43,262 nucleotides of DNA from a virus (IMGVR_UViG_3300047678_000073:1-43262), one strand, 5' to 3'; positions 1 to 43,262 are shown, counted from the first letter of the stretch. Translations and numbers: made by a program. The notes: generated by a model not told the origin, from the sequence alone.

Positions 1-202
1 GGTGCCGGTCTTGTCTGGCCCTTTAACGGGTGGCCCCAGCGTCCAGTTGATGTTCGGTCGCACCTTGGGATTCGCCGCCAGCCACTGATCGTACTTCTTG
101 CCCATTGCGGGCGTGAAGCCTTGCGGGTTGACGGGGCTGTTCGACGCCTGCTGATATGCGAGCAAAGTCGCGCTCGGCACGCGCATCTGCGTCAGCCGCT
201 GC
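1..202. repeat. Terminal direct repeat, left copy (contig closure)
   Basis: These 202 bases recur at 43061-43262 with a single difference: C at 75 against A at 43135. On the coding (minus) strand the change turns Ser into Ala in the large ejection protein. The protein reads through the join in frame, so the contig ends represent one locus. This is expected of an assembly of a circular or circularly permuted phage genome. The single mismatch suggests a population variant or a sequencing error. A true 202-bp terminal repeat is possible but cannot be told from sequence alone. Confidence 0.93.
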
Positions 203-462
203 AAGCCCTTGATCAGCCCCGGCCCATCAGTAGCCGGGGCGATGCCCCGGAAACGCTTGTCGACAGGCGCGGGCGGTGCCCCGGCGTCAACCGGCTCAAA
301 GCCTTCGGGCAAGGCTGCCCCAGCGGGCGGCGGTGGCGCGGCACCGCTCTGATCGGGCGGAGGCGGTGCGACTGGCGGGTCGCCCGGTGCCATCGCGGCG
401 GTCGTTGGCTGGAGTTCCCAACCGTCAGGGACCATGCCGTTACTCTGCGGCTTGCGTGCCAT
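1..462 (-). CDS. Large ejection/internal virion protein, N-terminal part (continues at 43262)
   Basis: This is the N-terminal part of the protein whose remainder is at 40571-43262. The start is ATG at 462, overlapping by one base the stop of the transglycosylase gene (TAATG). The frame stays open to base 1 and resumes at 43060 across the closure; joined, the product is about 983 residues. The first 80 or so residues are rich in proline and alanine (runs of Pro around residue 33 and Pro-Ala after residue 40), typical of flexible tails of internal virion proteins. It lies last in the virion operon, directly after the SLT-domain protein, as ejection proteins do in P22-like phages. No catalytic motif is visible. 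Function is inferred from position and size. Confidence 0.8.
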   Translation of the reverse strand, partial: MARKPQSNGMVPDGWELQPTTAAMAPGDPPVAPPPPDQSGAAPPPPAGAALPEGFEPVDAGAPPAPVDKRFRGIAPATDGPGLIKGLQRLTQMRVPSATLLAYQQASNSPVNPQGFTPAMGKKYDQWLAANPKVRPNINWTLGPPVKGPDKTGT

Positions 463-2246
463 TATCGGTTACCCCTCTGTGCGACCCAGCCGCGTCCGTT
501 CCAGACACGAACCTCGCCGGTTGCCTTGTTCTTGATAGTCGACCCAATCATGGGCGGGCTGCTGTTCGACGGCGGGGCTGGCGGGCCACCGCCGCCTCCG
601 CCCTGACCAGCGCCGGGCGTCCGCGCCAAGGCATCGCCCATGCGGCGCTTCGCACGATCGATGTTGGTCAGCACCACCCCGAGGTTCCGGCGGAACTGAT
701 CCGGCGATTGGCTGGCGTCGAGATTGGCCAAGCTGCGCTGAAGCATCTTGTTCTCGTAGTTCGACACCTGACCGAGCGCGCCGCCCGTCGGGCTCTGGGC
801 GCGCATGTTAGCGAGGGCGGTCAGGCCGACCTGCGTTTTCAGCGTTTCCAGGTTGGCGTTGAAATCGTTGCGCCCGCTGGACAGGAAGCTCGGTAGCCGC
901 CCGCTGACGTTGCCGACGTAGCTGTCGAGGTCTGGGTTGTTCATGACGCCGCGCACGCTTTCCGCGAGTGAATCGAGGCTGCTGACGGTGCCCTCCACCA
1001 TCGTTGCGACCTTGGCGTAGTTCGCCTGCTGACGCTGTTGCATATTCGCAGCGCCCGCCGTTGGCGTGCGAATGTTGACCAGCTTGCCCGTGGCGTCGAC
1101 CTGAGCCGCCGTGCCCGGCGGATAACCCGCGAGCTCGTCGGGCGTAGCCGCACGGATATTCGGCTTGCCCGGCGTGCTATAGATCGCACCGGCAGCGGGC
1201 GGCGGGGCTCCGCCACCGGGCGCGGCTTGGCCACCGGGCGCGGCTTGGCCACCGGGAGGAGCTCCGGTGAGCCGGGCCATCATCGCGTCAGCATAAGCGC
1301 GGGTTTTCGGCCCCCACTTGCTTTTGTCAGAACCGCCATAGTAATACATGAACGCCGTGCGCGGATCGCCGCCGGAGTTCGCAACGGCATCACCGACAGC
1401 GGCCTTACCGATGGCGTCCTGATAATTGCGCGAAGCTTGGTCGTCGCCGCGCATCATGTCTGGACGCCACGGCAGACCAGCTTTTCGCGCCAAGCCCTGC
1501 CCGGTCCCGGGCATGACCTGATACTTGCCGAGCGCGCCCGTCGTGGGGTTTACGGCGGTATAGTCGCCGCCGCTCTCCTGCGCAATGGTGAGCGGAAGCA
1601 TACGATCAACGGTCAGCGGACCTCCGCCCGCGCCGGGTGCGCCGCCACCGGGAGCCGGTTCGGTGTAGCCCGCGCCGCCACCGACCGAGCTTGTGTTCGG
1701 GTCGAAGGGAACGAGGTCCGTGCCGCCATCGGCCCGGCGGATCGTCTTGACCTGCGGCGCGAACGGTGCGCGATAGACGGGCTTGCCGCCCGAGAACACC
1801 GTGCCGCCCGGCGCGACGTTCTCCGTGCCATACTGCGTCTTGGCGCGGGCGGTGTTCGCCGCGTCATCGAGCGAAGTGATCATAGCCGGGTTGGCAACGA
1901 TGGCCTTCCGCCAGTTCAGGACCTCGTCAGGCGACATGCCGAGCGTGTTCGTGAGCATGGGCGTCATGCCGTCGATGGCCGCGCCGTAGTCGCTACCGGC
2001 TGGCAGCGCGCGCAGATAGCCGGTCGCCAACGCGGTCTGGCCAGCGGCGCGCGTCTGCGCTTGGTCATCCTCGGTGTTGTGCTGCCCGTTCAGCGCAATG
2101 GCGAAGCGCGGGTCGATTTTGCTGACAGCCGCGATTGTTGCGTCTGGGTTGGTCAGGTAGTTCTGAAGCTGGTCGTCGACCTTGGCCGTCTTCTGGCGTT
2201 CGTGAACGCCCCGTACAAACCCGACGATATCCGTGAAGGCCGACAT
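462..2246 (-). CDS. Ejection protein with lytic transglycosylase (SLT) domain
   Basis: A 594-residue virion protein expected to enter the host with the DNA and open the peptidoglycan. Residues about 211-330 look like a soluble lytic transglycosylase domain: catalytic Glu224 sits in IAQESGGDYTAVN, followed by GALGKYQVMPGT (about 237-248), the usual G-x-x-Q-x-M-P block. The N-terminal 180 residues are helical with no recognised domain. Gly/Pro/Ala-rich linkers flank the enzyme domain, and a tandem Pro-Gly-Gly-Gln-Ala-Ala repeat lies after it. In P22-like phages the equivalent place holds gp16/gp20. It is followed by the 983-residue protein with a one-base TAATG overlap and preceded by a gp7-like gene. 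The muramidase call is good; the ejection role is inferred from context. Confidence 0.85.
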   Translation of the reverse strand: MSAFTDIVGFVRGVHERQKTAKVDDQLQNYLTNPDATIAAVSKIDPRFAIALNGQHNTEDDQAQTRAAGQTALATGYLRALPAGSDYGAAIDGMTPMLTNTLGMSPDEVLNWRKAIVANPAMITSLDDAANTARAKTQYGTENVAPGGTVFSGGKPVYRAPFAPQVKTIRRADGGTDLVPFDPNTSSVGGGAGYTEPAPGGGAPGAGGGPLTVDRMLPLTIAQESGGDYTAVNPTTGALGKYQVMPGTGQGLARKAGLPWRPDMMRGDDQASRNYQDAIGKAAVGDAVANSGGDPRTAFMYYYGGSDKSKWGPKTRAYADAMMARLTGAPPGGQAAPGGQAAPGGGAPPPAAGAIYSTPGKPNIRAATPDELAGYPPGTAAQVDATGKLVNIRTPTAGAANMQQRQQANYAKVATMVEGTVSSLDSLAESVRGVMNNPDLDSYVGNVSGRLPSFLSSGRNDFNANLETLKTQVGLTALANMRAQSPTGGALGQVSNYENKMLQRSLANLDASQSPDQFRRNLGVVLTNIDRAKRRMGDALARTPGAGQGGGGGGPPAPPSNSSPPMIGSTIKNKATGEVRVWNGRGWVAQRGNR

Positions 2247-2258
2247 GCTTGGGTCCCC

Positions 2259-2801
2259 TTAGCCGAAGATCGAATTGAAGATGCCGTTCGACGACTTGCC
2301 GCTGGCATTGCTCGTGCCCGTGGAGTGTGACGTCGAACTGCTGTTCGAATATTGACCGGCGTTGCCGATGAGGCCCGCCGCGCTCTGACCGCTGTTAACC
2401 AGACCCTGGAGATTGCCAAGGTAGTTACCGAACGACTGTTGCGCCAGCCCGGCCCCGGTGTTCTGTAGAGCCTTGAGCGTCGCGCCGCTGTTCAACGTGC
2501 CCTTCGCGGCGGCGCTGCCCGTCACGCCCTTCATAGCTTGGTCGAAGATATTCTGGTAGCCCGACGAATTCATGAAGTTCGAGTAGCCTGCGTTCGCAGC
2601 ATTCTTGTCGCCGCCAACGCCGAGCAAGGCACCGATTTGTCCCATCGCGGCCCCGCCCGTCCCGACTTGCGGGTTAAGCTGCTGCATCAGATAGTCGTAT
2701 GCGTGGTTCCCCGAAGCCGACTGAGACGAAGAGTCCGACGTCTGCTGCGAACTGCTGCTGTTGTGGCTTCCGCCGAAGACACTTTCGATTACACCGCCCA
2801 T
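2259..2801 (-). CDS. Gp7-like DNA transfer / internal virion protein
   Basis: 180 residues from ATG 2801, chosen because AGGAG lies 8 bases upstream; an upstream in-frame start would add 15 residues with no good ribosome site. The protein begins MGGVIESVFGG and is very rich in Ser, Gly, Asn and Ala, with Ser/Thr-rich stretches at both ends and a helical Ala/Gln/Leu core around residues 70-150. This composition and the position just before the transglycosylase gene fit small ejection proteins such as P22 gp7. No enzymatic motif is seen. The family assignment rests on composition and gene order, so it is moderate. Confidence 0.65.
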   Translation of the reverse strand: MGGVIESVFGGSHNSSSSQQTSDSSSQSASGNHAYDYLMQQLNPQVGTGGAAMGQIGALLGVGGDKNAANAGYSNFMNSSGYQNIFDQAMKGVTGSAAAKGTLNSGATLKALQNTGAGLAQQSFGNYLGNLQGLVNSGQSAAGLIGNAGQYSNSSSTSHSTGTSNASGKSSNGIFNSIFG

Positions 2802-2811
2802 TGCGCGCTCC

Positions 2812-3129
2812 TCACATGAACATCTTGGCCAGTGCGTCGAGCGCACTGGATTTCACGCCCTGCATGTAGTCATGCGGCGCGTTTCTCCAACTGGAGACCG
2901 TGTCCATCAACGACGTGGCGGGGTGCGCCATCGCGTTTTCAGGCTGCGGCTGCGGAACTCCGCTTCCGGCGCTGAAGCCCGGCTGGGGCTGCATCGGCGG
3001 TTGCGCGGGCTGACCCGACGGCATCGGCTGCATCTGCGGCTGCGCCGGTTGACTCATATCAGGTGGACCGCCCTTGCCGCCACCCGACATCATTTTGTGC
3101 TGGGCCATAGCGGCCAGAAATTCACCCAT
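2812..3129 (-). CDS. Small Pro/Gln/Met-rich virion protein, unknown function
   Basis: 105 residues from ATG 3129, which has GGAGAAG upstream and overlaps the end of the GNAT-like gene by 8 bases. Residues about 13-75 are dominated by Pro, Gln, Met and Gly (repeated QPAQPQMQP-like units) and look disordered. The last 35 residues could form a helix (SLMDTVSSWRNAPHDYMQG). I do not recognise a family. Its place between the gp14-like and gp7-like genes and the tight coupling suggest a structural or assembly role in the ejection apparatus; that is inference only. Confidence 0.6.
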   Translation of the reverse strand: MGEFLAAMAQHKMMSGGGKGGPPDMSQPAQPQMQPMPSGQPAQPPMQPQPGFSAGSGVPQPQPENAMAHPATSLMDTVSSWRNAPHDYMQGVKSSALDALAKMFM

Positions 3130-3547
3130 TTGGCTTCTCCATAACGAACATCTCGTGCCCCCGGCCATCGTCGCCAACTGAGGAAAACCCGAGCTTCCTA
3201 ACATACATCCGCGCCGCTGACAACCGCCAAGGCACATTTGCGACGACTCTAGAGGCTTCATAGAGGCCAAACACGGCGGCTAGGGCGGCATTACCGAAGG
3301 CCAAGCCCTTTGCACCTCTATGACCCTTCAAAAGGAAGATATGACCCTCGTACACCCCGGCCTCCGGCTGCGCTAGGAACACCGCACCTCCGCCCTCTCC
3401 GCACAAGGTGATATTCCTCCAATCTGTCATAAGGTCCATGCTGTCCAGCTTGTGGTCGCCCGCTTCTATGGTGGCGCGCACGTCGGGATGGTTGATGAAC
3501 ATATCAACGAGGTGACTGTTCGATGTGCGGAAGCATAGCATGATCAC
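3122..3547 (-). CDS. GNAT-fold phage protein (P22 gp14 / DUF2824-like)
   Basis: 141 residues from a GTG whose last bases overlap the tail fibre stop (GTGA); an ATG two codons later (3541) is the alternative. Features of a GNAT acetyltransferase fold are visible: a strand with EGHIFLLKGHRG, then GLAFGNAALAAVFG (a region where GNAT proteins bind the acetyl-CoA pyrophosphate), and a C-terminal NVPWRLSAARMYVRKLGF block that reads like the AxxLYxKxGF motif. Small GNAT-like proteins of this kind (DUF2824, P22 gp14, a head assembly protein) lie in the same place in P22-like phages, between tail and ejection genes. Whether it has enzyme activity cannot be told. Confidence 0.65.
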   Translation of the reverse strand: MIMLCFRTSNSHLVDMFINHPDVRATIEAGDHKLDSMDLMTDWRNITLCGEGGGAVFLAQPEAGVYEGHIFLLKGHRGAKGLAFGNAALAAVFGLYEASRVVANVPWRLSAARMYVRKLGFSSVGDDGRGHEMFVMEKPNG

Positions 3548-5679
3548 ATCACCGCCCAGATGCCGAACACCGGGTTCGTCGGGCCACCGGCCAGCGTGCC
3601 GGTCATGAAGCCGCCGAACGCCCCGGTTAGCGATGCGAAGGCGCTCGTGTGATTGCCGCCGCTCGTGTCGCCGTAGAAATCTACCGTAAGGCCCGACGCC
3701 GGGTCGATGCCCCAGTTCAGGGTCGTGTCCTGCTCACAGGCGAACAGGCGGATGCCGGGCGACAGGGAGTCAACCACCGACAAGGCCCAGTTCGTACCGC
3801 TGAACGCCGGATACATATTTCCGCCTTGCAGACGGGCGATGGTCTTGGCGTCAGCGAATTCGTACAGCACGCACGCCTGATTGTCGCTGCCCGACACCGC
3901 GTAGCTGCCCGTGTCACCGGTCTGCACGATGCGAAACCAAATCAGCACCGCGTTGCTCGATACCTCGGCTGCGTCGATCAGGGTGAACCCGGCTGGCGCG
4001 TAGCCGTAGATGGAGCCGTTCCAACCGCCCGACACGAAGATCATCATATTGCCCACGGTCGGCGCGGTGGGGAGGGTGACGGTTCCGTCGTCGCGAAGGG
4101 TGGCAAGCTGCACGATGCTCGGCTCTGCCGTGGGCGCTGGCAGATCGTAGCTCTCGACCACGCCGCCGACAGCGGTGCGCGGGTTAAGGAGAAGCACGGT
4201 CTGATACTCCTCGCCATCTTGCGAGTTTTCGACCGCCAAGTAAAGCGGCACGGACCACGTATAGTCGTGCAGCGGCGCGAACTCGAAGCGAGCGGGCGTG
4301 ACAGGCGCGCCAAAGTCGTAGCCGACCACCGCAAACGAACCGTCGCCGCCATTGCTGGAATACCAGCCATGACCCGAGCTCGTGATACCGTCAAACGCTT
4401 GCGCCAGATTCCACGAGCCGTCCGTGTTCGATGCGAACGGCGTGCCGGTTCCAACGAGGGCCGTACCGCCAGCGTCACGGAAGTTGATTCCGGTGAAGCC
4501 GGTGCCGTCGCTGCTATGCCCAAGCGATGGATGCAGCGTACGATATCGCCAATACTGCGCCGTCGCAGGGGCTCCGCCGCCCCCACCGCCCCCACCGCCA
4601 CCCGAGCCGGGCGTGAACGGCGTCCAGGCGAGGCTCTGGCGGGCGTACATCTGTCCGTCGTTAGGCGCTTCCGGTACGCTGCCCGGCGTGCCCTTGATCA
4701 CGACGCTAACGCCATACGTGCCGCCGCCGCTGGCAGCCCAGTTGATTACCTCGGCAATCGCGCCGCCCGTGGTCGGCGTGTAGATGCCCAACGCGGCCGA
4801 GCGGTCGCTGTTGTTGAAAGTCTCGGCTACGGCAGCGATGTCGAATGTTACGAGGCCGTTGTCGCGCGTGCCGCCGTAGATGAAGTACGAATAGTACGTT
4901 TCGCCGCCTGTCGCGGTGAACGGCGCATTGGCCAGCCCGCCACTCGTACGCTCGTCGTGAACGAGTGTGATGGACTGGATGCCAGCCGAGTCGTAGGTGG
5001 CAATCGCCGCGACGCCGTAATACGTGCCGCCAAAGCTGAAATTGATTGAGCCAGCCGTGATATCGGCGGCATCCAGATACTTGTAGAAGCACCCGCCGTT
5101 CGTGTTGCTGCCCGCGAGGTTGCTCAGGCTGGTCCAGCCCGCTGGCGTGTTGATGTTCCACGCATGGTTCGCCGCGACGATCGCCAAGTCGCCCGCGATG
5201 GTGCCGGTGGGGAACGGAACGGTCACGTTGTTCGCGTTGTTTACGTCGACGATGTCCGTGCCGCGCAAGGTCGGTGGCGTGCCGCCGCCCCCGCCGCCCC
5301 CGCCGCCAGTGATGACGATATCGACGACGCCAGTGATGCGGCCCTGCTGGTCCACGGTGATCTGCGGGACATGGGTGCCGTCGCCGTAGGTGTCCGGCGT
5401 GACGGCGGTGTCTTCGAGGTTTAGCGTGACGTCAGCGCTAATCGGCCCGCCGCCGTCCAAGCCGACACCCGCCACGATCTTGGTCTTCTTTAGTGCCGCC
5501 ACCGCCGCCGTGGCAGCCTTGGCCGCGTCGAGCGCTTGCTGCGCGATGGCAGCGGCGTTCGCCACCGAGCCCTTCAACAACTGGTTGATGAGCAGGATGA
5601 ACGGCGGCTTCGGCTTCCCCGAACTGGGGTCGACGATGGGCGAGTTCGCGTTAAGCGGCGGGGTCGGGGTATCAGCCAT
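3544..5679 (-). CDS. Tail fibre / receptor-binding protein with discoidin-like domain
   Basis: 711 residues from ATG 5679 (GAGG 11 bases upstream; the gene overlaps its predecessor by 8 bases). The N-terminal 60 residues probably attach to the tail, followed by an alanine-rich coiled region (about 35-65). Two poly-glycine linkers, near residues 130-140 and 365-375, divide the protein into modules. The module after the second linker resembles an F5/8 type C (discoidin) carbohydrate-binding domain, with WNLAQAFDG, GYDFG and ARFEFAP, and RYRTL at its start. The C-terminal module is beta-rich with no obvious enzyme motif. I infer host-surface recognition; the ligand is unknown. No depolymerase signature was seen. 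Confidence 0.75.
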   Translation of the reverse strand: MADTPTPPLNANSPIVDPSSGKPKPPFILLINQLLKGSVANAAAIAQQALDAAKAATAAVAALKKTKIVAGVGLDGGGPISADVTLNLEDTAVTPDTYGDGTHVPQITVDQQGRITGVVDIVITGGGGGGGGGTPPTLRGTDIVDVNNANNVTVPFPTGTIAGDLAIVAANHAWNINTPAGWTSLSNLAGSNTNGGCFYKYLDAADITAGSINFSFGGTYYGVAAIATYDSAGIQSITLVHDERTSGGLANAPFTATGGETYYSYFIYGGTRDNGLVTFDIAAVAETFNNSDRSAALGIYTPTTGGAIAEVINWAASGGGTYGVSVVIKGTPGSVPEAPNDGQMYARQSLAWTPFTPGSGGGGGGGGGGAPATAQYWRYRTLHPSLGHSSDGTGFTGINFRDAGGTALVGTGTPFASNTDGSWNLAQAFDGITSSGHGWYSSNGGDGSFAVVGYDFGAPVTPARFEFAPLHDYTWSVPLYLAVENSQDGEEYQTVLLLNPRTAVGGVVESYDLPAPTAEPSIVQLATLRDDGTVTLPTAPTVGNMMIFVSGGWNGSIYGYAPAGFTLIDAAEVSSNAVLIWFRIVQTGDTGSYAVSGSDNQACVLYEFADAKTIARLQGGNMYPAFSGTNWALSVVDSLSPGIRLFACEQDTTLNWGIDPASGLTVDFYGDTSGGNHTSAFASLTGAFGGFMTGTLAGGPTNPVFGIWAVM

Positions 5680-6646
5680 TCGCGGGTGCCTCGTCTGCGC
5701 TAAACATCTGGAGGTCGTTGATGCGCTTGGCCGCGCCGTTGTCAACGAGCTCGAACAGCCGCCCCGGCTGCGTGATGATGCCGAGGCTGCGCCACGACAC
5801 TTGCGTTTTCGGCGTAGCGTCTGTCATGGACAGCGTGCCGTAGTCGTTCCAGTTAAGTCCGTAGTCGTCGCTACCGCGTAGCTGGAACGTGGCGTCGCCA
5901 ATGGGGGCGCTGATGCCTACCGAGCTTGCCAGCATCACCTCGTCGACGACCAGCGTCCCGCGCATCCGCATGGGGTAGCCTGCCGTCATGCGGCTTATGA
6001 TCGGCGTGCCCATGTCGGTGCCGGTGTCGGCGCTTACCTGGAACACGACGTTGCTGTCGATCGACCCAGCAAGGATGTCTTCGTTCCAGTTGAGGCCGTA
6101 GTTCGCGCGCCAGTTATTGTAATTGAACGACTGCCACTCGCTCCACTTGCGCGTCAGCGTATCGAACACAATCGTGCCGATGTTGCCAAGGTGCAGGACG
6201 TAGAACCAGTGACCATCCTGGTAGAACGTGAAGGCGCGCATCTGGCGGCGGTCGGGGTTGGACTTGACCATCGACATGACGACGACCTGCGAGGTATTCA
6301 TATCGGTCATCGGGTTAGCTCCCAGAACGAGTGCGGGCGTTTGGCTGTCATACATTTCCTTCGCGGTGACTTGCGTTGACGACAGCACGACGTCTTGGCT
6401 GTTGAAGATTTCTTCGGCAGGCTGCGTACCCATCGACATGATTAGGAACTGCGACGTGCGGGCTTCCAGCGTGTCGTCGAAGTTCGCGTCCGTTTGCAGC
6501 GGCTGCTGGCTTTCGTAGATTTCGATGACGGTGCTTTTCGCCGCGCCATTAAACTGAAAGCTGCCCGAGCCGATCGACGTCCCGCCGTGCCCGCCCTTGG
6601 CCGCAAGATCAAACTGGAAGCTGGCGCTGCCAGTGCCGACGCTCAC
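5672..6646 (-). CDS. Tail structural protein with C-terminal gp10-like sheet
   Basis: 324 residues from GTG 6646, overlapping the preceding stop by four bases (GTGA). Residues 1-40 carry two copies of a GSxSFQF-xxAAK motif. Residues about 40-125 carry four imperfect copies of an acidic-aromatic-(x)-SQ-hydrophobic motif (IYESQ, IFNSQ, MYDSQ, MNTSQ). After residue 130 the sequence DGHWFYVLHLGNIGTIVFDT followed by a Trp-Ser-Glu-Trp block resembles the beta-propeller-like repeats of P22 gp10-type stabilisation proteins. It probably forms part of the tail hub or a cofactor of the fibre encoded next to it. The function is inferred from context and this resemblance. Confidence 0.6.
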   Translation of the reverse strand: MSVGTGSASFQFDLAAKGGHGGTSIGSGSFQFNGAAKSTVIEIYESQQPLQTDANFDDTLEARTSQFLIMSMGTQPAEEIFNSQDVVLSSTQVTAKEMYDSQTPALVLGANPMTDMNTSQVVVMSMVKSNPDRRQMRAFTFYQDGHWFYVLHLGNIGTIVFDTLTRKWSEWQSFNYNNWRANYGLNWNEDILAGSIDSNVVFQVSADTGTDMGTPIISRMTAGYPMRMRGTLVVDEVMLASSVGISAPIGDATFQLRGSDDYGLNWNDYGTLSMTDATPKTQVSWRSLGIITQPGRLFELVDNGAAKRINDLQMFSADEAPANG

Positions 6647-7077
6647 AGTGACGTCACCGCCGTGCCTGCTGCGAGCGCGGGTGCCGTGAAGCCCATGCTG
6701 ACCGGGATATTCGGGGCCACCGTGCCGTAGAAGAGAATAGGCGTTGCCCCGGCCCCCGCCACGCCGATCGAGAAGTGCGTGATAGTCTGCACGGTGCCAT
6801 CGGTGCAGGCCGGGAAGTCGACTTGGCTGTTGAAGCTCACCACGTTGCCCGCGATCGTGAAGCCGCCAGCGTCACGGCTTACAGGCTCGCGCGCATAGCC
6901 GCCATACGAGGCCTCGGACGACTGTTGCGTGCCGCCCACGCCGGGGTCGGCCGTGTGGAGGCCGATGTAGAGGTCGGTCAGCGGGCTGGAGCTGTCGTTC
7001 TCGGCGATATCGGCAATAGCCGACGCCTGGAAGAAAAGCTCCAGCATCGCGTTGCGCATGTAGGATGAGGCGGGCAT
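6643..7077 (-). CDS. Phage tail protein of the 'LYIGLHTADPG' family
   Basis: 144 residues from ATG 7077. The protein has the pattern LYIGLHTADPGxxGTQ...EASYGGYAR, then a beta-rich segment and a GTVAPNIPVSMGFTAP tail. That pattern recurs in small tail or neck proteins of many tailed phages whose role is not firmly known. It sits between the ConA-like protein and the 324-residue tail protein, coupled to the latter by a GTGA overlap. No catalytic residues are evident. The structural assignment is reasonable; the exact position in the virion is unknown. Confidence 0.65.
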   Translation of the reverse strand: MPASSYMRNAMLELFFQASAIADIAENDSSSPLTDLYIGLHTADPGVGGTQQSSEASYGGYAREPVSRDAGGFTIAGNVVSFNSQVDFPACTDGTVQTITHFSIGVAGAGATPILFYGTVAPNIPVSMGFTAPALAAGTAVTSL

Positions 7078-7078
7078 G

Positions 7079-8104
7079 TTACGAAATCCTCTCGAGGCCA
7101 GCGGTCATTGCGTTCACGCCAGCGGGGCTCCACTTGACGCCCGTATGCGGGTCCTTCTCGAAGATGCTGCCGTAGAACACCTTGTTCGTCGATACCGCCT
7201 TCTCCACGCCCTGCGTCGTATCGCCGCTGCTGGTGACCTGAAGCTTGACCGTGGCCAGCCCGGCATCGCTCTTCCACAGGCGGCTCACCACGCGCACGGC
7301 GCTGATGTTGGTGATGTCCGTGTCGATGTCGCTCATTTGGAACGTGCTGATGAGGTCCGGCGCATTGGCGCTGATGAACTGCGCATCGTTCGGCGGGTTG
7401 TTCGAGACCAGCGGCCACCCGCTGCCCCCGGCGCTGGGGACCCAGTCGTCGATGGCGTCGGCCGTGGCGAAGCTGGTGAGGATCTGCCGGTCGCCCTGCA
7501 TCCCGCTGTTGTTGAGGTCGCCAGTGTCGTCCCAGATATAGGTATCACGAAAGCGACCGCCGTAAAACGTCCACACGATTTGCGAACAGATGTGCTGCGC
7601 GGGCATGGTGACGGGCTGCGTCTGTAGAGCATCGTTGTCGTAGATGGTCACGCTATCCACGCCCACGCGCAAGAAACCGCCGCCGACCGCATCGCTAAAG
7701 TCGACCGCGCATTCGATGAACTGCCACGACTGGGCCACGATCACAGGATCGCTGCGCCAGAGCAGGCCAAGCGCGCCCGCTCCTACGAATTGCAGCGCGC
7801 CAGTGGGCAGAATTTCGAGCCTGCCGATCTCGGCACCGAACAGGTCGATGAACTGGTAGATGATGCCCGACTGCAGCGACCCGAAATACCAGCGGCCCCC
7901 GACACCGATCATGGCGCGCTCGCCCGGCAGCACCTTGCGAAGATAGCCGGGCGAAAAGTCGCCAAGGTTGACAACGGTGCCCACGCCACCCGGCCCCGCG
8001 TTGGCGACCAGCGACAGATTGTGCGCGTCCGCGTACTCGCCATTCGTAAGAAGGTTGGCGCTCGTGCCGTAGTGGTCGTAGCCGTCCATGAAGATAACTG
8101 CCAT
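7079..8104 (-). CDS. Putative tail protein with ConA/LamG-like fold
   Basis: 341 residues from ATG 8104, one base upstream of the next gene's start. The protein is beta-rich. The segment from about residue 60 to 200, with SWQFIECAVDFSD, FLRVGVDSVTIYD and FYGGRFRDTYIWDDTG, matches the strand pattern of concanavalin-like/LamG sheets, where a description of the measured molecule's surface is followed by a Trp-Asp-Asp turn. Such proteins are common in phage tails and often bind carbohydrate or proteins. Gene order places it between the gp10-like protein and the fibre cluster. No enzyme motif was recognised, so the role is inferred. Confidence 0.6.
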   Translation of the reverse strand: MAVIFMDGYDHYGTSANLLTNGEYADAHNLSLVANAGPGGVGTVVNLGDFSPGYLRKVLPGERAMIGVGGRWYFGSLQSGIIYQFIDLFGAEIGRLEILPTGALQFVGAGALGLLWRSDPVIVAQSWQFIECAVDFSDAVGGGFLRVGVDSVTIYDNDALQTQPVTMPAQHICSQIVWTFYGGRFRDTYIWDDTGDLNNSGMQGDRQILTSFATADAIDDWVPSAGGSGWPLVSNNPPNDAQFISANAPDLISTFQMSDIDTDITNISAVRVVSRLWKSDAGLATVKLQVTSSGDTTQGVEKAVSTNKVFYGSIFEKDPHTGVKWSPAGVNAMTAGLERIS

Positions 8105-8114
8105 GCGAAATTCC

Positions 8115-9599
8115 TTACAGGTCCAGAGTCTGAATTTTCATTGCCTTCTGTACGCGCTCCGTAATGCCGGGCGAGCTGATAGGCTTCGCGCCATCGGTGA
8201 TGCTGTACACGATGCCGTCCGCGCCCACGGCAATGATTTCGTCGTTGATCTTAACCGCCGTGCCGCCCCACGTTCCGTTATCGAAAGGACGTCCCTGCAC
8301 CGGGGCCACGGGCGCGTCCAGCACGCCAGTGAGGAAGAAAGGCTCGGTGGTGGTCGCGCCCAGCGCCCAGAATTGGTCGCCCGCCGTGATAAGCTGCACG
8401 ACGATATCCGGGCGGGCTTCGGCCGTTACAAAGTTCAGCGCGTCGACCGTAACCTCACCGGGGTCAATCCAGTAGATGCGGTCGCTGTTCTGCACCGACA
8501 GAAACACATAGGACTTCAGCACCGTCAGGCTGCTAACGATGAAATCCAGTGCATCGTGGCCCGGCTCGCCATGCGTATTGATCGTGACGCTATAGGTGCC
8601 ATTGTCGACGTCACTCCACGCCACGGTCTCCGTAGCCGACCCGCTGGCAACCGGCAGATGCTTGGCCAGCTTAACCGACGGGCTGGTCGCGTTCTGCGAG
8701 TACACGGCGGTCGTGTTGTACGTGAACGTCGCATTGACGCCCGCGCCCAAGCTGGCGGCAAACGTGAACGCCGTATCGCTGTCCAGCACCGGCCCCACGT
8801 CGAGGTTCGTATTGCCGCTGGTTCCCGGCTCGCTGATAAACGTCTGGCCGATGGTAAGGTCCGTCACGTCGCCCTGGAACACGAGGCCGACCAGCGTGGC
8901 CAGCCCGTTGCCGCTGTTAGACGTGTTGACGGTGACAAAACCGTTGTTCACGTCGTTGGCTGTCAGCGTGCCGTGGAACACCGCCCCGCTGATGGCGGTG
9001 CCGACGTTGCTGTCCGCGACGGTCCAATTGTCCGGCACGTCGAGCTCAATAGCCCCGGCGCACATGATGAGCATGTAGTCCCCCAGCGCCGCGCCCGCCG
9101 CCAACGGTACGTTGAACGTTCCGCCCGCCGCAGAGACCTCGCCAGTGCCTCGCAGGGTGCTGCGCGCCGGGTTGCTGCTCCGGCCGTTATAGGTGACCTG
9201 TTTGAGCTCTGCGGTGCCGTCGGTGTATTGGCACAGGACGCCGTCCGCGAAGAACATATTCTCGCGCGTGCTGTCGACACTCGGGTTCCCGTGGCCGTAC
9301 ACAAAGCCGTCCATAAGCACGAGCTTGTCGCCCTCGGTTGGCGTGTTGGTCAGGCGCAGAAGCTGGTTCTTGCTGAAAATGAACATCGCGCCGTTTGCGA
9401 AGCCACTCTGGCTGAACAAGCGGCGGATGGGGCCGTCGCCTGCCTCGATCCGCTTGGACAGACCGGGGCGGCGCAGCGCGGCCACGCCCTTGACCTGATC
9501 GGTCGGGTCTTGCTCGAGGTAGCGGTTGACGAACCTGATATCGGGCTCGTCAGCGCGCCGCCGCTGGTAGGTCTCGTTACCGAACGGGATATCAACCAT
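8115..9599 (-). CDS. P22 gp10-like tail hub / packaged DNA stabilisation protein
   Basis: 494 residues from ATG 9599, immediately after the stop of the gp4-like gene. The N-terminus (IPFGNETYQRR followed by VNRYLEQDP, then ALRRPGLSKRI) matches the opening of P22 gp10-type proteins, which plug the portal-adaptor channel and stabilise packaged DNA. Further along, MFIFSKNQLLRLT, MFFADG and ILDV-like strands followed by DRIYWIDPGEVTVDALNF and QFWALGATTTEPFF form repeating blades typical of this family. Length is close to the 472 residues of P22 gp10. Neighbours (gp4-like upstream) support the role. A long insert of about 200 residues in the middle (around 130-330) looks Ig- or jelly-roll-like. 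Confidence 0.75.
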   Translation of the reverse strand: MVDIPFGNETYQRRRADEPDIRFVNRYLEQDPTDQVKGVAALRRPGLSKRIEAGDGPIRRLFSQSGFANGAMFIFSKNQLLRLTNTPTEGDKLVLMDGFVYGHGNPSVDSTRENMFFADGVLCQYTDGTAELKQVTYNGRSSNPARSTLRGTGEVSAAGGTFNVPLAAGAALGDYMLIMCAGAIELDVPDNWTVADSNVGTAISGAVFHGTLTANDVNNGFVTVNTSNSGNGLATLVGLVFQGDVTDLTIGQTFISEPGTSGNTNLDVGPVLDSDTAFTFAASLGAGVNATFTYNTTAVYSQNATSPSVKLAKHLPVASGSATETVAWSDVDNGTYSVTINTHGEPGHDALDFIVSSLTVLKSYVFLSVQNSDRIYWIDPGEVTVDALNFVTAEARPDIVVQLITAGDQFWALGATTTEPFFLTGVLDAPVAPVQGRPFDNGTWGGTAVKINDEIIAVGADGIVYSITDGAKPISSPGITERVQKAMKIQTLDL

Positions 9600-10352
9600 T
9601 TACGACATCCATCCATAGCGGGTCCGCGAGCCGACTTGGTCGCGGTACGGGTTGTAGGACTGACGCGACATGACCAGCACGGGCAGGTCGGCGGGCGTGA
9701 CCACGGTCTGCGCGTAGCGAGCCTTGAAGCGACTGATGCACTGTTGCATCCAGCCACCCGAGTCCGCCATCATGGCGCGTCCGTAGCGCGGGTTCAGGCG
9801 CATGGCGAGCAATGTAACGAACACATCGTCGAATTCGGGTGGGAAGGGCATGGCCCCGTCGAGCGTTAGCGAGTCGATGCGGACCCAGTCGCCAAGGTCG
9901 GCGCGGTAGAACCACTGGCGAGTTTCGCCGTCGTCGTCCAATGTAATTTCGAAGGCATCCTCGATCAAACGCCCGTTGGCGTTGATAGTGATGGGGTTGC
10001 CGCTGATGTTGTTTCCAACGTCGACGAATGCCAGCCGGGCACCATCGTTCACGGCAGCGGGCAAGTAGAGGATTTGCGCGCCGCCCACGTTGACGAGCAG
10101 CCGCGCGCCAGCTTGCGGGCGGGTCCACCGATAAGCGGTCCACGAGCGGTTGTAGCCCGAGTCCGCGCCGACGACAGTGCCGACCGGCCAGTCAAAGAGC
10201 TTTTCGCCTACGTCGTTACCGAACACGTTCGACACCACCGCGTTCAGGCGGGTGATGGCCTGTGCCTGTTCGGCTGCCGTCGGGACGACTCCGATACCGA
10301 TGAGGTTGCCCTCGCGGTAGGCGTCCGTGATGATGTCGAGCGTGTCAGTCAT
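9600..10352 (-). CDS. Head-tail adaptor, P22 gp4-like
   Basis: 250 residues from ATG 10352. The N-terminus, DIITDAYREGNLIGIGVVP followed by AAEQAQAITRLNAVVSNV, is the helical signature of P22 gp4-like tail accessory proteins that bind under the portal ring. P22 gp4 is about 166 residues, and the extra length here is a beta-rich middle module (about 80-170). The C-terminal block LLAMRLNPRYGRAMM...CISRFKARY is helical again and has the ala/arg pattern of the family. It lies after the coat and small head genes and just before the gp10-like gene, which is the P22 order. I am fairly confident of the adaptor role. Confidence 0.7.
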   Translation of the reverse strand: MTDTLDIITDAYREGNLIGIGVVPTAAEQAQAITRLNAVVSNVFGNDVGEKLFDWPVGTVVGADSGYNRSWTAYRWTRPQAGARLLVNVGGAQILYLPAAVNDGARLAFVDVGNNISGNPITINANGRLIEDAFEITLDDDGETRQWFYRADLGDWVRIDSLTLDGAMPFPPEFDDVFVTLLAMRLNPRYGRAMMADSGGWMQQCISRFKARYAQTVVTPADLPVLVMSRQSYNPYRDQVGSRTRYGWMS

Positions 10353-10353
10353 G

Positions 10354-10662
10354 TTATGCCTTCTTCTTGTCGTCGGCGACGAGGAGCTCGATGAGCTTCT
10401 TCTCCGGCCAGTTCTTGTTGAAGGTGATCGTGGGCGTGCGGCCCTTGATCAGTTCGATCAGCTCGTCCTTGGTCTTGCCGTCATAAGGCGAAACCACCGG
10501 CGGCGTCACGATCGGCTGCCGTAGCGGTTCGACCTTCGAGCCCTTCGGTTTGTGGTCGTTGGGGTTGTCGGTCCAACCCTCGGGCACCTGATCTTCGTTT
10601 TCGAAGATCTGGGATTCACCCTCGGGGCCGAAGCGCCAGCCCGGGAACTTTGCGACGTCCAT
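10354..10662 (-). CDS. Small virion protein with HeH/LEM-like C-terminus
   Basis: 102 residues from ATG 10662. The N-terminal half (FPGWRFGPEGESQIFENEDQ) resembles small phage head proteins that contain a FPxWRYGP motif. The C-terminal 45 residues, with KTKDELIELIKGR and NWPEKKLIELLV, fit a helix-extended loop-helix (HeH/LEM or SAP-like) module. Such modules are found at the ends of short head proteins in several phages. It sits between the gp4-like adaptor and the 58-residue gene, so a head completion or decoration role is possible. The function is unproven. Confidence 0.65.
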   Translation of the reverse strand: MDVAKFPGWRFGPEGESQIFENEDQVPEGWTDNPNDHKPKGSKVEPLRQPIVTPPVVSPYDGKTKDELIELIKGRTPTITFNKNWPEKKLIELLVADDKKKA

Positions 10663-10678
10663 ACCTTTTACTCCGTTA

Positions 10679-10702
10679 GCAGCCCGGCCGAAACCGGGCT
10701 GC
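10679..10702. terminator. Intergenic hairpin between two small head genes
   Basis: GCAGCCCGG and CCGGGCTGC form a perfect 9-bp stem with a six-base loop. It lies between the 58-residue gene and the 102-residue gene. In the direction of transcription (minus) no U-tract follows, so it is more likely an attenuating or RNA-processing/stability hairpin than a full terminator. Confidence 0.5.
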
Positions 10703-10714
10703 CGAGGTTGTCCC

Positions 10715-10891
10715 TTACGAGGACTTCATGATCCCCGCTGCGACCAGCGCCGCCTGATGCGCGGCGATTGCCACGAGCGCGGTTGCGAGGTCCGTGGGGA
10801 CGGCTGCGAGCGCCGCCTGATTCTGCGGCTGCAGAAGACGAGCGCCGTTGCCCCGATCGAAATAGCGGGGCGGTGCGTAGAGTGCTGCCAT
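10715..10891 (-). CDS. Small Ala-rich head-region protein, unknown
   Basis: 58 residues from ATG 10891, chosen because AAGGA lies about 9 bases upstream; a GTG two codons earlier would be too close to it. The same AAGGAAC...GAAT spacing precedes the coat gene. The protein starts MAALYAPPRYFDRG and has a helical alanine/leucine-rich second half ending in MKSS. No family is recognised. It is set apart from its neighbours by two hairpins, at 10679-10702 and 10927-10955, immediately downstream of the coat gene. A decoration or head-stabilising role is possible but unsupported by motif. Confidence 0.55.
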   Translation of the reverse strand: MAALYAPPRYFDRGNGARLLQPQNQAALAAVPTDLATALVAIAAHQAALVAAGIMKSS

Positions 10892-10926
10892 ATTCACAGT
10901 TCCTTATGCGCTGTTTATCATAGGTA

Positions 10927-10955
10927 GCGGGGTCAGCCAGCGCGACCGACCCCGC
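10927..10955. terminator. Hairpin downstream of the coat gene
   Basis: GCGGGGTC and GACCCCGC pair over 8 bp with a 13-base loop, starting 16 bases after the coat stop in the direction of transcription. It is not followed by a run of U. It could partly terminate or protect the abundant coat message. Confidence 0.5.
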
Positions 10956-10970
10956 CGTTAGGCTCGGCTG

Positions 10971-12242
10971 TTAAGCCGCGCCGCTGCCCCGCGTGCCGAG
11001 GCGACGGTCGACATTGTCGACACCGAACAGCACGTCCCAACGGTGAAGATGGGTATCGTTCGTGCCGTCCGACGTCCGCCAGTAGCGGATCGTCACGCCG
11101 GTTTCCGGGTCGGACGCGAAGCTGGCCTGCCCGGTGAACGGGTCGGTCAGCTTGGCGAAGACCAGCGAGATCGACGACTTGTGGAAAGTCGCGTTCTGCC
11201 GGTATGCGGTCGACGGTGCGCCCATCCACGTGATGGGAGCGCTGTCCGCCGGGGCGGCGGTCACCGTCTGGTATGCCCCATCGATGATCATGGGGTTGGC
11301 GATCGTGACGGTGATCAAACCGCCGCCGCTCGCCGTGTAGGTTTTCGTCGCGGCGCTGTAGCCGCCCACGCCATCCACGCCCTCGAGAACGACGAACTGG
11401 GCATTGATGCCGGTATCCATCTTCGAGCGCGGGTTGACCCAGTTGACGCCAGCAGGCGAGAAGACCTCGCCGACCTTGACCGTGGCACCCGCTGCCAGAC
11501 CCTTGATCAGGAAGGTCTGCTTGTAGTCGTTGGTGTTGATCGCGGTGTAAGCCACGTTCTGGTTCGCACCATTGACCTGCGACGTACCGGCGGCGACGCG
11601 CGTGCCGGTAACGAGGTTCACGACGTTCTGCGTCATGTACGGCTGCACGTTGCCGATGAGCGGGATACGTGCCCGCTCCAACGCGTCGGTCGCGATGTCG
11701 CGCTGAGCGTACAGGCCGGTGAACGCACCGGCGAGTGCCCAGTTATCGGCCGGGCTCAGGACACCGGCACGCGAAGTGCCGGGCACCGCCAGTTCGTCCA
11801 GCCGCTGGGGCATGGCGAAGAAGTCGGTCGCGCTGTTGATCTTCTCGCCCGGCGTACCGACCCAAGAAGGGAACTCCAGCGTGCTGAGCATCAGCTCATA
11901 GTCGATGTTCTGCGCGATGGTCGCCGCGGACGACTTCATGATCTCGCTCTCGAGCAGATCATTGACCGTCAGCGTGTCTTCCAGCGAGGTGAACTCGATG
12001 TCGACGCCGCGCTGCTTGTCCATGGTGACGTCGATCTCGCCTTCGGTCACGCCCTGGACCTGTGCGACAGCGCCGTCACGAATCAAGAACTCGGGCGGGC
12101 GCTTGACCTTGATGGTCTGCCCGACCTTCTTGAATTCGTTCTTGAACTTGGTCGTGACGAGCTTGCCCATGACGAGCTCGTTGACCAGCAACGCCAACAT
12201 CGTGTTGGCGTAGACTTTGGGGGTAAGAAGAGTATTGGCCAT
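10971..12242 (-). CDS. Major capsid protein, P22 gp5-like
   Basis: 423 residues, against 430 in P22 coat. The start is ATG 12242 with AAGGA about 11 bases upstream. The N-terminal MANTLLTPKVYANTMLALLVNELV is typical of P22 gp5-type coat proteins, as are IKVKRPPEFLIRDG and the segment with DIEFTSLEDTLTVNDL. The N-terminal arm and a beta-rich C-terminal region are consistent with the HK97 fold. The order scaffold-coat-small head proteins-adaptor supports the call. The coat gene should be among the most strongly expressed, and a hairpin follows it. No protease gene is present, consistent with P22-like assembly without proteolysis. Confidence 0.88.
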   Translation of the reverse strand: MANTLLTPKVYANTMLALLVNELVMGKLVTTKFKNEFKKVGQTIKVKRPPEFLIRDGAVAQVQGVTEGEIDVTMDKQRGVDIEFTSLEDTLTVNDLLESEIMKSSAATIAQNIDYELMLSTLEFPSWVGTPGEKINSATDFFAMPQRLDELAVPGTSRAGVLSPADNWALAGAFTGLYAQRDIATDALERARIPLIGNVQPYMTQNVVNLVTGTRVAAGTSQVNGANQNVAYTAINTNDYKQTFLIKGLAAGATVKVGEVFSPAGVNWVNPRSKMDTGINAQFVVLEGVDGVGGYSAATKTYTASGGGLITVTIANPMIIDGAYQTVTAAPADSAPITWMGAPSTAYRQNATFHKSSISLVFAKLTDPFTGQASFASDPETGVTIRYWRTSDGTNDTHLHRWDVLFGVDNVDRRLGTRGSGAA

Positions 12243-12256
12243 AATTCAACGGTTCC

Positions 12257-13336
12257 TTAATCGCGGCTGCCCTTGTGGACACCCTTGTTCATGATCGGCG
12301 CTGCCATCTTCTTGAATGCACTGAAGTCGTCCGTGTCTGCGTCAACGGCGAACTTCCCGCCTGCGCCGCGCGTGCGGTTAGCGGGCGGCTCTGGTGCAGC
12401 AGAAGGCTTCGGCACCGGCTTTGCTTCGGTCTTGGCAAGCTCCGCGTCACGCATGAAGCGTCCCTCGAGCATACCAAAGTGCCGCGCCTGTTCGATCCCG
12501 TTCATCTGAGCGATGCGGCGGGACTCCTCCGGGTTGGAGGCGAGATGGTAGGCAACATCAGGACCCACGGCGGAATCCTTGATGCCAAGAGCGATCAGTG
12601 GGGGACATGCCCACGCTGCCGTTTCTGCGCCCTTGGTCACCTTCTCATCGAAGTCAGGATACTTCTCCTTCAGCTCCGGGGCGGCGATACCGGCCTCCCA
12701 CTTGCTGTCGAGCGAAGCCAGATCACCCTTCAGGCGCGACTGGCGCTCCTGAAACTGGAATTCCTGACGAGCGGCGTGCGTGGCGAGGTCGCGGGTGTAC
12801 TGCGGGTCGGCCTCACCGAATTCGTAGTCCAACGGATCAGGCTCCGCGTTGGGGTCTACGTTGCCCTCTTCTTCACCCTTCTTGGGTGCGAGAGCTTCTG
12901 CCTTTTCCCTCCATTCCTTGGCTTCGCGAGTCGCTTCCGCAGCGCGTCGCTCAGCCTCACGGGCGGTGGCAGTTACTTCACCTATTCTCTCCTCGACCGA
13001 TTTGCCTTTCTTGGCAGGGTCCGCGCCTTCGGAACCGTCATCTTCTGGCGCTTTACCTTCCTCGCCGGTCTTCTCTGGAGTTGCGGGCTCGGCTTGGCCC
13101 GAACTGTCTTCGACTTCATTGGGATCGAAGAACCCCGCGCCCGCTTCGGGCGCATCGTTGCCGCCGCCTTCGCCGCCCTCGGCTGCCGGGGCAGGGGCGG
13201 GCGTCGGTGACGGGGCTGGGCTCGGCGCTGGCGTACCGCCATCATGCCCGTCGGGCGCGCGCATGTAGCGACCCTTGGACAATTCGGCAGCGGTCATCGC
13301 AACGCCTGCGAGCAGCATGTGCTTGGACTTGATCAT
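12257..13336 (-). CDS. Scaffolding protein
   Basis: 359 residues from ATG 13336, which directly follows the portal stop (TAACATG) and has AAAGGAAAGAAG upstream; an in-frame start 32 codons earlier lies inside the portal gene and is less likely. The N-terminal 130 residues are acidic and rich in Pro, Ala and Gly (several (PAPSPAP)-like repeats). The middle (about 110-230) is a charged coiled-coil with RxAxERRAAEATREAKEWREKAE. The C-terminal region is basic, as expected for the coat-binding helix-turn-helix of P22 gp8 (303 residues). The position between portal and coat is the scaffold place in P22-like phages. A catalytic protease motif was not seen. Confidence 0.8.
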   Translation of the reverse strand: MIKSKHMLLAGVAMTAAELSKGRYMRAPDGHDGGTPAPSPAPSPTPAPAPAAEGGEGGGNDAPEAGAGFFDPNEVEDSSGQAEPATPEKTGEEGKAPEDDGSEGADPAKKGKSVEERIGEVTATAREAERRAAEATREAKEWREKAEALAPKKGEEEGNVDPNAEPDPLDYEFGEADPQYTRDLATHAARQEFQFQERQSRLKGDLASLDSKWEAGIAAPELKEKYPDFDEKVTKGAETAAWACPPLIALGIKDSAVGPDVAYHLASNPEESRRIAQMNGIEQARHFGMLEGRFMRDAELAKTEAKPVPKPSAAPEPPANRTRGAGGKFAVDADTDDFSAFKKMAAPIMNKGVHKGSRD

Positions 13337-13337
13337 G

Positions 13338-15650
13338 TTACTTCTTTCCTTTTTCATGCGTGGCGGGCTTGCCACGGTCGCCTGCGGGGCGAGGACCGGC
13401 GCTGGCAGTTTTCCGGCGATGCTCGGCATCACCTTCCTTCACCAAGGCAGCGCGCTCGGCGTGAAGGATCTCTTGGGCGTGCTTGGCGGGCAGATGCCGC
13501 GCCTCAGCTTCCGCCTTATCGGCAAGGGCTTGTGCTTCGCGCGCTTTGGCGTGCGATACGGGCACGTGAGCTTGAGCGGCAGCCGCTTCGGCCTCCGCCT
13601 TGACAATCTCGGCCATCTTGTTCTGAATTTCCAGCTTGCGAATGCCTTCGGCGTGCTGGAACTCGGCCGCAAGCTGAGTCAGCTCGAGCTGTTGCTTCTG
13701 CAGACCCATCTGCTGCTCTTGCGCCGCGCCCTGCATCGCTTGCTGCTGAGCGGCAGCCTGCTGAGCCTGCGGCGAATTCGGGTCGTTTGCAGCTTGCTTG
13801 TCGGGATCGTCGTCGGACAGTAGCTGGGGCGGGATGGTTTTCTTGAGCCGCTCGCTGATTTCCTGCGCGCCGGGCCAATCCTGCGCCTTGACAATGAGGT
13901 CCCCAGCGACCTGCATCAACTGCGGGGCGACCTGGATGGCCTGCATCATCGCATCGGCCGATTCCTGACGCTGGGTCGTGTAGCTCGGGCCGGTTTCGAT
14001 CGACACGCCATACTTGCCGTAGGTCAAATTCGGCGAATCAACGTCGTTGGGGTCGTTGATGGTGACCAGCGTCCGCTTGTCGTCGACCCCGGTGACCTCG
14101 ATAATCCGCATAGAGTCGTAGGCAACCGGGATAAGCTCGTTAACGACCGTGCCGCACTCTTCGATCGACGAATTCATGTTATCATGGAAGATAACGGTCG
14201 AAACGTCGCCCTCGCGCTGGCGGGCTTGGATGGCGCGCCCCGAAATCTCGTTGCTGCGGACGCCAAGGCTCGCATCCTGGAGGCCGGTGGTGTCCTTGAT
14301 GTTCTGCTGGTTCTGTTGCGAGAGCATCGCCCAGCCTTGGGGCCACGACGGCGGGTCGATACGGGTCGGCGGGGCGCTGGCGTTCTTGTTGAAGATCAGC
14401 AACGGGTCGCCGTCGCGGTGGGCGTTGCGCCACGCTTCCTCGCGGCCCTCGACGGCGTCTGCCGGGGCTGCCCACTGAGCCTTCGGTGCCAGCGCGAGGG
14501 TTTCGGCGGTCACACTGTCGGCGTAGTTCTTGAGGCGCTGCGGATCCTTCGCCGAACGGATAAGGCTAAACCGCACGCGGTCGTCGCCGACGTGAACGAT
14601 CGGCCCGGACACCTTGATGATGGGCAGGCGCGACAGGCGAAGCTCGTACGGACCTTCCAGGATCGCGAACGACGTGACAAGGTGCATCTGCGCGTAAGTC
14701 ACGATCGCTTTGCGGATGCGCGGCTTGCCCGACGTGGGATCGCGGAAAAGCTGCTCGCTGTACTGCTCTTCCGGCAGGTCCGTGATGTCCTTCACGTCGC
14801 CGTCCTGCATCAGGGCCAGCGTGCGCTCGCGCTCCAGCATACGCCAATGCTCGGTGAGCTTGACCACGTCCTTGTCGAACCAGCCTGTTTGGACCTGCGT
14901 TGTCGACAGGCTGTCGCCAATCTCGCCGGGGCAGGGGTGGTCCGGCCACGCCTTCTCATAGAGCTTGCGAGGCATCGTGTCTTGCACGAAACAGTGATTG
15001 GCGTCGCGCCCGGTGATGTCCACCGACATCATGTCCCATACCACGGCCAGCGGGTTGGGGATCGAGCGAATGAAGATGTCCTGGTCGAACACGTCGTTTT
15101 CGGCGTAGTCGAGGTCGACGCGGAAATTGCCGATGCCGCACATCACCTGATTCTCACAGGCGAGGTCGTACACGCGCTCGGCCTTGCTGGCGTCCTCGAT
15201 CGACTTGATTAGGCCGCTACGGGTCTCCGCCGCCTTGACATCGCCGTCCTTCTTCGGCCGCACCTTGATCGACGTGCTGTTGATGCGGCGGTCGCCGACG
15301 ACCTGCGCGATAAAGGAACGCAGCACGTTGACGGTGAGGCACGGCCGACCCTGCTCGAGCCGCGAAGCCTTGACCAATGGGTCCCACTGGTCGCCAGCGG
15401 CGAACTTCAGGTCGTCCAGCGCCGCTTCACGGTTGGCGCGGTCGTACGCCGCGTCGCCGTTGAAGGTTTTCACGACATCTTCGAGGTACTCTTGCTGATC
15501 CTCGTAACCTTCGGGGACGTACTTCGCCTTCTTGTCGGCATCGTCCTCATGCTCATCGGCAGCCGTATCGTGCATCATGAGCGCGTTCGGGTTGGTCGAC
15601 GCTAGAAGCGCCGCCTTGCCGCCCGTTTGTGAACTGAAGCTACTCGCCAT
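13338..15650 (-). CDS. Portal protein, P22 gp1-like
   Basis: 770 residues, near the 725 of P22 gp1. It starts at ATG 15650, which overlaps the 53-residue gene by 11 bases. Hallmarks of this portal family are visible: LKFAAGDQWDP (about residue 83), RPCLTVNVLRSFIAQVVGD (about 103-121), NSTSIKVRP, and later VMCGIGNFRVDLDY. The C-terminal 170 residues contain a Gln/Ala-rich coiled region followed by a Lys/Glu/Ala-rich helix, equivalent to the barrel of P22 portal. The neighbours TerL and scaffold support the call. It forms the dodecameric DNA gate at the capsid vertex. Confidence 0.88.
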   Translation of the reverse strand: MASSFSSQTGGKAALLASTNPNALMMHDTAADEHEDDADKKAKYVPEGYEDQQEYLEDVVKTFNGDAAYDRANREAALDDLKFAAGDQWDPLVKASRLEQGRPCLTVNVLRSFIAQVVGDRRINSTSIKVRPKKDGDVKAAETRSGLIKSIEDASKAERVYDLACENQVMCGIGNFRVDLDYAENDVFDQDIFIRSIPNPLAVVWDMMSVDITGRDANHCFVQDTMPRKLYEKAWPDHPCPGEIGDSLSTTQVQTGWFDKDVVKLTEHWRMLERERTLALMQDGDVKDITDLPEEQYSEQLFRDPTSGKPRIRKAIVTYAQMHLVTSFAILEGPYELRLSRLPIIKVSGPIVHVGDDRVRFSLIRSAKDPQRLKNYADSVTAETLALAPKAQWAAPADAVEGREEAWRNAHRDGDPLLIFNKNASAPPTRIDPPSWPQGWAMLSQQNQQNIKDTTGLQDASLGVRSNEISGRAIQARQREGDVSTVIFHDNMNSSIEECGTVVNELIPVAYDSMRIIEVTGVDDKRTLVTINDPNDVDSPNLTYGKYGVSIETGPSYTTQRQESADAMMQAIQVAPQLMQVAGDLIVKAQDWPGAQEISERLKKTIPPQLLSDDDPDKQAANDPNSPQAQQAAAQQQAMQGAAQEQQMGLQKQQLELTQLAAEFQHAEGIRKLEIQNKMAEIVKAEAEAAAAQAHVPVSHAKAREAQALADKAEAEARHLPAKHAQEILHAERAALVKEGDAEHRRKTASAGPRPAGDRGKPATHEKGKK

Positions 15651-15801
15651 CTTCGGTAATCCCCATCTTCTCGGTCAACTGGGCCAGCTCCGCCCGAATC
15701 GACGCGACATTCTGCTTGTAGCCGGGCAGCGGCTCACCTTCGTGGTTCGTGCGGGCGCGCAGGCGGCGCGTCAACAGGTCGATGCGGTTCTTAAGGCTCA
15801 T
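15640..15801 (-). CDS. Small coiled-coil protein between TerL and portal
   Basis: A 53-residue reading frame from ATG 15801 to TAG 15640. It begins MSLKNRIDLLTRRLRARTNH and ends TEKMGITEDGE. It overlaps TerL by four bases (ATGA) and the portal start by 11 bases, so it fills an otherwise unexplained gap with perfect translational coupling. The sequence is basic then acidic and predicts one or two amphipathic helices. No family is recognised. Many P22-like and lambdoid phages place a tiny head-tail connector or terminase accessory gene here, so a role in packaging is plausible. Confidence 0.65.
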   Translation of the reverse strand: MSLKNRIDLLTRRLRARTNHEGEPLPGYKQNVASIRAELAQLTEKMGITEDGE

Positions 15802-17393
15802 GCTGCCATCCATCCCGTAGCTGCGCGCCGCGCCTGTGAAGACGTGCCGCTTGGTTTCTTCGGTTCCTCTTTGCGGTAGACGGGTTCAGCGAACGTCAGG
15901 GCCACCGCGTCCCACACGTCCGGCGAGCGCACGCCGCGCTTGCGCATTGATTCCTTGCTTTCCAGCAGGATTCGCTGATTGGTGTCGTACCGATACGACG
16001 GCCCCACGGCATCCGTCTGGAAGACGGGCTCGTCGGGGATGTCCACGCCACCCGGCGTCTCCAGCCACTCCCGCGAACGATACCACATCTCCGCACGGCG
16101 GTTTTTCGGGCCGGGCTTCTTGCCACCGCCGTCCAGAATGACCTCGGGCTCCTGCGCCGGGTCGCCGAAGTTCACGCCCGTCACACACTTATCGTACTTC
16201 TCGCCGTAGCTTACGAGCAGATCGTACACGCCCGCGCCCATGTTGCCCATATCGATGAACATGCGGGCCGGGTCGTCGTCATCGATGATCTTCTTGAGCA
16301 GGTTGGCTGCCTCGACGGTACCAATCTTTTCAATGGTTTTCTTCTTGAGGATTTTCCGCCCGCGCCGCCACACGATGGCGAACAGGTCGTCACCAAAGCG
16401 GCTGGGATCGACGCCGATGATGAGCTCGCCCAGCGCCTCTTCGATGCGGTGCTTCATGGCCTTCAGCACGAGCGAGCCCTTGATGAAGCTGTCATGGCCG
16501 GTCGTCTGGAACGCCTCGTCCGCCGTGGTGGGGTACTCTTGCTTGAAGAGCTCCTCGCTCAGCTCTTCGATCTTCGCCCTGCGCCAGACCATGTGGCGCA
16601 TCGTCATGCCAGAAGTCTTCCAGAGCTCGTAGTAATCCCACTCGCTTAGGTCGGACTCCTCGCTTTTCGCCGTGCTAAGGGCGAACCCCTCGGGCACGTC
16701 CCGGCTGTAGCCCTCTTCCCAGAACCACGGCACGAAGATGGCGATATAGTCGCCGATACCGGCCTCGGCCTTCTGCCAGCGCTCATGAAACTCCCCGCCG
16801 ACCCCGTTGGCCGTAGACTCAAGGATGATCTCCGTGCCGGGCAGATCAGGGATGGTCTGCACCGACGAGGCGAAGTGGTCCTTGGCGTTGGGCCAGAACG
16901 CGACCTCCGACCCGTGGAATAGTTGAGCGGTCTTCGACCGGCCTGCCGCCTTCTGGCCTGCCGTAGCGACAGAGTAACCAGAGTCGAGCTTGTTGAACAA
17001 CAGCTCTTTCGCGTTGGCAGCGCCGGTCGAAGGCTTGAGCGGCGTGTGATCGTGGTAGCGCACGACCATGCCGAAGAGGTTGTCGGTCGCTGCCTGCTCA
17101 TGGGTGAGGATGAACACGCTAACGCCTGAGCGCAGCGACGACTTATGATAGAATCGCCCGCCGATGTAGGTCGACGCGCCTTGCTGCCGCCCCTTCAGCA
17201 CGAGCGCGCGCACCATACCGATCTCGGCCTTCTGGGCTTCGAGGCGCGAGTGGATATAGAGCTGGGCCTTGTTGAACACGAATGGCACGATCGTCCCGGC
17301 CTTCGTCTTGATCTTCAGGCACTTCGGCGCGTACAAGGACAGATCGCCTTGTAGCGCCGCGAGCGCGTTCAACTGGCGGTCCAGGTCGCTCAC
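15798..17393 (-). CDS. terL: Terminase large subunit
   Basis: 531 residues; it packages DNA using an N-terminal ATPase and a C-terminal RNase H-like nuclease. Visible are a deviant Walker A KGRQQGAST (67-75), a Walker B AQLFHGSE with catalytic Glu163, a coupling motif ESTANG (192-197), and nuclease acids Asp329 in GVDPSRFGDD, Asp381 in FIDMGNMG and a C-terminal PDVWDAVALT. Length is typical. It overlaps TerS by four bases (ATGA) and is followed by the small coiled-coil gene. The absence of a dedicated cos-type site, together with the circular assembly, is compatible with headful packaging as in P22, but this was not shown. Confidence 0.93.
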   Translation of the reverse strand: MSDLDRQLNALAALQGDLSLYAPKCLKIKTKAGTIVPFVFNKAQLYIHSRLEAQKAEIGMVRALVLKGRQQGASTYIGGRFYHKSSLRSGVSVFILTHEQAATDNLFGMVVRYHDHTPLKPSTGAANAKELLFNKLDSGYSVATAGQKAAGRSKTAQLFHGSEVAFWPNAKDHFASSVQTIPDLPGTEIILESTANGVGGEFHERWQKAEAGIGDYIAIFVPWFWEEGYSRDVPEGFALSTAKSEESDLSEWDYYELWKTSGMTMRHMVWRRAKIEELSEELFKQEYPTTADEAFQTTGHDSFIKGSLVLKAMKHRIEEALGELIIGVDPSRFGDDLFAIVWRRGRKILKKKTIEKIGTVEAANLLKKIIDDDDPARMFIDMGNMGAGVYDLLVSYGEKYDKCVTGVNFGDPAQEPEVILDGGGKKPGPKNRRAEMWYRSREWLETPGGVDIPDEPVFQTDAVGPSYRYDTNQRILLESKESMRKRGVRSPDVWDAVALTFAEPVYRKEEPKKPSGTSSQARRAATGWMAA

Positions 17394-17914
17394 TGCACGG
17401 TTTCCCCGGCCCGGAACGCTGCGACGGCGTCCTCAACGGAAACCTCATCCCGCGCGGCTGCCAAGGCCTCCGCCCCGATCTCCCGAGCGGCCTGATCGAT
17501 AGGCTGCTCCGACCGCTCCGCCAGCTTGGCGAGCAAGGTCTCCAGCGGCATCTTGCCCGAATCCGGCTCAGGGGCGTCCTTAGGCAGCAGTCGTGCCCAA
17601 ATTCGGTAGAACTCGGTGGGATTCTTGCGGCCCCACTTCACAAGCTCGGGCACGCCGCCCATGAGCTCGAAGGCCTCAAGTAGCTGCGCCCGCGTGGTGG
17701 CCACGGCTTTCGGAGCGGCGGAGGCCGCGATGCTCTGTTGCTTGCGACCGAGAACTCGTTGATCGACTTCACCGTCTTCTCCGTCTGAGGCGGCGTCGAT
17801 ATGATCTACCTCTGCCTGCGTCTCCCGCTCGTTCTGACGCCGGAGGGCGCGACGTGCGCGCCGGTTCTCCAGCTTTAGGCGGTGCGCTTTCTCGGCGGCA
17901 GTCTCACGCGGCAC
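17390..17914 (-). CDS. terS: Terminase small subunit (TerS)
   Basis: 174 residues from GTG 17914, chosen because GGGAG lies 9 bases upstream. The N-terminal 30 residues are strongly basic, followed by an acidic stretch and then the core with AFELMGGVPELVKWGRKNP and EFYRIWARLLPK (about 80-112). That core is the recurring motif of small terminase proteins of many proteobacterial phages. The C-terminal half is acidic and helical. It is the first structural gene of the minus-strand operon and overlaps the terL start by four bases. DNA recognition would be near its N-terminus, but no exact binding site is visible. Confidence 0.75.
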   Translation of the reverse strand: MPRETAAEKAHRLKLENRRARRALRRQNERETQAEVDHIDAASDGEDGEVDQRVLGRKQQSIAASAAPKAVATTRAQLLEAFELMGGVPELVKWGRKNPTEFYRIWARLLPKDAPEPDSGKMPLETLLAKLAERSEQPIDQAAREIGAEALAAARDEVSVEDAVAAFRAGETVQ

Positions 17915-18185
17915 TGAACTTCTCCCTTACCCATGATTCTCCGCTTGCTCCGGGCGTGTAGACAATGAGAAGCTGTGAGTATCGATCGGCGCTGTCGCGT
18001 GGTACCTCGTCTAAGGCGTAACCGCGCGCCACCGCAACCGCCCTCCCCAGCCCCCCGGAGGCCCTCCCCGATGACTTGAGTCTGGTCGGCCGGAGCCCCC
18101 GAGGGGCGTGGCCACTGAGTTCAGCCAGCGACTCTGCGCCTATGCCTACGCAATGAACCAAGACTCTCCGATACCCCGCTACCAT
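17904..18185 (-). CDS. Possible small gene upstream of TerS (weak)
   Basis: A 93-codon frame whose end overlaps the TerS start by 11 bases, a spacing seen at real gene joins here. The composition (Arg, Gly, Ala, Leu-rich) does not look like a known family, and no convincing ribosome site precedes the ATG-equivalent start at 18185. The stretch also contains hairpins and GC-rich runs that suggest regulatory rather than coding use. I list it as doubtful. Confidence 0.25.
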   Translation of the reverse strand: MVAGYRRVLVHCVGIGAESLAELSGHAPRGLRPTRLKSSGRASGGLGRAVAVARGYALDEVPRDSADRYSQLLIVYTPGASGESWVREKFSAA

Positions 18186-18220
18186 ACGACTACGATCTCC
18201 GCTTGCTGCGTGCCCTAGAG

Positions 18221-18235
18221 TCTTAGCCGCTAAGA
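18221..18235. repeat. 15-bp palindrome, operator-like
   Basis: TCTTAGC, one central C, then GCTAAGA form a perfect dyad. It lies in the divergent regulatory region about 360 bases before the first early gene. The size and symmetry suit a dimeric DNA-binding protein. Confidence 0.5.
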
Positions 18236-18543
18236 GTCCACGATGAATGGGCGCTTCGTTGCTTAGGGTCTCTAGCGGCGGGTTTTACGCGCGTATGGGG
18301 CTGCTGACCAACGGTTTGTTTCGCAGAACCGGAGCCGCCCGGTAAACCCGAGGAAACGGAGGATATTTACGCAATGGCGTCCTGATATGAGCCGAGTGTA
18401 TAACTCTGTTAAAGCCAAATATGCGGAGCATTTCAGGCACTTAGACACCATGATGTTACACGTTACACTACTTTTACTACTATAAGGGGAAAGGAAGTTG
18501 TTAAGAAGTAGCTATAGGTTTAAGTTAACAATAGCGCTGGGGT

Positions 18544-18558
18544 GCGGTTGGCAACCGC
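18544..18558. repeat. 15-bp palindrome just upstream of the first early gene
   Basis: GCGGTTG, one central G, then CAACCGC. It lies 38 bases before the ATG at 18596 and upstream of its ribosome site (GGAGG). It may be an operator or form a hairpin in the leader RNA. Confidence 0.5.
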
Positions 18559-18595
18559 TGTAACAGTGTAAATCAGTAACGGAGGATTCCCGACG

Positions 18596-19084
18596 ATGTC
18601 AATAGTTACACAAGCCGCGCCGCCCGTGGGCAGGCCGACGGATGCCGAGTTAGTGACAGCCTTGGGGCTGGCGGCGCTGGGCAAGCTGACACCCGAGGCC
18701 GCGACGGCGTTGATGGAGCGGCTAGGCAGCGCGAGTGCCAGTCGGGCAGCCCATGCGCGCGCCGCTGGCCAGCTTGGCGGTCGGCCGAAAGGCGCGTCCG
18801 CGTGGTATAAAGTGGTGGACTCAGAGGCCGACGACGCCTGGACGCGGGACCTCGCCCCCGTGGGCGCGTGGCTGGGGCTGACAAAAGGCTCGCTCCAGAC
18901 ATACCTGAACCGTGGGCAGGGCGCGTATCACACGATGGTGCAGCGAGACGGGCGCGACATTATGGTTTCCATCAAGTATGCCAGCGCCACGGAGAAAGCC
19001 CGGTTGGACGATGCGCCGCCCGCAACGATACCGATGTGGTCGCCGCCCGTGCCGCCGAAGAAGCGGAAGGGCTCACTCACCTAA
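18596..19084 (+). CDS. Early protein with helix-turn-helix-like segment
   Basis: 162 residues; the start ATG has GGAGG 10 bases upstream. It is the first rightward gene after the divergent region. Residues about 88-110 (PVGAWLGLTKGSLQTYLNRG) read as a helix-turn-helix: short helix, Gly-Leu-Thr turn, second helix. Two GRP motifs (residues 12-14 and 62-64, the second as GGRPKG) resemble AT-hook cores. The C-terminal end is Pro/Lys-rich. Position suggests an early transcription regulator, perhaps acting on the palindromes nearby. No named family is recognised, so the role is an inference. Confidence 0.6.
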   Translation: MSIVTQAAPPVGRPTDAELVTALGLAALGKLTPEAATALMERLGSASASRAAHARAAGQLGGRPKGASAWYKVVDSEADDAWTRDLAPVGAWLGLTKGSLQTYLNRGQGAYHTMVQRDGRDIMVSIKYASATEKARLDDAPPATIPMWSPPVPPKKRKGSLT

Positions 19085-19227
19085 GCAAGCATCGTGCCAA
19101 GTCATTCGCTGGATGCCGAAATCCGGAAAACTTTCTTTAAGGACCCGTCATATCGGCGGCGCGACAGACGACTGTAGCCCGACCCTAGAGTCGTTTAGTC
19201 GTGGAGTGAGTTTGGCACGATGCTTGC
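19085..19227. repeat. 16-bp perfect inverted repeat enclosing nested stems
   Basis: GCAAGCATCGTGCCAA at 19085-19100 and its exact reverse complement at 19212-19227 enclose 111 bases. Inside are nested arms: ACGACT at 19168-19173 with AGTCGT at 19197-19202, and CGAC at 19180-19183 with GTCG at 19190-19193. As RNA this makes one long hairpin with a secondary stem; as DNA it could be a cruciform or paired protein sites. It follows directly after the first early gene. No U-tract is present after the second arm, so it is not an ordinary terminator. Confidence 0.8.
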
Positions 19228-19378
19228 ATTCACGCGGGCGTGTTTCTGGCTATATAGTTGAAGCGACAAAATCGGCAGGGGGCTACAAGGGCACCGAGTT
19301 AGCTCTTGTATTACTCGCCAGTCAGGCGTAGATCAATCAGGTGGCCCGTGGTGGGTCCCAACTACAGGAGCTTAAGTC
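19228..19378 (+). promoter_or_regulatory. Leader region before the 200-residue early gene
   Basis: These 151 bases hold no gene. A TGGCTATAT extended -10-like box is at about 19248-19256 and a CACGC/GCGTG dyad at about 19231-19242. The ribosome site AGGAG lies 9 bases before ATG 19379. Promoter assignment is tentative. Confidence 0.35.
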
Positions 19379-19981
19379 ATGGCACGTACCGCAACCAAAA
19401 CCGCCCCGATCTCCCTCCCCAAGCGCGCGAACCAGTCGGTCGGCGGCGTCGATGGCGCTACCGCACCCGTCAAGGTCAGCCGCGTCCGCACCGACAACAG
19501 CGAGAAAACCCGCAAGGCCGAGATGGAGAAGGACCTCCGCAAGATCAGCCGCGAAACGGGTGCCAAGCGCATCAGCACCATCGAGCAAGAGCGCCGCGAC
19601 GCCGAGAAGGCCAAGGCACCGAAGCCCGTCGGGCATCTGGCAGCCGGGCTAGACGGCCGGAACTCGCCGCATAGCGCCAAGGCGGTTCAGGACAACCGCG
19701 CCGCCGCCAAGAAGGGTGCGCCCGCTGCCGCGCCGAAGCCTGCCGACAAGAAGGCGGCTCGCGTTGCTGCCAAGGCTGCGACCGCCGCCCCCAAGGCCGA
19801 CGACAAGCGGGCTATCACCATCGTCAAGAAGGACTTCGCCTTCGGTCGTGAGGGCACCGCGCGCCGCCAGTCGTGGGATGTCTGCCTGAAGGCCAAGACC
19901 GCCGCCGCCTACATCGCAGCGGGCGGCGCTGCCAAGTATCTGCCGCGCTGGGTCTCGGCTGGCGCTATCAAGCTGGGCTGA
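19379..19981 (+). CDS. Lys/Ala-rich protein with conserved C-terminal module
   Basis: 200 residues from ATG with AGGAG 9 bases upstream. The first 145 residues are a long basic, Ala/Lys/Arg/Pro-rich region (histone-like composition, predicted disordered). Residues 146-200 form a distinct module beginning with a Thr-Ile-Val-Lys-Lys strand and ending AKYLPRWVSAGAIKLG. The same module closes the protein at 34334-34978. The composition suggests nucleic acid or nucleoprotein binding; the module is known from other phages but its function is not. High arginine/lysine content may reflect DNA compaction or association with replication proteins. No catalytic residues are seen. Confidence 0.65.
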   Translation: MARTATKTAPISLPKRANQSVGGVDGATAPVKVSRVRTDNSEKTRKAEMEKDLRKISRETGAKRISTIEQERRDAEKAKAPKPVGHLAAGLDGRNSPHSAKAVQDNRAAAKKGAPAAAPKPADKKAARVAAKAATAAPKADDKRAITIVKKDFAFGREGTARRQSWDVCLKAKTAAAYIAAGGAAKYLPRWVSAGAIKLG

Positions 19982-20039
19982 CCAGTTATCTTCGGGGCGC
20001 AGGCGTGCTATACTGCGCCCCACTGATAACCGGCCAGCT
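19971..20039 (+). repeat. Long interrupted stem-loop with embedded extended -10 box
   Basis: Nested arms pair: AGCTGG (19971-19976) with CCAGCT (20034-20039), GTTATC (19985-19990) with GATAAC (20025-20030), and GGGGCGCA (19994-20001) with TGCGCCCC (20014-20021). In the loop is TGCTATACT (20006-20014), an extended -10 promoter box whose last base is the first of the TGCGCCCC arm. The element ends just before the ribosome site AGGAGG of the next gene. It may act as both promoter and structured leader. Confidence 0.55.
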
Positions 20040-20052
20040 ACAGGAGGCTCAC

Positions 20053-20409
20053 TTGCTCTACCTCTTACCGACCCGCGCCGATCGGCGCTACACGGGCAAG
20101 CACCCGAACCGCATTCACAGCATCAGCATGTCGGGCACCGACGCCGACGGCAACCGCGCCGCCCACTGGGAGACCAACGCGGGCGAGCGCTACACTTGCT
20201 CGTACGACCGGCTGGAGATGGAGCGCATGAACCGCACCCGGACGTTCGTGGGCACCGCGTTCACCGAGTTCGTACGCAACGGCACGGTCGTGACGCCTAT
20301 GTCGCAGGACACCTACGATCATTGGCTGGCCATTGTGCGCCGCCAGCGCCAAGACCGCGAGGCCATCCGCGCGCAGCGCCGCACCGTCAGCACGAACTGG
20401 CTCAAGTGA
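20053..20409 (+). CDS. Early protein of unknown function (TTG start)
   Basis: 118 residues. The start is TTG 20053, chosen because AGGAGG lies 6 bases upstream and no other in-frame start has a site. The protein begins MLYLLPTRADRRYTGKHP, has a WETNAGERYTCSYDRLEME region that is mixed alpha/beta, and ends with an Arg-rich helix (IVRRQRQDREAIRAQRRT). I recognise no family. It is the first of a run of small, tightly overlapping genes (20053 to 22300) whose spacing suggests one early transcript. Possibly a host take-over factor; that is inference. Confidence 0.55.
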   Translation: MLYLLPTRADRRYTGKHPNRIHSISMSGTDADGNRAAHWETNAGERYTCSYDRLEMERMNRTRTFVGTAFTEFVRNGTVVTPMSQDTYDHWLAIVRRQRQDREAIRAQRRTVSTNWLK

Positions 20410-20603
20410 TGGCCATCCCGTTCAATACCATGCCGCTTCGCGGGTTGCGCCGCCAGTATCCGCTAACGCTTGCCGAAGAGTGGACGATACGCGAGTCGCT
20501 ACGTCGGGGATCGGCGATGCCGGACTGGGTCACCGATGACGAGGAGGACTTGCTCGTGCCAGAGAACTACTGGGACGCCATGCTGGGGGGTACGTTGACA
20601 TGA
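20409..20603 (+). CDS. Small early protein, unknown
   Basis: 64 residues starting in the TGATG overlap with the previous gene. The sequence MAIPFNTMPLRGLRRQYPLT is followed by an acidic C-terminal half (VTDDEEDLLVPENYWDAM). No family is recognised. Coupling at both ends (the next start is in ACATGATC) supports it as a real gene. Confidence 0.55.
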   Translation: MAIPFNTMPLRGLRRQYPLTLAEEWTIRESLRRGSAMPDWVTDDEEDLLVPENYWDAMLGGTLT

Positions 20604-20695
20604 TCCTGCTGTACATCATCGGGGTGCCGCTGGCGCTGGTCGTGGTGGCGTGGCTGCTGACCGTGCTATGCCAGCCGGAGGACCGGGGCTACTGA
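20600..20695 (+). CDS. 31-residue single-pass membrane peptide
   Basis: A very short gene whose ATG overlaps the previous stop by four bases (ATGA). The product starts MILLYIIGVPLALVVVAWLL and ends with CQPEDRGY, so residues 2-23 form one membrane helix with a short hydrophilic tail. Translational coupling is the main evidence. It may be a membrane-active early peptide, but I do not know a family. Confidence 0.55.
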   Translation: MILLYIIGVPLALVVVAWLLTVLCQPEDRGY

Positions 20696-20729
20696 GCCTC
20701 TTCAAGTGTAGCTCATTAGGAGTTTGGTT

Positions 20730-20885
20730 ATGGACCCCGAGAAGGAAGCCCTCAACCGCCGTCGCTTGCGCCGGGCAGCCGCCAAGGCGCGCAACATCTC
20801 TGACCCGGAGATTCGGGCAATCGCGCAGCGGAAGGTCCGCCGCTTCGCCGAGGAACTGCTGGACCGTACAGGAGGCAAACGATGA
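20730..20885 (+). CDS. Small basic protein
   Basis: 51 residues from ATG 20730 (AGGAG 8 bases upstream). It is rich in Arg and Ala (LNRRRLRRAAAKARN) with an ISDPEIRAIAQRKVRRFAEELL helix. It overlaps the next gene by four bases (ATGA). It may bind nucleic acid; no family is recognised. Confidence 0.5.
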   Translation: MDPEKEALNRRRLRRAAAKARNISDPEIRAIAQRKVRRFAEELLDRTGGKR

Positions 20886-21025
20886 CACCGCGTGAACCGA
20901 ACCGCATTCAGCCCATGGACCAGCCGGTCAAGGGCATCGGCTGTTTCAGCCTGCCCGTGCTGTACATCGTGGGGGCGCAAGCCGTCCTGATCGTCGGCGG
21001 GCTCTATCTGCTGGGGTATCTGTGA
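20882..21025 (+). CDS. 47-residue C-anchored membrane protein
   Basis: ATG 20882 overlaps the previous gene by four bases and has AGGAGG upstream within it. Residues 1-22 are hydrophilic, and residues 23-46 (SLPVLYIVGAQAVLIVGG) form one membrane helix ending at LLGYL. It is the second tiny membrane protein in this early run. No family is recognised; its stop overlaps the next ATG (TGATG). Confidence 0.55.
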   Translation: MTPREPNRIQPMDQPVKGIGCFSLPVLYIVGAQAVLIVGGLYLLGYL

Positions 21026-21477
21026 TGGAGGACTACATCGCCAAGCGGGCGCTGACGCCCGAGCAGGCAGCCGTTCGGCTGGACGACGTGGCCGTCGGGC
21101 CAGAGTTCAGCGTCCGTATCATCGGGGTGGCCAGCCGCCAAGGCGTTCACACGATGGGCGAGCTCAAGGCGGCGCTGGACAGCGGCGTCATGGAGCGCCA
21201 CTGGAAGGGCATCGGCCGCAAGAGCATCAACGAAATCAAGGACTACATCGCGCACCTGACGCGCCCGATGGGCGATCTGTTTGCCGACCCGGACTACGTG
21301 CGCTATCAGCTAGAGGACAAGCTGGGCAGCGCCACGAGCATCATGAACGACGTACAGCGCACCATCCTCGGCATTGCCCTACGCGGGCGGGCTACCGACG
21401 AGCAGAGGCGTCACATGGCGTTCAAGCTACGGGACGCGGCCGACCGCCTGCTAACGCTGCCAGCGCGGGAAGACTGA
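21025..21477 (+). CDS. RNA polymerase alpha-CTD-like protein
   Basis: 150 residues from ATG 21025 (a GTG one codon earlier also exists). Residues about 30-77 resemble the C-terminal domain of bacterial RNA polymerase alpha: a short helix with MGELKAALDSG, then the helix-hairpin-helix GIGRKSINEIKDYI (62-75), close to the alpha-CTD pattern G-x-G-x-K-S-x-x-E-I-K-x-x-L. The remainder is a helical C-terminal region with RTILGIALRGRAT. Alpha-CTD contacts DNA UP elements and many activators, so this protein may mimic or compete with host alpha to redirect transcription. This is inferred; a general HhH DNA-binding protein is the alternative. Confidence 0.6.
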   Translation: MEDYIAKRALTPEQAAVRLDDVAVGPEFSVRIIGVASRQGVHTMGELKAALDSGVMERHWKGIGRKSINEIKDYIAHLTRPMGDLFADPDYVRYQLEDKLGSATSIMNDVQRTILGIALRGRATDEQRRHMAFKLRDAADRLLTLPARED

Positions 21478-21926
21478 TGCTTTGGTTCTGGCTTACTGAA
21501 GCTCTGCCGGTAGGCATCGCGTCGACGTTGTTCGCGCGGTGTCTATTCTGGCACGTACCGAAGCTGGCCCTCATGATACGGCGCGGTTGGATCGACGCCC
21601 ATAGGGCCGAGCGTGACGCCAACCCCGAGGAGCCGGTTCAAGTGGCGGCACCTATCGACATGGACCTATGGGAGGCGAAGCTCTTCATAGACAACACGAC
21701 TGCGTTCTGGCTGGAGCCCTCCCGGTGGGACCGGCCGACGTGGCCAGCCACGCCAGTCATAAGCGATCTGCGCCGTGACGGTAGCGTCAACGACAAGATA
21801 CTAGCATTCGCGATGTTGACCGGGCCGGAGCGGCTTAGCCTAGCAGAGCAACGCGACCTGACTGGCCTATGGCAGCCGGGCACGCCGAGCATTTCATCCA
21901 AGCGTAACTTCGACAGGAGATATTGA
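21477..21926 (+). CDS. Early protein with N-terminal membrane helix, unknown
   Basis: 149 residues; ATG in a TGATG overlap with the previous gene. Residues 1-24 (MLWFWLTEALPVGIAS...) are hydrophobic and could form a signal anchor. The rest is hydrophilic with many Trp, Arg and Asp residues (PVISDLRRDGSVNDKILAFAM). No family is recognised. It may be membrane-bound on the cytoplasmic side. It ends overlapping the next start (TGATG). Confidence 0.5.
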   Translation: MLWFWLTEALPVGIASTLFARCLFWHVPKLALMIRRGWIDAHRAERDANPEEPVQVAAPIDMDLWEAKLFIDNTTAFWLEPSRWDRPTWPATPVISDLRRDGSVNDKILAFAMLTGPERLSLAEQRDLTGLWQPGTPSISSKRNFDRRY

Positions 21927-22300
21927 TGCGCTACGCCCCTGATGCTAAAGAGTTCTGCTCCGAATGCGGCGAACGCCTCGTTTGGTTCGCCGCCCATAAC
22001 GCGGCGCGCTGCCCGAACGTTCGGTGCAAGACCAACACCGTGGACTGGAGCAAAGGAGTAACTGAGCCCGGCCCCGTGCGCGCGCCCACGTACGAAGAAG
22101 CAATGGCAGACAGCCGCAAGCTCTTGTGGCACCCGATTGGCACCCTGCCCGAGGACCGCATCGTTATCGTAGCGCGCCAGCTACGCAACAATGACCGCTG
22201 GACCATCGATCGTTTCCATCCGGGTGACCCGCTGCCGCCGCTGGTCGGCGCGGTGGAGCGCGCAACCCATTGGGCTGAGGACAGTCTCGGGACACCATAG
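21926..22300 (+). CDS. Zinc-ribbon protein with DUF551-like C-terminus
   Basis: 124 residues from ATG 21926, which has AGGAG 7 bases upstream; an earlier in-frame TTG lacks spacing. Cys11, Cys14, Cys29 and Cys34 (CSECG ... CPNVRC) suggest a zinc ribbon. The C-terminal 60 residues, WHPIGTLPEDRIVIVAR through ATHWAED, match the pattern of DUF551: a Trp at the start, a LPxD motif and a final THW. DUF551 is common in phage genomes but of unknown function. It is the last gene before a promoter-hairpin element. Confidence 0.6.
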   Translation: MRYAPDAKEFCSECGERLVWFAAHNAARCPNVRCKTNTVDWSKGVTEPGPVRAPTYEEAMADSRKLLWHPIGTLPEDRIVIVARQLRNNDRWTIDRFHPGDPLPPLVGAVERATHWAEDSLGTP

Positions 22301-22332
22301 CTTGTGTCTGGGCCTCCGCAGGCAGTGACAGC

Positions 22333-22361
22333 TTGCTCGGCCCTTGGCTTGGCGCTATGCT
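22333..22361 (+). promoter_or_regulatory. Sigma70-like promoter before the primase-helicase gene
   Basis: TTGCTC (22333-22338) and TATGCT (22356-22361) are separated by exactly 17 bases. The expected start is near 22368, just where a strong hairpin begins. Confidence 0.5.
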
Positions 22362-22368
22362 GGGCCTT

Positions 22369-22415
22369 CCGCCACCCCTTGAGCCTAGCAAGCTCATAGG
22401 GTGGCGGTTTGTTTT
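22369..22415 (+). terminator. Intrinsic terminator hairpin
   Basis: CCGCCACCC (22369-22377) pairs with GGGTGGCGG (22399-22407), an inner TGAGC/GCTCA stem extends it, and TTTGTTTT (22408-22415) follows. This is a good rho-independent terminator for the preceding early genes. A promoter-like sequence lies immediately upstream, so a start there would give a short terminated RNA or attenuation. The gene at 22431 lies just after. Confidence 0.75.
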
Positions 22416-22430
22416 CGGGTGGGTGATTGT

Positions 22431-24485
22431 ATGGCACGAAAAGGTTCATGGACGGTACTAGGGCAGGAGAAGCTGGAGAGCAGCGGCCTGAACGAGCAAG
22501 TGGCCGAGAAACTCGGCATGTACGAGGTCGTATCGGCCAAGCTCGTACACGATAGTTTCGACGCCCGCCCGGCTATCGTCATGCCTTATATGGGGTTCGA
22601 CAAGAAGCCAATGTCAGCCCATCCGCGCTGGCCAAACTTCTACCGCGTGCGCTACCTGACCAAGGAGCAGCGGGCACCGGGCTTCGGTGACGTCACCGAC
22701 AAAAAAGTCAAGGAAATCAGGTACGTGCAGCCGCCCGGCTCTGCCGTATGCGCCTACTTCCCGGCGACAATGGACTGGGCAGCCATCGCTGCCGACCCGG
22801 AATACGAAATCATCATTACCGAGGGTGAGCTAAAGGCAGCCGCCGCCTGCGAAATGGAGTTCCCCACCATCGGCCTCGGTGGCGTCTGGTCATTCCGTAC
22901 GGTTAAGGACGGCGTGTTCTTCCTGCCTGAACTTGAGGCCTTCAAGTGGGTCCGCCGTACCGTCTATATCTGCTTCGACAGCGACTACGCTGAAAACCCC
23001 AACATCTGCCGGGCCATCATGGCACTGACCGACGAGCTAGGTGAGCGCGGCGCGCTGGTGAAGGTGCTGTTGCTGCCCGACGTGGTGGAAGAGGGCAAGA
23101 CCGGCCTAGACGATTACTTCCTGGAGAACGGCCCGGAAGAATTCAAGGAGCTATTGGCAGCCGCCGACGGCATCGGCATCCACCGGGGCTTGTGGCGCAT
23201 GAACAACGAGGTCGTGTACGTGGAGAACCCCGGCCTCATCGTTGTGGAGGAAACCGGCCAGAAAATCAGCGTGGATAACTTCAAGGGTCACAGCCGCTGG
23301 GCCACCGCCAGCACGGTGGAGACCAAGCTGGGCGCGAAGGGCGATCTGCTGTTTGAGAAGGTTAGCGCCGCGCCCGTGTGGATCAAGTGGCCCTTCCGGC
23401 GCAGCGTGTCGGCGCTAACCTATGCGCCCGGAGAAGCCAAGATCACAGAGGCTGGGGAGTACAATCAATGGACCGGCTGGGGCGTGGTGCCAAAGAAGGG
23501 CGACGTGACGCCGTGGCTTAAGCTCACCGAGTTTATTTTCGGCGACATGGAGAAGGGCATCCTCGACTATTTCTATGACTGGTGCGCCTACCCGGTGCAG
23601 AACCCCGGCGTCAAGATGTTCGTGGCCTGCGTCATACACGGCATCGTGCAGGGCACGGGCAAGACGCTTATCGGCTACACGCTGGGCGAGATGTACGGCG
23701 CTGATAACTGGAAGGAAATCACCGACGAGGACCTGGAGGAAACCTTCTGGGCGGAGAATAAGCAATTCATCCTAGGCGACGAGGTATCCGGCAAAGACAA
23801 CCGCGCCTATGCGAATAAGCTGAAGCGGCTCATCACCGGCAGCCATGTCAACATAAATATCAAGTTCGTTCCGCAGTTCACCCTTCCCAACCGCATGAAC
23901 TTCATCTTTACCTCCCAGCACGGCGACAGCTTCTTCCTGGAGGACCGGGACCGGCGCTACCTAGTGGTCGAGGTTACCGACGAGCCGCTGGACGACGAGT
24001 TCTACGCCGAGTACAAGCGATGGCTCTGGCAGGAGGGCGGCGCGGCGCATCTCATGTGGTGGCTGCAAGAGCGCAAGATGAGCAAGAAGTTCAACCCGTT
24101 TGCCCATGCGCCGAAGACCGCCGCTAAGGATCGCATGATCCAAGCCGTCAAGGGCGACGTGGCGACGTGGGTCCACACGCTGATGCAGTACCCCGACCAG
24201 ACATTGCGTATCGGCCAGATGAAGCATAGCCGCGACCTGTTCACGAGCGCCGAGTTACTCGCGCTATACGCCAACGAATTCCCTAACCACAAGGTCAGCA
24301 CGAACGGCATGGCCCGGAGCCTGTCCGCCAGCGGGGCGGTTCAGGTGGACGGCGGCGCGCCCCTGCGCGGAGCTGACGGCAAGATGGCCAGATATTTCGC
24401 GGTGCGCAACATTGCGCATTGGAAGAAAATGAAAGACAGAAAGCTCATGGAAAAGAACATCTCCATGCCGATGGTGAAGGCATGA
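22431..24485 (+). CDS. TOPRIM primase-helicase fusion (DUF3854/DUF5906 type)
   Basis: 684 residues from ATG 22431 (an in-frame upstream start has the terminator stem in the way). The N-terminal half is a TOPRIM-like primase domain: ITEGELKA (129-136, catalytic Glu131), GLGGVWSF, and FDSD (182-185). The C-terminal half is a P-loop helicase: Walker A GIVQGTGKT (404-412), Walker B QFILGDE (445-451), then RLITGSHV and a basic tail. It is predicted to unwind DNA and make primers at the phage fork. The DUF3854/DUF5906 pairing is known from other phages and satellites. It ends overlapping the mini J-domain gene by four bases (ATGA). Confidence 0.85.
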   Translation: MARKGSWTVLGQEKLESSGLNEQVAEKLGMYEVVSAKLVHDSFDARPAIVMPYMGFDKKPMSAHPRWPNFYRVRYLTKEQRAPGFGDVTDKKVKEIRYVQPPGSAVCAYFPATMDWAAIAADPEYEIIITEGELKAAAACEMEFPTIGLGGVWSFRTVKDGVFFLPELEAFKWVRRTVYICFDSDYAENPNICRAIMALTDELGERGALVKVLLLPDVVEEGKTGLDDYFLENGPEEFKELLAAADGIGIHRGLWRMNNEVVYVENPGLIVVEETGQKISVDNFKGHSRWATASTVETKLGAKGDLLFEKVSAAPVWIKWPFRRSVSALTYAPGEAKITEAGEYNQWTGWGVVPKKGDVTPWLKLTEFIFGDMEKGILDYFYDWCAYPVQNPGVKMFVACVIHGIVQGTGKTLIGYTLGEMYGADNWKEITDEDLEETFWAENKQFILGDEVSGKDNRAYANKLKRLITGSHVNINIKFVPQFTLPNRMNFIFTSQHGDSFFLEDRDRRYLVVEVTDEPLDDEFYAEYKRWLWQEGGAAHLMWWLQERKMSKKFNPFAHAPKTAAKDRMIQAVKGDVATWVHTLMQYPDQTLRIGQMKHSRDLFTSAELLALYANEFPNHKVSTNGMARSLSASGAVQVDGGAPLRGADGKMARYFAVRNIAHWKKMKDRKLMEKNISMPMVKA

Positions 24486-24850
24486 TTAACCGCTCGCGAG
24501 CCGAAGCGGCGCTGGTCGTGCTTTGCATCGCCCGCACGGCCGACACCGTACTGGAGCACGAGGTCTCTGGGGCGTTCAGGGCGATGGCACCGGGCGCGCA
24601 CCCGGACCACGGCGGCACCCCGGAGGCGCTACATGCCCTGACGTCCGCCCGCGCCGACCTGCTGGAGTGGATCAAGCAACGGGGCGAAGCCGCCGTGCCC
24701 GGCGCATCAGCCAAGTGTGCCACCTGCGAGGGCAGCGGGAATATCAAGGTGCGCCGGGGCTTCTCTGCGCCCATGCGGCGGACCTGCCCTAGCTGCCGGG
24801 GCACCGGGGCGGCGGATTACGAACACGACCTTAACGCTGGGAGGACATGA
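24482..24850 (+). CDS. Mini J-domain / DnaJ zinc-finger protein
   Basis: 122 residues, ATG overlapping the primase-helicase stop (ATGA). Residues 40-42 are His-Pro-Asp, the invariant J-domain motif, in GAHPDHGGTPEALHALTSARADLL, which looks like helix II end, HPD loop and helix III of a J-domain. The C-terminal part has two CxxCxGxG motifs, CATCEGSG (79-86) and CPSCRGTG (102-109), as in the DnaJ cysteine-rich region. A J-protein this short with both would recruit host DnaK, perhaps to remodel replication proteins made next to it. Only one zinc site is complete, against two in DnaJ. Confidence 0.7.
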   Translation: MINRSRAEAALVVLCIARTADTVLEHEVSGAFRAMAPGAHPDHGGTPEALHALTSARADLLEWIKQRGEAAVPGASAKCATCEGSGNIKVRRGFSAPMRRTCPSCRGTGAADYEHDLNAGRT

Positions 24851-25728
24851 TGAAGCCACTACTCGCCGCAACCGTGGAGGACGAAGCCAAGCTATCGTTC
24901 CCGCTGATGGCCAGCCCCAAGCTGGACGGCATCCGCTGCCTGATCGTTGGCGGCAGGCCGATGTCGCGCAACATGAAGGATATCCAGAACAAGCATATCT
25001 GGCACGCGCTGTTCGACATGGGGCTGCCCGACCTGGACGGCGAGCTACTCGTTGGCGACCCCAAGGCGGCGGACGCCTTCAACCGCACGAGCAGCGGAGT
25101 TATGAGCCGTGACGGCAGCCCGAAGTTCGCGTATTACGTGTTCGACAGACACGACAAGCCCGCCGACAGCTTCCGCCAGCGCCTCACCGAGGTCAGCGGC
25201 ATCGTTCGCGACAAGGGCGGCGTCCTGCGCATCGTACCGCACAAAGACATACGCAACGTGGAGGAGCTCGCCAAGTACGAGACGCAGATGCTGATCGCCG
25301 GGTACGAGGGTGTCATGCTGCGCGACCCACGGGGCGTCTACAAGTTCGGGCGGTCCACGCTGCGCGAGGGTATCCTCATGAAGCTGAAGCGGTTCCTGGA
25401 TAGCGAAGCCAAGGTCATCGGCTTCGTCGAACGTATGCACAACACGAACGAGCAAACCAAGGACGAGCTCGGCCGGGCCAAGCGGTCATCGGCCAAGGCT
25501 GGCAAGGTGGCCACCGGCTCGCTAGGCGCGCTGAAGGTGCGGGACCTCAACACAAAGGTGGAGTTCGAGATCGGCACCGGCTTCGACGATGTTGACCGCG
25601 CGCACATCTGGAAAGAGCAGGCGTTGTTCATGGGTAAGGTCGTCAAGTACAAGTATCAACCCGTGGGCGTAAAGGACAAGCCGCGCTTCCCCGTTTGGCT
25701 GGGGTGGCGAGATGTTGCGGATCTGTAG
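24850..25728 (+). CDS. ATP-dependent DNA ligase
   Basis: 292 residues from ATG 24850, preferred over an ATG three bases earlier because GGGAGG is then 5 bases upstream. Motif I is KLDGIR (24-29, adenylated Lys24). Motif III is likely LDGELL (62-67). A later EGVMLRDP (motif IV) and LMKLKRF with K (motif V) follow. It seals nicks, acting with the polymerase and exonucleases encoded later in the same operon. It is short like many phage ligases and has no added DNA-binding domain at the N-terminus. The C-terminus holds an OB-fold-like part. Confidence 0.85.
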   Translation: MKPLLAATVEDEAKLSFPLMASPKLDGIRCLIVGGRPMSRNMKDIQNKHIWHALFDMGLPDLDGELLVGDPKAADAFNRTSSGVMSRDGSPKFAYYVFDRHDKPADSFRQRLTEVSGIVRDKGGVLRIVPHKDIRNVEELAKYETQMLIAGYEGVMLRDPRGVYKFGRSTLREGILMKLKRFLDSEAKVIGFVERMHNTNEQTKDELGRAKRSSAKAGKVATGSLGALKVRDLNTKVEFEIGTGFDDVDRAHIWKEQALFMGKVVKYKYQPVGVKDKPRFPVWLGWRDVADL

Positions 25729-25743
25729 GATTGGGCGTATAAG
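25715..25743 (+). promoter_or_regulatory. Sigma70-like promoter at the ligase end
   Basis: TTGCGG (25715-25720) and TATAAG (25738-25743), 17 bases apart, overlap the end of the ligase gene. The expected start is about 25750, at the left arm of the structured element at 25752-25809. Confidence 0.5.
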
Positions 25744-25751
25744 CGGCGCTT

Positions 25752-25809
25752 GGCATGGGGCGGCGCTGGTCGTTAATTGACGGGCTTCCAATTCCCGTTA
25801 CCCCATGCC
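25752..25809 (+). ncRNA. Structured tRNA-like 5' leader element
   Basis: GGCATGGGG (25752-25760) and CCCCATGCC (25801-25809) pair over 9 bp. Directly before the second arm is a 7-bp stem TGACGGG/CCCGTTA (25778-25784 and 25794-25800, one G-T pair), loop CTTCCAATT, so the two stems would stack coaxially as acceptor and T-arm do in tRNA. The T-loop-like TTCCAAT lacks the usual G53-C61 pair, and the span (58 bases) is too short for a full tRNA. I call it a tRNA-like leader or remnant rather than a tRNA. Confidence 0.4.
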
Positions 25810-25876
25810 TTCACCTACCGGCGAGGTCCGCCACCCGGCAGGCACTTAGGAACGAGTTAACTGAGGAGCGAGTATA

Positions 25877-26335
25877 ATGGCTAGAACACCTACGGCTGAA
25901 AAGCCGAAACTGAAGATGCCGAAGCTGCCCAAATCGCTGGGAGCCTGCGTCGACCTCTACAAGAAATATCAGCTCGAGCGTCTTGAAGCCAAGAAGGGCG
26001 TCGACGCGCTGGAGGAGATCGAAAAGGGTGTGAAAAACCACATCATCGACAACCTCACCAAGGACGACACCGGCGCGGTCGGCACGTCGTTCAAGGCCAT
26101 CGCGTACAACGACACCCAGTACATCGTTGAAGACTGGGATGCTTTCTACGCGCATATCAAGAAGACCGGCGAGTTCGACCTGCTGAACCGCGCCATCAAC
26201 CAAGCCGCCATCAAGGAACGGGTGTCGGTGCAGGAACCCCCGAAGACCGAGGCCGCTCGTAAGAAGTGGCGTCCCAAGCTGCCGCCCGGCATCGGGGCCA
26301 TGAACGTCGTGAAGCTCAGCGTCACCAAGCGGTGA
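25877..26335 (+). CDS. Conserved-looking phage protein, unknown
   Basis: 152 residues from ATG with GAGGAG 9 bases upstream. Residues 1-20 are Lys/Pro-rich. The body is a charged helical protein (SLGACVDLYKKYQLERLEAK and EIEKGVKNHIIDNL), then an alpha/beta part with YNDTQYIVEDWDAFYAHI, and the C-terminus RKKWRPKLPPGIGAMNVV followed by KLSVTKR. It precedes a likely DNA-binding gene in a replication operon, so a role in replication or recombination is plausible. I do not recognise a named family. Confidence 0.55.
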   Translation: MARTPTAEKPKLKMPKLPKSLGACVDLYKKYQLERLEAKKGVDALEEIEKGVKNHIIDNLTKDDTGAVGTSFKAIAYNDTQYIVEDWDAFYAHIKKTGEFDLLNRAINQAAIKERVSVQEPPKTEAARKKWRPKLPPGIGAMNVVKLSVTKR

Positions 26336-26448
26336 GCTGGCTATTCGACATTTGGACCGAGCGGCGGTGGGCCGGTCCAGACAACCAGTATCGCATTCGT
26401 GTGCGCTTGCTGGGCATCACCGTAACCGTTTGGTCGTGGTACGACTGA
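26332..26448 (+). CDS. Small Trp-rich protein
   Basis: 38 residues from GTG 26332, overlapping the preceding stop (GTGA). It reads MSWLFDIWTERRWAGPD then a strand-rich YRIRVRLLGITVTVW and ends SWYD. No family is recognised. Translational coupling and a clean gap before the next ribosome site are the evidence, so confidence is limited. Confidence 0.4.
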   Translation: MSWLFDIWTERRWAGPDNQYRIRVRLLGITVTVWSWYD

Positions 26449-26466
26449 CACAACAAGGAATTGAAT

Positions 26467-27333
26467 ATGGCACGGAAACCGACTGGCACCACCGCCGTCG
26501 CAAACTATGATGAAGAGCTCGCCAAGCTGGCGGGCGCAGCCACCGGGCTGACCGGCTCGGGAGGCGGCGGCAAGTTCTTCTCCACCCGCGCTGGCCAGCT
26601 TGCGTACGACGACGCGGCGCTGCCCGGCAATCAGATGTGCGCGATCATCATCGGGCATTGCCTGGAGAACGTCTTCTACACGGAGAAGTTCGACGCCGAC
26701 AACCGCACGCCGCCCGCGTGCTTCGCGTTCTGCAAGGACGCCGACCTCAAGGACGAAATGGCACCCGTCCCGAAGGACCTTGCCGACCCCGTGTTCGACC
26801 AGCAGGCCGACTCGTGTGGCGAATGCCCGAACAACGAATGGGGCAGCGCCGAGAAGGGCCGGGGTAAGGCGTGCGGCAATCGCCGACGGCTGGCGCTCAT
26901 CCCGGGTGGCAGCTACAAGCCGGTCGGCCGTGGCGGCGGCTACGAGCTCGAGGTCTTCGAGGACGTGGACCACTTCGCCAAGGCGGACGTCGCGTTCCTG
27001 AAGGTGCCGGTCACCAGCGGCAAGCTCTTCGACGGCTACCTGAAGCAAGTGGCCGACCAGCTTCGCAAGCCGCTGTTTGCGGTGCTGACGCGCATCTACC
27101 TCGAGCCGGACACGCACTCGCAGTTCAAGGTGCAGTTCGAACTCCTTGAGGAGTGCGACGTCAGCCTTATCCCCACCCTGCTCGCGCGGTACAAGAAGGT
27201 CATGGAAACCATCGACTTTCCGTACACCCCGTTCGAACAGGATGCGGAAGACAAGGGCGGCGGCACGAAACAGGCCGCGTCCAAGAAGCTCGCTGGCGGT
27301 GCGAAGAAGCCCGCCGCCCGCGCCAAGCGTTAA
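26467..27333 (+). CDS. Putative single-stranded DNA-binding / zinc-containing replication protein
   Basis: 288 residues from ATG 26467 (AAGGA 8 bases upstream). It has a conserved Cys-rich segment in the first half (CFAFCKD; CGECPNNEWGSA; GKACGNRRRLALIPGG), fitting one zinc site. The middle (about 155-245) is beta-rich with VAFLKVPVTSGKLFDGY and FAVLTRIYLEPDTHSQ, like an OB fold, and the C-terminus is Lys/Ala-rich. Phage ssDNA-binding proteins of this zinc-plus-OB-plus-tail form are known; the tail here is basic rather than acidic, which is unusual for an SSB. The function remains tentative. Confidence 0.5.
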   Translation: MARKPTGTTAVANYDEELAKLAGAATGLTGSGGGGKFFSTRAGQLAYDDAALPGNQMCAIIIGHCLENVFYTEKFDADNRTPPACFAFCKDADLKDEMAPVPKDLADPVFDQQADSCGECPNNEWGSAEKGRGKACGNRRRLALIPGGSYKPVGRGGGYELEVFEDVDHFAKADVAFLKVPVTSGKLFDGYLKQVADQLRKPLFAVLTRIYLEPDTHSQFKVQFELLEECDVSLIPTLLARYKKVMETIDFPYTPFEQDAEDKGGGTKQAASKKLAGGAKKPAARAKR

Positions 27334-27366
27334 CCCCGAGCCGAGGCTCACAATACGGAGACTACC

Positions 27367-27843
27367 ATGAACTCTCGTAACCACATCCTCGCAGCCGTCG
27401 TGCTGTCGGCGCTGCACGACCTCGCCATGTCCGCCGTTATGGGCGGGGAGGGGCAGCCCGAACCGGGGCCGGAGCCCGACACCACCGATCGGCCGGAGCG
27501 GGCCTTTGCGCCGGGCAGCCGCGCCAGCGCGGATATGTCGGGCGAATACAGCAAGGGCGCGGCTGCGCTGCACCCGGACGCCGCTGTCAGCCAGGACTGG
27601 ATCGACGGTGCCGAACACGCCCGCCGCCAGTTCGCTGGACACGAGGAAGCGCGTTTCGCCGAAGAGCGGCAGCGGGATCGTGATCGCATGGAGCTCGAGT
27701 TCCACGCGAACCTGCGTCACAATTCGGTTGTGCTGGCGTTCGCCAACGGGTTCCAGGGCACGAACACTTCCATCATCGAACGCGCTTCGGCCATCTACGA
27801 CTTCATCTGCTTCGGCAAGGATGCGGCGCAGGCGGTCAACTGA
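27367..27843 (+). CDS. Small protein of unknown function
   Basis: 158 residues from ATG with GGAG 7 bases upstream. It starts with a hydrophobic, signal-like stretch (MNSRNHILAAVVLSALHDLAMSAVMG), followed by a Pro/Glu/Gly-rich spacer, then an acidic/basic helical region. No family is recognised. It is the last gene before two strong hairpins and the DNA polymerase. Confidence 0.5.
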   Translation: MNSRNHILAAVVLSALHDLAMSAVMGGEGQPEPGPEPDTTDRPERAFAPGSRASADMSGEYSKGAAALHPDAAVSQDWIDGAEHARRQFAGHEEARFAEERQRDRDRMELEFHANLRHNSVVLAFANGFQGTNTSIIERASAIYDFICFGKDAAQAVN

Positions 27844-27848
27844 ACGTG

Positions 27849-27887
27849 GTGCCAGCCTGCCCTGACCCCTTGGGCGTTCGCTGGCAC
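27849..27887 (+). terminator. Hairpin 1 upstream of DNA polymerase
   Basis: GTGCCAGC (27849-27856) pairs with GCTGGCAC (27880-27887), with an inner GCCC/GGGC stem. It starts five bases after the previous stop. No U-run follows. Confidence 0.5.
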
Positions 27888-27928
27888 TAAGGCTCTTCAC
27901 GTAAGCGACCTGTAGCGCGTTGTGGAGA

Positions 27929-27967
27929 GTGCGGGCGGGGGAACTAACCCATACTCGCGGCCCGCAC
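27929..27967 (+). terminator. Hairpin 2 upstream of DNA polymerase
   Basis: GTGCGGGC (27929-27936) pairs with GCCCGCAC (27960-27967), followed only by CTTTAT. It ends 15 bases before the polymerase ATG and close to its ribosome site, so it might also affect translation or mRNA processing. Confidence 0.5.
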
Positions 27968-27982
27968 CTTTATGGAGATTAT

Positions 27983-29956
27983 ATGAAGATTCCAGCCGTC
28001 CATGTAGTCGACTTTGAGACGCTGCCCATTAGCGGCTTTCGGCCTGAGTATCCGCCGAAGCCCGTGGGCGTGTCCATCCGCCTGCCCGGCGAGAAGAAGT
28101 CAACCTACTTTCGGTGGGGCCACCCCGACGGCAATAACTGCTCGCTCGCTGATGCGAAGCGCAGGCTCCAGGCCATCTGGAAGCCGACCAATCACATTCT
28201 CTGCCACAACGGCAAGTTCGACGTCGATGTCGCCGAGACTCACATGGGGTGCAAGCGCCTCCCGTCGCTGAACTACCACGACACGATGTTCTTGCTGTTC
28301 CTGGACGATCCCCATAGCATGTCGCTGGAACTGAAGCCCGCCGCCGAGCGCCTGCTAGGGCTGCCGCCGGAAGAGAAGGACGCCATCAGCGAATGGGCTA
28401 AGAAGAACAAGGAGTACTGTCTCAGCAAGTGGGACCCCGGCTTCCAGCCGAATGGGAAGCACTACCCCTTCAAGCCCGGTGCCTACATCGGCTACGCGCC
28501 GGGCGCGCTGGTGGACCCTTACGCGCGCGGCGACACGGACCGCACGCTGGGCATCTTCAAGCTGCTATGGAAGCGCATCTGGGACGCGGGCATGGGGCCA
28601 GCTTACCAGCGCGAGCAGAAGGTGATGACCATCTTCCTGGATAACGAGAAGATCGGTATCCGCGTGGACATGGAGGGGCTGCGCCGCGACATTCCTATAT
28701 ACGAGAAGGCGATGCAGGCCGCAGACGCGTGGCTACGCAAGCGCCTGAAAACGCCAAGCCTCAACATCGATAGCGACCGGGAGTTCGCCGAGGCGCTGGC
28801 GCAGAACAAGATTGTGCGGGACGAGGATTGGTCCTGGACCAAGGGCAGTAAGAATGTCGCGCCTCAGCGCAGCGTCAGCAAGGTCAACCTCACGCCCGCC
28901 ATGTTCCAGGACCAGAAGGTGGCACAGGTCTTCGGCTACCGCAACCGGCTTCAGACCTGCCTCAATATGTTCATGCGCCCGTGGCTTGTGCAAGCCGAGG
29001 CCCGGAACGGCTGGGTCAGCACGAACTGGAACCAAGTGCGCGGCGCAGAGGGTGGCACCCGCACGGGCAGGCCGTCCACCCGAGACCCTAACTTCCTCAA
29101 CCTGTCCAAGTCTTGGGGGCAGGACGACGGGTATATCCACCCGGCCTTTATGCGCGCCCTTGAGCTCCCGCTGGTCCGGCGCTATATGCTGGCCGACGAG
29201 CATGGCTTGTGGCTGCACCGCGACTACAATGGCCAAGAGCTACGCATCCTCGCCAACGTGGAGGAAGGGCCACTGATGGCCGCGTATATTGAGAACCCGT
29301 GGCTGGACGTCCATAGCTTCGTCGGCGACATGATTGCGGAAAAGACGGGCAAGCGGTTCGTGCGCAAAAACGTCAAGATCGCTAACTTCCGAATTATCTA
29401 CGGCGGTGGTGACCAAGCTACCGCCACCGGCATCGGCTGCTCGCTCGAAGAAGCCAAGGAGTTGATGGACGCGCACAAGGCGGCGCTCCCAAGCATCAAG
29501 GGCAAGGGCGGCATCAACGATCAGTGCAAAGCCATCGGCAAGGCGGGCGGGGCCATCACCACGCTGGGCGGGCGGCTGTACTATGTTGAGCCGCCGTCCT
29601 TCAGCAAGAAGTACAATAGGCCGATGACCTATGAGTACAAGCTGCTGAACTATTATTGTCAGGGCGGGGCCGCAGACGCGACCAAGGAAGCCATGATCAA
29701 CTACGACAGCCACCCCAAGCGCCGGGGCCGGTTCCTTGTCCAGGTGTACGACGAGCTCAACAGTTCCAGCCCGCAAGCCAAGGCGGAGAAAGCCCGGCTG
29801 GCGGCGGCGCGGGAGGAGATGGCTGTGCTGCGCGACAGCATGGAGTCTGTGACCCGCACATTCGAAATGGACGTGTCCTTGCTTAGCGAAGGCAAGTGGG
29901 GCACGTCCTGGGGTGACCAGAAGAAGTTTGAGGAAGGAAAGAGCAACTATGAATAA
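27983..29956 (+). CDS. Family A DNA polymerase with 3'-5' exonuclease
   Basis: 657 residues from ATG 27983 (GGAG 8 bases upstream; longer frame is non-coding leader). The exonuclease domain shows Asp10-x-Glu12 in VVDFETLP, Asn76 to Asp80 in CHNGKFDVD, and Tyr180 to Asp184 in PYARGDTDR. The polymerase domain has motif A LHRDYNGQELRIL (Asp414), motif B RKNVKIANFRIIYGG (Arg461, Lys465, Tyr473) and motif C VQVYDELN (Asp590, Glu591; Tyr where most family A enzymes have His). TGRPST and PNFLNL (361-373) is the conserved template-binding patch. It copies the phage DNA, including the modified thymine if present. Confidence 0.93.
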   Translation: MKIPAVHVVDFETLPISGFRPEYPPKPVGVSIRLPGEKKSTYFRWGHPDGNNCSLADAKRRLQAIWKPTNHILCHNGKFDVDVAETHMGCKRLPSLNYHDTMFLLFLDDPHSMSLELKPAAERLLGLPPEEKDAISEWAKKNKEYCLSKWDPGFQPNGKHYPFKPGAYIGYAPGALVDPYARGDTDRTLGIFKLLWKRIWDAGMGPAYQREQKVMTIFLDNEKIGIRVDMEGLRRDIPIYEKAMQAADAWLRKRLKTPSLNIDSDREFAEALAQNKIVRDEDWSWTKGSKNVAPQRSVSKVNLTPAMFQDQKVAQVFGYRNRLQTCLNMFMRPWLVQAEARNGWVSTNWNQVRGAEGGTRTGRPSTRDPNFLNLSKSWGQDDGYIHPAFMRALELPLVRRYMLADEHGLWLHRDYNGQELRILANVEEGPLMAAYIENPWLDVHSFVGDMIAEKTGKRFVRKNVKIANFRIIYGGGDQATATGIGCSLEEAKELMDAHKAALPSIKGKGGINDQCKAIGKAGGAITTLGGRLYYVEPPSFSKKYNRPMTYEYKLLNYYCQGGAADATKEAMINYDSHPKRRGRFLVQVYDELNSSSPQAKAEKARLAAAREEMAVLRDSMESVTRTFEMDVSLLSEGKWGTSWGDQKKFEEGKSNYE

Positions 29957-30176
29957 CCCGAAAGTGATTGACGCTTTTCGCAACCTTGTGGCGGTCATCA
30001 CTGCCACCGAAGGCCAGCAGATGAGCGTCATGGTCGTTGCCGTGCAAGCGGACGGCGGCTGCCCGCAAACGCTGAGCAACATGAACAAGGAGGAGCAAGA
30101 CGGCCTGCTCCAGTTCATGGTCAAGAACATCTCCCGCGCCGAAGGCGGGCACGTGGAAGGAACAAGCCTACAATGA
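29949..30176 (+). CDS. Small protein after DNA polymerase, unknown
   Basis: 75 residues from ATG 29949, overlapping the polymerase stop by eight bases, with AAGGAAAG upstream. It has strand-helix patterns (MSVMVVAVQADGG, then a Lys/Glu-rich helix) and no recognised motif. It overlaps the nuclease start (ATGA). It may be a polymerase accessory protein, by position only. Confidence 0.5.
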   Translation: MNNPKVIDAFRNLVAVITATEGQQMSVMVVAVQADGGCPQTLSNMNKEEQDGLLQFMVKNISRAEGGHVEGTSLQ

Positions 30177-30883
30177 GCAACGGTGTCACCGCATGGAGCT
30201 ACAGTCGCTACAACGACTATAGCCGCTGCCCGAAGTACTTCTTTGAGAAGCACATCGCCAAGAACCCGCGTACGAAGGAGTCCAGCCCGGCGATGCAGCG
30301 GGGCAGCGACATCCACAAGAAGGGCGAGGTCTATCTGCTGACGCCGAAGGCCAAGCTGCCGCCGGAGTACGTCAACTTCGCAACCGAGATGACGCAGCTT
30401 AAGACGCTGGACCCGCTCGTCGAGCAACAGTGGGGCTTCACGAAGCAATGGCAGCCCGCTACCGCCAGCCCGCGTGATCCCAACGCATGGTTCGCACCGG
30501 ATACCTATCTGCGCATCGTTACCGACGTGTCGGTGATTTACGACGACAATACGGCCGACGTCATCGACTTCAAAACTGGCAAGATGTACGCCACGAACCA
30601 AGACCAGATGGACTTGTTCAGCACCGGGCCGTTCATGAAGTACCCTACGCTGGAGGGCGTCACGACGCGGCTTTGGTATCTCGACATCGCCGATCCGGCC
30701 GGGGTGGGGGCGAACACGGTCGTCCAGGAATTTGCGCGCAAGGATTTCGAGCGCATAAAGAAGGAGTGGGACAAGCGCACCGTCGCGATGTTCAACGACA
30801 AGAAGTTCCCGCCCAAGGCCAATGACAAATGCAAGTGGTGCCCCATTGGCAAGAGCAAGGGCGGGGACTGCAAGTTTGGCTGA
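30173..30883 (+). CDS. PD-(D/E)XK nuclease with Cas4/AddB-like four-cysteine set
   Basis: 236 residues. It has GSDIHKKGE (44-52), Asp118 in RIVTDVSVIYDD and DFKTG (132-136, Asp132 and Lys134), which are the PD-(D/E)XK core residues as in RecB-family nucleases. One cysteine lies near the N-terminus (Cys19 in SRCPKYF), and three lie at the C-terminus (Cys220, Cys223, Cys233 in CKWCPIG...CKF). That layout, one before and three after the nuclease core, is the iron-sulfur cluster signature of Cas4 and AddB. It is probably a recombination/replication exonuclease. It directly precedes the 78-residue gene. Confidence 0.8.
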   Translation: MSNGVTAWSYSRYNDYSRCPKYFFEKHIAKNPRTKESSPAMQRGSDIHKKGEVYLLTPKAKLPPEYVNFATEMTQLKTLDPLVEQQWGFTKQWQPATASPRDPNAWFAPDTYLRIVTDVSVIYDDNTADVIDFKTGKMYATNQDQMDLFSTGPFMKYPTLEGVTTRLWYLDIADPAGVGANTVVQEFARKDFERIKKEWDKRTVAMFNDKKFPPKANDKCKWCPIGKSKGGDCKFG

Positions 30884-30896
30884 CGATGAGGACAAC

Positions 30897-31133
30897 GTGG
30901 TAGAGCTTCGCAACATAACGAAGCTGGACCTACCCGCCGAGCGCATACTGCGACGGGCCATGGAAGCCGACCTGAAGCATGTAGTTATCATAGGCTACGA
31001 CCAAGAAGGAGGAGAGTACTTCGCATCTACCTACGCCGACGGCGCGCAAGTGGTCTGGCACTGTGAGCGCGCTATCTTCAAGCTAATGGTCATCGCAGAC
31101 GCGAGTGACCCGCAACACGGAGACAACAAATGA
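30897..31133 (+). CDS. Small protein of unknown function (GTG start)
   Basis: 78 residues from GTG 30897, chosen because GAGGA lies 4 to 5 bases upstream. An in-frame TTG at 30876 is the alternative. The protein reads MVELRNITKLDLPAERILR, then mixed alpha/beta with VVIIGYDQEGGEYFAST, and a helix ending PQHGDNK. This looks like a small conserved phage regulatory fold, but no family is recognised. It overlaps the next gene by four bases (ATGA). Confidence 0.55.
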   Translation: MVELRNITKLDLPAERILRRAMEADLKHVVIIGYDQEGGEYFASTYADGAQVVWHCERAIFKLMVIADASDPQHGDNK

Positions 31134-31744
31134 CAACCGCACTATCCGTCGCCAGCCGCATGTCGCTGCCCGACTATGTCCACGACGCGCTGCGCTACGA
31201 TCGCCATCCGCAGGCCCGCACGCTGGCGTTCCACCGCTTCTTCGGCGCGCCGATCCGCGGAGCCGACGACGGCGGGGCCACCCCGACGTTCGATTACATG
31301 GACGATCAGCGCGTCGCCTTCCGGGCAGGCTTCATCCTGTCGGAAGCCATCGAGCTCCTGGAGAAGGGGCTGGGGCTGACCGTCACGCTACAGGTGGCCG
31401 GGCACAAGGACGCGCCCGCCTACCATGCCAACGGCAGCGACAATGGCGAGCTCACCAGCGCCATCGAAGCTGCTATGGGCGACGCCGGGCCATGCCGGGA
31501 CCTGGAACAGGTCGTAGACGCGTTGGGAGACCTCAACGTGGTCGTTAACGGCTTCGCCATCGAGCTCGGCGTTAACATGCAGGTCGTGGACGCGGAGATA
31601 CTCGCCAGCAACATGACCAAGGCCGACAACGGGCGTCCCATCATAAGCGACGGCAACGACGGCCACCCGGCAGGCAAAATTCTCAAGGGGCCGCAGTTCA
31701 TGGAGCCTCAGCTTATGCTGGCGCTCGGCCTGCTGGAGGTTTGA
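31130..31744 (+). CDS. MazG/HisE-like nucleotide pyrophosphohydrolase
   Basis: 204 residues starting in an ATGA overlap. The all-alpha NTP-PPase pattern is visible: FRAGFILSEAIELLEKGL (about 63-80), then VVDALGDLNVVVNGFAIELG (about 128-147), with the acidic residues E-x-x-E and D-x-x-D that bind magnesium. The C-terminus EILASNMTK...GRPIISDG...GKILKGPQF is typical of phage-encoded members. It removes pyrophosphate from dNTPs, most usefully dUTP, dTTP or alarmone-type substrates. With the hydroxymethylase and HD nucleotidase, it may cleanse the pool of dTTP. The substrate is not known. Confidence 0.75.
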   Translation: MTTALSVASRMSLPDYVHDALRYDRHPQARTLAFHRFFGAPIRGADDGGATPTFDYMDDQRVAFRAGFILSEAIELLEKGLGLTVTLQVAGHKDAPAYHANGSDNGELTSAIEAAMGDAGPCRDLEQVVDALGDLNVVVNGFAIELGVNMQVVDAEILASNMTKADNGRPIISDGNDGHPAGKILKGPQFMEPQLMLALGLLEV

Positions 31745-31745
31745 C

Positions 31746-32042
31746 ATGGCAGCGCCCGAACACAGCCCGGCGTTCGATACGCCTGAACAGCGCGCCGAGC
31801 GGTTCACCACGGACTTCCGCAACCTCTGCGGGCATGTTCGTGAGTTTGCCGCCAAGCACGATATGATGGACGCCATGCCGACGCTCGTGTTCGGGCCGCA
31901 ATGGGTTCGCCCGTTCCGCCTTAACCTTCGCCGAACTGAGGGCATCGATCATCGGTTCGGCAACGGCGCGTCCTATATGGGCGTGACTATCCGCTTCGGC
32001 GGTTTTCGTAATGGCCAAGTGGCCTTTGAGGAGTGTAACTGA
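31746..32042 (+). CDS. Small phage protein, unknown
   Basis: 98 residues; ATG two bases after the previous stop. It has a helical N-terminus and a C-terminal beta part (RFGNGASYMGVTIRFGGFRN). No family is recognised. It overlaps the exonuclease start (TGATG), so it belongs to the same message. Confidence 0.5.
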   Translation: MAAPEHSPAFDTPEQRAERFTTDFRNLCGHVREFAAKHDMMDAMPTLVFGPQWVRPFRLNLRRTEGIDHRFGNGASYMGVTIRFGGFRNGQVAFEECN

Positions 32043-32629
32043 TGCCGAAGTTCGTTATGGTCGATCTGGAAACGCTGGGCACGGTGCCCGGCTGCTCCAT
32101 CCTGTCAATCGGTGCCGTGGAGGTTGACCTCGCTAGGCTGCGCCTTGGCGCGGAGTTCTACGGCGTGGTGGGGCGGCAGTCCTGCGCCGACGCCTTCCTG
32201 CGCGAAGAGCCGGGCACCCTCAAGTGGTGGGAAGACAAGAGCCCCGAAGCCCGCGTCGTGCTGGATCACGCCAGCGACGTGGACATGCACAAGCCGCTGA
32301 AGGAAGCGTTGCTGAATTTCAACAGCTATCTACTCAGCGTCACCAACCTTCGCGACATGCGGCTGCTCGGCAATGGGGCGGACTTCGACAACCCGATCCT
32401 GCGCGTCGCGTACGACGCCGCCGGTGTCGAGTTCATGAACGCCAAGCCCGGCGCGGGCTTTTTCGGGGGCCGGTGCTACCGGACGCTCAAGGGGCTGGAC
32501 GAAATATTCGGCCCGCGCTTCGCCGCCCCCAAGCTAGCCCGGCAGGGCGCGCATCACCACGCGCTCGACGATGCCAAGTCGCAGGCCGAGCATTTGCTGG
32601 CCATCGTACGCCAGATCCGTGGCGCGTAA
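32042..32629 (+). CDS. DEDDh 3'-5' exonuclease (RNase T/Rv2179c-like)
   Basis: 195 residues from an ATG that overlaps the preceding stop. Motifs of DEDDh exonucleases are present: VDLETLGT (Asp8, Glu10), GNGADFDNPIL with Asp114/Asp116, and HHHALDDAKSQ with His173 and Asp177. The order and spacing match the Rv2179c-like (PF16473) subgroup found in many phages. It would degrade RNA or ssDNA 3' ends, perhaps for recombination or turnover of the host. It shares its end with the VRR-NUC start. Confidence 0.8.
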   Translation: MPKFVMVDLETLGTVPGCSILSIGAVEVDLARLRLGAEFYGVVGRQSCADAFLREEPGTLKWWEDKSPEARVVLDHASDVDMHKPLKEALLNFNSYLLSVTNLRDMRLLGNGADFDNPILRVAYDAAGVEFMNAKPGAGFFGGRCYRTLKGLDEIFGPRFAAPKLARQGAHHHALDDAKSQAEHLLAIVRQIRGA

Positions 32630-33053
32630 GGAGAAGAAGTTTGAGCGGAGCGCCAGTGACAAGGCGCTCCGTCTCTACGGCGTCCCGAACGTCAAGATAA
32701 CCCCGTGGGGCGGGGAGAACGGGTGGCCCGACAGGCACTATTTCGTTCCCGGCGGAAAAGGGCTATTAATCGAGTACAAGTGGCCCGGAGAGGAACCCGA
32801 GCCGCGTCAGGAATACATCCACGAGATGTTGAGAGGTCTGGGTTATGACGTTATCTGGTGCGACAACGAAGCCGACGCGCTCGCGGCCATTAAGGATCGT
32901 TGCGAAGCCGCAATTCGCGAAGGTCGCGCACGGCTACCAGCGGCGGGCCATCAAGTTCCTGCTGATGCACGGGGCGGCGGCGCTGCTGCTGGACCCCGGT
33001 ATGGGGAAGACGGCCGTCGTCTTAAAGGCGTTCGACGCCCTCGTCAAAGCTAA
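32619..33053 (+). CDS. VRR-NUC domain nuclease
   Basis: 144 codons from GTG 32619, overlapping the exonuclease stop by 11 bases. The PD-(D/E)XK-type VRR-NUC pattern is visible: NGWPDRHYFVPGGKGLLIEYKWPG, with Asp in GWPD and Glu/Lys in IEYK, then a Gln helix and VIWCDNEADALAAI. Homology-like sequence ends near 32900; beyond that the frame runs on, out of frame, over the helicase start for a further 150 bases. Either the C-terminal tail is real but unusual or the end is shifted. It likely cuts branched DNA. Coupling to the helicase is common in phages. Confidence 0.65.
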   Translation: MARKEKKFERSASDKALRLYGVPNVKITPWGGENGWPDRHYFVPGGKGLLIEYKWPGEEPEPRQEYIHEMLRGLGYDVIWCDNEADALAAIKDRCEAAIREGRARLPAAGHQVPADARGGGAAAGPRYGEDGRRLKGVRRPRQS

Positions 33054-34332
33054 GACCGCCAAGCGCGCCCTCGTCATTGCGCCGCTCCGCGTCTGCCAGC
33101 TTGTCTGGCCCCAAGAGCCCGGAGAATGGGAGGACCTCAAGCATCTGCGCGTCGGCGTGCTTCACGGCAAGCATAAGGAAGAGGTCTTAGCGAACGCCGA
33201 CCAGTACGACCTCCTAGTCATAAACCCGGAAGGGCTGGAATGGCTGATCAACGGCGGCAAGGGCAAGAGCTTCAACCGCAAGCGGTGGATGTCCTTTGGC
33301 TTTGACACCCTAGTTATCGATGAGCTCACGAAATTCAAGAAGACCAGCGGCGTGCGCTTTAAGGCGCTGAAGCAAGTGCTGGAGACCTTCAGCCGCCGCT
33401 GGGGCCTCACGGGCACCCCGGCTCCTAACGGGCTGCTGGACCTGTTCGGCCAGATGTACGTTCTGGACTTGGGCAACGCGCTCGGACGGTTTATCACGCA
33501 CTACCGCATGAGCTACTTCCGGGCCGTCGATCCGCAGGGCTGGAAGTGGGTCCTGCAGAAGGGTGCCGAGGAGAAGATTTACGAGCGCATCAAGCCGCTG
33601 GCCATGCGCGCGGACGGCGAGGCGCTGCTGGAGCTACCGGAGATCGTGCCGCTCAAGGTTATGGTGGAGCTACCGCCCGCCGCTCGCAAGCTGTACGATA
33701 CCCTGGAGGACGATCTGCTGGCCAAGCTGGACGATCGCATCGTTACCGCCGCCAATGCCGCCGCCATGTCGACCAAGTGCCGCCAGATCGCCAACGGGGC
33801 GCTCTACGTGGATGATGACGTGGCGTCCCTAGTGGCGGGCAAGCGCCGCACGGTGATGGAGGTCCACGAGGCCAAGCTGGACGCCGTGGCCGAACTGCAC
33901 GAAAGCCTGAACGGAGCGCCGCTGTTGCTCGGCTACGAGTTTAACCACGATCTGGACCGCTTGCTCAAGCGTTTCCCGAAGACACCGTACATCGGCGCGG
34001 GCATAGGCGAGAAGGAGGCCAAGCGCGTCGAGGCTGCGTGGAACGCTGGCGATTTGGACCTGCTGTTCGGCCACCCGGCCAGCATGGGGCACGGGTTGAA
34101 TATGCAGAAGTCCAACGCGCAGCACGTCGGCTTGTTCAGCTCGATGTGGGACCTTGAGCTTTACCTCCAGTTTATTCGCCGGGTGCGCCGCCAAGGCAAC
34201 AAAGCGAAAAGGTGTTTCGTTCACCACTTTCTTGCTATAGACACTATCGACGTCGTGGCGTACAACGTGCAACGCGGCAAGGACAAACGTCAGAACGCGC
34301 TATTGTCGGCGCTACAGGAACGGAGACGCTAG
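32845..34332 (+). CDS. SNF2/DEAD-like superfamily 2 helicase
   Basis: 495 residues by the first ATG (GAGAGG about 9 bases upstream), although the first 20 residues look non-native; similarity to the family begins at PQFAKVAHGYQRRAIKFLL. Motif I is PGMGKT (51-56), motif II DELT (159-162), motif III TGTP (189-192) and motif VI RRVRRQG (445-451). The Q-like YQRRA and motif V region GHGLNM (about 415-420) are also seen. It fits phage-type SNF2 helicases paired with VRR-NUC. It would act at replication forks or in recombination. Confidence 0.85.
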   Translation: MTLSGATTKPTRSRPLRIVAKPQFAKVAHGYQRRAIKFLLMHGAAALLLDPGMGKTAVVLKAFDALVKAKTAKRALVIAPLRVCQLVWPQEPGEWEDLKHLRVGVLHGKHKEEVLANADQYDLLVINPEGLEWLINGGKGKSFNRKRWMSFGFDTLVIDELTKFKKTSGVRFKALKQVLETFSRRWGLTGTPAPNGLLDLFGQMYVLDLGNALGRFITHYRMSYFRAVDPQGWKWVLQKGAEEKIYERIKPLAMRADGEALLELPEIVPLKVMVELPPAARKLYDTLEDDLLAKLDDRIVTAANAAAMSTKCRQIANGALYVDDDVASLVAGKRRTVMEVHEAKLDAVAELHESLNGAPLLLGYEFNHDLDRLLKRFPKTPYIGAGIGEKEAKRVEAAWNAGDLDLLFGHPASMGHGLNMQKSNAQHVGLFSSMWDLELYLQFIRRVRRQGNKAKRCFVHHFLAIDTIDVVAYNVQRGKDKRQNALLSALQERRR

Positions 34333-34333
34333 G

Positions 34334-34978
34334 ATGGCCCGCAAGAAACCCGCTATGGCCGAGACGCCGGTGCCCGTCGTGCTGGTGAAGCGCGATATGG
34401 TCAACATCTACTACATTGTGGTGGAGGAGTCGTTTAACGCCGTGCGGGCGCTCTACATGCCCCTGATCGTGCCCGGCGTGACCTACGGTGTGTACGATTG
34501 CACCATCCTTAACGACTACCTACCGGACGGGCGCGCTCCGCGCTACGCTCTTGCGGAACGTCCTTTACAATCAGTGCTGGTCGATTTAAGAGCAGCATTG
34601 CTGGCGCACGGCGGCACCCCGGAGGCCGTGCGTATCATGATATCTCTGGGGCAACTCAACGAGGAAGACATCGACATGGCAAAGGCAAAGCTCGCAACGA
34701 AGGGTGCCGCTCCTGCGGCCGAAAAGGCTCCTGCCGCGAAGGGCAAGGGCAACACCGCCGCGCTGGAGAAGGCGCGCGCCGCACGGGCCGAGGCCGGTCC
34801 CGACGTGCGCAAGATCACCATCCTCAACAAGGAAAACCCGTACCGCGCCGATTCCGGCCGCGCGGCTTCCTTCGACGCGCTGAAGGGCGCGAAGACCGTC
34901 GAGGATTACAAGACGGCGGGCGGCAAGGTCAAGTACCTCAGCCGCTGGGAAGGCGAAGCCCGCATCAAGCTGGGCTAA
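34334..34978 (+). CDS. Protein with conserved C-terminal module (paralogous with 19379-19981)
   Basis: 214 residues from ATG 34334. Residues 1-114 form an alpha/beta part with VLVKRDMVNIYYIVVEE and a Leu-rich helix. Residues 115-157 are a Lys/Ala-rich linker. Residues 158-214 are the module also found at the end of the 200-residue early protein: both begin with Ile-Thr-Ile and end with KYL(P/S)RW and IKLG. ATG 34676 (Met115) has GAGGA 10 to 11 bases upstream and could give an independent 100-residue form. The molecular role is unknown. It precedes a hairpin and the modification operon. Confidence 0.6.
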   Translation: MARKKPAMAETPVPVVLVKRDMVNIYYIVVEESFNAVRALYMPLIVPGVTYGVYDCTILNDYLPDGRAPRYALAERPLQSVLVDLRAALLAHGGTPEAVRIMISLGQLNEEDIDMAKAKLATKGAAPAAEKAPAAKGKGNTAALEKARAARAEAGPDVRKITILNKENPYRADSGRAASFDALKGAKTVEDYKTAGGKVKYLSRWEGEARIKLG

Positions 34979-35007
34979 CGCACCGACGGCTTCGGCCGCA
35001 CCGAAAC

Positions 35008-35039
35008 TCTGTGGCGGGGCCTCCGGGCTCCGCCACAGA
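35008..35039 (+). terminator. Hairpin before the modification operon
   Basis: TCTGTGGCGG (35008-35017) pairs with CCGCCACAGA (35030-35039), with a small inner stem. It lacks a U-run, so it is likely an attenuator or stabilising hairpin. A small CGGC-TTCG-GCCG stem lies at 34986-34997. Confidence 0.5.
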
Positions 35040-35055
35040 CGTCTGGAGATACTTC

Positions 35056-35691
35056 ATGTTCACAGTAATAAAGCTGGGCGGCTGCAATGGCAGCGGGAAG
35101 ACCAGCGTGGCCCGCGCGCTCATAGACATGAGCCGGGCCACTATGCGCGTTCAGGCCAAGAACGGCGCATATTATCAGGGCGAAATAAACGGCATCAAGG
35201 TCATCGTGCTGGGCAGCTACGAAAAGGTCTGCGGCGGCATGGACACCATCAGCGATAAGGAGGACCGGCTGGCGCTGCTGAAGAAGCATTGCCGGGGCGA
35301 TGCCATCGTGTTCTACGAAGGGCTGATCACTGGCAAGACCTACGGCGCGATGGGGGCCATGAGCGAGGAGCATGTCAAGAAGGGAAAGGGCCGGTGGCTG
35401 TACGCCTTCATGGACACCCCGTTCGAGGTCTGCGTGGCGCGCACGGAACAGCGCCGGGCAGCGGCGGCAGCCGCCAAGGGCACGACGCCGTCAGTGCTGG
35501 ACCCCGAGCGCACGCTGCGCCCGACATTCCAGTCATGTCAGCATCTTGCCGAAAAGCTCCGGGGCACCCGCGCCGCCAAGGTCGGCCCTCAGCCGTATCC
35601 GCATCCGGTCCTGATGCTCAACCATAAGCACAAGCCCGCCAAGCTGGCAGAGGCGTTGTTCGCAGCGGCGGAGAAGCTCCATGCGCAGTAA
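35056..35691 (+). CDS. P-loop kinase, 5-hydroxymethyl-dU DNA kinase type
   Basis: 211 residues from ATG with GGAG 9 bases upstream. A Walker A GGCNGSGKT spans 8-16. The motif SYEKVCGGMDTI (54-65) resembles the YExPCGGxDTI block of phage kinases associated with thymine hypermodification, and FYEGLITGKTYGAM (87-100) is the matching lid-side block. It is proposed to phosphorylate the hydroxymethyl group of 5-hmdU in DNA. The adjacent aGPT-type protein and hydroxymethylase strongly support this. A general nucleotide kinase is the alternative. Confidence 0.7.
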   Translation: MFTVIKLGGCNGSGKTSVARALIDMSRATMRVQAKNGAYYQGEINGIKVIVLGSYEKVCGGMDTISDKEDRLALLKKHCRGDAIVFYEGLITGKTYGAMGAMSEEHVKKGKGRWLYAFMDTPFEVCVARTEQRRAAAAAAKGTTPSVLDPERTLRPTFQSCQHLAEKLRGTRAAKVGPQPYPHPVLMLNHKHKPAKLAEALFAAAEKLHAQ

Positions 35692-36598
35692 GGACCTCGC
35701 CCTGTTCATTCAGGGCCGCGAGCGCTATCGCAAAGCGAAGGAAGGCGGCTACACCGTGAAGCCGCGATACCACGATGCGATCATTTCGCATTATCGCTTC
35801 TGCAACGTCGTACGCGCCGATGACCGCACCACGCGGGATATCTTCGACTGGGCGCAGCAATGGGCCGGGCACGAAGACCTCTGGTTTGCGTTCGTGGTGG
35901 CGCGGCTGTTCAACAATCGGCCAACGCTGGACGTCATCTCCAAGTACGTCCTGCCGTTCAAGCCCGCCGCTATGGGCGCGGCGCTGGCTAAGCGCAAGGC
36001 AGCGGGGGAGAAGCTGTTCAATGCCGCCTACATCGTTTCCACGAACGGGCGCGCGATGGACAAGGTTGAGTACGTGATTATCCACGTTCTTCAGCCTCTC
36101 TGGGCGGCGCGGAAGGCCATGCGGCCCCGGCTTATGACGTCGGGCAACATCGCCGCCAAGGACAAGGCCATGCGGTACGAAACGCTGGACTCGTTCCACG
36201 CCAAGCTCCAGACGGCGCAAGGGCTGGGCAGCTTCATGGCGGCGCAGGTGATAGCCGATCTGAAATACTTCGCGCCGTATTGGTCAGCCGAGTACGGCAT
36301 CCCGACCTCCGCCGCCTCGGACTGGTGGACCTTTGCCGCCAGCGGGCCGGGCAGCCGTAGGGGCCTCAATAGGGTGATGGGGCAGCCGGTGGATGCGCCG
36401 TGGCGGGAAGCCAAGTGGCGGGAGACCCTGAGCCTTCTACATCAATCGCTGCTTCCGCTGCTACCGCCCGACGTGGGCACCCGGCTATCGGCGCAGGACG
36501 TGCAGAACTGCCTGTGCGAGTTCGACAAGTATGAGCGTGCCAGAACGGGCGAAGGCACGCCGAAGCAGATTTACCGCCCCTTTGAAGGAGAAGCATAA
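35681..36598 (+). CDS. aGPT-PPlase / HMUDK-helical domain thymine modification protein
   Basis: 305 residues; ATG 35681 overlaps the kinase end by 11 bases, with GGCGGAG upstream. The N-terminal block HYRFCNVVRADDRTTRDI (37-54), then LWFAFVVARLFNNRPTL (67-83), matches the helical, DNA-glycosylase-like family named alpha-glutamyl/putrescinyl thymine pyrophosphorylase, or 5-hmdU kinase helical domain (PF18723-like). Further parts are long helices with DKAMRYET. Members accept phosphorylated 5-hmdU DNA and attach an amine or amino acid. The substrate here is unknown, since no PLP enzyme or amine-forming partner is nearby. Confidence 0.7.
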   Translation: MRSKDLALFIQGRERYRKAKEGGYTVKPRYHDAIISHYRFCNVVRADDRTTRDIFDWAQQWAGHEDLWFAFVVARLFNNRPTLDVISKYVLPFKPAAMGAALAKRKAAGEKLFNAAYIVSTNGRAMDKVEYVIIHVLQPLWAARKAMRPRLMTSGNIAAKDKAMRYETLDSFHAKLQTAQGLGSFMAAQVIADLKYFAPYWSAEYGIPTSAASDWWTFAASGPGSRRGLNRVMGQPVDAPWREAKWRETLSLLHQSLLPLLPPDVGTRLSAQDVQNCLCEFDKYERARTGEGTPKQIYRPFEGEA

Positions 36599-37701
36599 TG
36601 TCGTTCGTACACAACGTCAATGTCGACAACGTCAACGAGGCGCTCCAGCGCGGCCTCATGATCCTGACCAACATGGGCACCCGCGAGTCCAGCCGGAACG
36701 GCCCGGTGGCGGTGATGGACGGCCCGGTTATGACGATTTACAAGAAGCCGTATCAGCGCGTCCTGTTCAACAGCGTGCGCAACGCCAATCCGTTCTTCCA
36801 CCTGTTCGAGTCGCTGTGGATGCTGGCGGGCCGCAACGATCTTCCGTGGCTGGCGCAGTTCAACAAGCAGATGGCCACGTACAGCGACGACGGCGGTCAG
36901 ACGCAGCCCGCCGCCTACGGCTACCGCTGGCGGAACTACTTCGGCTATGACCAGATCGAGGCGGTGCTGGAGATCCTCAGGGCCGATCCCAACAGCCGCC
37001 GCGCCGTGCTGGGCATGTGGGACAGCGGTGGCCAGCGCGACAATTCTGTGTTGGTCGGCGTGGGCGACCTGACGGCGGTGCTTCAGGGCAGCGCCGATGT
37101 TCCGTGCAACACGAACTGTTTCTTCCGCGTGCGTAACGGCGCGCTGGACATGATGGTCAACTGCCGGAGCAACGACATCCTCTGGGGTGCCTATGGGGCG
37201 AACTGCGTCCACTTCTCGGTGTTGCTCGAATACATGGCGGGCAAGCTGGGGCTGCGCGTCGGTGCGATGTACCAGAACAGCTTCAACTTCCACGTCTATC
37301 TGGAAGTGCTGGGCAGCAGCCAGAAGGCCGTCGATATGATGCAGGAGAACAGCGACCTCTACAACACGAAAAAGGTCGCCCATACCCCGCTGTTCGGCGA
37401 GCTTGAGGACCCGCTTGACTTCGACCGCGATCTGCTGTATTTCATGCACATTGCCGACCCCGCGGTTGACGATGTTCGGCTCGTGGAGCCGGAGCCATCC
37501 GACCCAGTCAGCGGCTACCGCACGGAGTTCTTCTTGAACACCGTGACGCCGATGCTCTGGGCGTGGGGCGCGCACAAGCGCAAGGAGTACGCGGAGGCCG
37601 AGCTCCACGTAACGAAGATCAAGGGCGAAGATTGGCGCATCGCTTGCAAGCAATGGATCGAGGCACGCCACGCCTCCTACCGGGAGAAGGCAAATGGATA
37701 A
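36598..37701 (+). CDS. Thymidylate-synthase-fold dUMP hydroxymethylase candidate
   Basis: 367 residues; ATG in a TAATG overlap. TS-family residues are present: Glu71 in FHLFESLWMLAGRND, Arg pair in NSRRAVLGMWD (132-142), nucleophile Cys170 in DVPCNTNCFFRVRNG, and RSND (190-193) with GAYGAN ending at Asn202. Asn at that place suggests dUMP, not dCMP. The overall form, long insertions and the C-terminal extension (about 60 residues longer than bacterial TS), together with the kinase and aGPT neighbours, indicate a dUMP hydroxymethyltransferase making 5-hmdUMP rather than dTMP. A conventional TS cannot be excluded without structure or assay. Confidence 0.7.
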   Translation: MSFVHNVNVDNVNEALQRGLMILTNMGTRESSRNGPVAVMDGPVMTIYKKPYQRVLFNSVRNANPFFHLFESLWMLAGRNDLPWLAQFNKQMATYSDDGGQTQPAAYGYRWRNYFGYDQIEAVLEILRADPNSRRAVLGMWDSGGQRDNSVLVGVGDLTAVLQGSADVPCNTNCFFRVRNGALDMMVNCRSNDILWGAYGANCVHFSVLLEYMAGKLGLRVGAMYQNSFNFHVYLEVLGSSQKAVDMMQENSDLYNTKKVAHTPLFGELEDPLDFDRDLLYFMHIADPAVDDVRLVEPEPSDPVSGYRTEFFLNTVTPMLWAWGAHKRKEYAEAELHVTKIKGEDWRIACKQWIEARHASYREKANG

Positions 37702-38248
37702 CGGACTTATCGCGCTCAACAAGATGGGCTGGCTGCGCGCCGGGGGCTACACCCGCCGATACCACGGCTGGCGAACCATCAAGGACGACACGGTGGGGCA
37801 GCACTCCTACAATGTCACGAACATCATCCTCGTGCTACGCCCTGACTGTCGCAAGGAGCTCGTAGTGGCGGGCGTGCGGCACGACAGCCCGGAGCATGTT
37901 ACGGGCGATATGCCCGCCGACACGAAGCGCCGGGTGCCCGGTGCCAAGGCGATGATGGACGCCGCCGAGGAGGTCGCATGGGCGGACATCGACATCGCCG
38001 ATCCGTGCCTCGCGCTTACGGACGACGAGTACCGGGTGATGAAGCTTGCCGACTATTTCGACGGCATGATGTTCAGCATCCAAGAGCGGTCCATGGGGAA
38101 CCAATACATGGACATCGTGTTCGAGCGGTACTCGTCGTACATGCACAAGATGCTGGACGGCTTACCGCCCGCCATCGAACACGAAATCTTTGAAGCCCTG
38201 CAAGGTGCATGGGTGAGCGCAGGAGGACCGGCTTATGTCCGCGAATGA
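37694..38248 (+). CDS. HD-domain 5'-nucleotidase (YfbR-like)
   Basis: 184 residues; ATG overlaps the hydroxymethylase end by eight bases. The metal ligands are visible: His37 in VGQHSYNVTNIIL, His63-Asp64 in VRHDSPEHVTGDMP, and Asp120 in MKLADYFDG. The family hydrolyses deoxynucleoside monophosphates. In this operon it may destroy dTMP or related products so that only 5-hmdU enters DNA. The usual HDLAE is replaced by HDSPE, which keeps the acid. The substrate is inferred. Confidence 0.75.
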   Translation: MDNGLIALNKMGWLRAGGYTRRYHGWRTIKDDTVGQHSYNVTNIILVLRPDCRKELVVAGVRHDSPEHVTGDMPADTKRRVPGAKAMMDAAEEVAWADIDIADPCLALTDDEYRVMKLADYFDGMMFSIQERSMGNQYMDIVFERYSSYMHKMLDGLPPAIEHEIFEALQGAWVSAGGPAYVRE

Positions 38249-38621
38249 ACGGCAGCACGGCGGTGACCATTACAAGGGCACCGGCTACGAATATTGGGAC
38301 TTCGTCAAGGACGCCGGGCTTGGCTACCACGACGGCAACGCGGGGAAGTATGTCTACCGCTGGCGCAAGAAGGGCGGGGCCATTGACCTCCAGAAGGCTG
38401 TCCACTATCTGGACAAGTGCATGGAGCTTGGGGTGCAGCCGACCTACAGCGGCATGACCACCGAGCGCGCGGTGGAGCGTTTCGTGCAGACCAACGGCGT
38501 ACCGCCCGAGGAAGCCACGGCGCTCACCCTGATCTGCCGGGGCCACCACCGGCAGGCTCTTACGGTCGTGAACCGCTTGCTGGCGGAAGCCCGTAGCGCC
38601 GGGGCGCTGCTGAGCGAGTAG
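38235..38621 (+). CDS. DUF3310 protein
   Basis: 128 residues from ATG 38235, with AGGAGG 8 bases upstream; it overlaps the HD gene by 14 bases. It has the DUF3310 pattern HGGDHYKGTGYEYWDFVKD, then GNAGKYVYRWRKKGGAIDLQ and KAVHYLDKCME. This small domain is found in many phages and has been called a nucleotide kinase-like SaV domain, though its activity is unclear. The C-terminal 50 residues are a helical extension with RGHHRQALTVVNRLL. It is the last early gene before the terminator. Confidence 0.75.
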   Translation: MSANERQHGGDHYKGTGYEYWDFVKDAGLGYHDGNAGKYVYRWRKKGGAIDLQKAVHYLDKCMELGVQPTYSGMTTERAVERFVQTNGVPPEEATALTLICRGHHRQALTVVNRLLAEARSAGALLSE

Positions 38622-38628
38622 AGCGGTG

Positions 38629-38665
38629 CGGCGGTGCCTGGCATAATCCTGCCACGGCACCGCCG
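38629..38665. terminator. Convergent (bidirectional) terminator
   Basis: CGGCGGTGCC (38629-38638) and GGCACCGCCG (38656-38665) make a perfect 10-bp stem, extended by TGGCA/TGCCA with a 6-base loop and one bulged C. It lies in the 48 bases between the early (plus) and lysis (minus) genes. No run of U is present, but the stem is strong. It likely stops transcription from both sides. Confidence 0.75.
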
Positions 38666-38669
38666 CCCG

Positions 38670-39032
38670 TCATTTGTGCGGGCTGCCGAACAAGCCCCAG
38701 AACAGCACGCCAAGGCTTATGACCCAAGGACCAAAGTCCTTCATCATCGTGGCCAGCGTTACCGCCCCGTCCTGCTGCGACGCGCGCGTCTTGAGGTCAT
38801 CGATATCTCGGCGCAGCCCCGAGCATATCTCCTCCATTCTTTCGGCGGCTTCTTGCCGTACCTTGATCGCAGCGATGTCGACCTTGATGTCGGTAAGGTC
38901 CTTGCGGTGACCGATAAGCTCAGACGTCATGGTATCGAGCGTCCGGCTCATCGTACTCAGCAGCATGATCTCCGCTTCACGCGCGACCTGTTCTGAGCTA
39001 CTTGGCGTGAGGAAGGAGGGTTCGTCTGGCAT
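38670..39032 (-). CDS. Tail-anchored coiled-coil protein, holin-like (XhlA-type)
   Basis: 120 residues from ATG 39032 (GGAG 9 bases upstream; a longer frame is not translated from a good site). Residues 15-90 are a charged helix/coiled-coil with KDLTDIKVDIAAIKVRQ, and residues 99-116 form one membrane helix FGPWVISLGVLFWGLFG, with a short basic end. This coiled-coil then C-terminal anchor layout is seen in XhlA-type lysis proteins. It lies at the end of the lysis operon. The holin role is a suggestion only. Confidence 0.55.
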   Translation of the reverse strand: MPDEPSFLTPSSSEQVAREAEIMLLSTMSRTLDTMTSELIGHRKDLTDIKVDIAAIKVRQEAAERMEEICSGLRRDIDDLKTRASQQDGAVTLATMMKDFGPWVISLGVLFWGLFGSPHK

Positions 39033-39048
39033 TTCTACGCTCCGAGGT

Positions 39049-39342
39049 TCAAAAGATACAGGCCGTCTTTGCCGCGCCATACTCCGCCAAACGCTGGAGT
39101 CGTTGCAAACGCCCCTTAAGCAGAACTCGAGATGCCTCGAATATATCGGGGGCGGAAGCGAGGGCGGCATCGGTGTCAGCATAGGACGGCTCCGGTCCCA
39201 GCTTGGCCAAGGCGGCGCATGGCACCGGGGTCGGGACCTTGACCTCCACGGTGCGGATCTCCGGCTCCGGGCGTGGCAGGGCGGGGCCACTGGCGCAGGC
39301 CGACAGCGCCAGAAGCCCGAGGGCGAGCGACAGGTACTTCAT
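39049..39342 (-). CDS. o-spanin (Rz1-like lipoprotein)
   Basis: 97 residues from ATG 39342, overlapping the i-spanin stop by four bases (ATGA). The N-terminus MKYLSLALGLLALSAC is a lipoprotein signal: hydrophobic stretch and lipobox LSAC with Cys16. After it comes a Pro-rich periplasmic part (GPALPRPEPEIRTVEVKVP) and a helical end. Paired with the i-spanin upstream, it spans the envelope to fuse the membranes in the last step of lysis of Gram-negative hosts. It therefore also supports a Gram-negative host. Confidence 0.8.
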   Translation of the reverse strand: MKYLSLALGLLALSACASGPALPRPEPEIRTVEVKVPTPVPCAALAKLGPEPSYADTDAALASAPDIFEASRVLLKGRLQRLQRLAEYGAAKTACIF

Positions 39343-39788
39343 TTTGCGGATCCTTTGATAAGGGCGAGGGCGCTGGAGCATTTGTCGGCTCCGGGTTGTG
39401 CTGCATCCAGACGCGCCATCTTGGTCTGGAAGCCGCCGAGGCTGCCCCGTAGCTGGGCCATCGCGGCGTCGAACTTGGCATCGGCCGTGTCCGCCTTGCC
39501 GATCAACGTGGCGAGCGCCGCGTTCTGCGTTGCCACGGAGCCGCCGAGCGCGGCGTTGTTCAGCTTCAGCGTGCCGTTGTCGGCCTGGACCGCATTGTAG
39601 CGGGCGATCCAGCCGACCTTGGGGTCGTTGATCGATTTGTTCAGCGTGTTGATTTCGCTGTTCTTACTTACCACGACCATGATGAAGGCGATGGTGACAA
39701 CCGCCGTCATCATAATAGCCGGGTTGCGTACCAGCCAGAGCCCGGCTTTCGCCAGACCCCCGCCAATCATTCCAAAGAAAGCGCCCAT
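39339..39788 (-). CDS. i-spanin (Rz-like)
   Basis: 149 residues from ATG 39788. It has a short amphipathic start and one membrane helix (about residues 24-41, AIMMTAVVTIAFIMVVV), then a periplasmic coiled coil with NSEINTLNKSIND and Ala/Gln/Asn-rich repeats (NNAALGGSVATQNAALATL). The four-base overlap with the lipoprotein gene is the classic spanin pair. The sequence is not close to lambda Rz, so the call is by topology and neighbours. Confidence 0.75.
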   Translation of the reverse strand: MGAFFGMIGGGLAKAGLWLVRNPAIMMTAVVTIAFIMVVVSKNSEINTLNKSINDPKVGWIARYNAVQADNGTLKLNNAALGGSVATQNAALATLIGKADTADAKFDAAMAQLRGSLGGFQTKMARLDAAQPGADKCSSALALIKGSAK

Positions 39789-39798
39789 GTCGATACTC

Positions 39799-40092
39799 CT
39801 ACGGTTGCCCGCCGTCTGGCGGGGAGGGTGCGGTCGTGTTCTGGGCGCTGGCGACGCCCTTGTCCTTCAGGGAGATGCCAAGCCCGCCGCCGCCAAGGTA
39901 AGCGCCGAGCCCGCCGAAGTAGCCCCCGCAGAACTCCGCAGGGTGCCACTCTTGGCCCTTATACAGCGCGATTCCCTGAAAGATCAGCGGCGCGAAGATG
40001 CCGCAGAAGCCGCCCAAGGCGAAGAGGATGCGCGCCGTATCGTAACCGGCTCCGTTCGGCCCTTCCAGAGCCTTTAGCAGCCGACCCATCAT
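39799..40092 (-). CDS. Holin candidate
   Basis: 97 residues from ATG 40092 (a second ATG follows directly). Two hydrophobic stretches, about 21-43 (RILFALGGFCGIFAPLIF) and 54-74 (FCGGYFGGLGAYLGGGGLG), are separated by a short charged loop, and a polar C-terminal tail follows. This small two-helix protein between the endopeptidase and spanins is the most likely holin. It overlaps the endopeptidase stop (ATGA). No sequence family is named. Confidence 0.6.
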   Translation of the reverse strand: MMGRLLKALEGPNGAGYDTARILFALGGFCGIFAPLIFQGIALYKGQEWHPAEFCGGYFGGLGAYLGGGGLGISLKDKGVASAQNTTAPSPPDGGQP

Positions 40093-40559
40093 GCGAGCTC
40101 GAAGTGACCGAAGTCATTTTCGCCGTGTTCGGTGCGCCCGTTCTGGTTCCAGTCGCCGCCCCACCGGATGCGGATTTTGAGCTCGTCGGCAGCGGCGAAC
40201 ACATACTCCTTGATCTTGGCGTACACGGCCTCGGGTGCGTTGGGGTCGTACGGATGAACGCCGACGTCCACGGCGCGGCCCGGCTGCCCTTCGGCTGGCG
40301 GGAAGTGCTTCGAGTGGAGCGTCCACGTCACCTTCTTTTCGCCGGGCTGGGCGATGATGCGCAGCGGCACTCCGGCCTTGCGTAGCTCGTCCACCGAGCG
40401 CCCCTTGGCGAAGAGGTTGTACTGGCGCTCCAGCGTGCGAACGCCCTCCAGGATGCTGAAGTCGATGGTGGACTTCTGGATGGCAAGCTTCATGACACGC
40501 TGGAGCTTTTCCTCCACGGTGGCAAGCTGGTCGAGTGATTTCTGGCCGTAAGCGAACAT
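40089..40559 (-). CDS. Endolysin, M15 peptidase (L-alanyl-D-glutamate type)
   Basis: 156 residues from ATG 40559. Zinc ligands of the M15 family are visible: His85 and Asp98 in LHSKHFPPAEGQPGRAVDV (S-x-H...A-x-D pattern) and His152 in DFGHFEL near the end. The N-terminal SLDQLATVEEKLQRV followed by SILEGVRTLERQ is also typical of this family. It cleaves the peptide crosslinks of the cell wall after the holin acts. There is no signal peptide, so it depends on the holin. Confidence 0.88.
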   Translation of the reverse strand: MFAYGQKSLDQLATVEEKLQRVMKLAIQKSTIDFSILEGVRTLERQYNLFAKGRSVDELRKAGVPLRIIAQPGEKKVTWTLHSKHFPPAEGQPGRAVDVGVHPYDPNAPEAVYAKIKEYVFAAADELKIRIRWGGDWNQNGRTEHGENDFGHFELA

Positions 40560-40570
40560 TGGTCGTCTCC

Positions 40571-43262
40571 TTAGTTGACAGGCTCTTCAAGGTTGATGGG
40601 GTCGGTAAGCTGCCGCTCACTCTTGGCGTTGTCCAGCCCCGACGTGGTTTCGCGTGCCGGGTTCTGGCTGGCGATGATGGACATGACGATGCGCCGCGCA
40701 TTGGTCTTGTCCGTCTTACGGCCAAGGTACGCGATAGCTTCATCGACGCGGTTTGGATCCAGCGCCATATCGACCAGCCGCTCGGCGTTGCGGTCGCCGA
40801 TGCCCGCGTTGTTCAGGTGGCGGGCCACCGCTTTCACGATGCCGATCTTGCCACCGCTTGCCGCGTTGAGGCCGAAGTCGAGCAGCGCCCCCGCCGCGTC
40901 TTGACCACGGGTCTGCGTTTGGCTTCCCGTGTTCGGGCTGACATACTGGGCACGCTCGTACCGATCACGAACGACCTTGGCCTGATCACGTATGCGGCCC
41001 GCGCCCTCGTCACCGATAAGCGCCGACGTGCGGTTCAAGAAGTTCGTGCCATTGGCAGCCTCGTCGGCCAGCCCTAGCGCCGCACGCGGGTTCTTGCCAG
41101 CCGTGTTCTCGAACTGGCGGCGGGCTGCCACGCGGGCCACCGACCGGGCGCTCGGGCCAGCGACGATCTGGGGCTGCGTGGAGACGCTCGCCATGCCGCT
41201 GTTAGTGGCACCCGCGCTAGGCCCGGCCTTGGTCCCAGTGACCCGGAAACCACGGAGGTTGTCCAGATCGGGCATCTGCTGGCGCAGCGCATAGATCATG
41301 TCGCGCATCGTGCCCGTGCCGTAGGTGTTCCGAACGTCGTCCCAGTCCGGCACGCCGTCGATGTTTATGACGCCATCGCGGCTGCCCGGCGCGCGGGTAA
41401 TGGTGCCCGTGATTTTCCGGCCGTCGGGCAGCGTGTAGGCGACCTTCGTATCGGCCGATAGGAAAGACTTGGGGTCGCGGTCGCCGAGGTAGCCCTTGAT
41501 CTCCGTGCGGGCTTGGTCGAGCGGAATGCCGTACTGGTCGGCGTGATCCTGCGCCATTTTGTCCAGCGCGGCTTCGCTCGTAGTGGGCGGGCCGTCTAGC
41601 GTCAGGGTGCCCGCAGGATCGCGGGTTTTCATCATTGGCGTGGGCTCGTCGGATAGCGCCCGGTTGGCGGCGATGGCCTCGTCCGGGTTGCCGCCGCTGA
41701 GCGCGCCGGTCCCAGTGTCAGCCGCGTCCACAAGAGCGCTGGCAGCCTTGAAGTTCCCGCGCGCCGCCGCGTAGCCGGGCGCGGCCTTTTCGCCCTCACC
41801 GATCAGCGTACCGACCATCTGGTTCAGGATGCGGCTCTGCCCGCTGGCGTCCGGGCTGTTGGAGCGGGCTTGGAGGCCGCGCTTCACACGATCCAGCATG
41901 TCCAGCGTGAACGTGGGCAGCGGCTCGCCGGGCTTCACGCCCTGAGCCGTAAGCTGGGCGCGCACCTGATCACGCGCAGCCGGGGCCATGCCCTCGGGCA
42001 GCAACGACATCACCCGATCGAGCTCGGAAGGCTCGTTGCCCCGCTTTAGGGCGCTGAGGAACCCCGCGACCTCGGTCGGGTTATCGCTGGTCTCGATGGC
42101 CCCGGCCAGCGCCTTACGGCCCGCGCCCGTATCAAGAACGCGTCGCAGATCGGGAGTAACCGCGACTGGATTGTCACGGAACTGCGCATACTGGTCGTCA
42201 GCAAGCGCGGTGCGGGATTTCTCGATGCGCCCCACGACGTCCGCCGTGGGCTCCGAGGTTGGCGCGATATTCTCGGCCAGCCGGGCGGTGTCGCCTTGCA
42301 CGTTGGCGCGGCGGGTGTTCGCGAAGTCGACGGCCTGCGTCCGCCCCGGCGTGTTGCGACTTGCGGCCGCACGGATCGTGGCAGCACCCGGCTCGTCCAC
42401 GAGGTCGACCAGCGGGTTGTCGGTGAAGCCAAGCGCGCGGCGGGCGTCCAGCTTGGCAGTGAGCGCCGCTGGGTCCTGCGGAGCGCGGTCGGCCAACGAG
42501 CTAAGCCCGCTCAGCCCGCCACGGACCAGCGCGTTCACGCCGGTTGCGTCGCCAAGGCGGTAGAGGATCTTGCCGGTGCCCCGCACGGCCAGCGGGGCAA
42601 GCTTGCCGAATACGGGGCCGAGAACCGCGCCCTCGCCGCCGCCGATCATCGCACCTTCGCCACGGTTGTCGCTATCGTTGCCCGCGCCGCTGACCGCGCC
42701 ATACACTCCGCCCACGCCAGCCGCGCCCGCGACGCGCCCGGTTTTCGTAGCGAAATTGGCGACGCGGCCACCCGGCAGCGCAAGCGTCGGAATGATGCCG
42801 CCAGCATAACCGGTCCCGTAGGCGATAGGATGCTCGTTCCATGCGTCGGTTTTCTCCTGATCGCGGCCCGCACGCTCGCGCTCTGCGTCTGTCGCCCAAT
42901 CGCCGCTGCCCTCGTCGAGCTTGCGCCCGAACACACCGAGAAGCCGGTTGACCGGGGTGTTCCGCCCAAGCCAATTTCCGAGCGCCGCACCTTGGCCGCT
43001 GATTTCGTCGTCCCAGCCGAACAGGGCCGAGCTCTTCAGGCCGTCGAACGCCGCCTGCCCGGTGCCGGTCTTGTCTGGCCCTTTAACGGGTGGCCCCAGC
43101 GTCCAGTTGATGTTCGGTCGCACCTTGGGATTCGACGCCAGCCACTGATCGTACTTCTTGCCCATTGCGGGCGTGAAGCCTTGCGGGTTGACGGGGCTGT
43201 TCGACGCCTGCTGATATGCGAGCAAAGTCGCGCTCGGCACGCGCATCTGCGTCAGCCGCTGC
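40571..43262 (-). CDS. Large ejection/internal virion protein, main part (continues at base 202)
   Basis: This is the remainder of the protein begun at 1-462. An ATG at 43246 is only internal; the frame runs through to 462, giving about 983 residues. Glycine-rich stretch residues (AVSGAGNDSDNRGEGAMIGGG region) and a long Ala/Arg/Asp-rich helical body follow. A small beta-rich part with YTLPDGRKITGTITRAPGSRDGVINIDG (split around 740 of the joined protein) is unlike the rest. The C-terminus is Asn/Lys-rich. It is the largest protein after the virion enzymes and lies last before the lysis genes, as large ejection proteins do. No enzyme domain was recognised. Confidence 0.75.
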   Translation of the reverse strand, partial: QRLTQMRVPSATLLAYQQASNSPVNPQGFTPAMGKKYDQWLASNPKVRPNINWTLGPPVKGPDKTGTGQAAFDGLKSSALFGWDDEISGQGAALGNWLGRNTPVNRLLGVFGRKLDEGSGDWATDAERERAGRDQEKTDAWNEHPIAYGTGYAGGIIPTLALPGGRVANFATKTGRVAGAAGVGGVYGAVSGAGNDSDNRGEGAMIGGGEGAVLGPVFGKLAPLAVRGTGKILYRLGDATGVNALVRGGLSGLSSLADRAPQDPAALTAKLDARRALGFTDNPLVDLVDEPGAATIRAAASRNTPGRTQAVDFANTRRANVQGDTARLAENIAPTSEPTADVVGRIEKSRTALADDQYAQFRDNPVAVTPDLRRVLDTGAGRKALAGAIETSDNPTEVAGFLSALKRGNEPSELDRVMSLLPEGMAPAARDQVRAQLTAQGVKPGEPLPTFTLDMLDRVKRGLQARSNSPDASGQSRILNQMVGTLIGEGEKAAPGYAAARGNFKAASALVDAADTGTGALSGGNPDEAIAANRALSDEPTPMMKTRDPAGTLTLDGPPTTSEAALDKMAQDHADQYGIPLDQARTEIKGYLGDRDPKSFLSADTKVAYTLPDGRKITGTITRAPGSRDGVINIDGVPDWDDVRNTYGTGTMRDMIYALRQQMPDLDNLRGFRVTGTKAGPSAGATNSGMASVSTQPQIVAGPSARSVARVAARRQFENTAGKNPRAALGLADEAANGTNFLNRTSALIGDEGAGRIRDQAKVVRDRYERAQYVSPNTGSQTQTRGQDAAGALLDFGLNAASGGKIGIVKAVARHLNNAGIGDRNAERLVDMALDPNRVDEAIAYLGRKTDKTNARRIVMSIIASQNPARETTSGLDNAKSERQLTDPINLEEPVN
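43061..43262. repeat. Terminal direct repeat, right copy
   Basis: Same sequence as 1-202 apart from one base. See the left copy: Ser codon here, Ala codon there. Confidence 0.93.

Follow-up and report, generated by a model that had tools for sequence, protein, structure and literature searches.

A predicted thymine-modification cassette with a 5-hmdU DNA kinase and no recognised amino acid:DNA transferase in a complete phage genome, and the exchange of its decorating gene among relatives

The 5-hmdU DNA kinase of phages (5-HMUDK) places the gamma-phosphate from ATP on 5hmU in double-stranded DNA, which makes the DNA resistant to NcoI (PMC8009891). In vitro, E. coli RNA polymerase transcribes a template with phosphorylated 5hmU at 37% of the level of an unmodified template and 10% of that of a 5hmU template (PMC6457204); the enzyme used in both studies was the commercial 5-HMUDK. 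Phages that possess the kinase do not modify all their thymines and show a preference for TG/TC (PMC6449724). In all kinase phages characterised so far, phosphate serves as an intermediate: Bacillus phage SP10 and Delftia phage PhiW-14 both end in amino derivatives, and PhiW-14 accumulates pyrophosphoryl-hmU only as the mutant am37 (PMC5977210).

The window analysed here is the whole of a 43,262-nucleotide stretch of viral DNA (IMGVR_UViG_3300047678_000073). At 35056-38248 it holds a cassette of four genes with successive overlaps of 11, 1 and 8 nt, adjoined by a DUF3310 gene that overlaps the last of them by 14 nt. The initial annotation had described a thymine-modification operon of four overlapping genes at this location; gene calls place all four there, overlapping, and all four score above the curated Pfam cut-offs. 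The features discussed are the following.

1-202, no strand, terminal direct repeat, copy 1 (201/202 identical to copy 2)
31130-31744, + strand, nucleotide pyrophosphohydrolase-like gene (phrog_671, E=4e-19)
34334-34978, + strand, conserved gene directly upstream of the exchangeable slot, found beside all slot types
35056-35691, + strand, putative P-loop 5-hmdU DNA kinase, 211 aa, with motifs GGCNGSGKT and CGGMDT (PF18748)
35681-36598, + strand, hel, putative helical partner of 5-hmdU DNA kinase (aGPT-PPlase clade 1), 305 aa (PF18723)
36598-37701, + strand, TS-fold enzyme, predicted dUMP hydroxymethylase, 367 aa (PF00303, phrog_5131)
37694-38248, + strand, HD-domain YfbR-like nucleotidase, predicted to remove dTMP/dTTP, 184 aa (PF12917)
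38235-38621, + strand, DUF3310 protein, from the fifth gene in the overlapping series (PF11753, 31 bits)
43061-43262, no strand, terminal direct repeat, copy 2 (201/202 identical to copy 1)

The kinase scores 30.7 bits against PF18748 (Pfam cut-off 27) and 224 bits against a model built from 20 related kinases, among which its Walker lysine K15, G60-G61, D63, E88 and G89 are conserved in 90-100% of the sequences; with the CGGMDT motif intact, the P-loop kinase first proposed is upheld. A 5-HMUDK is recognised by the helical domain PF18723 in cis or in the next gene, and here the overlapping next gene supplies it. Searches by sequence among solved structures gave no credible match for the kinase or hel. 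The kinase is predicted to phosphorylate 5-hmdU in duplex DNA.

The TS-fold protein scores 68.6 bits against PF00303 (Pfam cut-off 24.3), belongs to the phage TS family phrog_5131 (PHROG, E=5e-103), aligns with M6 gp58 at 42% identity, and finds its best solved matches in CMP hydroxymethylases. Invariant in 13 sequences are Arg134/135, Cys170, Arg190, Ser191, Asp193, Asn202, His232 and Tyr234, among them the catalytic cysteine (170), the asparagine that reads dUMP and selects uracil (202) and the phosphate-binding arginines (134, 135 and 190). The enzyme is predicted to make 5-hmdUMP rather than dTMP. The HD protein scores 41.2 bits against PF12917 (Pfam cut-off 25.9), with metal ligands H37, H63-D64 and D120 invariant in 12 sequences; an analogy for its role is DatZ of S-2L, which removes dATP (PMC8342488). 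The initial calls of a TS-fold enzyme and of an HD nucleotidase both stand, the catalytic residues of the former and the H-HD-D ligands of the latter being kept. The profile searches proposed there, against PF18723 and the TS families, gave 111 bits and 68.6 bits, both above cut-off, and the Pfam and PHROG results did not put all three proteins outside the modification families, the outcome that was to overturn the reading. The DUF3310 gene lies 3′ of the HD or TS gene in nearly all related loci. The product of the gene at 31130-31744 is possibly a pool enzyme for dUTP/dTTP; this gene is not conserved in the other kinase-only genomes compared.

One of the initial calls stands in part. Hel was taken for the aGPT-PPlase that attaches an amine; its membership in PF18723 is supported (111 bits, Pfam cut-off 25) and that role is not, as the present Pfam divides the old aGPT-PPlase group into PF18723 (clade 1, the helical domain of 5-hmdU DNA kinase) and PF18724 (the amino acid:DNA transferase, ADDT). 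M6 gp55 is PF18723, while M6 gp51 and Pam3_47 are PF18724. Judged by profile, hel belongs to clade 1, and the transferase family, PF18724, is absent from the window. The AF2 model of hel (pLDDT 90) matches by fold the hel of PhiW-14 and the 637-aa kinase of SP10. The possibility that hel is a remote ADDT by sequence was rejected after a profile-profile comparison gave no sequence match; there is one fold match to an ADDT-named protein (BFVD, E=1.8e-3). A helix of hel, GxGSFMAAQVVAD, prompted the idea of a DNA glycosylase, a fold that Iyer et al. reportedly suggested for hel in 2013; an HhH DNA glycosylase fold was rejected when Foldseek against the PDB gave no match with E<1.

The window is a complete phage genome. 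Its terminal direct repeats are listed above, and a minus-strand gene that leaves the left end (462..1) resumes in frame from 43060, the joined reading frame having 984 codons and a single stop, at its end. The genome also encodes capsid, portal, terminase, polymerase A, primase-helicase and ligase. Therefore, genes that are missing are truly missing and not cut off. Pfam searches of the whole record found no ADDT (PF18724), TAGT or radical SAM. Among the 296 ORFs of the window, an iterated ADDT profile with filters off and at full sensitivity gave only noise, as did iterated HMMs for PLP, FAD, SPL-type and SPASM radical SAM, Nmad5, TAGT and GT-B proteins, in agreement with the earlier remark that PLP, radical SAM and amine-forming genes were not to be seen. 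The PF18724 model detected its positive controls M6, ViI, PaMx11 and the very divergent PhiW-14; in 14 control genomes it found ADDT in none. No acetyltransferase was recognised among the scanned window proteins. By gene content, the window would not belong to the amino-acid thymidine hypermodification type of M6, ViI and PaMx11, since neither the transferase nor the tailoring enzymes are recognised. The conserved gene at 34334-34978 was considered as the missing transferase and ruled out, as it accompanies every one of the cassette types kinase, ADDT+kinase, TAGT and GT-B.

A search of viral contigs with the kinase gave just three loci, and relatives were instead collected by scanning IMG/VR with hel, which gave 80 loci; with three named phages and the window added, filtering at <90% identity left 64 loci, 56 of them with a TS gene near. 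The recurrent gene order is SNF2 helicase, conserved gene, slot, hel, TS, HD and DUF3310, in which the constancy of hel is partly by construction because the loci were fetched by hel similarity. The slot, with gene identities checked by Pfam, holds the kinase alone in 15 of the 56 loci, kinase and ADDT in 7, TAGT (PF20691) in 18, a family unnamed in Pfam in 7, GT-B in 3, a SPASM radical SAM alone in 3 and unassigned content in 3. By eye, two of these last three, otherwise unclassed, slots hold a GT-B-like protein. For the unnamed family, neither Pfam nor PHROG gave a match; its AF2 model (pLDDT 82) has T4 beta-glucosyltransferase as top PDB match (E=1e-8, TM 0.55-0.60). ADDT is never found near hel-TS without the kinase (0/7), and in two close relatives of the window (G018 and G023) it directly precedes the kinase.

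Kinase and TAGT do not occur together in any of the 56 loci (22 and 18 carriers, p=1.5e-5) or of 41 whole records (14 and 16 carriers, p=1.4e-4), relatedness not being corrected for in either value. On trees of modest support, the slot, scored in four classes, changes 24 times on the hel tree (26.6 for shuffled labels) and 21 times on the TS tree (25.3 for shuffled labels). Because the slot changes so often, relatedness explains little of the exclusion. The supported clade of eight that includes the window is split evenly between TAGT and kinase cassettes, four of each, and one of the kinase cassettes has ADDT. TAGT or GT-B fills the slot in sister phages that have capsid, portal, terminase and polymerase genes in common with the window. 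The cassette is modular, a constant hel-TS-HD part being combined with differing decorating genes next to it; most often a cassette has a single decorating transferase.

Hel is present without the kinase, beside glycosyltransferases, both in the relatives' loci and in whole records. Of the 56 hel-TS loci, 34 lack a kinase in the neighbourhood, and 27 of the 41 whole records have none anywhere. Conversely, hel is absent from Rhodoferax P26218 and from two spring-water genomes (MW202557 and MW202897) that nonetheless have kinase+ADDT or TAGT. Hel is thus neither kinase-specific nor indispensable. As cassettes of both kinds, kinase and glycosyltransferase, include it, hel probably acts as an accessory that engages DNA or presents the substrate and not as part of the kinase chemistry. 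No fusion of hel to TAGT, GT-B or kinase was found among the fetched loci; hel is almost wholly viral, GTDB genomes giving just four MAG contigs.

The window is one of nine records, among 14 kinase-bearing virus records, from which ADDT is absent over the whole length (G000, G001, G007, G009, G015, G028, G031, G034 and G040); end repeats are present in two of the nine, the window and G040. When the genes of the window were compared across four other kinase-only genomes and twelve genomes that lack the kinase, the kinase was the only one found in all of the four and none of the twelve; no other gene tracked it, which argues against a dedicated unrecognised transferase. A transferase that differed from phage to phage, from unrelated or fast-evolving families, would escape this comparison.

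The enzyme families suggest the following pathway. The TS-fold enzyme would convert dUMP to 5-hmdUMP, and the HD nucleotidase, perhaps with the pyrophosphohydrolase encoded at 31130, would drain competing thymidine nucleotides. Host kinases would make 5-hmdUTP, from which the phage polymerase would copy 5-hmdU into DNA, and the P-loop kinase, with hel, would place ATP phosphate on part of the 5-hmdU in duplex DNA. Because the genome is complete and has no recognised amino acid:DNA transferase, the chain would end at 5-phosphomethyl-dU or its pyrophosphate, so that the minimal or new end product initially envisaged would come from a core even smaller than the one claimed. The bulky negative group may block restriction enzymes, much like the sugars that relatives attach from the same slot. 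As phosphorylated 5hmU blocks NcoI and the template is still transcribed, protection needs no further step; the lowered transcription would be the cost of the mark. That the relatives' slot holds a single glycosyltransferase makes a single phosphate as the finished mark the simplest reading, and the phosphate would most likely be terminal. That the phage makes 5-hmdU and phosphorylates any of it is highly probable; that the cassette replaces thymine by 5-hmdU and phosphorylates part of it in DNA with the phosphate as finished mark is given an even chance.

The phosphate may instead be an intermediate here too, exchanged for an amino acid or amine by an unrecognised transferase or a host enzyme, the course taken in M6, ViI, PhiW-14 and PaMx11. 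ADDT is present in all four characterised kinase phages tested, all known to end in amino derivatives, and the ADDT directly before the kinase in the two close relatives points the same way; hel, which shares a fold with one ADDT-named protein, might retain transfer activity. However, hel and ADDT profiles have no sequence match and hel also stands beside glycosyltransferases where there is no kinase, while the noise-level ADDT search of the window, the lack of ADDT in the 14 control genomes and the lack of any window gene besides the kinase that tracks it all weigh against a transferase; a further step of this kind is unlikely, if far from negligible.

Less probable still is a transient or regulatory phosphorylation, for instance to silence some templates or to protect only replicating DNA, with virion DNA consisting mainly of 5-hmdU or T. 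The published drops in transcription (PMC6457204) and the thymines left unmodified in kinase phages (PMC6449724) would suit such a role, but the only phosphatase-family gene beside the kinase is the nucleotide-type HD protein, and the slot of sister phages holds glycosyltransferases, makers of lasting marks. Very improbable is an ordinary thymidylate metabolism, in which a real thymidylate synthase and a deoxynucleotide kinase would serve a genome of plain thymine. All TS active-site residues including Asn202 are present, and TS and dUMP hydroxymethylase are not fully distinguishable by sequence alone (PMC5977210); nevertheless, the TS-fold protein shares its PHROG family with M6 gp58, its relatives stand beside DNA-modifying enzymes, CMP hydroxymethylases are its best matches among solved structures, and the P-loop protein and hel both exceed the curated cut-offs for 5-hmdU DNA kinase.

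To our knowledge, a genome whose final mark is a phosphorylated base would be without precedent, the phosphate having been known so far only as an intermediate toward amino derivatives. The enzyme families and the wider pathway are already known; in the literature searched there is no precedent for a complete genome, with relatives, that has the kinase-only arrangement, for the rapid replacement of kinase by DNA glycosyltransferase or the reverse beside hel-TS-HD, or for the BGT-like family in the slot. The broader proposal, that phages with 5-phosphomethyl-dU as a stable finished base are widespread and that PF18723 is a general accessory on 5-hmdU-DNA for kinase or glycosyltransferase, is tentative and slightly more doubtful than probable. 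If it is true, kinase-only phages are expected to have phosphorylated 5-hmdU, and the DNA of the cultured Brevibacterium phage LuckyBarnes is expected to have glycosylated 5-hmdU. The slot also provides naturally occurring, exchangeable enzymes for putting one group or another on a single base. Its exchange casts doubt on naming PF18723 a kinase domain, as Pfam now does, because so many of the loci and whole records with hel have no such kinase.

Among described systems, LuckyBarnes has TS-TAGT-TAGT-hel with no ADDT and no kinase. T4 beta-glucosyltransferase-like and TAGT proteins occupy the same slot in sister phages; these enzymes move sugar, not phosphate, and are absent from the window. 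Pelagiphage regions of the HTVC023P type likewise keep TS and PF18723 together, but have a glycosyltransferase where the window has the kinase; the published region holds TS, a clade-1 protein, a 5′-deoxynucleotidase and a glucosyltransferase, and was described without a comparison of the slot (PMC9599517). In SP10 the hel region is included in the long kinase, whereas the hel of the window is a separate protein matching it by fold; PhiW-14, also matched by fold, has ADDT, unlike the window. M6/YuA, which makes 5-NedU, has kinase gp54, hel gp55, TS gp58 and HD gp59 in the same order, and adds ADDT gp51, PLP gp52, SPL-type radical SAM gp53 and Nmad5 gp56, none of which is in the window. In PaMx11, gp46-gp52 are ADDT, FAD oxidoreductase, acetyltransferase, kinase, hel, TS and HD. 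Of the first three, which lie just upstream in PaMx11 and act after the phosphate step, ADDT and FAD oxidoreductase are missing from the window, as is any recognised acetyltransferase; gp49-52 are the same four genes, kept in the same order in the window with a kinase about 28% identical.

The kinase slot adjoining hel (the gene of the kinase's helical partner), the TS-fold enzyme gene and the HD nucleotidase gene is filled by another family at some loci, and radical-SAM proteins occur at others:

L011, L025, L030, L032, L040, L042, kinase slot: BGT-like family, about 307-382 aa, adjoining hel-TS-HD
L013, L015, L022, L027, L034 and others: SPASM radical-SAM proteins

The BGT-like family has no match in Pfam or PHROG; it matches the fold of T4 beta-glucosyltransferase and is likely to be a DNA glucosyltransferase that would act on 5-hmdU. 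SPASM radical-SAM proteins, present in 11 of the 56 loci with a TS gene near hel, adjoin glycosyltransferase cassettes or stand alone, and in none of the 56 do they adjoin a kinase.

Hel is found with no TS, kinase or glycosyltransferase gene within 6 kb at L053, L061, L065, L066, L069-L071, L073 and L079, several of these contigs deriving from large phages. Rhodoferax phage P26218 (L153) and MW202557 (L152) have the order ADDT (amino acid:DNA transferase)-kinase-TS-HD and no hel in the whole record.

The 5-hmdU DNA kinase family (35056-35691 and relatives) is labelled 'terminase small subunit' in PHROG phrog_800 and many RefSeq records, which is a misannotation. Upstream of the kinase, the protein of 34334-34978 shares with that of 19379-19981 a C-terminal domain ending in KYLxRWxxxxxIKLG.

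The cultured Brevibacterium phage LuckyBarnes (L150), which carries TS, two TAGT (DNA glycosyltransferase) genes and hel and lacks both kinase and ADDT, offers a convenient test case for sugar-bearing 5-hmdU.
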